Shown here: positions 1-32,549 of the stretch, in pieces
Numbering within the stretch: the stretch's first letter is position 1
How the letters are laid out: each line of letters starts with the position of its first letter
Position numbers and translations under genes: made by a program
NCBI GenBank assembly: GCA_001920395.1
Contig: MNJS01000033.1
Location: 1-32,549, forward strand
DNA from: Thaumarchaeota archaeon 13_1_20CM_2_39_20
GTDB taxonomy: Archaea > Thermoproteota > Nitrososphaeria > Nitrososphaerales > Nitrosopumilaceae
Direction: 5' to 3'
DNA: 32,549 nt
Notes under the pieces: generated by a model
What the model was told of the DNA's origin: nothing
The model's database searches: none
The model's input: the letters and a program-made list of their open reading frames with translations, nothing else

Positions 1-2
1 AA

Positions 3-434
3 AAACTTCAGAAAGGTCTTTCAAAACTGGTACTAACTATTGTTGAATTGCTGCGTCAGATCCTGGAAAGACAGGCATTAAGAAGAGTTGAATCCGGAAC
101 TCTTTCTGTAGAAGAAGTTGAGCGATTGGGGCTTGCCTTTATTCAAATTAAGCAGAAAATCACAGAAATTTCAAAAGAATTTGGGCTCAATGACGGAGAG
201 CTTGATGTTAGCATTACCTCTTTGTTAAAGTCAGAAAGAGGTGACTTGAACAATGTATCGCTAGTGGATGTATTTGACCGACTATTAGATAAAGGAACAG
301 TGTTAGCAGGTCACATAACAGTCTCCGTCGCAGATATCGACCTAATTGTGCTCAACCTCTTGGCCACATTATCTGCCGTACCTACTAGAAAGAAATCTAA
401 CTCTAAAGATAGGGATCACATTAACCATGGTTGA
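3..434 (+). CDS. gvpK: Gas vesicle protein GvpK fused to a GvpJ/GvpS-type domain (5' truncated by window edge)
   Basis: The reading frame is open from base 3 and has no convincing start, so the gene begins before the window. The first part is a clear GvpK: a 'KLVLTIVELLRQILERQALR' core followed by RVESGTLS and EEVERLGLAF. The last ~45 residues carry a second gas-vesicle signature, VDVFDRLLDKGTVLAGHIT then VSVADIDLI, typical of the GvpA-like minor proteins GvpJ/GvpS/GvpM (LLDKGVV...ISVADVDL). GvpK and these minor proteins are normally separate polypeptides needed for nucleation and shape of the gas vesicle. The gene ends with an ATGGTTGA overlap with the next gene (8 bases), so translation is probably coupled. 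The fusion itself is read directly; the functional meaning is inference. Confidence 0.9.
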   Translation, partial: KLQKGLSKLVLTIVELLRQILERQALRRVESGTLSVEEVERLGLAFIQIKQKITEISKEFGLNDGELDVSITSLLKSERGDLNNVSLVDVFDRLLDKGTVLAGHITVSVADIDLIVLNLLATLSAVPTRKKSNSKDRDHINHG

Positions 435-1149
435 TGGAAGGTATGTCTACTGCATTCTAGAAGGAAAGGCAAAGGAAGAGTTTGGAAACATAGGCCTATT
501 CGATAGTAATGTTTACACAATCTCTCACAATGATATTAGCGCGGTAGTAAGTAAGATACCATTGAAGGAAATGCAGCCAAACGTTGACAACATAGTTGCG
601 CATCAAAGAGTCGTAGAGGCTTCAAGAAAAATTGGCACTTCCCTGCCAATACGGTTTGGAATCATAGTGATGACAGACTACGGAGTAAAGAAACTATTGG
701 TAAAGTCGCACAAGGACTTCACGGTAAAGATATCCAAATTAAGGCATAAAGACGAATTTGGCATCAAGATAATTATTGATAACGATAAAGGCCGCAGCAA
801 ACTATCAAATAATTCTGAGATAAGAAAGCTAAAGAGTGGTATTTCCAATACAAGCCAAGGGACAGCCTACTTTCTAAAAATGAAGATGGATGAAGCCATC
901 AAGATCGAAAAGCTAAAACAGATTGATAAAATGTCTGGAGAAATTCATCGTCATCTTACGAAATTGTCTGATGACAGCTGTTTGCTGAAGACGGATCTCA
1001 GCCAGGTAATCTTGAATGCAGCTTATCTGGTAAGCAAAGAGGATCGTGAAGAATTCAATGCAGCCATTAGCAAATTGAAATCAAAATATAAAGACGGGGG
1101 ACTCGTGATTCATGAGAGCGGTCCTTGGGCACCCTACTCGTTCTGTTGA
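427..1149 (+). CDS. gvpF: Gas vesicle protein GvpF/GvpL family
   Basis: This is a 240-residue protein starting at the ATG inside the gvpK stop overlap; it begins MVDGRYVYCILEG, the usual N-terminal beta strand of GvpF/L. Other family features are 'VVSKIPLKEMQPN', 'AHQRVVEA', 'LPIRFGIIV' and the diagnostic C-terminus SGPWAPYSF. The length is typical for GvpF/L (about 200-280 residues). In other organisms GvpF/L binds GvpA and is an essential minor assembly or chaperone-like component. It is the second gene of a tight + strand gvp operon, and the following gvpG-like frame begins within or directly after its 3' end. Whether it should be called F or L cannot be decided from sequence alone because only one copy is visible here. 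Confidence 0.92.
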   Translation: MVDGRYVYCILEGKAKEEFGNIGLFDSNVYTISHNDISAVVSKIPLKEMQPNVDNIVAHQRVVEASRKIGTSLPIRFGIIVMTDYGVKKLLVKSHKDFTVKISKLRHKDEFGIKIIIDNDKGRSKLSNNSEIRKLKSGISNTSQGTAYFLKMKMDEAIKIEKLKQIDKMSGEIHRHLTKLSDDSCLLKTDLSQVILNAAYLVSKEDREEFNAAISKLKSKYKDGGLVIHESGPWAPYSFC

Positions 1150-1399
1150 GGTGATTGGAATTCTTATTACCTTTTTCATACTGAAATTGACATTCGACTC
1201 TTTGTTAAACGAGTGTAATCGTCTTGCAGACCAGGGATTTTCAGAAGAACAGATACGAATTCTCAAATCAAGATTGGTCAAGTTAAACCTGGATTATGAA
1301 AATGGTATAATTGATGAAGAAAGCTACAGAAAGAATGAGTTAGAGATGATGCGAGATCTAAACAATGCTTTACAGCAGAAAAAAGGAGGCAACATTTGA
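1112..1399 (+). CDS. gvpG: GvpG-like gas vesicle protein
   Basis: This is a short protein with a hydrophobic N-terminal stretch (IGILITFFILKLTFDSLL) followed by charged helices. The segment LDYENGIIDEESYRKNELEM resembles the GvpG pattern (L...YE.G.I.EEEY...E..L). The ATG at 1112 lies within the end of the preceding GvpF/L frame; an in-frame GTG at 1151 directly after that gene's stop would give a protein that starts VIGILI and fits GvpG proteins better. The start is therefore uncertain. It sits in the position expected for GvpG, next to GvpF/L, and its TGA stop overlaps the start of the kinase gene (TTGA). The assignment rests on the weak family pattern plus context. Confidence 0.7.
   Translation: MRAVLGHPTRSVEVIGILITFFILKLTFDSLLNECNRLADQGFSEEQIRILKSRLVKLNLDYENGIIDEESYRKNELEMMRDLNNALQQKKGGNI
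1382..1389 (+). promoter_or_regulatory. Strong ribosome binding site deciding a TTG start
   Basis: AAAGGAGG lies 6 bases before the TTG at 1396. It supports TTG as the real start of the histidine kinase and shows that this gene is translated as part of the gvp operon, because the site is inside the end of the gvpG-like gene. Confidence 0.75.
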
Positions 1400-2481
1400 A
1401 TCAAACAAAACTAGGAAACAGAATAATTCAACATGAAAACATGGTTTCAAGAATTCAAGATCAAATCAGGATGCAAGTAGAGAGTGTAAAAAAGAGAGCG
1501 TTTGACGGTCGTGAAGAAATGCTTCAAAAAAGAGGTGAGAAAATTGCGCAAGTAAGGGAAAACCTAAAAGAAACAACCGCTATGATCCAAACCAAACATG
1601 ATCTAATTAGGACACGTCTGAACCAAGAAGCGGTTCATAGAGAGGCAAACATCAGGGTCAACAGAGGTCTTGAAGCACTTGAAAGATTCATTCAAATTCT
1701 TCGAGAAACAAACTTGGAAGAAGAAATGATCAGAAAAGCTATTCAAGATCCCATCATAGCTGGTTCTGGAGAATCCGAAGCAAGGAAAATCATAACATCA
1801 GATTTTTTCAAATCAATTCAAAGACAACTTATAATCCAAACTGAATTTATTAACATAGCAGCACATGAATTACGTACTCCCATTATGCCGATCTTGGTAA
1901 ACGCGGAGCTTTTAGAATCGGAGTTGGGCAATAGCAATGAGGAGATTAAAATAATAACACGTAACGCAAAACGGCTTCAACAGCTAACCGAAAACATACT
2001 AAGTGTTACACGAATCGAGAGTAGAACACTCAAGCTAAACAAAGAAAAATTTGACATAAACTCGGCACTCTCAATTGCTATAAGAGATTCAAGAAGTCAG
2101 ATAGAAAGCAAGAATGTAGAATTGATACATGGACCTGGCAGTAATGATCTTTATGTAGAAGCAGACAGAGACAGAATAACACAGGTCATTTCCAACCTCT
2201 TGCATAATGCAATAAAGTTCACTAAAGAAGGGAAAATTTTGGTTTCCTCAGAGAGAGAGAACAGCCACGTATTAGTCAGTATCAAGGATAATGGTACCGG
2301 AATTGACTCCCAGATAATCCCAATTCTCTTTTCAAAATTTGCCACAAAGTCAGACAGGGGAACTGGACTTGGACTATATATCTGTAAGAATATCATAGAA
2401 GCACATGGGGGAGAGATATGGGCAGAGAACAATGATGGTAAGAATGGCGCCACATTCTCCTTTAGCCTACCAGCAATTTAG
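1396..2481 (+). CDS. Soluble histidine kinase, last gene of the gas-vesicle operon
   Basis: This is a 361-residue cytoplasmic sensor kinase. The start is TTG at 1396, overlapping the TGA of the gvpG-like gene (TTGA) and preceded by an excellent Shine-Dalgarno (AAAGGAGG, 1382-1389). Residues ~1-130 are a long charged, probably coiled-coil region with no membrane segment and no PAS/GAF domain that I recognise. Then come a HisKA domain with the H-box FINIAAHELRTP (His157), an N-box NLLHNAIKF (~267-275), the G1 box DNGTGID (Asp298), an F-box FSKF and the G2 box GTGLGLYI, so it looks catalytically complete. No response regulator is in the window. Its coupling to gas-vesicle genes suggests that it senses or controls something connected to vesicle formation; this is inference. 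Confidence 0.93.
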   Translation: MNQTKLGNRIIQHENMVSRIQDQIRMQVESVKKRAFDGREEMLQKRGEKIAQVRENLKETTAMIQTKHDLIRTRLNQEAVHREANIRVNRGLEALERFIQILRETNLEEEMIRKAIQDPIIAGSGESEARKIITSDFFKSIQRQLIIQTEFINIAAHELRTPIMPILVNAELLESELGNSNEEIKIITRNAKRLQQLTENILSVTRIESRTLKLNKEKFDINSALSIAIRDSRSQIESKNVELIHGPGSNDLYVEADRDRITQVISNLLHNAIKFTKEGKILVSSERENSHVLVSIKDNGTGIDSQIIPILFSKFATKSDRGTGLGLYICKNIIEAHGGEIWAENNDGKNGATFSFSLPAI

Positions 2482-2699
2482 GTTTGGTTATTGTAATATT
2501 CCAGACTGAAAGTGAATTTCATTATTTGTTATTTGGAATATCTTGAAGTATCTTAATATGCAGAAAAATTGCTACAAATCAATACTAAATTAGTTTGTGA
2601 CAATTGTGTCATATTCTTCAAGGAATGTATAAGTTCGTATTTACTTTAGCACACTTTCAATGGAACCAAGACCCGGATTAATACCAACTCATTTTTTTG

Positions 2700-3071
2700 C
2701 TACAATGGAGGTATTGAAAAAAACTCATCCATCCGTTTGAATATTTCAACATACTTTCTTCCTAATTCTGTTGTCTTGTAAATTGCTCGTCTTGAGGCAG
2801 TAGATTTTTGATGTGTCGCAAGCAATCTACGGGTCAAAAGAAAATGTAGGTAATTTTCTACTTGTCTTGAATTCAAATTACACTTGTTCATAATGTGAGT
2901 CTTCATGGATCCATTCCACGACTCTGTAAGTATGTTATTAATAATTTCAAACCATCCTCTATTGCCCCATCTCCTGTAGTTACCGTCAACTGATTCAACC
3001 GAGCTAGACTTTCCTTGCCAAGCAATACCATCAGAGAACTCAGTTTTATCATCATTCAATTGGACATGCAC
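2700..3071 (-). CDS. Winged-helix DNA-binding regulator (ArnR1-like / HTH_45 type)
   Basis: This is a 123-residue protein with a GTG start (3071). Residues ~38-115 form a winged helix of the kind very common in thaumarchaea: WFEIINNILTE, then KTHIMNKCNLNSRQVENYL, HFLLTRRLL and YKTTELGRKYVEIFKRMDEF. The first ~35 residues have no recognisable domain, so the true start could lie further in, but no in-frame ATG is available. It converges with the gas-vesicle operon. The target is unknown; proteins of this family are usually small single-domain transcription factors. Confidence 0.75.
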   Translation of the reverse strand: MHVQLNDDKTEFSDGIAWQGKSSSVESVDGNYRRWGNRGWFEIINNILTESWNGSMKTHIMNKCNLNSRQVENYLHFLLTRRLLATHQKSTASRRAIYKTTELGRKYVEIFKRMDEFFSIPPL

Positions 3072-3243
3072 CGCACCTATAGATTAATAACCAAAATGTT
3101 TCGGATATCAAATAAAATTTGTGTAGCATTGATGAGTAACATTCGTTGTGCCCGTTGATGTTCGATGAGAACGGATAAGCGCCTCGAATGACTGCAAGTC
3201 CAGCTATTGCAGAGATAATTGTTGAGAGATGTAGAGTTTTCAT
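3052..3243 (-). pseudogene. Possible remnant of a secreted protein: signal peptide without a recognisable mature part
   Basis: The frame opens with MKTLHLSTIISAIAGLAVI, which looks like an archaeal Sec signal peptide (charged start, hydrophobic core). What follows (RGAYPFSSNINGHNECYSS...) has no recognisable domain and ends after 63 residues, overlapping the start of the winged-helix gene by 20 bases. It may be the front end of a decayed gene or chance; confidence is low. Confidence 0.25.
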
Positions 3244-3657
3244 CTAATTACAAATTCTCTTTCATGACAATAAAATTGACGTAGACTTTCTACAGTATAA
3301 TCTAATAGAACATTCTAACAATGACTTTATCAGCTATGAGAAAAACGTATAGTAGTAGGTTGTGGGTTTCCTACCAACCAACAAATGAGGTTGCCCCATC
3401 AAAACCAACCCCTCATTTCAGCACAAAACCCACATTTTTTACCCTTCCAAAAGGTTTTGTTAGTGATATAAGATGAAATCCTTTACAAATCATCTTTGTA
3501 TCAACTTGTTCCTGGTTTGCCTTTATCGGTAAACATTACAAAGACAAAGGCTCCTCGATATGCCGTCAAGACACCTGTTTCCAGATATAATCAGCGCATT
3601 GAAGGAGCCAAAACCATTTTTTACTGTCTTTGAACTTATTTGTAGAAAAAATCCCGG
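3244..3657. other. Intergenic stretch with nested inverted repeats
   Basis: No gene is seen. The stretch holds the nested inverted repeat at 3361-3440 (separate entry) and a second pair of arms, GGCTCCT at 3549-3555 and AGGAGCC at 3603-3609, about 50 bases downstream of the end of the large - strand gene. The second pair could be part of that gene's transcript end. Confidence 0.5.
3361..3440 (+). repeat. Nested inverted repeat followed by six T
   Basis: The outer arms are TGTGGGTTT (3361-3369) and AAACCCACA (3426-3434); the inner arms are AAATGAGG (3383-3390) and CCTCATTT (3411-3418), with TTG/CAA able to extend the inner stem. TTTTTT follows at 3435-3440. On the + strand this is a terminator-like or structured-RNA layout; it could also be a miniature mobile element. 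Confidence 0.6.
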
Positions 3658-6600
3658 TTAACTGTAGTTTAGTACAGCTACGCTTCCTGTCAGAGTAACG
3701 TAATAGAGTTTTCCATTCCATACCGACATGTCTATTGGAGCCAAAGTAAGACCTGACATGACTGTTTGTACCTGTGCCTTTGGAACTCCTGTAGCTGGGT
3801 CTACCTGCGGCGGATTGGCATTAGTTGGAAGAACAGCTACTATATAGCCGATTGCAAAATCTCCAAAAAAGTAAGCACCTTGAAGTTGTGATGGGTACTG
3901 GGTCCCAGTAGAGTGATAGAATGCCCCACCAGTAATTGCTTCAAGACCATTAGCGAATCCGCTGGTTGGCTCTAGTCCAGCATGCGGATACCAGTATATT
4001 GGCTCTTTATAGTTTGCAAGATTTTCCGGATTTCCAATTGTCGGTCCTTCATATTGCTCCCATCCAAAATTGGATGGAGTGGTGGAATCGAAAATGGATT
4101 CCCAAGTATTATATCCCACCATATTGACGTATATCTTACCTGTCTGGGAATCTATATCAAAAGTCCAAGGATTTCTTAGGCCATAACTGTAGATCTCTTT
4201 TTTCACTGTTGGGTCAGTGCTTGTAACAAATGGGTTTGTACTTGGAATGGAATAAAGAAGGCCATTAGAACCTGGGGTTGCAAGTGGAGTTATCCTTAAC
4301 ATCTTTCCATCTAACGATGTCAGGTCCTGTGCTGGAGTACCAGGTGGTATGATAAATTGATCCCCTGTGGCGACATAGAGATTTCCCTGAGAATCAAACT
4401 TCATATGCCCTGCATTGTGAGCAAGAGCGCCTGGGATTCCAAGTATGAGCTCCTTACCCTTTGTAGTATCTGCTATTATATTTCCAGAAGAGTCAGTTGT
4501 AGCAGTGTACCTGACAACCTGGTCCTGTAATACTCCATTGATACTTTCTGTAGCATAAAAGTAAACCTGGTGTGTAGTTAACCAATTTGGATCTATTGCT
4601 ATTCCCAAAAGTCCTTCGTCGTCTCCTGCAAAACCTTGTACGGTTGGTACAGTTACAAATGGTACTGACTGTTTTACAAAAGTTCCGCCCATGTTCTTTA
4701 CTATTATTACTGTTCCATTCTTTAGAATAACCATAAACGCACCAGAGCCATCTAACCCTGGCCCATTGTCTGGAATGAAGGCTATTCCGTCTGTCTGCGA
4801 ACCAAGTCCTGTTACTATGTTTTGAGTACTAAACACTGGGGTACTAGTACTAGTGACAGTAAATGAAGTAGAATATGTGTTACCGCTGGCATCTGATATT
4901 TGTATCTGATGTGCTCCAACTGTAGCACTAGTGGGTATCGTAAACGATCCTGGAGCCTCACCTTCAGAACTGGTAGTTAGAGGAGATGGAGTAGTTGCAA
5001 CAGGTGTACCATCAAATGTTATGGTAATAGCTGAATTGGCTGCAAAGCCGCTAGCGTGGAAGTTTACTGTTGTACCAGTATGTCCTGTTGATGGATTGAA
5101 CAGTAAGGAAGCTGGTTTGACTGTAAGGCTCTTGGCATCACTATTACTCTGGTCTGTAGCTTTAACATTATGAGCTCCTGCAGTTGAATAGGGTACTTGG
5201 ATATCTGCGGTAAAGCCTCCTGTGGAGTCAGTTGATATGGTTGCTGGATTAGCGGATGCGTCGCCTGATACAGTGTTTTCAAGGAGAATGGTATCAAAGT
5301 ATATACTGACTTGTGAGTATGGTGAGTAGTGAGTACCTGTAACCTTTACTGCATCACCAGTGTTTCCTGAAGTTTGATAAAGTGTGATAGCTGCGCTAGG
5401 ACCAACGACGAATGAATCCCAGTATGTATGACCTTTACCATCCGATACTTGAACCTGATGTGCTCCACCAGTAGATGCTGGTATTGTAAATGTTGCTCCC
5501 GTAAAGTTTCCTGTCGAGTCAGTTGTTATCGTGGTTGGATTTGTAGCAACGGCCGTACCGTCATATGATATTGTGACTGCTGAATTGGGCGAGAAAGTAT
5601 TACCTGAAACTGTAGCAGTCGTACCTGCAGGTCCTGTTGAGGGACTCAATGATATAGCTGTTGTTCTATAAACTGCAGCTACCTGTGTGTTCGCGTTTAT
5701 CGATACAAATCTTGGGTTATCTCTGAGGCCTGTATCCTGCCAGTGATCAAAGATATATGGTGGATAGCTTCCAGCTCCAAGTGAGTATAGTTCGTTATTA
5801 TTCAAAGTAAGGGTTACTGGAGAGAAGCCTGATGCTACAACCGTTCCACCCTGAGATGCTGAGATAAAGTAACCTGTTATGACATTGCCAACTCTGTCTT
5901 GTGTGTTTACAGTCAATGTAGATGTGGTTGTTACAGTAAATTGTGTTGAAGCTGATTTTGTTGATGCGTCTGCAGCACTAACAGTGTGAGATCCTGTAGT
6001 AGATGATGGCACTGTAAAAGTTCCCGTAAAGCTTCCAGCCGAGTCAGTCGTTATGACTGCCGGAGTGGTGTTAACAAGTGAAGTATCATATTTTATAGTT
6101 ATGGCACTATTGGGTGAGAAATTATTGCCTGTAACTTTTACTACTGTGCCCGAAGGTCCACTCGACGGATTCAGCAATATATACGGTCCTGCAGTTACAG
6201 TAAATTGCGCTGTAGATGAAGCGGCTGCCGCGTCTGTCGCATTAACAGTATGAGATCCCATACTTGACGGGGAGGGTACAGTAAATGATCCTGTAAAGTT
6301 TCCACCCGAGTTTGTTGTTAATACAGACGGGGTCGTATTAACTGTAGCACCGTCATATCTTATCGTAATGGTAGAGCTAGAGTGAAAAGAGGTACCTGTA
6401 ACTGTTACTGCTGTACCTACGGTTCCTGATGATGGATTCAGCGAAATTGCTGCGATTCTGTAAACTGCAGTTATGTATGTATCTGTGGTAATTGATATGG
6501 GTCTTGGGTTTGTGGTGGTACCAGTATCTGACCAGTGATCAAACGTATAATTACCAAAGTCTGAGACCGCAAGTGAATATTGTGCACCGTTATTTACAGT

Positions 6601-8238
6601 AAAGTTGACTGGAGAGAAGCCTGATGCTACAACCGTTCCACCCTGAGATAGTGAGACGTAGAAACCTGTTATTGTATTGCCATTTTTGTCCTGTGTTTTC
6701 ACACCCAATGTAGATGTTGTTGAAGTTGTTACGGTAAATTGTGCCGAAGCTGAATTTGATGCAGCATCTTTTGCATTAACGGTGTGAGATCCCGCAGCTG
6801 ATGTCGGTACTGTAAATGCAGCTGAAAATCCTCCTGATGAGCTCGTTGTTATGGTTCCAGGAGTCGTAGCAACAGCGGTACCGTCATATGATATTGTGAT
6901 ACCAGAGTTGGCTGTAAAGTTACTACCAATAACTGTGACAGTTGTGCCAGCGTTTCCGCTTGTTGGACTGAGGGATATAGATGCTTGTGTGGTAGCAGGA
7001 CTCGTTGTTGCAGAAGCTGAACTAGAAGGCGCACTTGTTCCTATTGCGTTTATAGCTGATACTCGGTATGTATAGGTGGCACTTGGCAAGAGTCCGGTAT
7101 TCGAATAGTGGTTAATGTATAATACACTGCCTGTATTTGCTACTATAGTATTCCATGTAGTGCCACCATCGGTTGATCTCTCGATTTTATATCCAGTGAT
7201 TGCAGAACCACCAGTGTTTACTGGTGTCCACCAGGAGAGATTGATTTGCGATGGTGAGACTGTAGTAGCAGATAGGTATCTTGGCGGGTCTGGTACAGTT
7301 GCTGGGCTGGTAGTCGCAGAAGCTGTACTAGAAGGCAGACTTGTTCCTATTGCGTTTATAGCTGATACTCTGTATGTATAGGTCGTATTTGCTGAAAGAA
7401 AGGAATTAGAATACCATGAATTGACGGTACTAGCTACAATGGTACCCCATGTAGTTCCGCCATCAGTTGATCTCTCGATTTTGTAGCCTGTTATTGCAGA
7501 ACCGCCATTGTTTGTCGGTGCGGTCCAGATGAGATTAATTTGTGACGGTGAAACGGCTGTTGCAGAGAGGTTTGTTGGAGCAGATGGGATAGTGGCTGTT
7601 ACGTTAAACTGTGCTGAAGCCGAGTTAGCTGATGCATCTGTGGCACTAACATTATGAAGCCCTGCAGCTGATGTTGATAGTATTGTAATTGATGCGGTAA
7701 AACCTCCAGTCGAGGTGGTTGTTATTGTAGCTGGTGTAGTAGATAGATTTGTACCATCTAATTTTACAATGATACCAGAGTTTGCTACAAAGTTACTGCC
7801 TGTAACTTGAACAGATGTACCTGTAGGTCCACTTGTTGGATTTAGTGATACCGATGGGGTTGTTACGGTAAACTGTGCTGAAGCCGAGTTTGATGCAGCA
7901 TCTTTTGCACTAACAGTGTGAGATCCTGCAGTTGATGCTGGGACTGTAAATGTTGCTGAAAATCCCCCACTCAAGTCAGTTGTTATGGTTGCAGGAGTCG
8001 TAGCAACAGCGGTACCATCATACGATATAGTAACAACAGAGCCAGGCAAGAACAGTGAACCTGTAATGGTAACGGTGGTGCCTGCAGGTCCGCTTGTTGG
8101 ATCAAGTGATATTGTTGAAAGTAGTTGTAATGATGAAGCCTGTGGAATCATGTTATTACTTTCTGATACAGCTGGAATAGAAAGAATAACGATTAGGAGA
8201 ACTAAAAGAGATTCAAATACATGTTTCGATTTATTCAT
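3658..8238 (-). CDS. Giant secreted modular protein with C-terminal PQQ-type glucose/sorbosone (aldose sugar) dehydrogenase domain
   Basis: This is a 1,526-residue exoprotein. The signal peptide is MNKSKHVFESLLVLLIVILS with cleavage near AVSES. Next come two TIG/IPT-like repeats (SLDPTSGPAG..., ~85 residues each), two fibronectin III domains (~216-410; SAPTNLSA... SAINAIGTS), a third TIG repeat, an 'FDHW' domain (TQDKNGNTITGFY...FDHWSDTG), two TIG repeats, a second 'FDHWQDTG' domain, and three more TIG repeats. Residues ~1130-1526 are a soluble quinoprotein sugar dehydrogenase (GSDH family): DEGLLGIAIDPNW, HNAGHMKFDSQGNLYVATGD, DGKMLRI, YSYGLRNPW and ITGGAFYH. The HNxG histidine and the GLRNP arginine of the PQQ site are present, so the domain looks active. 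Family knowledge says it oxidises aldose sugars with PQQ; the substrate and electron acceptor here are unknown. It is a sister of the gene at 12.5-17.3 kb. A TATA-like AAGATAAAAT lies at 8301-8310. Confidence 0.9.
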   Translation of the reverse strand: MNKSKHVFESLLVLLIVILSIPAVSESNNMIPQASSLQLLSTISLDPTSGPAGTTVTITGSLFLPGSVVTISYDGTAVATTPATITTDLSGGFSATFTVPASTAGSHTVSAKDAASNSASAQFTVTTPSVSLNPTSGPTGTSVQVTGSNFVANSGIIVKLDGTNLSTTPATITTTSTGGFTASITILSTSAAGLHNVSATDASANSASAQFNVTATIPSAPTNLSATAVSPSQINLIWTAPTNNGGSAITGYKIERSTDGGTTWGTIVASTVNSWYSNSFLSANTTYTYRVSAINAIGTSLPSSTASATTSPATVPDPPRYLSATTVSPSQINLSWWTPVNTGGSAITGYKIERSTDGGTTWNTIVANTGSVLYINHYSNTGLLPSATYTYRVSAINAIGTSAPSSSASATTSPATTQASISLSPTSGNAGTTVTVIGSNFTANSGITISYDGTAVATTPGTITTSSSGGFSAAFTVPTSAAGSHTVNAKDAASNSASAQFTVTTSTTSTLGVKTQDKNGNTITGFYVSLSQGGTVVASGFSPVNFTVNNGAQYSLAVSDFGNYTFDHWSDTGTTTNPRPISITTDTYITAVYRIAAISLNPSSGTVGTAVTVTGTSFHSSSTITIRYDGATVNTTPSVLTTNSGGNFTGSFTVPSPSSMGSHTVNATDAAAASSTAQFTVTAGPYILLNPSSGPSGTVVKVTGNNFSPNSAITIKYDTSLVNTTPAVITTDSAGSFTGTFTVPSSTTGSHTVSAADASTKSASTQFTVTTTSTLTVNTQDRVGNVITGYFISASQGGTVVASGFSPVTLTLNNNELYSLGAGSYPPYIFDHWQDTGLRDNPRFVSINANTQVAAVYRTTAISLSPSTGPAGTTATVSGNTFSPNSAVTISYDGTAVATNPTTITTDSTGNFTGATFTIPASTGGAHQVQVSDGKGHTYWDSFVVGPSAAITLYQTSGNTGDAVKVTGTHYSPYSQVSIYFDTILLENTVSGDASANPATISTDSTGGFTADIQVPYSTAGAHNVKATDQSNSDAKSLTVKPASLLFNPSTGHTGTTVNFHASGFAANSAITITFDGTPVATTPSPLTTSSEGEAPGSFTIPTSATVGAHQIQISDASGNTYSTSFTVTSTSTPVFSTQNIVTGLGSQTDGIAFIPDNGPGLDGSGAFMVILKNGTVIIVKNMGGTFVKQSVPFVTVPTVQGFAGDDEGLLGIAIDPNWLTTHQVYFYATESINGVLQDQVVRYTATTDSSGNIIADTTKGKELILGIPGALAHNAGHMKFDSQGNLYVATGDQFIIPPGTPAQDLTSLDGKMLRITPLATPGSNGLLYSIPSTNPFVTSTDPTVKKEIYSYGLRNPWTFDIDSQTGKIYVNMVGYNTWESIFDSTTPSNFGWEQYEGPTIGNPENLANYKEPIYWYPHAGLEPTSGFANGLEAITGGAFYHSTGTQYPSQLQGAYFFGDFAIGYIVAVLPTNANPPQVDPATGVPKAQVQTVMSGLTLAPIDMSVWNGKLYYVTLTGSVAVLNYS

Positions 8239-8556
8239 GTATCTACACCCCTGCAGAAAACAGTATGGCCTGATGTGTTCCTGCAGCTAAATTCCTCATC
8301 ATTTTATCTTTTGCTCGTATGTATTTATCGTGAGGCTAATATTCTTCTATATTTTTTTATCTAGAATTATGCCTAGCTTTCGTAGAGGAACACAGTTATC
8401 ATAATGCAATTTTACAAAACAAAAATCCCATATCTTAAATTATTGCAATATTATCGTTTAGAATCAGCATGAATTTTCTTGCGTGCTGTAGAGAAAATTC
8501 GAAACGGAGGATAAGCCCTTCATATTGTGAGTATGAAAAAATAGGTGGGACTGATA
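8239..8556. other. Intergenic region upstream of the giant dehydrogenase gene
   Basis: No gene is seen. On the - strand it carries a TATA-like AAGATAAAAT (8301-8310) and a leader with two CTGCAGG copies just before the ATG; GCAGGGG lies about 9-15 bases before the ATG and may serve for ribosome binding. The rest is AT-rich and ends at the 3' end of the next - strand regulator. Confidence 0.4.
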
Positions 8557-8904
8557 CTACACCGTAACTTCAGTTAACCAAGATTTACGATCCTGAGTCA
8601 CCACTTCGGGGTATCTTGACCTTGTGGCCAATCCTGATTTTTGACCAAACTCAGCACCAACAATATCCAAGAAGATTCTCCCTCTTTCCGTAACGCTAAA
8701 TGCACGATAGGGTTCGATTCTCTCTTCTATCAAACCCATATTCAGCAGGGAGGAGAGATATTTCTTTAATTGGCTGTAACTAAGATTTGTTCTGTATAGC
8801 AAGTGTGTGGTGCGTGTCGGTTCAAGCATGTTTATCATCAAGTCAGTCATGATTCTTAGCTCGTCCCTTCTTCCTGATATGCTGTATGTCATTAGACTAT
8901 TCAT
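8557..8904 (-). CDS. Winged-helix DNA-binding regulator
   Basis: This is a 115-residue protein with a winged helix in residues ~10-85: RRDELRIMTDLMINML, THLLYRTNLSYSQLKKYLSS, LLNMGLIEE and FSVTERGRIFLDIV. This is the ArnR1-like/HTH_45 pattern of small archaeal regulators. The last ~30 residues (ATRSRYPEVVTQDRKSW...) are of unknown role. It is transcribed divergently from another regulator of the same class at 9086; the shared 180-base spacer contains an inverted repeat. It lies upstream of, and in the same direction as, the giant dehydrogenase gene, 318 bases away. Confidence 0.8.
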   Translation of the reverse strand: MNSLMTYSISGRRDELRIMTDLMINMLEPTRTTHLLYRTNLSYSQLKKYLSSLLNMGLIEERIEPYRAFSVTERGRIFLDIVGAEFGQKSGLATRSRYPEVVTQDRKSWLTEVTV

Positions 8905-8967
8905 TATGATTGATCTATTAAAGGAATAAGCAACATTATTCTGAAAATTTTTCTACAATCTTTTTTC

Positions 8968-9001
8968 AGGCAAATGTTCGCATATCCTTAAAAGGTTGCC
9001 T
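8968..9001. promoter_or_regulatory. Inverted repeat between two divergent regulator genes
   Basis: AGGCAA (8968-8973) and TTGCCT (8996-9001) flank the AT-rich CCTTAAAAGG. The TATA-like core in the middle and the divergent winged-helix genes on both sides suggest an operator, possibly autoregulatory; this is inference from position only. Confidence 0.35.
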
Positions 9002-9085
9002 ATGTGCTCGATTCTAGGCATGAAAACTAACTCATTGAAAGTTCCGGGTCTGATTAATGTATACTCAACGTGAATGGTGATCTAG

Positions 9086-9391
9086 GTGTCCTCTAACTTT
9101 TCGCCAAATAAAATGTTCCTAGACAAACGAGGCGCATTGAAGATTTTCGAAAGCATTCTAGTGAATTTATCTGGGGGCCCATTAAAAAAGACATATCTTA
9201 CCCATAGAGCAAACCTCGATTCGCGTTTAGCCACAAAACACATTGGAACATTAGTAGAACTTGGCCTAGTTACAAAATTGGCTAGAGAAGGCTCATATTT
9301 TATCGTAACAGAAAAGGGTCAAGATTTCTTAGAGCAATACCATGAATTAATTAAATTTGTAAATCTTAATCATAATGTTCATAGTGACTAA
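9086..9391 (+). CDS. Winged-helix DNA-binding regulator
   Basis: This is a 101-residue protein from a GTG at 9086; an in-frame ATG at 9113 (MFLDKRGALKIFESIL) is an equally good start and gives a protein that begins directly with the domain. The fold signature is ALKIFESILVNL, KKTYLTHRANLDSRLATKHI, GTLVELGLVTK and YFIVTEKGQDFLEQY, i.e. helix-turn-helix plus wing and the typical 'TEKG..FL' end helix. It is divergent from the regulator at 8904. The target is unknown. Confidence 0.75.
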   Translation: MSSNFSPNKMFLDKRGALKIFESILVNLSGGPLKKTYLTHRANLDSRLATKHIGTLVELGLVTKLAREGSYFIVTEKGQDFLEQYHELIKFVNLNHNVHSD

Positions 9392-9662
9392 ATTCGTAGC
9401 TTGTGAATTCAAAACAATTGTGATACATCGGCATTAATCCCAATTCAGGCCTGCATTGCTAGTTTAAGAAAGAATTTCTTGCTAATATCGCGTGATTACA
9501 AAGCTTGTCGATGCTATTTAGTTCAACTTGTGTGCAATGTCGTTATTATTTAGGATAGAACAATTTTAGATAAAAATATTACTTACTGGATTGGTGAGTG
9601 AGATTTATTAACTATTACACAAAAATAGAATAAAATGAGAATAAAGCCATCTCGTATAAAAA

Positions 9663-9884
9663 ATGTTGAACGGTGGATTCATTATGCCAGATGATTCCTG
9701 TAGAAAATGCGGAGGAACTCTAGTAAAATATTCCTTGTGCGCAGGATGTATGAGAGCTATACAACAGATCTGTCTAGAATGTGGCTCCAAGTCTGAAGAA
9801 ATGTCGCATCAATGCCATTTAAATTTGCAAGTACATCAAACAAGAAACTCGATGATGGAAAATACGTACTCGATTTCGGCATGA
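9663..9884 (+). CDS. Small zinc-ribbon protein
   Basis: This protein has up to 73 residues; the likelier start is the ATG at 9684 (MPDDSCRKCGG), giving 66. Three CxxC knuckles are visible: CRKC, CAGC and CLEC, followed by a His/Cys pair (HQCH), consistent with one or two zinc ribbons. Small proteins of this kind are frequent in thaumarchaea and are of unknown function. It stands alone between a regulator and the - strand histidine kinase. Confidence 0.65.
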   Translation: MLNGGFIMPDDSCRKCGGTLVKYSLCAGCMRAIQQICLECGSKSEEMSHQCHLNLQVHQTRNSMMENTYSISA

Positions 9885-10066
9885 CAAAATCCATCTTGGG
9901 CTTCTTTTAAACCTAAATTTATGCCTGAATGTATCTGGTATTACCCTTACTGGATTTTTTGCAATTAAAACTGACAAGGGAATTGGACAAGCGGTTTTCA
10001 GATAGCGGTCGAATGTGGAAATTTGTTGTGCTTGAAAAAAGTATGGATTTCCTGTTATTATATCAC

Positions 10067-11668
10067 CTAGATAGGCAGAGTAAATGAAAAAGTGGCACCT
10101 TTGCCGTTTGAATTGTTTCTAGCCCATATCTTACCACCATGGGCTTCGATTATGTTCTTTGAAATATACAATCCCAATCCTGTTCCTGACTTTTGTCTTC
10201 TGACAAATTTTGAAAACAATTTGGACATAATCTCTGGCTCTATACCTGAACCAGAATCTTTAACATTGACTTGGATCAAATTATCTGATTTCTTTTCTTC
10301 TGCTGTTATAGTTATACTTCCCTCACTTGTAAATCGAAGTGCATTGTCTATCAGGTTGGAAATAACCTGAATCAGTCTCTCCTTGTCGGCATTAATGTAA
10401 AGGGATCCTGACTTGTTAAACAATATCTTGACATTTTTTAAAAGTTCATGATTTCTAAATTGGTACTGAAAATCTTTTATGACAGTCAATACAGAGTCAT
10501 TGAGATCAAATCCTTCCTTTTCAAGCTTTAACAGCTTATTTTGGATCTTTGTTAAATTCAGCAGGTTGTTTGCTAGTCTGTGTAGCCTCTTGCTATTTCT
10601 CAATATTGCCTCCTCATATTCTGTACTTTCGTTGCCATCTTGCAACAATTCTGAATACGTAAGAATTGTCTGAATTGGAGTCTTCAACTCATGGCTTGCA
10701 ATATTGATAAATTCGGACTGTTCTTCATCCCTTCGTTTTAGTTTCTCGTTTAATTCATTGAGATTCCATAGCGACTCAAAAAATGATTTGAACGAATAAA
10801 GACTTGCTTTGTTGTTTGAATATATTGTAAAGCCGATTGTATCTAAGAGCTGATTTGCCTTCGAGTCCTTTATTTCAAAGACAGCAAACTTGGAGTCATC
10901 TACAAGTATCATGCCGGCGTGGGCATTGTCACCTTTTAGAAACCTCACACTTGAAGACGATAACATGTGTTCTATTAGGCTCGAGTTTTCATCATCAATT
11001 GGGCAGATTATTCTAATTTCTGAACTCTTCTTACTGGCCAATTTTATCAGCTCTTCAACTAATCCTAATCTGTGTAGATGAGCCAACGCTCGACTGGTTG
11101 GCATAAGCAACAAGGCTTCCTTGTTTGCTCTTCTAACTATATCTATGATTACCTCTATGCCATTCTTTTGATCGTATATTACATCAAGAAATTCTGGTTC
11201 TAGTCCACCCTCTACTTCCTTTATCTTTCGTTCAGCAGGAATTGATTTGTTCCATAATGTATCAAAAATATATCGTTGTTCTTCGACTAGCTGCTCTACG
11301 CTGCTGTATATTACTTGTGTCATGGGAACTGATTCTTTAGTCATAACAGATGACACATATTCTTTTTCGCTTACAGAAAATCCACCCTTGATTCCATCAA
11401 GATGCCTAAGCTCCGGAATTATCTTTAGGAGCCTCTTGCAAAGATCAACGTTATCTCTTGTAATTTCAGTAATACACTTGATTCTGGTACCCCTGCTTTT
11501 TAAAAACATTAGCGCCTTTTTGTAGTCGGGGATCTCATATAGCGAAGGACCAGCAGAGTCCAGATAGATATTCATCTCTTGCTCTGTGTTATTGACACAT
11601 TTTGTCCATATCTTCAGGACATTTTCATTGCCGTGAAATACCTCTGTCCGTTCTGAATTGATTAACAA
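10067..11668 (-). CDS. Soluble histidine kinase with N-terminal sensor region, divergent to gvpH
   Basis: This is a 533-residue kinase with a TTG start at 11668. Residues 1-~310 are an alpha/beta sensor region, apparently two related halves (ERTEVFHGNENVLKIWTKC... and YDQKNGIEVIIDIVRRANKE...), reminiscent of the phospholipase-D-like effector domain of TrmB regulators and seen in thaumarchaeal kinases; that comparison is tentative. The kinase core is complete: H-box FINIASHELKTP (His326), N-box NLIDNALRF, G1 DSGSGIE, F-box FSKF and G2 GTGLGLYI. No membrane segment is seen, so it should be cytoplasmic. It shares a 152-base divergent promoter region with the gvpH-like gene. The core is close to the kinase at 1.4-2.5 kb (both end IIEAHGG.IWA.NN). 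Confidence 0.92.
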   Translation of the reverse strand: MLINSERTEVFHGNENVLKIWTKCVNNTEQEMNIYLDSAGPSLYEIPDYKKALMFLKSRGTRIKCITEITRDNVDLCKRLLKIIPELRHLDGIKGGFSVSEKEYVSSVMTKESVPMTQVIYSSVEQLVEEQRYIFDTLWNKSIPAERKIKEVEGGLEPEFLDVIYDQKNGIEVIIDIVRRANKEALLLMPTSRALAHLHRLGLVEELIKLASKKSSEIRIICPIDDENSSLIEHMLSSSSVRFLKGDNAHAGMILVDDSKFAVFEIKDSKANQLLDTIGFTIYSNNKASLYSFKSFFESLWNLNELNEKLKRRDEEQSEFINIASHELKTPIQTILTYSELLQDGNESTEYEEAILRNSKRLHRLANNLLNLTKIQNKLLKLEKEGFDLNDSVLTVIKDFQYQFRNHELLKNVKILFNKSGSLYINADKERLIQVISNLIDNALRFTSEGSITITAEEKKSDNLIQVNVKDSGSGIEPEIMSKLFSKFVRRQKSGTGLGLYISKNIIEAHGGKIWARNNSNGKGATFSFTLPI

Positions 11669-11791
11669 TTGGTAATGAAGGAAAGACTAGCAATATAACT
11701 ATGTATGATAGTTTTTTCTGTAATATGGAACCATAATCAAAATTAAAAAGCAAGAGGCAGGAGGATTATTGCAGATGATTGTTAGAATTGA

Positions 11792-11799
11792 TTTAAAAA
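11792..11799 (+). promoter_or_regulatory. TATA box of gvpH (leaderless)
   Basis: TTTAAAAA lies 22-29 bases before the ATG at 11821, which places the transcript start at or next to the start codon, as usual for leaderless archaeal genes. Confidence 0.55.
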
Positions 11800-11820
11800 C
11801 AGTGTTGATCAAAGTATTGT

Positions 11821-12261
11821 ATGAAACTAGATGAGCTGCAAAAGGAGCTTGGCCTGTTTGTGAATTTAATTCTAAATGATTCCGGTAAAGCTTCTCGACG
11901 ATATTTTACTGTAGGAGGAGGGATACTAGGTGTAAAGTTGTCAATTAACACGAGTCCACTTGTACATGACCTTCAAGAAGGTCACAATCTGCCCAGATAT
12001 CAAATACAACAGGAAGATGAACCATTGGTTGACGTAATCGGAGATAAGAACACTCTGAAGGTCATGGCGCTTCTTCCTGGTGTAAAAAAAGAAGATGTTT
12101 CGTATGATGTCGTGGATGGAATGATAAAACTTAAAATAACAAAAGGAGGTAAAGCCTTCTACAAAGAAATACCTTGTGACGTAAATCCAAGCAAGATCTC
12201 TGTCCTGTCTACAACAATTAACAACTCTGTTCTTGAAATAATCTTCAAGAAAAAAATCTAA
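11821..12261 (+). CDS. gvpH: Hsp20-like gas vesicle protein GvpH
   Basis: This is a 146-residue protein. Residues ~60-146 are an alpha-crystallin/CS-type beta sandwich: PLVDVIGDKNTLKVMALLPG, VKKEDVSYDVVDGMIKLKIT, YKEIPCDV and a terminal NNSVLEIIFKK. The order 'EPLVDVI...LPGV...NNSVLEI' is that of archaeal GvpH, the small-heat-shock-like gas-vesicle accessory protein. The N-terminal 60 residues (including VGGGILGVKLSIN) fit the Gly-rich linker of that family. A general Hsp20 chaperone is the main alternative, but the presence of a gvp operon 9 kb away favours GvpH. It is expressed from its own leaderless promoter, divergent from a histidine kinase. Confidence 0.75.
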   Translation: MKLDELQKELGLFVNLILNDSGKASRRYFTVGGGILGVKLSINTSPLVHDLQEGHNLPRYQIQQEDEPLVDVIGDKNTLKVMALLPGVKKEDVSYDVVDGMIKLKITKGGKAFYKEIPCDVNPSKISVLSTTINNSVLEIIFKKKI

Positions 12262-12274
12262 GGACTCGACGATA

Positions 12275-12299
12275 CTATGGTACCATCTTTCTTATTTTG
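12275..12299 (+). terminator. Possible terminator after gvpH
   Basis: A short palindrome, ATGGTACCAT, is followed by the T-rich TCTTTCTTATTTT about 15-35 bases after the gvpH stop. Archaeal termination mainly needs the T-rich tract; this is a modest candidate. Confidence 0.35.
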
Positions 12300-12307
12300 G
12301 ATCCAGA

Positions 12308-12436
12308 TTAACTAGATATAGCATTCAGAGCAACGAATCCCACAACTGAAGTAGCAGCTACGCCAATCGTGAGAGAAATCTGACCTATCTTCAATTTGAT
12401 GTATTTTTGATTATTCGTCTTCGGGTGGAATTTCAT
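12308..12436 (-). CDS. Possible small membrane protein (42 residues)
   Basis: From the ATG at 12436 the frame gives MKFHPKTNNQKYIKLKIG followed by a hydrophobic helix (ISLTIGVAATSVVGFVALNA) ending in SS. A TTG at 12496 would add 20 residues. A positively charged front plus one membrane helix is a sensible small protein, but no ribosome site or family supports it. Confidence 0.3.
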   Translation of the reverse strand: MKFHPKTNNQKYIKLKIGQISLTIGVAATSVVGFVALNAISS

Positions 12437-12520
12437 ATAGTTTATCTGAAGCACAAATTTTTCTATAGGGCATATGAATTGGTTTAACGCTTTCAATTAT
12501 CTGATAATAATGCCAGCTGC

Positions 12521-15500
12521 CTAAGGACATACGGATGTTAGGGCATTGGGTGAAGGAAGACTGCCACTATACGTGCTTCCACAATGTTCGTAGACGGTAC
12601 TGGTATTGTCGACAGTACCGGAGTTGGAGATGATACCGCTGGAATTGTTGTTTATCTTGCCTCCGCTGTAGTTCTTGATAGTACCGCCGCTGTTGTTGGT
12701 AACTGTACCAGAGTTAGAAATTGTACCATAGGAGTTGATGGTACCAGAGTTGGAGATTGTACCACCGGAGAGGTTGGTAATAGTACCGCCGTTGCCAATG
12801 TAGCCCGAGTTGGAGATGGAGCCAGAGTTGGTTATGGTACCGATGTTCTTGAGGTAGCCGGAGTTGGAGATGGAAGCACCTGAATTGATTGTAAGTGTCT
12901 GACCTGAATTTATTGTAAGGGTGACACCAGCTGGTACGATGACTGGAAAGCTTGCGGTATAGTTTGATACCAATATTGTATTTGGAATTGTTACAGGATC
13001 TGTGATTGTTCCAGTGTTTGTAATTGAGGTCAGAGCAGATTTGATTGTACCTGTGCCTGAAATGGTACCTAAATTTGAGATGGTGCCGGAGTTGGAGATG
13101 GTACCAGAGTTGGAGATGGAAATACCTGAATTGATTGTAAGCGTTTGACCTGAAGGTATTGTGAAGGTGACGCCGGATGGTACAATCAGTGGAAAGCTTG
13201 GTGTATAGCTTGATGACAATATTGTATTTGGAATTGTTACAGGATCTGTGATTGTTCCAGTGTTTGTAATTGAATTCCTGTTAAAAAAAGGAGTGGAAAT
13301 TATTCTGCCTGTGCCTGAGATGTTACCGGAGTTGATGATTTTGGCATCGCTGTTGTTATTGTATACGTTGTTAATGATAGTACTAGTGTTGTTAATCGTA
13401 CCGGAGTTGAAGATGGTACCGTAGGAGTTGATGGTACCAGAGTTAGAAATTGTACTGCCCGAGTTGTTGGTGATAGTACCGCCATTCCCAAGATAGCCGG
13501 AGTTGTTGAGTGTACCAGAGTTGGAGATGGTACCGTAGGAGTTGATGGTACCAGAGTTAGAAATTGTACTGCCCGAGTTGTTGGAGATGGTACCGCCATT
13601 CCAGAGATAGCCGGAGTTGTTTAGTGTACCAGAGTTAGAGATCGTACCAGAATTGGTGATGTAGCCGGAGTTGGAAAAGGAAATACCTGAATTGATTGTA
13701 AGTATCTGACCTGAATTTATTGTAAGGATGACACCAAATGGTACGACCATCGGAAAGCTTGGTGTATAGCTTGATGACAATGTTGTATTTGGAATTGTTA
13801 CAGGATCTGTGATTGTTCCAGTGTTTGTAATTGAGGTCAGAGCAGATTTGATTGTGCCTGTGCCTGAGATGGTACCTAAATTTGAGATGGTGCCGGAGTT
13901 GGTGATGGTACCAGAGTTGTTGGTAATGGTACCTCCAGAGTTGTTGGTAATGGTACCTCCAGAGATGTTGTTGATCTTTCCGCCATTATAGTTTGTAATG
14001 GTACCGCTGCTATTGTTGGTAATGGTACCAGAGTTGGAGATGATGCCATAGGAACTGATAGTACCAGAGTTTGTGATAGTTCCACCAGAGTTATTGGTAA
14101 TGGTACCACCGTTTCCGACATAGCCTGAGTTATTGATTGTGCCAGAGTTGGAGATGGTACCAGTGCTACTTATGATACCAGAGTTAGTGATGGAGACACC
14201 CGAGTTGATTGTAAGCGTTACACCTGAATTTATTGTAAGGGTGACGCCGGATTGCACGATAACATTCGCAGGTGCTGTAGTACTAGTAGCAAGGGTACAA
14301 CTTGCTCCAATTATCCAGTTTCCAGTAGTCGGTGGAAGCTGACATGGATTGCTGATGACAGGACTAATCACAGTCTGTGCTATTCCAGCACTGGTATTTG
14401 GCGGATAGTTTATGTCACCAAGATATGACGCAACGATGTTGTGTGATCCTACGGATAGCAAGGATGTGGAATATGTTGCAGTACCAGCAGATAGTGTACC
14501 TCTGCCAAGGATTGTTGGCTGTGTGGTATCAGTGTAATTGAATTGTACTATCCCAGTTGCTGTGCTTGGTGATACCGTAGCAGTAAGTGTAACCGACTGG
14601 CCAACTGTTGATGGGTTTGCACTCGAGGCAAGAGCCGTGCTTGAGCTGCGCACAAGCGTAAGAGGATAATGATCAGGAATGTATGGGCCTGGAAGGACCA
14701 AAGGGGCTCTTGGTGATTGTGAAAAGTCAAAGGCTTCCGTCAGATCGTTGGCTACTGCATCCCTTTGCGTAAGAGAGGATAAAGAGAACAGTGCTTCAAT
14801 GAACTTTGGGATGGATGAGTGCTCACTTTGCGTGTGATCTATGAATCCTTCTTTTGCGTATGGTGATAATATCAAAAGCGGAACTCGGAAGCCATCACCA
14901 AATTTACCTACCTGAGGTGGAGGAACGTGGTCATACCAATTTCCCCAATCATCCCATGTTATGAAAATCGCAGTAGAGTTCCAATAGTCACTTTGCATAA
15001 TTGCATTTACTAAAGATACAACCCTGTGTTCTCCATTCGCGGGATCTTCCGGTGGATGCTCGCTTGGTGTTGGAAGCATCATAACAACATCTGGAAGATT
15101 CTTGTTCGCAACGTCTGAGAAAAACTGGCTCAATGGTGCGATATTATTATTTATGGACGATTCGTTAAATTCTGTAAGGCGTGCCAACTGGTTTCCCTCG
15201 TCAGGGTAATACTTCCAAGAGATATGCTTTGAGTTAAGCTCATCCCATATCGTAGTAATCTTCTGCAGCGGGTACCCTGGTAGTGGGTTACTCGTGATAT
15301 TACCTGATTGCGCGGCCATAAGGTAGAGATGGTTTGGTGTGCTATCGCTCATTACGGAGCTAAAGTAATTATCAAAAAGAACGAATTTAGAGGCATAGCC
15401 CCAATAGTATGGGATATTAGTAGAATCATAATAGCCCATCGAGTAGTTTGAATTTGCCCAAACAAAGCCATCCATTTTCCCATTGTCATATGCTATACGT

Positions 15501-17287
15501 GCACATGCAAGATAGTGACCACAGACCCAAGATGGAGGACCCAAGAGATGGAATGATTTGACCAATATAGTCGAGTTTTGAGCAACCGGTACAGCTGTGT
15601 TGTTGTTTATTCCGTTGGCACCAGGATAAGTACCAAAATAGTTATCAAATGTGTGGTTTTCCTGAACTATCACAACAACATGTTTGATATTCTTAGCCAG
15701 AGATGTCTGGCTGGCTGCTGCTGCACTGATCTCGTTTGATTTAGGGGATTCGCCGACAGAGTTTACAGCTGATACCTTGTAGAAATATGTAACACCTTTT
15801 GTAAGCCCTGTATCGGCGTAGGAACTAACATTTCCTACTGTTGCAAGAAGTGTCTCAGCACCAGAATTGGTGGATCTGTATATCTTGTAGTTTGTGATTG
15901 GAACGCCTCCGTCGTTTAGTGGAGCATACCAGGACAAGCTAATTTGCGATGAGGAGACGAATGATGTTGCAAGTCCTGTTGGTTGATCTGGAACCGTTGC
16001 TGGGATGGTGGTCGCAGAAGCAGTACTAGATGGAAAACTTGTTCCTATACCATTGATTGCTGATACTCTGTATGTATAGGTGGTACTTGGCAAGAGTCCG
16101 GTATTGGAATAGTGGTTGATGTATGATGCACTGCCAGTATTTGCTACGATAGTACTCCAGGTAGTTCCGCCATCAGTTGATCTCTCGATTTGGTATCCAG
16201 TTATTGCAGAGCCACCAGTGTTCACTGGTGTCCACCAGGAGAGATTGATTTGCGATCGTGAGACTGTAGTAGCGTTGAGGTATCTTGGCTGGTCTGGCAC
16301 AGTTGCAGGACTAGTTGTTGCAGAAGCTGTACTAGAAGGCAAACTTGTTCCTATTGCGTTTATAGCTGATACTCTGTATGTATAGGCAGTACTTGCTGAG
16401 AGAAAGTAGTTAGAATAGTGGTTGATGTATGATGCACTGCCAGTATTTGCTACGATAATATTCCATGTAGTTCCACCATCCGTTGATCTCTCGATTTTGT
16501 AGCCAGTGATTGCAGAACCACCGGTGTTTACTGGTGTCCACCAGGAGAGATTGATTTGCGATGGTGGGACTGTAGTAGCATTGAGATATCTTGGCTGGTC
16601 TGGCACAGTTGCAGGGCTAGTTGTTGCAGAAGCTGAACTAGAAGGCAAACCTGTTCCTATTGCGTTTATAGCTGATACTCTGTATGTATAGGTGGTACTT
16701 GCTGAGAGAAAGTAGTTAGAGTACGATGCTGTTGTACTTGCGGTATTTGCCACAACAGTATTCCATGTAGTTCCACCATCAGTTGATCTCTCAATCTTGT
16801 AGCCAGTGATTGCAGAACTACCATTATTTATTGGTGCAGTCCACCTGAAATTAATTTGTGAAGGTGAAACAGCTGTTGCAGAGAGGTTTGTTGGAGCAGA
16901 TGGCATGGTGGCTGTTACGGTAAACTGTGCTGAAGCCGAATTTGACGCAGCATCTTTTGCACTAACAGTGTGAGATCCTGCAATTGATGCAGGTACCGTC
17001 AATGTAGCTGAAAATCCTCCACTCAAGTCAGTTGTTATGGTTCCAGGAGTTGTGGTAACAGCAGTACCGTCATATGATATAGTAACAACAGAGTCAGGCA
17101 AGAAAAGTGAACCGGTAACTGTAACAGTGGTGCCTACCTGTCCGCTTGTTGGATTCAGTGATATTGTTGATAGTGGTAATGACGAAGCCTGTGGAATTAT
17201 GCTATTACTTTCTGACACAGCTGGGATAGAGAGAATAACAATTAGGAGAACTACGAGAGATTCAAATGGACGTTTGAATTTATTGAT
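12521..17287 (-). CDS. Giant secreted modular protein with phosphoesterase (phospholipase C/acid phosphatase) domain and Asn/Ser/Gly beta-solenoid; ATC in place of ATG
   Basis: Counting from GTG 17218 the protein has 1,565 residues: one TIG-like repeat, four fibronectin III domains (~105-490), a phosphoesterase domain of the PF04185 type (~505-855; HVVVIVQENHTFDNYFGTYP, SDSTPNHLYLMA, ITWDDWGNWYDHVPPP, EHSSIPKFIEALF), an Ig-like domain (~870-960; SSANPSTVGQSVTLTATVSP) and ~590 residues of NSGTISNSGT-type repeats ending in a Cys-containing tail. GTG 17218 would leave no signal peptide, yet the 23 codons before it encode NKFKRPFESLVVLLIVILSI, nearly identical to the signal peptide of the 3.7-8.2 kb sister. 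At the ATG position the codon is ATC (17285-17287), with GGGGG 8 bases before it. I therefore annotate from ATC, but the gene may be start-impaired. The phosphoesterase family cleaves phospho-esters such as phospholipids; the solenoid probably mediates surface attachment. Confidence 0.85.
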   Translation of the reverse strand: MNKFKRPFESLVVLLIVILSIPAVSESNSIIPQASSLPLSTISLNPTSGQVGTTVTVTGSLFLPDSVVTISYDGTAVTTTPGTITTDLSGGFSATLTVPASIAGSHTVSAKDAASNSASAQFTVTATMPSAPTNLSATAVSPSQINFRWTAPINNGSSAITGYKIERSTDGGTTWNTVVANTASTTASYSNYFLSASTTYTYRVSAINAIGTGLPSSSASATTSPATVPDQPRYLNATTVPPSQINLSWWTPVNTGGSAITGYKIERSTDGGTTWNIIVANTGSASYINHYSNYFLSASTAYTYRVSAINAIGTSLPSSTASATTSPATVPDQPRYLNATTVSRSQINLSWWTPVNTGGSAITGYQIERSTDGGTTWSTIVANTGSASYINHYSNTGLLPSTTYTYRVSAINGIGTSFPSSTASATTIPATVPDQPTGLATSFVSSSQISLSWYAPLNDGGVPITNYKIYRSTNSGAETLLATVGNVSSYADTGLTKGVTYFYKVSAVNSVGESPKSNEISAAAASQTSLAKNIKHVVVIVQENHTFDNYFGTYPGANGINNNTAVPVAQNSTILVKSFHLLGPPSWVCGHYLACARIAYDNGKMDGFVWANSNYSMGYYDSTNIPYYWGYASKFVLFDNYFSSVMSDSTPNHLYLMAAQSGNITSNPLPGYPLQKITTIWDELNSKHISWKYYPDEGNQLARLTEFNESSINNNIAPLSQFFSDVANKNLPDVVMMLPTPSEHPPEDPANGEHRVVSLVNAIMQSDYWNSTAIFITWDDWGNWYDHVPPPQVGKFGDGFRVPLLILSPYAKEGFIDHTQSEHSSIPKFIEALFSLSSLTQRDAVANDLTEAFDFSQSPRAPLVLPGPYIPDHYPLTLVRSSSTALASSANPSTVGQSVTLTATVSPSTATGIVQFNYTDTTQPTILGRGTLSAGTATYSTSLLSVGSHNIVASYLGDINYPPNTSAGIAQTVISPVISNPCQLPPTTGNWIIGASCTLATSTTAPANVIVQSGVTLTINSGVTLTINSGVSITNSGIISSTGTISNSGTINNSGYVGNGGTITNNSGGTITNSGTISSYGIISNSGTITNNSSGTITNYNGGKINNISGGTITNNSGGTITNNSGTITNSGTISNLGTISGTGTIKSALTSITNTGTITDPVTIPNTTLSSSYTPSFPMVVPFGVILTINSGQILTINSGISFSNSGYITNSGTISNSGTLNNSGYLWNGGTISNNSGSTISNSGTINSYGTISNSGTLNNSGYLGNGGTITNNSGSTISNSGTINSYGTIFNSGTINNTSTIINNVYNNNSDAKIINSGNISGTGRIISTPFFNRNSITNTGTITDPVTIPNTILSSSYTPSFPLIVPSGVTFTIPSGQTLTINSGISISNSGTISNSGTISNLGTISGTGTIKSALTSITNTGTITDPVTIPNTILVSNYTASFPVIVPAGVTLTINSGQTLTINSGASISNSGYLKNIGTITNSGSISNSGYIGNGGTITNLSGGTISNSGTINSYGTISNSGTVTNNSGGTIKNYSGGKINNNSSGIISNSGTVDNTSTVYEHCGSTYSGSLPSPNALTSVCP
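12560..14290 (-). repeat. Coding tandem repeats: NSGT-type beta-solenoid with four macro-repeats
   Basis: The DNA is filled with variants of GTACCAGAGTTGGAGATG, the reverse strand of Asn-Ser-Gly-Thr-Ile-Ser codons with a period of roughly six residues. On top of this lie larger units: three copies of ITNTGTITDPVTIPNT followed by a segment ending LTINSG, plus a diverged first copy, each introducing a new run. Regular strand-turn repeats of this sort usually build a beta-solenoid. Confidence 0.8.
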
Positions 17288-17360
17288 ATTACCAACCCCC
17301 TTTAGGAAATCGTTATCGAGTCTTCCTAACTATCAAAAACAACTCATCAGATCACACTAC

Positions 17361-17368
17361 TTTTTATT
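17361..17368 (-). promoter_or_regulatory. TATA box of the phosphoesterase-type exoprotein gene
   Basis: On the - strand AATAAAAA lies about 75 bases upstream of the ATC/ATG-equivalent codon, predicting a leader of roughly 50 bases that contains the GGGGG ribosome site. The palindrome at 17381-17403 is just upstream. Confidence 0.4.
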
Positions 17369-17380
17369 GACTTTTCTGGA

Positions 17381-17403
17381 GCGCTTGTGATATGCACTAG
17401 CGC
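17381..17403. promoter_or_regulatory. Palindromic operator candidate
   Basis: GCGCTTGTGATATGCACTAGCGC has arms GCGCTnGTG and CACnAGCGC around a 5-base centre. It sits 12 bases upstream of the TATA box for the - strand gene, where archaeal activators usually bind. Confidence 0.45.
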
Positions 17404-17973
17404 ATCAATCTTTATGTCGTTGCTTACGATAGTACCAGTAAGAGCTCGTAGAGCTATCGAGTGATTGGTTTCTTTTTTCAAGATGTTCATTTAACAGAGC
17501 TGCCACTTGATTTTTTATTTAACTTTATGGAGTTGGAGCTACGTTTGAGATCCACGTGTTACTTGCCAAGTTGTATCTGCCATGAACCACACATGGTAAT
17601 TTTTCATCAAATCCTCACATCAAGACTTAATATACAATATGACAATGCACCATGACCTACCGCGAAAAGAATTAGATCCATTACCGTAAAATTGAAAACA
17701 TTTCTGAGAGTTGTAAAAGGTACAAAAGGCGCACACAAAAAAGATTCGAAAATGAAAAATATTACATTCCTTGGTTTTCTTCTTGATCTTGTGTCCGTGT
17801 GATCGGATCAACATGGTCTTATTTTGGATCTAGTTTATCCATAAGATAGGATATATCGTGGTAGCCCGATGGTTATCGCCAGAACTGTTGTACCGGACAT
17901 CACACCATTTTTTTTTGCAATTAGACGGATTTCTTGTATAATAAATGCGATCTCACTAATGTTCGATAGTGAT
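17404..17973. other. Long intergenic region, no convincing gene
   Basis: The open frames on either strand here have no recognisable protein character. The region contains GAGCTCGTAGAGCT (17441-17454) and a TATA-like TATAATAAA at 17937-17945, which would serve the following + strand gene. Confidence 0.4.
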
Positions 17974-18441
17974 ATGCGCCAAAAGATATGCTTTACATAC
18001 AGTTATAGGAAGCAGATTCTACCAGAAACGATGTTAGAAGTTACTAAAAAAATTGGAGATGATTTCTTTTGCGACAAATCAATATTGGAGCACGGAATTG
18101 AGTTTATCGGATTAATTAACAAACAGGGAAGGATGGAAGGTGCCATATTCAATAATGACATCAACCTGACAGGGGAAAGAAAGGAGATGTATATGATGGA
18201 GCTTAGATTGCAAAGCTCAATGCAAAGCGATTTTGATTCCGAGTTGGGACCTGTTAGCTATAACGTAACAGAGAGAGAAAAATCAAAGTTTGTTTCAATA
18301 ATAAACTTTCCATATATCGTATTAGCTGTAATGAAAAAAAGTAAAGACCATATTGCAGTGATTGGCAAAATTAAGACAGCGATAAGAAATTTCCAGAATT
18401 TTAACAAAGAATCCAATGTCCAGAAAAGTGACCATGTTTGA
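17974..18441 (+). CDS. DUF6659-like thaumarchaeal protein
   Basis: This is a 155-residue protein as annotated; in-frame starts exist at 17869, 17959, 17974 and 18031. The TATA-like TATAATAAA (17937-17945) would start transcripts near 17967, favouring the ATG at 17974. The core matches a small thaumarchaeal family with a Roadblock-like alpha/beta layout: CDKSILEHGIEFIGLINKQG, RKEMYMMELRLQSSMQSDF, DSELGPVSYNVTEREKSKF and IAVIGKIKTAI. The biochemical role of this family is not known; similar proteins are numerous in ammonia-oxidising archaea and are often considered signalling-related. Its TGA overlaps the TTG of the next gene. Confidence 0.7.
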   Translation: MRQKICFTYSYRKQILPETMLEVTKKIGDDFFCDKSILEHGIEFIGLINKQGRMEGAIFNNDINLTGERKEMYMMELRLQSSMQSDFDSELGPVSYNVTEREKSKFVSIINFPYIVLAVMKKSKDHIAVIGKIKTAIRNFQNFNKESNVQKSDHV

Positions 18442-18647
18442 ACATATATGATAAAAAATCAATTCGTTGTTACAAGTGTGACAGATTCATTGGGGAAATT
18501 GATGATGATGCAAGAGTTACTTTGCCAATGTGTGGCAGATGCGCAAATCCCATACCAGAAGGTGATGATAAGGTGCTATACGTAGTAAGTAAATTCAACA
18601 AGGACCCCCAAAGTTTGGCACAACCATTGGATGAAACCCTTGCTTAA
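18438..18647 (+). CDS. Small zinc-ribbon protein coupled to the DUF6659-like gene
   Basis: This protein has 69 residues from a TTG that overlaps the previous stop (TTGA). It contains RCYKCDRFIGEI and LPMCGRCANPIP, a CxxC...CxxC zinc ribbon, followed by an acidic tail. No ATG is available in frame, so the TTG start and translational coupling are the simplest reading. The tight overlap implies a joint function with the upstream protein. The function is unknown. Confidence 0.65.
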   Translation: MNIYDKKSIRCYKCDRFIGEIDDDARVTLPMCGRCANPIPEGDDKVLYVVSKFNKDPQSLAQPLDETLA

Positions 18648-18701
18648 TTTTCTCTTGGTAGTAGTGATTTTATCCAAATCTTGGAAATGTGAAATATAGA
18701 A

Positions 18702-18944
18702 ATGGAAGAAATCGCATGGGATGTAATAGAACAAGTCTTTAGCCAAACTGTCAGAGAGGCTGGCATAGTTGATTACAACCTTCAACAAGAGATTTTCAGC
18801 GATATAAAAAAGGAACTGACTTGCCAAATCGAGGAGAGTTTAGGAAGAAATGTTGAAAGGATGACAACTGAGGTGCTAAAAGATATTATAAGAAAGGCAA
18901 TAGACAAAGCCAAAAAGCAACATGTCACACCTGAAGTTATTTGA
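18702..18944 (+). CDS. Small helical protein of unknown function
   Basis: This is an 80-residue protein beginning MEEIAWDVIEQVFSQTVREA and rich in amphipathic helix (VDYNLQQEIFSDIKKEL, ERMTTEVLKDIIRKAIDKAK). I do not recognise a family. A TATA-like TTTTATCC lies about 30 bases upstream of the ATG, consistent with a leaderless transcript. The even spread of charged and hydrophobic residues makes a real small protein likely. Confidence 0.55.
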   Translation: MEEIAWDVIEQVFSQTVREAGIVDYNLQQEIFSDIKKELTCQIEESLGRNVERMTTEVLKDIIRKAIDKAKKQHVTPEVI

Positions 18945-18985
18945 GCAGACTTTCCCCATTGCTTTTTTATGTTATTGTAGAGCAG

Positions 18986-19147
18986 TCATTCTTCATCTTC
19001 TGTTTCCCTAATCTTTTCTTGCGCATCTTGCTCAACTTGCTCTAGCTCATGAGTCTCTTCTTTCATTTCTTCCCGTTCAGATTGACGTTTTTCTTTAGAT
19101 TCCTCATGTTTTGATTTCCACATGGCTTTGAAAAAATTCTTCATCAT
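18986..19147 (-). CDS. Short highly charged protein (53 residues)
   Basis: The frame starts ATGATG (19147) and reads MMKNFFKAMWKSKHEESKEK, then an almost uninterrupted Glu/Lys/Gln helix to a TGA at 18986. The aromatic/basic N-terminus followed by a single long charged helix is like several short thaumarchaeal proteins of unknown role. It lies between the 3' ends of the helical gene and the RIO1 gene. There is no strong ribosome site. Confidence 0.45.
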   Translation of the reverse strand: MMKNFFKAMWKSKHEESKEKRQSEREEMKEETHELEQVEQDAQEKIRETEDEE

Positions 19148-19209
19148 TTGTGTCTCTTACATTCATACGTGATGATATTACTTAAGGCAGCTGAAGTAGC
19201 AATAATAAT

Positions 19210-20010
19210 TCAATTTGTTATCCTTGCCATTATATCAGATGGATGTTCAACAGTCAGGCCTCTTTTAACAAAGAATCTGGATATATTCTTAATATCTCTT
19301 TGAAGAAATTCTTTTGCGTTTCTGTGTCGTATGTCAACAGCTGATCCTAGATCAAAAAGAATTAAACCGTTTTCTGTTTTGAAAATATTGTATTCTGAGA
19401 AATCAGCATGCACAAGTTCAGCCTTTTTGTAAAGCCGCGAAATAAGTGAAATTGCGTCTTTATAGTCATTTTCATCAATTTCTGACTCTACAAGAGTTTT
19501 TGCAGGAACACCGTTCTTTCCTACAAATTCTAATACCAAGACATTTTTTAGGACGCGAATTGGTTTGATTGAGGGAATACCGCTTTTAACGCATTGGGTC
19601 AGGTTACGAAATTCCTTTTGTGCCCAGAGCTCCACCATGTTTCTTGTGCCTTTTTTTATACGGGAAAATCTTGGGTCGTCCACAAGGTAGGGCTTTCTTT
19701 TTTTGAAATTTGAAGCCGTTACTAGATATATCTTGAGCGCAATATTGTTTCCATCAGGATCCACGGCCCAGTACATTTTTGATTCCTTGCCAGAACCAAC
19801 TACTCCATTGACATATGATATGGTGCCTGAATTTATCAACTTGGACAGAGTCATTATCGAGGTTTTGTCTAGGACGTCATCCATGACCTTTTTTTTATCA
19901 AAGACCTCTTTCGCTGATACTCCTCGTCTCTGCTTTGTCAGAAGATCATTATCAATACGTCTTGCTAATTTTTTCCCAAGTTCATCTGACGATAATGCAA
20001 CTTCTAACAT
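19210..20010 (-). CDS. rio1: RIO1-family atypical serine kinase/ATPase
   Basis: This is a 266-residue protein, full length for an archaeal RIO1. The RIO-specific N-terminal part precedes the kinase fold; the nucleotide loop is VVGSGKESKMYWAV (~71-83), the ATP lysine lies in ALKIY (Lys93), the catalytic loop is VHADFSEYNI (Asp203, Asn208), and the metal-binding segment is ILFDLGSAVD (Asp220). RIO1 proteins act in late maturation of the small ribosomal subunit in archaea and eukaryotes. TATA-like TCTTAAGTAC lies at 20031-20040 on the - strand, 21-30 bases before the ATG, indicating a leaderless transcript. It is divergent from the RAM-domain gene. Confidence 0.93.
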   Translation of the reverse strand: MLEVALSSDELGKKLARRIDNDLLTKQRRGVSAKEVFDKKKVMDDVLDKTSIMTLSKLINSGTISYVNGVVGSGKESKMYWAVDPDGNNIALKIYLVTASNFKKRKPYLVDDPRFSRIKKGTRNMVELWAQKEFRNLTQCVKSGIPSIKPIRVLKNVLVLEFVGKNGVPAKTLVESEIDENDYKDAISLISRLYKKAELVHADFSEYNIFKTENGLILFDLGSAVDIRHRNAKEFLQRDIKNISRFFVKRGLTVEHPSDIMARITN

Positions 20011-20030
20011 CTATTGTATACGTCATCATT

Positions 20031-20040
20031 GTACTTAAGA
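20031..20040 (-). promoter_or_regulatory. TATA box of RIO1 gene (leaderless)
   Basis: On the - strand TCTTAAGTAC ends 21 bases before the ATG at 20010, so transcription should begin close to the start codon. Confidence 0.45.
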
Positions 20041-20142
20041 TGCTACTAACGAAATAGGCACGTTAGATCATTTGTAGCTATATACGCCTCATTACACCCT
20101 TTATTTGAGATGATGGCGTGATGCAAGCGGGAAAATTATACC

Positions 20143-20442
20143 ATGAGTCAAGAGATAGATACACAAAATTTTGTAGATGACGACGAAAAGACAAGAACCT
20201 ATACACTGAACACAACCTTTGTTCTAATTACATGTGATATAGGAGAAGAAGGAACAATTTTGGAAAAGATATCAAATCTCAAGCCAGTCAGTGCGATTCA
20301 ACAAACTATAAGACAATATGATATCATAGTCAAGTTTGAAGGAATGAATGGAACAGAATTATCGGAATTAATTAACTAAGAGATACGAAGTATTAAGGCA
20401 GTTCGCTCTGTTATGACCTTGCCGCCAGTAAGTCTGACATAA
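20143..20442 (+). pseudogene. Stand-alone Lrp/AsnC ligand-binding (RAM) domain with an in-frame stop
   Basis: The ATG at 20143 opens a RAM-type ligand-binding domain: TTFVLITCDIGEEGTILEKI, PVSAIQQTIRQYDIIVKFEG, TELSELI. A TAA at 20377-20379 (codon 79) ends the frame there. Read through, the same frame continues EIRSIKAVRSVMTLPPVSLT to a TAA at 20440-20442, and this is precisely the last helix and strand of the RAM fold ('I..IPGV..T.T'). The protein therefore looks cut by a single nonsense change one helix short of its end. It could be a recent pseudogene, a sequencing error, or a readthrough product. Stand-alone RAM proteins (no DNA-binding domain) are common in archaea and bind amino acids or modulate Lrp partners. 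Confidence 0.7.
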
Positions 20443-20711
20443 ACGCGAAGCTAGCAAGATTATCACAGATCTGAATCCAAAAGAATTTTCTTGAGAGATT
20501 CAGGTAGATGATGATAAACAATTGCAATCAAGTTAAAATTTAGTTATAATTTCAAGAATTCAATATCAAGTTACAACAGAGCTGGGTAGTTACTCCAGTC
20601 TTTCTCTGAACTGTAAAAGATCAGAGATGTGCAAACTCACACTACTCCACGATACTAATAGTGCTACCTTGAATTAAAACCCTTGTGTGTCTATGAGACC
20701 AGCTGAAAGAA

Positions 20712-20924
20712 TCAGATTTTCTCGTGTCTATACCTGTTCTTGATGTATCTGTCATGGTATTTCCCATAAGATGATTGAGAATTCATTAAACCGTCATAGA
20801 CCTTTTTTGATACCCCAAAATACCGATAAACTCCGCCATGATGAAATTCTATTTCCAGTATTTGTTCTGATTCATTATACCCAATCGCTCTTAGACTGCC
20901 AGACTTGACTCGCATTCTTTCCAT
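20712..20924 (-). CDS. KTSC-domain protein
   Basis: This is a 70-residue protein that is almost entirely one KTSC domain: VKSGSLRAIGYNESEQILEI, EFHHGGVYRYFGVSKKVYDG, LMNSQSSYGKYHDRYIKNRY. The family is a short beta-rich domain also found at the end of some lysyl-tRNA synthetases; its role may be nucleic-acid related but is not established. It follows a very basic small gene (30-base gap) and a gene fragment, all on the - strand. Confidence 0.85.
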   Translation of the reverse strand: MERMRVKSGSLRAIGYNESEQILEIEFHHGGVYRYFGVSKKVYDGLMNSQSSYGKYHDRYIKNRYRHEKI

Positions 20925-20954
20925 ATTTAATCAGATTTTATGGAACCATCTATC

Positions 20955-21071
20955 CTACCTGGCTCGCGATTTTTTATTTTGCCTTCCAAGATACCGCTTT
21001 GAAAACTTTCTAGTCAGGGCTTTCCTTCGGTCAGCATATTTTTGATTTCTCTGTCTTTTGGATTTTGCCAT
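20955..21071 (-). CDS. Very basic 38-residue protein
   Basis: The ATG at 21071 is preceded by AAAGGT about 8 bases upstream, a good ribosome site. The protein reads MAKSKRQRNQKYADRRKALT followed by RKFSKRYLGRQNKKSRAR: 17 of 38 residues are Lys/Arg. Such composition suggests RNA or ribosome binding. I recognise no family. It lies 12 bases after the end of the fragment at 21083 and 30 bases before the KTSC gene. Confidence 0.5.
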   Translation of the reverse strand: MAKSKRQRNQKYADRRKALTRKFSKRYLGRQNKKSRAR

Positions 21072-21082
21072 TTTTCGTACCT

Positions 21083-21262
21083 TTATTCTTTGTAATCAGG
21101 AAGGTCGTTCAATAGTTTATCTATGTTTCCTGCTCTTGAGTACAGCTCGTATTTACTTTCTCTTTTATCGACATGGATAAGATGGTATCCCCCACTTCGA
21201 ATTTTCGAAGCTGCGTGCTGTCTGAATTTCCGATATAACCCAAAATAGAATATATTTCCGGA
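21083..21262 (-). pseudogene. Start-less gene fragment
   Basis: An open frame of about 59 codons runs from just after a TGA (21263-21265) to a TAA at 21083-21085. It reads like real protein (FYFGLYRKFRQHAASKIRSG, GYHLIHVDKRESKYELYSRA, GNIDKLLNDLPDYKE) but has no ATG, GTG or TTG start in frame. It is probably the back end of a gene whose front was lost, perhaps when the + strand surface gene at 21312 was placed next to it. Confidence 0.4.
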
Positions 21263-21279
21263 TCAAAGCTACGTCAATC

Positions 21280-21286
21280 TTTTATG
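21280..21286 (+). promoter_or_regulatory. TATA-like box of the surface-protein operon
   Basis: TTTTATG lies 26-32 bases before the ATG at 21312, fitting a leaderless or nearly leaderless transcript; CGGAG about 12 bases before the ATG could alternatively serve as a ribosome site. Confidence 0.35.
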
Positions 21287-21311
21287 TAACATTTCTCGGA
21301 GCAAGCTCTGC

Positions 21312-24300
21312 ATGAATACAAGATCTCTAATATTTTTTTCGTTTTTAGCTATCCTAGTTTTTCCACAATACGCTTTTTCGGTAGATCTCCCATCTCCCAG
21401 CTCAAATGGCATTGGAAGTGGAAGTACAAATAATGCAACATCAAATCCACCATCAACTGTTTCCACATCAAGTAATTCGTCTTTGACTAGTGGTACCCCA
21501 CCTGCAAATAATACATCGCAGAAAACCAACAACACTAGTACAATTTCCTCTAATAGCACTTCATCAATTACAAACAAAACATCTTCTGTAACTGTCACAC
21601 CAAACCCCGCTTCAGCAAATCAAGGATCACAGGTAACATTTAGTGCTAGAGTGACTGACACTTCAAGCTCACCCACTACTCCAACTGGTACTGTATCATG
21701 GAGTGATGGAAATGCAGGTGGTACATTTAATCAAGTTTCATGTGCCCTCTCATCTGGAATCTGTACTACTGTATACCTTCCACCTCCCGGTGTAGCAAGT
21801 AGCATAACAATAACTGCAAGATACCAAGGGGACAGCATACATCTTTCAGCCTCGACCACATCGACTTTGACAGCAATCATACAACATAGTACTTCACTAG
21901 CTATGGCACCAAACCCTGCTATCGTAGATCAGGGATTGCAGGTGACATTTTCAGTTAAAGTAATGGACACTTCGAGCTCACCCACTGTTCCAACTGGTAC
22001 AATATCCTGGACTGATGGAAATACGGGAGGTACATTTAGTCAGTCTTCTTGTGCTCTATCGTCTGGTAACTGTACAGTATCATACACTCCAGATCCTCAT
22101 CACACAGCCAGCATAACAATAGCTGCAAACTATGGAGGCGATGATACACATTTGATGGGGGCAATTACACGAACTTTGACAATAAATATTTTTCATAACA
22201 CCACAACAACTGTTACACCAAATGTAGCTGGAGTAAACCAAGGATCACAAGTTACGTTTACTGCAAAAATTGCTGACACATCAAAATCCCCTAGTGTTCC
22301 GACTGGTACTGTTTCATGGAACGATAATGTAGGAGGTACATTTAGTTCAGCTTCCTGTATCATATCAGCTGGTAGCTGTGCGGTGTCATACACTCCACCT
22401 CCAGGCTATGCAGGCACCATAACGATAGGAGCAGGCTATGCAGGTGACGCTACACATTCGGCAAGTGATGGTAAAACCACTATAACAGCAAATACACCAC
22501 ATGGTACTTCCCTTGTTATTTCACCCAATCCTGCTACGGTAATTCAAGGGTCACAGGTGACATTTACTGCAAAAATTGTTGATATATCAAGCACATCTAC
22601 GACTCTGCACTGCGTAAGTCCAAGTGGTTGGTGTGATTCAATTCTTGATACGTCAAGATCACCTAATCCAACCGGTACCGTATCATGGAGTGATGGAAAT
22701 GCAGGGGGCACGTTCAGTCCGGCTTCATGTAATCTCTCATTGAGTGCCTGTACTGTATTATACACTCCGTCTACATCCTCCTCAAAATCGATAACGGTAA
22801 ATGCTACATATGGCGGAGACATTTCACATTCTGGCAGCTCCAGCACATCTCAATTGTCAATAAACATACTTCCGGATTCCCTATCGTTTAATGCGGACCA
22901 GTCATATTATGCCTCTGGTGATGTGGTCACCTTATCTATGAATCTTCCAGGTCAAGCCCTGCAAAATATTGCCATTGGAGTTTCAGATCCTAATGGCGAT
23001 AACATAATTTCAAGGACGGTAACAACAGATGAAAATGGTACCGGGTCGTTACAGTTCAAGATTCCCGATAGCTACCAGATCGGAGTCTACCAAGAAGTTG
23101 CCACGGCTGTAGTTGACGGAAAACATTATACAAACTCGACCAATTTTACGATAATCAAGACTCATGGAATCTCAATTGATTCCGTACAGATAACAAATCA
23201 ACAAGGAGACTCTGCGTCAATGTTAAAGAGGAGTCAAAATGGATTTGTCAAGGTCTCAATTTCGTCTGACGAGAAGATGCCGGCACTGTTGACACTTAAC
23301 TTGTTTGACTCGAACCAAAACAGCCTTGGAACTGCCTCTATCAAATCTATAATAAACCCGGGAAAATCTGAAGTGACCTTGTCATTTTTCATTCCAGCCG
23401 ATGCGCAGGTAGGATTGGCTAATGTTTTTACTGATGCATATTCTGACTGGCCTGGAAATGGTGGCACGGCACTGACTGGAGAATCGTGTCTTGCAGCAGA
23501 TCTGCAGGATCCTTCCACGCTTCCAGTGTCATATGTTCCAAACCCACCACATGTGTGCGCTGCAAATGAGACTGGAACCTTTCCTGGCACCACAAATGAA
23601 TACGCTGTCAAAATGACAAACGACCAAGCTTTAGTAACACTTGGAGTTGTAATTTCAAATGATTCTATGACCTTTATGAGTCCAGCACAAGCTCATCTTT
23701 TGGCACTTGCATACGCGAAAGGTGGTGCAACAAATGCCAAGAAATCAGTTGAGCTAGTAAGTTTCAACTTGGACAACATGAGCACTTCAAGTCCTGGTAT
23801 AAAATCTGGAAATGTAACTAAGATAGGTCCTACCCAATTTACCACCCTTGCAGGTCCCGATATTTTAAACAATCCAATGGCAGTTAAGATACTTCAAGAG
23901 ATAGAGGCATCAAAGCGACAGGTGGCAAACATTCTAGGGAACGAGACTGCAGCCAAACTAAATCAACAGTTGATAGAACAGCAAAGACAGGCCGCCGCAT
24001 CAAAACTCAAAGATGATCTGATATCATTTGAAAAGATGAATGCAAATAACACATCAAATGCAGCTTATGCAAGATTTCTTACAACCGTAAGTGACAACAG
24101 AACAAAGGCAGTATTTCAAAGCGAGTTTGATTTCATGAAGCAGCGAGTGAATGCGGCAAACACTGCGATGCAGACCGTACTTAGTAATGGTGGAAGCTGG
24201 GAGCAGGCAATCCAAACCTTTTACAGATATGCCAAGATAAATCATGTTCAGGTAGTCAATTTGAACAATCAGCTAAATGTAGCATATGGCCTTGCAGACA

Positions 24301-24746
24301 GCAGGATACAGTCCTGCTTTGACAGAAATGGGAACCTCGGCGTTATAAATGGAGTAAATCCATGTATTGCAAATATAGAAAACAATTCTACTGGGCCAAG
24401 TGGAATATCAATTGTATCAGTGCAACCAACCGATAAACAAGGAAATCCGGTATCATTACTCAAGAAAGGACATACAGGATACATCAAGGTGGTACTAGAC
24501 TCTAATGCGTCACCTCAATCTCTTGTTACAATAAACATCTTTGATTCTAACATAAGTGGCCTCGGTACTGTATCGGCACAGTACACATTAAATCCTGGCC
24601 AATCAGAGGTCGTTCTTCCTTATTATGTTCCTGTACAGGCCGAACCAGGATTAGCTAGTATCTACGCCAACATATTTACTGACTGGGCAGCTAAAGGAGG
24701 AACATCGCAATCAAATGAAGCATCTTACTTTGTCGGGCTATCATAG
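21312..24746 (+). CDS. Large secreted Ig-repeat surface protein (1,144 residues)
   Basis: A signal peptide (MNTRSLIFFSFLAILVFPQY) is followed by a Ser/Thr/Asn-rich linker (~25-93), then four Ig-like repeats of ~100 residues (~94-520), each starting 'PNPA..NQGSQVTF' and carrying a Cys pair (SCALSSGIC, SCALSSGNC, SCIISAGSC, SCNLSLSAC) likely to form disulfides; the fourth has an insertion with two extra Cys. Next come an MG2-like domain (~520-605) and a ~100-residue domain (ISIDSVQITNQQGDSASMLK...) that is repeated at the very C-terminus (ISIVSVQPTDKQGNPVSLLK...), with a long helical region (~855-1010) between the two copies. There is no C-terminal anchor. Its end overlaps the PEFG-protein gene by 32 bases, so the two are probably made together as surface components. 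Confidence 0.88.
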   Translation: MNTRSLIFFSFLAILVFPQYAFSVDLPSPSSNGIGSGSTNNATSNPPSTVSTSSNSSLTSGTPPANNTSQKTNNTSTISSNSTSSITNKTSSVTVTPNPASANQGSQVTFSARVTDTSSSPTTPTGTVSWSDGNAGGTFNQVSCALSSGICTTVYLPPPGVASSITITARYQGDSIHLSASTTSTLTAIIQHSTSLAMAPNPAIVDQGLQVTFSVKVMDTSSSPTVPTGTISWTDGNTGGTFSQSSCALSSGNCTVSYTPDPHHTASITIAANYGGDDTHLMGAITRTLTINIFHNTTTTVTPNVAGVNQGSQVTFTAKIADTSKSPSVPTGTVSWNDNVGGTFSSASCIISAGSCAVSYTPPPGYAGTITIGAGYAGDATHSASDGKTTITANTPHGTSLVISPNPATVIQGSQVTFTAKIVDISSTSTTLHCVSPSGWCDSILDTSRSPNPTGTVSWSDGNAGGTFSPASCNLSLSACTVLYTPSTSSSKSITVNATYGGDISHSGSSSTSQLSINILPDSLSFNADQSYYASGDVVTLSMNLPGQALQNIAIGVSDPNGDNIISRTVTTDENGTGSLQFKIPDSYQIGVYQEVATAVVDGKHYTNSTNFTIIKTHGISIDSVQITNQQGDSASMLKRSQNGFVKVSISSDEKMPALLTLNLFDSNQNSLGTASIKSIINPGKSEVTLSFFIPADAQVGLANVFTDAYSDWPGNGGTALTGESCLAADLQDPSTLPVSYVPNPPHVCAANETGTFPGTTNEYAVKMTNDQALVTLGVVISNDSMTFMSPAQAHLLALAYAKGGATNAKKSVELVSFNLDNMSTSSPGIKSGNVTKIGPTQFTTLAGPDILNNPMAVKILQEIEASKRQVANILGNETAAKLNQQLIEQQRQAAASKLKDDLISFEKMNANNTSNAAYARFLTTVSDNRTKAVFQSEFDFMKQRVNAANTAMQTVLSNGGSWEQAIQTFYRYAKINHVQVVNLNNQLNVAYGLADSRIQSCFDRNGNLGVINGVNPCIANIENNSTGPSGISIVSVQPTDKQGNPVSLLKKGHTGYIKVVLDSNASPQSLVTINIFDSNISGLGTVSAQYTLNPGQSEVVLPYYVPVQAEPGLASIYANIFTDWAAKGGTSQSNEASYFVGLS

Positions 24747-25257
24747 AAAAAATCAATACCGATTCATAGCTTTAGCTGCATTTGTATCGCTTGCCCTGGC
24801 TGGGCTCTCAAATTCATTTGCCCAAGAGGATCAGTCAATTACACTAACAACGAACAAGGGCTCCTATCTTCCAGGCGACACTGTTCAAGTCAGTGGTATT
24901 GTAACAGGACAGTCAAGTGCACTCGTTGCCATACAAGTCAAAGACTCCGACGGAAATCTCATCCTTATTAGAACTTTGCAAGCAGACCAAGACGGAAACT
25001 TTGCAGTACAGTTTAAGATCCCACCCACCGCTACATCAGGCAAGTTTAGCATAATAGCAAGCTCCAAAATTGGCGGATTTGTTGTCACACAAACCAAAGC
25101 AATAGAGGCATCGGTACCAGAGTTTGGCGAGGTAGCAGCTCAGGTTTTGGTGTTATCAACCATCTTCATAATACTTGTCTTTGCAAGATCAGGCCCTAGA
25201 GGGTTTGGATTTGGCGTTTTGTCGTCAAAAATAAGCAAGGCTCTGACTAACAGTTAG
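24715..25257 (+). CDS. Cell-surface protein with PEFG-type archaeosortase signal
   Basis: This is a 180-residue protein whose start overlaps the preceding gene by 32 bases. The signal peptide is around FIALAAFVSLALAGLSNSFA. One MG2-like beta domain follows (LTTNKGSYLPGDTVQVSG...DQDGNFAVQFKIPPTATSG). The C-terminal part holds VPEFGEVAAQVLVLSTIFII LVFAR: PEFG motif, hydrophobic helix, basic residue. This is the PEFG-CTERM pattern of thaumarchaeal proteins processed by an archaeosortase. An extra ~20-residue basic tail follows the helix. Its MG2 domain resembles the one in the upstream protein; it may serve as the membrane-attached partner of that protein. Confidence 0.85.
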   Translation: MKHLTLSGYHRKNQYRFIALAAFVSLALAGLSNSFAQEDQSITLTTNKGSYLPGDTVQVSGIVTGQSSALVAIQVKDSDGNLILIRTLQADQDGNFAVQFKIPPTATSGKFSIIASSKIGGFVVTQTKAIEASVPEFGEVAAQVLVLSTIFIILVFARSGPRGFGFGVLSSKISKALTNS

Positions 25258-25259
25258 AG

Positions 25260-25386
25260 CGGGCCCGAAGGTTCTCGAACTGACAGTCAGTCCGAGCACC
25301 GACGATTTTGTGAAGAAAATTTGATACAAAATGTGCAGTAAGCTCATCGCAGTAGCTACAAAACTCCTTTACAAATTTTTTATTTT
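25260..25386 (+). repeat. Dispersed ~125-base repeat, copy A
   Basis: The element begins CGGGCCCGAAGG, contains the palindrome ACTGACAGTCAGT, then GTGCAGTAAGCTCATCGC and ends AGTAGCTACAAAACTCC plus an A/T-rich tract with six T. It is nearly identical to copy C (31851-31977); the 3' half also occurs at 26837-26894. It starts 3 bases after the PEFG-gene stop and could end that transcript. Confidence 0.85.
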
Positions 25387-25464
25387 GATTCTGCATTGAA
25401 AGAACGCTGTAAAATGGTATGTGTATCTCTAAATTGTCTTTTTTGAAAATAAAATTGTGGAGGA

Positions 25465-26763
25465 TTAATGGAAGTGACCTACTGCAATTATGAATGGTGA
25501 AGTTCCTACTGCAAAGTTTGTGGCAGCTCCAAATGATCCCGTCCCATCTCCCAGAAGTATGGAGACATTGTTGGAATCCTGATTAGAAACTACAAGGTCT
25601 TGTTTTCCATCACCGTTAAAGTCGCCCACTGCAACTGAGTAATGACGAGCAGTTCCTACTGCTAAGTCTGTGGCAGCTCCAAACGATCCTGTCCCATCTC
25701 CTAGAAGTATGGATAAATTGCCACTCAAATCCGGTACCGCAAGGTCTTGTTTTCCATCACCGTTAAAGTCGCCCACCGCAACTGAGAAAGGTGAAGTTCC
25801 TACTGCAAAGTTTGTGGCAGCTCCAAATGATCCTGTTCCGTCGCCTAGTAGTATGGATACATTACTGGAGACAGAATTAACTACAACAAGGTCTTGTTTT
25901 CCATCACCGTTAAAGTCGCCCACTGCAACTGAAACAGGATTAGACCCTACCGCAAAGTTGGTGGCAGGTTTGAATGTACCATCTCCATTACCGAGAAGTA
26001 CCGATACATTACGGTTGTAAAAATTAACTACCGCAAGGTCTTGTTTTCCATCACCGTTAAAGTCACCTATTGCAGCAAAGTATGGTAAAATTCCTACTGC
26101 AAAGTTTGTGGCAGCTCCAAATGATCCCGTCCCATCTCCTAGAAGTATGGATACATTATTGGAGTCAAGATTAACTACAACAAGGTCTTGTTTTCCATCG
26201 CCGTTAAAATCACCTATTGCAAGTGAAATAGGATAAGTTCCGGCTGCAAAGTTTGTGGCAGCTCCAAATGATCCCGTCCCATCTCCCAGAAGTATAGAGA
26301 CATTCCCCGTGATATCACCACGATTGACTACTGCTAGATCTTGAATCGGTCTATTCACCGTAAATGTTGTACTAGCTGTTTTGTGACCATCAGTTGCTGA
26401 CACTTTATGAGGGCCAAGTAAAGATGATGCTGGAACGATAAATGACACATCTGTAAAATTACCCTCTTTATCCGTAGTTGTGGTAGCTACAACAGTTCCA
26501 TCAAATGATATTTTTATTGTCTTTAAATGGTGAAACCCAGAGCCTGAAGCTTTTGATGTTATTCCTGCAGCTCCGGAGTCTGGAAATACTGATAGTTCGG
26601 GTGAATGTTTGAAGTGTTCGTCTGTATTTTTTGATGTTATTCCTGCAGGAGTCGTACTAGTAGTTAGCTCTGCTGCTTCACCTACTAATGTACCTGGTGT
26701 GATTGAACCTGATATGAAAACTGTAGCTATAATTCCTAGTACTATTATTTTTTCCATCAACAT
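25465..26763 (-). CDS. Secreted FG-GAP/VCBS beta-propeller protein
   Basis: This is a 432-residue protein: signal peptide (MEKIIVLGIIATVFISGS), one TIG-like domain (~55-140) of the same style as in the two giant exoproteins, then six repeats of ~49 residues (QDLVVVN...NVSILLGDGTGSFGAATNFAVG...VAVGDFNGDGK). DFNGDGKQD is a calcium-binding EF-like loop typical of FG-GAP propellers such as integrin heads. The last repeat ends AVGHFH, just where DFNGDGK is expected, so either the propeller closes here or the gene has been cut. A TATA-like CATTATAT (26783-26790) lies 20-28 bases before the ATG, fitting a leaderless start. It probably acts in adhesion or carbohydrate/protein binding at the surface. 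Confidence 0.88.
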   Translation of the reverse strand: MLMEKIIVLGIIATVFISGSITPGTLVGEAAELTTSTTPAGITSKNTDEHFKHSPELSVFPDSGAAGITSKASGSGFHHLKTIKISFDGTVVATTTTDKEGNFTDVSFIVPASSLLGPHKVSATDGHKTASTTFTVNRPIQDLAVVNRGDITGNVSILLGDGTGSFGAATNFAAGTYPISLAIGDFNGDGKQDLVVVNLDSNNVSILLGDGTGSFGAATNFAVGILPYFAAIGDFNGDGKQDLAVVNFYNRNVSVLLGNGDGTFKPATNFAVGSNPVSVAVGDFNGDGKQDLVVVNSVSSNVSILLGDGTGSFGAATNFAVGTSPFSVAVGDFNGDGKQDLAVPDLSGNLSILLGDGTGSFGAATDLAVGTARHYSVAVGDFNGDGKQDLVVSNQDSNNVSILLGDGTGSFGAATNFAVGTSPFIIAVGHFH

Positions 26764-26836
26764 TTGAGTTTTTTATAACATATAATGATTACGTTTAACG
26801 GTTCTCTTAAGTCTTAAGGTGCTCGCGTTTACTTTT

Positions 26837-26894
26837 ACAAAAAATGTGCAGTAAGCTCATCGGAGTAGCTACAAAACTCCTTTCCAAATTTTTT
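26837..26894 (+). repeat. Dispersed repeat, 3' partial copy B
   Basis: It carries only the second half of the element: ACAAAAAATGTGCAG, AAGCTCATCGGAGTAGCTAC, AAAACTCC and a T-rich end. GGAGT (26862-26866) pairs with ACTCC (26876-26880). The two flanking genes are both on the opposite strand. Confidence 0.85.
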
Positions 26895-26926
26895 GTTACG
26901 TTGAATTATTTTAATAAAAATGAGAT

Positions 26927-27790
26927 TCAGTTATGGTTGGTGCTGAATATCTCTACTCTTTCATTGTTCTGATCTACAACGTATATGTAACCAGATTTGT
27001 CAACTGCAATACCTAGTGGATCCGCAAACTGACCGTCACCAGAGCCAAAGGTGCCAAATTCTGATAAGAAGTTACCTTTAGAGTCGAATATCTCTACTCT
27101 GTTATTGCCAAACTGTAAGAGAAGATTTCCCGAGGGGTTCAATTTCTCTACTCTGGAGTTTCCTGAATCTACAACGTAAATGTTACCAGATTTGTCAAGT
27201 GCAATACCATCCGTACCACAACAAAATTGAGAGATAAATTTGCCAGTAGAATCAAACTTCTGCACATTATTGAGTAAATCTGCAACGTATATGTTGCCAG
27301 ATTTGTCAACTGCAATGCCTTGTGGATCCCCAAACTCGCCGGGACCAGAACCAAAGCTGCCAAACTTGAATACGAAATTACCTTTAGAGTCGAATACATC
27401 CACCCTGTAATTGCTTATGTCTGTAACGTATACGTTACCAGATTTGTCAAGTGCAACTCTTGTAGGAGCGTTAAGCTGACCGTCACCAGAACCAAAAGTA
27501 CCGAGTTTCGATACGAAGTTACCATTAGAGTCGAATTTCTCTACTCTGTTATTGTTCTGATCTACAACGTATATGTTACCAGATTTATCCAGTGCGATTC
27601 CTTGTGGAACAGCAAACTGACCATTTTCTGAGCCACCAGAACCAAATGAAGATGCAAACTCCACGACAATGTTGTCTTTTTGAGCAGTTACTAAAGTTAC
27701 CGAGGTTATTGTACCTGCTACGAGCCATATAATCATCAGACTACAAGCTAATACTGTTCTATCGGAAACCAACTCTTCTAAGTTGGGCAC
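26927..27790 (-). CDS. Membrane-anchored or secreted NHL-repeat beta-propeller protein
   Basis: This is a 287-residue protein from a GTG start (27790). An N-terminal hydrophobic segment (LACSLMIIWLVAGTITSVTL) serves as signal or anchor. The rest is NHL repeats (FGSGDGQ...P.GIA.DKSGNIYVVD..NNRVEKFDS.GNF). Four blades are recognisable at the start, the fourth with a short connector (FCCGTDG); a fifth is reduced to FGNNRVEIFDSKGNFLSE, lacking the GIAVDKSGNIYVVD half, and the last blade ends at the C-terminus. NHL propellers are binding scaffolds; the ligand is unknown. It lies downstream of partial repeat copy B. Confidence 0.85.
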   Translation of the reverse strand: MPNLEELVSDRTVLACSLMIIWLVAGTITSVTLVTAQKDNIVVEFASSFGSGGSENGQFAVPQGIALDKSGNIYVVDQNNNRVEKFDSNGNFVSKLGTFGSGDGQLNAPTRVALDKSGNVYVTDISNYRVDVFDSKGNFVFKFGSFGSGPGEFGDPQGIAVDKSGNIYVADLLNNVQKFDSTGKFISQFCCGTDGIALDKSGNIYVVDSGNSRVEKLNPSGNLLLQFGNNRVEIFDSKGNFLSEFGTFGSGDGQFADPLGIAVDKSGYIYVVDQNNERVEIFSTNHN

Positions 27791-27931
27791 CTCACTAAAG
27801 TAGATTGCGTATCTTTTGACAGTAAAAATCTTCTAACATGTAAGTTCATTTTGGGCTCTCGGGCGCTGAACCCATAATCAGATTCGTTTTATGATTATGA
27901 AAAATTAGATTAAATTCAAATTTAATCAAAG

Positions 27932-27940
27932 CCTATATGC
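27932..27940 (+). promoter_or_regulatory. TATA-like box of the secreted 424-residue protein gene
   Basis: CCTATATGC is centred about 26 bases before the ATG at 27962, as expected for a leaderless transcript. Confidence 0.35.
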
Positions 27941-27961
27941 AATTTAGCATCTTTATAGAAT

Positions 27962-29236
27962 ATGCTTTTTTCTTGGAATGCATTTCCTTTTGCGGTGCTG
28001 ATAACAGTATCTGTTGTGATTATTTATTCATCATATGGTGACCCCAATACTGCAAATCAAGCCAATGCAGAAACTCTGACCAAGATGACATGTTCCGATT
28101 CTACCTTAAACGCACAATTGGGCGGGGGATTGGCAGGAGATACAATAATTCTTGATAACAACACATTAGCAAAATATCCAGATTTACAAGAAGTGTTAGA
28201 TGGTGTAAAACAGCACCCCTATCAACCATCTCATATGCCCGATGAGGAGGGCCGCTTTGTAGCACCAATTGAAATAGCACCGATGTATCAAAAAACAATT
28301 TCTGGCAATGTTACAGCTGCAATGCTAGGAGATCCCAAGTTGGGGTTTACTCATCCCTATTCTTGCGGAGACAAATCTTGCAACAACTATGCACATCTAA
28401 AACTTGGGGATACAGACTATCTAGTCTACATCTTTCATGCAAAGTGTTCGTCAAAAAAGTATTATTCACCAAGAGAGCAAATTGCAAATGGAATTTTATC
28501 AAAAGATGTCATATGTTACGACTCTTTACACTTAATTTTCAGATCTATCGACGATTCTCCTGTTTGTGTAAAACCACAAACAGCACAGAAGCTTATTGAA
28601 CGCGGATGGGCAATTATGATCATCGATAAAATTGGTACAACGTCCAGAGCAGCTAAATGTGTCAGTGTTAACGAGCCTCTATATCCATTTCCCACACTCA
28701 TTCATCTTGATGATTTTGTCAGAAATATGAGGGATGTCTACGAGGTGACTATTAACGAAACTGCTGGCTATGTTATGCTCCACAATCCCAACGGCTGGAT
28801 CGGATCAAGCGCCTCTTCAACTTATGGAACACGGATAATTCCCTGTAGCATACCACAAGGCTCGATGAAAGTGTCTAATAGCAATTTCACGATAAATTAT
28901 GGCATTATTGAAGGACAATTACATGAAATTACCTTTTATCATGACAAACAAATGTTGGCATTATCATTTTGGGGCACCGGTGAGGGAAGTATAACGGTAA
29001 AGATACCAAGGAATTTGCTAGATGCCAGAATACCGATGAACGTAACTAACCTACAAATAATGAATGGTACAAAGCTAGATTCAAAAAATTCTTACGAAGG
29101 AAAATTCCTTGTTACAACAGATCGAAATCTTGAATCTGATTACCAAGAGGAAAAGACATCTTCGTACAGAACCTTAACCATTCCCTTCCACTACGATACA
29201 AAAGGAATCTATATCATCGGATATCAACCGTCATAA
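27962..29236 (+). CDS. Secreted protein of unknown function (424 residues)
   Basis: An N-terminal signal or anchor (FPFAVLITVSVVIIYSS) is followed by an extracellular part with several Cys (CSDSTLN, YSCGDKSCNNYAHL, HAKCSSKKYY). The segment SPVCVKPQTAQKLIERGWA resembles a motif repeated in many thaumarchaeal extracellular proteins; that memory-based comparison is tentative. The C-terminal ~170 residues are beta-rich (FTINYGIIEGQLHEITFYHD, GSITVKIPRNLLDARIPMN). No catalytic motif is recognised. Confidence 0.75.
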   Translation: MLFSWNAFPFAVLITVSVVIIYSSYGDPNTANQANAETLTKMTCSDSTLNAQLGGGLAGDTIILDNNTLAKYPDLQEVLDGVKQHPYQPSHMPDEEGRFVAPIEIAPMYQKTISGNVTAAMLGDPKLGFTHPYSCGDKSCNNYAHLKLGDTDYLVYIFHAKCSSKKYYSPREQIANGILSKDVICYDSLHLIFRSIDDSPVCVKPQTAQKLIERGWAIMIIDKIGTTSRAAKCVSVNEPLYPFPTLIHLDDFVRNMRDVYEVTINETAGYVMLHNPNGWIGSSASSTYGTRIIPCSIPQGSMKVSNSNFTINYGIIEGQLHEITFYHDKQMLALSFWGTGEGSITVKIPRNLLDARIPMNVTNLQIMNGTKLDSKNSYEGKFLVTTDRNLESDYQEEKTSSYRTLTIPFHYDTKGIYIIGYQPS

Positions 29237-29305
29237 AAAGAAGCAGAATGTTCTCTTTCTCAAAATAATTCAAACAGCTCGGATTCTATATGATCCAAAT
29301 TCCGC

Positions 29306-29339
29306 GGGTCCCGTAAGACTCGCATTATGATTTGTCGGA
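29306..29339. repeat. Short hairpin repeat, copy 1
   Basis: It reads GGGTCCCGTAAGACTCG followed by ATTATGATTTGTCGGA. This is the most diverged of four copies of a GTCCTGTAAGACTC hairpin with a neighbouring TTATGATTTG. It lies between two convergent genes. Confidence 0.7.
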
Positions 29340-29433
29340 GAAGACTTAAGATCATAATTAAGTAAGGATGATGAGAATGACTCGAATCGTCTCAGGTATG
29401 GTTTCTAGGTTCTGTCAAGTCTAGAGTTGATCT

Positions 29434-29931
29434 TTAATGTGTCAAATTTCGGTTGGTATTAGAAGGTGAATTATATTCAAAATTAGGACTACATGATCCA
29501 GAATACCACACACCAATGAATTCACCAGTTTTAGCATCAACAAAATGTTTAGAATCACATGTGCCAATCGAGATCGGTATTACCCATGCAAATCTGTCAG
29601 CTTGATTATTCCACTGACATGGAAAACAAGAGAGAATGGTCACTTGAACAGTATCTTGATCCTCTTTAGAATATGGATCTGAATTATACATAGTAACAAC
29701 GAATCTTTCCTTTTCTTGATATTTGTATTTCAATAAAACAAAAGTTGTGCCAATATCCTTCATATATGAACCAGAACTGTGTCTACTATCAATATTGATA
29801 GCCTCTTCACTTGATATGAATCCTGTTTCCATCTTATAGCGTAATGATGGTGTTACATAGATGAACACAATAATGCACAATACTATCGCCACACCAATAA
29901 TTACAGCTAATTTTTGACCAATTTTGCCCAT
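29434..29931 (-). CDS. Membrane-anchored protein of unknown function (165 residues)
   Basis: The best start is the ATG at 29931 (MGKIGQKLAVIIGVAIVLCI); a further 13 residues upstream are possible but would place more hydrophobic residues before the charged one. One N-terminal membrane helix is followed by an extracellular domain with four Cys (LSCFPCQWN, GTCDSKHFVDAKTGEFIGVW, SGSCSPNF). HFVDAKTGEFIGVW is like the end of PepSY/YpeB-type domains but this is not certain. Confidence 0.65.
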   Translation of the reverse strand: MGKIGQKLAVIIGVAIVLCIIVFIYVTPSLRYKMETGFISSEEAINIDSRHSSGSYMKDIGTTFVLLKYKYQEKERFVVTMYNSDPYSKEDQDTVQVTILSCFPCQWNNQADRFAWVIPISIGTCDSKHFVDAKTGEFIGVWYSGSCSPNFEYNSPSNTNRNLTH

Positions 29932-30188
29932 TAAAACGAAGATCCATTGTGATGTTATAAAACTGATCAAACTAAATCAAAAACTATTACCTTCGGTAGA
30001 TACTAGCTAAAATGATCCAATCCTTTAGGAATTGGCTTTGTATGTCTTCGCAAAATGTGAACCTCAAATCCTTCTCTTGAATAAAATTCCAATTTACAGA
30101 GCTTGCAAGTGTATGTCATTGAGGGTTAGAGAATTGTTTTCGATTTAATGGATCTTATTGAAATACTGTTAACCAAAAGTAAATGATT

Positions 30189-30245
30189 CGAGTCCTGTAA
30201 GACTTGGACATTCACACATCGGAACCCAAAGTTATGATTTGCTGA
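30189..30245. repeat. Short hairpin repeat, copy 2
   Basis: CGAGTCCTGTAAGACTTGG (30189-30207) is followed after 23 bases by GTTATGATTTGCTGA (30231-30245). It lies in the divergent spacer before the + strand gene at 30305. Confidence 0.75.
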
Positions 30246-30304
30246 ATGTACATTTCTATTTAGAACAGGATCGTGTTTATTTGGTGTAAAAAATACCTGA
30301 ACTG

Positions 30305-31345
30305 GTGGAAAATCCGCAAATTATTGCGTTGATGGCAATAGCCATATCAGTGATTAGTATAGGACTGGTAGTTGCAAATGTTTTCAATCTGCAGACCACT
30401 TTGATAAATTTAAACACAAGTGTGGTTGAGCAGTCACAGACAATAAAATCATTGAATCAGCAACAAAATGTTAGCCAACAGGTCATTGAGGAACAAAGGA
30501 AAAGCATTATGAAGATGCAAGATAATATAGCTAATCTAACAAGCGAAATTAAATCGTTGGAAGACAGGGTCACATCATTAGAGCAAGGATTACAGCCACA
30601 TTGTCTGATTCCAGAAGGGTGTCCACAGCCAACACCACAGAAGCCAGTGTACTTTCCCGGTGTTGTGAAATTCTACAATGTTGCTGGTGGAGGCACTGTT
30701 GGTGATAATCGTGTCCTAAAAAAATTGCCTTCAACTTTACCAGTGTCAGGGTGGATAGCAGATTTTGAGTATGAATTTACAGCATCAAGTATACCAGATA
30801 TGCATGTGTTTGTTTTTACCGCCACTTCGGATAATCCGCAATTGCAACCAGCGGCAAATATAGTTGAAATACGACATGGCCCAGATGTAAATCAATTGAT
30901 GCTTGTTAGCGAAGTATCAAGCGTTTCTGCTCCCATTCCAATTTTTCCAAACACACAGTATTACGTGCGGCTTGAGAGGACTCCTACTCAATTGGAGCTA
31001 TTCGTATTTTCTGATCCTGCTAGGACAATTATTGTTCCAGGGTCTCCTATGACTATGCCAATAGCAACTACTGACTTGAATAATTTAAAGTTCATACAGC
31101 ATGACGGATGTCTTCTTTGTGGAACTGCACGAACACTTACGGCGCAGATTGACAATACCAAAATGTACGTGGGAACGGATGGATCGAAACAGATTCTCTT
31201 TGAGGATGATTATTCGTCTGGAGTCGGTTGGACTCAGATAGGCTCATCAGTTGCCGTAAATGGGTCATTTATACCACAAATGCCTTTACCTCCGATCTAT
31301 GAAGGTTTTCAAAGTTCTAACCGAACCACCTTGGGAACAAAATAA
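30305..31345 (+). CDS. Membrane-anchored coiled-coil protein with C-terminal beta-sandwich domain (346 residues)
   Basis: The start is GTG at 30305 (an ATG further in, MAIAISVISIG, is also possible). The layout is: an N-terminal membrane helix (ALMAIAISVISIGLVVANVF), a coiled coil with many Gln/Asn/Ser (~30-95; IKSLEDRVTSLEQGL), a Cys-Pro linker (HCLIPEGCPQPTPQKP), then a ~210-residue beta-rich domain (VVKFYNVAGGGTVGDNRVLK, WIADFEYEFTASSIPDMHVF, YYVRLERTPTQLELFVFSDP) with the look of a concanavalin/LamG-like lectin fold. It would project a binding domain from the membrane. The ligand is unknown. Confidence 0.75.
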   Translation: MENPQIIALMAIAISVISIGLVVANVFNLQTTLINLNTSVVEQSQTIKSLNQQQNVSQQVIEEQRKSIMKMQDNIANLTSEIKSLEDRVTSLEQGLQPHCLIPEGCPQPTPQKPVYFPGVVKFYNVAGGGTVGDNRVLKKLPSTLPVSGWIADFEYEFTASSIPDMHVFVFTATSDNPQLQPAANIVEIRHGPDVNQLMLVSEVSSVSAPIPIFPNTQYYVRLERTPTQLELFVFSDPARTIIVPGSPMTMPIATTDLNNLKFIQHDGCLLCGTARTLTAQIDNTKMYVGTDGSKQILFEDDYSSGVGWTQIGSSVAVNGSFIPQMPLPPIYEGFQSSNRTTLGTK

Positions 31346-31364
31346 TTCATCGAAATAAGAAACG

Positions 31365-31415
31365 ACAAGTCCTGTAAGACTCGCTGCGTTATGAGATACG
31401 TTATGATTTGTTGGA
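31365..31415. repeat. Short hairpin repeat, copy 3
   Basis: ACAAGTCCTGTAAGACTCGC (31365-31384) is followed by GTTATGATTTGTTGGA (31400-31415), directly after the end of the coiled-coil protein gene and ahead of the convergent small gene. Confidence 0.8.
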
Positions 31416-31428
31416 AAGTGTTTGACTA

Positions 31429-31590
31429 CTATGAAACGCTTCTTTCCATTCTTTTGTCTCCATCCATAAAAAAGTAGGTCTCATGACCGGTATTTTCAAA
31501 ATGCGATGTAAAGTTGATATCTAGTTCGTCTAGTGTGTCTCCCCTCACTTGAAATTCACATACGATGCAAGTCCCTCGCATTTCTGCCAT
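31429..31590 (-). CDS. Small zinc-finger-like protein (53 residues)
   Basis: From the ATG at 31590 the frame reads MAEMRGTCIVCEFQVRGDTL, DELDINFTSHFENTGHETYF, ending DGDKRMERSVS. The pair CIVC with H(x5)H gives a C2H2-type zinc-finger spacing. A start at 31707 would add 39 residues that look unlike a folded protein, so the shorter form is preferred. The function is unknown. Confidence 0.55.
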   Translation of the reverse strand: MAEMRGTCIVCEFQVRGDTLDELDINFTSHFENTGHETYFFMDGDKRMERSVS

Positions 31591-31850
31591 ACTGTTTTGA
31601 TATGATATACTTGTTAATATTTTTCTTGGAATCATTTTAGGCAAAAAGCTCAATATGGTTAAATCAAAGTTCGATGGTATTGGGGTTATGAAATTCCTTG
31701 AGTCCATTCTTGTATTTTCTACATGTATCAGGGGATTTCATAGAATCCAGAAATAACTGATATGGTTCAGAACCCCTTTTGACGTCTTCGAATGAAATTT
31801 CCACGTCATCATGCATGAAAGTGGGCCTATTTTAAGCCCATGATGGTAGG

Positions 31851-31977
31851 CGGGCCCGATGGTTTTTGAACTGACAGTCAGTCCGAGCACCGACAATTTT
31901 GTGAAAACGATTTGACAAAAAATGTGCAGTAAGCTCATCGGAGTAGCTACAAAACTCCTTTCCAAATTTTTTATTTT
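31851..31977 (+). repeat. Dispersed ~125-base repeat, copy C
   Basis: Full-length sister of copy A: CGGGCCCGATGG, the palindrome ACTGACAGTCAGT, GTCCGAGCACCGAC, AAGCTCATCGGAGTAGCTAC and AAAACTCCTTTCC plus a T tract. Just upstream TGGGC...GCCCA (31822-31840) adds another small hairpin. An open frame on the - strand across this stretch is a by-product of the repeat and is not annotated. Confidence 0.85.
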
Positions 31978-32089
31978 TAACCTGCAAACGAGTTCATTGA
32001 CAAAGAGTAAAAAATGGTTTACCCCCTTTTTACGAAGGAAAACATGCTGTTGTCGTAAAGGTTAAGATCAGTAAAACAAGTAGGATCGT

Positions 32090-32371
32090 GTGAGAAGAAG
32101 TTACAAAATACTGATTATTCTTCTTAGTATTTGTTTTGGTAGTTTTAGTTTTACCGTTATAGTTACAGGTTTATTCAGTCTAATTTATCCACGTGCTAAC
32201 TTAGGGTCACCTCCTGCTGAATTTATGTATCCATCTCCTTACCCTTGGATAGATTACCTATATTGGCATGTTAATCCGATCTTAGGCAATTTCTTTGAAA
32301 TTATGGTTCCGATAGTGATAGCGTATTCAGTATTTGTATTCAGACATAAGATAATGCAGTATCTAACATGA
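32090..32371 (+). CDS. Small membrane protein (93 residues)
   Basis: It starts with GTG at 32090 (GTGAGAAGAAG...), giving MRRSYKILIILLSICFGSFS and a first membrane helix, an external Pro/Tyr/Trp-rich loop (PRANLGSPPAEFMYPSPYPW) and a second helix (FFEIMVPIVIAYSVFVF) before a basic end. Basic residues at both ends suggest that both termini are cytoplasmic. I recognise no family. Confidence 0.65.
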   Translation: MRRSYKILIILLSICFGSFSFTVIVTGLFSLIYPRANLGSPPAEFMYPSPYPWIDYLYWHVNPILGNFFEIMVPIVIAYSVFVFRHKIMQYLT

Positions 32372-32415
32372 CACTAAAAGGAAAGAAAAATCACTATAAC
32401 GTAAAATCTCTCTCA

Positions 32416-32484
32416 GGTTATGATTTGGTGGCGCAGACTCTGTACGGTCTGAACCCTCACAGGTATGAGTCCTGTAAGACTCGG
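32416..32484. repeat. Short hairpin repeat, copy 4 (parts in reversed order)
   Basis: GGTTATGATTTGGTGG (32416-32431) comes first here, then CAGACTCTGTACGGTCTG (itself a hairpin), then GAGTCCTGTAAGACTCGG (32467-32484) with perfect GAGTC/GACTC arms. It lies after the small membrane protein gene. Confidence 0.8.
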
Positions 32485-32549
32485 GATAATTTCGTTTCAA
32501 GTTGGATCATGATTAAATAAGATTTAACCAGCTCAAGAAGTGCGTAATC

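Follow-up and report, generated by a model that had tools for sequence, protein, structure and literature searches.

A histidine kinase with a gas-vesicle-restricted coiled-coil domain in the gvp loci of Nitrososphaerales: a predicted dedicated signalling module

Why should a gas-vesicle operon run directly into a gene for a histidine kinase? Among the classical gvp clusters compiled in a review, the regulators are GvpD/GvpE or GvrA-C, and there are no kinases (PMC9501494, PMC4982088). 'Ca. N. gargensis' was at one time the single thaumarchaeote known to carry gas-vesicle genes (PMC3835317), and these genes also appear as a gene category in an ancestral reconstruction of ammonia-oxidising archaea (PMC7554672). 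In the open-access literature, we found no account of a kinase-bearing gvp arrangement or of gvp regulation in ammonia-oxidising archaea; prior mention in subscription papers is possible. The question arose from a contig of Thaumarchaeota archaeon 13_1_20CM_2_39_20 (MNJS01000033.1), which in its full 32,549 nt is referred to here as the window. Its parent assembly comprises 1.06 Mb and is 61% complete. An earlier note, made from the sequence alone, had proposed that a kinase gene in this window, here called HK1, is translationally wired into the gvp operon, and had suggested that the kinase may sense assembly state or control buoyancy.

Start site and operon context of HK1

The window opens within gvpK, and the sequence 5′ of position 1 is absent from the assembly. 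The truncated gvpK is fused in a single open reading frame to a C-terminal GvpA-type domain (3..434, plus strand, its 5′ end lost at the contig edge; PF05121, E = 4.1e-23; PF00741, E = 2.6e-12); such gvpK-GvpA fusions recur in the gvp clusters of several Nitrososphaerales families. Its stop codon and the ATG of the following gvpF/gvpL-type gene (427..1149, plus strand; PF06386, E = 5.6e-56) lie in an 8-nt overlap. The next gene (1151..1399, plus strand) probably starts with the GTG at 1151, its frame being readable from 1112. It matches the GvpG family PF05120 with an E value of 6.4e-4, which is under the cut-off of that family, and the profile of its orthologue family with an E value of 2e-35, this profile containing the window's own sequence. 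The weak Pfam match, the family profile and the position together make it a likely gvpG.

HK1 (1396..2481, plus strand) encodes a soluble histidine kinase of 361 amino acids with HisKA and HATPase_c domains. Its TTG start codon (1396-1398) overlaps the TGA stop codon of gvpG (1397-1399), so that the two genes share the 4-nt TTGA (1396..1399, plus strand). The open frame holds no in-frame start codon 5′ of TTG1396, and this start is well supported because R9 and H13, both invariant across 16 orthologues, precede M16, the next methionine and next possible start. A Shine-Dalgarno-like GGAGG (1385..1389, plus strand) is located inside gvpG, 6 nt 5′ of the start codon. Matches of at least 4 nt to such a signal were present in 11 of the 16 orthologues, compared with 27.5% of control positions within gvpG, and the match of HK1 is among the longest in the set. 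Both the overlapping TTG start and the near-perfect ribosome site described in the earlier note were thus borne out. In orthologues from the Nitrosotalea genus, the kinase start either shares 4 or 1 nt with the gvpG stop or is no more than 1 nt away from it. This tight arrangement is limited to Nitrosotalea and one sister genus; in the remaining lineages an Hsp20/GvpH-like gene separates gvpG from the kinase, or the fusion order is different. From the overlap we infer that translation of gvpG and HK1 is coupled. The 4-nt overlap leaves no space for a terminator between the two genes.

The rest of the window holds further genes of note. A second kinase (10067..11668, minus strand) is divergent from an Hsp20/GvpH-like gene (11821..12261, plus strand), and this pair recurs in other Nitrosotalea, including gvp-free genomes; in one genome (G027) it lies directly 5′ of the gvp operon. 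The idea that the Hsp20-like gene at 11821-12261 is tied exclusively to gvp was rejected, as orthologues with a neighbouring kinase are present in gvp-negative congeners too. Downstream of HK1, a winged-helix protein of the HTH_45/Sso10a-like type is encoded on the minus strand (2700..3071), and relatives of this family are found downstream of gvp in most congeners. Two giant repeat-bearing proteins (3658..8238 and 12521..17218, both on the minus strand) are near-identical in parts, the latter with long runs of NSGTI-type repeats.

Distribution of the kinase and its locus neighbours

GvpA-family genes were present in 16 of 37 Nitrosotalea-genus genomes. A full-length HK1 orthologue was found in all 16 gvp-positive genomes and in none of the 21 gvp-negative ones, these and the other co-occurrence counts being drawn from related genomes that are not phylogenetically independent. 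The orthologues matched at 63-66% identity from about residue 8, and all 16 adjoin or overlap gvpG. The 21 gvp-negative congeners encode more distant kinases only, the core of which aligned while the N-terminal domain remained unmatched. Named matches belonged to Candidatus Nitrosotalea and Thaumarchaeota MAGs; Nitrosotalea devanaterra (LN890280) was among the complete genomes.

The N-terminal gas-vesicle-associated coiled-coil domain of HK1 (1396..1857, plus strand), to which we gave the working name GvHKN, was found in gvp loci only. A search with an alignment of this domain alone yielded 30 strong matches in 400 Nitrososphaerales genomes, all within gvp loci and all fused to a histidine kinase. 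A Nitrososphaerales sample of the same size contained 35 gvp-positive genomes. Five of these had no GvHKN: in two the contigs stop 0.5 kb past gvpG, and three carry another type of gvp cluster that has no zinc-ribbon gene. There were no matches outside Nitrososphaerales in a 398-genome sample of the phylum, and none in plasmids or viral contigs. One weak and short match (E = 6.7e-4), interrupted by a stop codon, occurred in a genome without gvp genes (G189; L159 near 7467); it could be what is left of a lost locus, or a chance match.

The GvHKN pattern covers four families (f1, f8, f9 and f10) and two fusion orders. In f9, f10, Nitrosotalea and the sister genera of Nitrosotalea, the domain is N-terminal, and its gene comes after gvpG or after gvpG paired with an Hsp20-like gene. 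In the Nitrososphaera-type family f8, it forms the C-terminus of a longer kinase that is encoded before gvpA. A tree of the kinase cores placed the N-terminal form in one clade (97/96), apart from the C-terminal form. In four f8 loci examined (L133, L131, L134 and L078), a gene for a MinD/ParA-type ATPase directly follows the permuted kinase, and in most of the four it sits between this kinase and gvpA; the ATPase is a possible gas-vesicle positioning factor. Collectively, these findings mark HK1 as a dedicated component of the gas-vesicle locus, regularly present in Nitrososphaerales gvp clusters. The view that kinases are not standard members of gvp clusters thus stands for the classical clusters (PMC9501494) and fails for Nitrososphaerales.

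The gvp core reads gvpA, zinc ribbon, gvpA/J, gvpK-A, gvpF, gvpG, in some cases an Hsp20-like gene, and HK1. In most congeners with enough flanking sequence, it is preceded by glmS, a gene for a GvpD-like P-loop ATPase, a second soluble kinase (HK2) and a response regulator (RR), and HK1 directly follows gvpG. The order gvpK-gvpF-gvpG-kinase, whose conservation the earlier note had proposed to check, is kept in gvp-bearing relatives, and together with the overlap that excludes an intergenic terminator, it supports the claim that HK1 is wired into the operon. HK2 comprises about 270 amino acids without a sensor domain and is missing, broken or unrecognised in some Nitrosotalea loci. RR is a receiver-only, single-domain protein encoded in most Nitrosotalea loci and retains its phosphorylation residues (DD, D, T and K). 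The GvpD-like ATPase of the Nitrosotalea relatives matches PF07088 with an E value of 1.9e-15 (57.7 bits against a cut-off of 24); the general KaiC family scores slightly above PF07088, and GvpD_bR2 reached only E = 0.035.

In a sample of 23 Nitrosotalea-genus genomes, orthologues of RR, the GvpD-like ATPase and the zinc-ribbon protein were present in 7 of 7 gvp-positive and 0 of 15 gvp-negative congeners, the window's own incomplete assembly being excluded from both counts. That assembly, 61% complete and cut at gvpK, yielded no orthologue of the three. Identity across congeners amounted to 75-94% for RR and 52-82% for the GvpD-like ATPase. RR is not a universal partner, because some HK1 loci, in the sister genus g25 and in several other families, have no adjacent RR gene. 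In one f8 genome (G110), an RR is encoded beside the permuted GvHKN kinase, and in two further loci (G092 and G197) another kinase with an RR lies across gvp on the opposite side, that of G092 carrying a Cache sensor domain.

Two other neighbours deserve mention. The zinc-ribbon protein (83 amino acids with several CxxC pairs; L074:6834-7082 in N. devanaterra) is encoded between two gvpA-type genes, has no confident Pfam match and tracks both gvp presence and the GvHKN kinase; it is a candidate new Gvp protein. A Spherulin4-family gene (L074:5643-6437, minus strand, and similar) lies between RR and gvpA on the opposite strand in many Nitrosotalea loci, and larger related proteins are encoded after HK1.

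Kinase core and coiled-coil domain of HK1

The catalytic part of HK1 is intact. HisKA (PF00512, E = 5.7e-13) covers residues 148-209 and HATPase_c (PF02518, E = 1.7e-29) residues 257-360. The phospho-acceptor H157, together with E158 and T161, is invariant in the 16 orthologues; the histidine lies in an HExxT/N motif, here HELRT, which is of the kinase plus phosphatase type. The N, G1 and G2 boxes of HATPase_c are present (N267, N271, D298, G300, G302, G322, G324 and G326). Transmembrane segments were found in neither HK1 nor HK2, and HK1 has no PAS, HAMP or Cache domain. As judged from these motifs, the evidence makes HK1 a functional-looking kinase/phosphatase.

The region in front of this core, residues 1 to about 150, has no credible family in Pfam or NCBIfam, and a PDB sequence search with HK1 matched kinase cores only. 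In an AlphaFold2 model built from 31 diverse sequences, residues 2-104 of GvHKN form a single helix with pLDDT mostly 90 or above, followed by three short helices; residues 105-154 are of low confidence, as are residues of about 80-154 in the model of full-length HK1. Hydrophobicity along the domain varies most strongly with a period of 3.5 residues, the spacing of a heptad coiled coil, and the helix of about 100 residues has a predicted length of about 15 nm. The long coiled-coil front without a known sensor domain, as the earlier note had it, was thus recovered. A fold search of solved structures with GvHKN gave no matches, and the long helix makes such a search uninformative. Coiled coils N-terminal to HisKA are common signalling helices, and the shape of GvHKN is therefore silent on its ligand.

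Between close species, dN/dS ranged from 0.02 to 0.17 for the N-terminal domain and from 0.07 to 0.21 for the kinase core to which it is joined, the domain having the lower value in 6 of 7 species pairs. In one comparison of another Nitrosotalea-type kinase, conservation was lower in the N-terminal region (45%) than in the core (53%). The stronger constraint on GvHKN fits contact with a conserved partner. An origin of the domain from GvpC was rejected: seven sequences aligned to the published consensus of the 33-residue repeat scored no higher than shuffled or heptad-preserving shuffled controls, and hhalign gave a probability of 0.05%. GvHKN contains no 33-residue repeats, and no GvpC family was among the Pfam/NCBIfam matches listed.

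Proposed role and relation to known systems

Given the gene neighbourhood and the known chemistry of its components, we propose two-component control of gas-vesicle production, with HK1 as a dedicated cytosolic sensor kinase acting via RR and the GvpD-like ATPase; we put the probability of this reading at roughly 0.6. The long helix of GvHKN would dimerise and receive the signal, which in the simplest case would be contact with a conserved Gvp protein or with the vesicle as it assembles. The two kinases HK1 and HK2 would together set the phosphorylation of RR. RR, which lacks a DNA-binding domain, would turn gas-vesicle production up or down by way of another protein, for which the GvpD-like ATPase is the best candidate. 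Sharing one mRNA with the final gvp genes would hold HK1 in proportion to the vesicle proteins. That HK1 senses the vesicle or its assembly is our hypothesis because the coiled coil is exclusively gvp-distributed and strongly constrained. A further step would make the gas vesicle itself the object of sensing: with its coiled coil of about 15 nm, HK1 would sit on vesicles or on their assembly complex and signal how far they have grown, how many there are or whether pressure has collapsed them, as part of a loop for feedback or mechanosensing. This reading is speculative, and we consider it unlikely.

Other explanations have to be weighed against this reading. HK1 might be an ordinary soluble sensor of the environment (redox, ammonia or osmotic state) whose target is gvp expression and whose N-terminal domain responds to a small molecule or to conditions in the cytosol and makes no contact with Gvp proteins. 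The domain is modelled as a plain long helix, and the regulators of gvp clusters elsewhere, GvpD/GvpE and GvrA-C, act on transcription (PMC9501494, PMC4982088). However, a small-molecule sensor that stands on its own would not have to be confined to gvp loci, as GvHKN is; moreover, the model offers no ligand pocket, residues 105-154 being of low confidence, and constraint is stronger on the domain than on the catalytic core. We regard this alternative as tentative and rather improbable.

A far less probable reading gives HK1 a primary role in vesicle assembly or structure, with the coiled coil as a Gvp accessory and the GHKL ATPase core replacing a missing GvpN AAA-ATPase. GvHKN is indeed distributed like a core Gvp protein, and neither gvpN nor gvpC is among the coding genes seen between gvpA and HK1; but the invariance of His157, Glu158, Thr161 and all ATP-lid motifs is expected of phosphosignalling, and RR is present in many HK1 loci. 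Although these archaea encode many HisKA kinases, one of which could have come to lie downstream of gvpG by chance, such hitch-hiking is hardly credible: it is contradicted by the perfect co-occurrence in 37 congeners, the conservation over four families and two fusion orders and the strong purifying selection on HK1.

Under the two-component reading, these flotation organelles of ammonia-oxidising archaea from soil and freshwater probably come with signalling of their own. HK1 with its gvp-only domain, HK2, a receiver and a GvpD-like ATPase constitute a defined gene set bearing on how cells measure or control an intracellular gas organelle, and cultivated organisms such as N. devanaterra carry the system. 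If docking holds true, GvHKN could also serve as a coiled-coil tag for gas-vesicle biology.

HK1 shares HisKA, HATPase_c, every catalytic motif and HELRT with the soluble HisKA-type histidine kinases, and differs from them in its input domain, a gvp-restricted coiled coil without a database family. GvHKN resembles the outer-surface protein GvpC in its long, helical and charged sequence, but shows no sequence relation to it. Nitrosotalea loci resemble the haloarchaeal GvpD/GvpE system in that their upstream part encodes a GvpD-type P-loop ATPase; they differ from it in having kinases and a receiver protein, and reading of the loci turned up no gvpE-like gene. In Serratia ATCC 39006, GvrA, GvrB and GvrC are encoded within the gvp locus and are needed for full gvpA1 expression (PMC4982088). 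Regulators thus lie inside the gvp locus in both cases, but GvrA is an NtrC-type activator and no kinase is mentioned in that report; reading of ORFs and Pfam matches revealed no gene for such an activator in the gvp region of the window, where the kinase core itself, joined to a gvp-specific domain, is part of the operon. The HK1 system would thus represent a variant form of gas-vesicle control found in Nitrososphaerales, its function predicted and its gvp-specific domain new.
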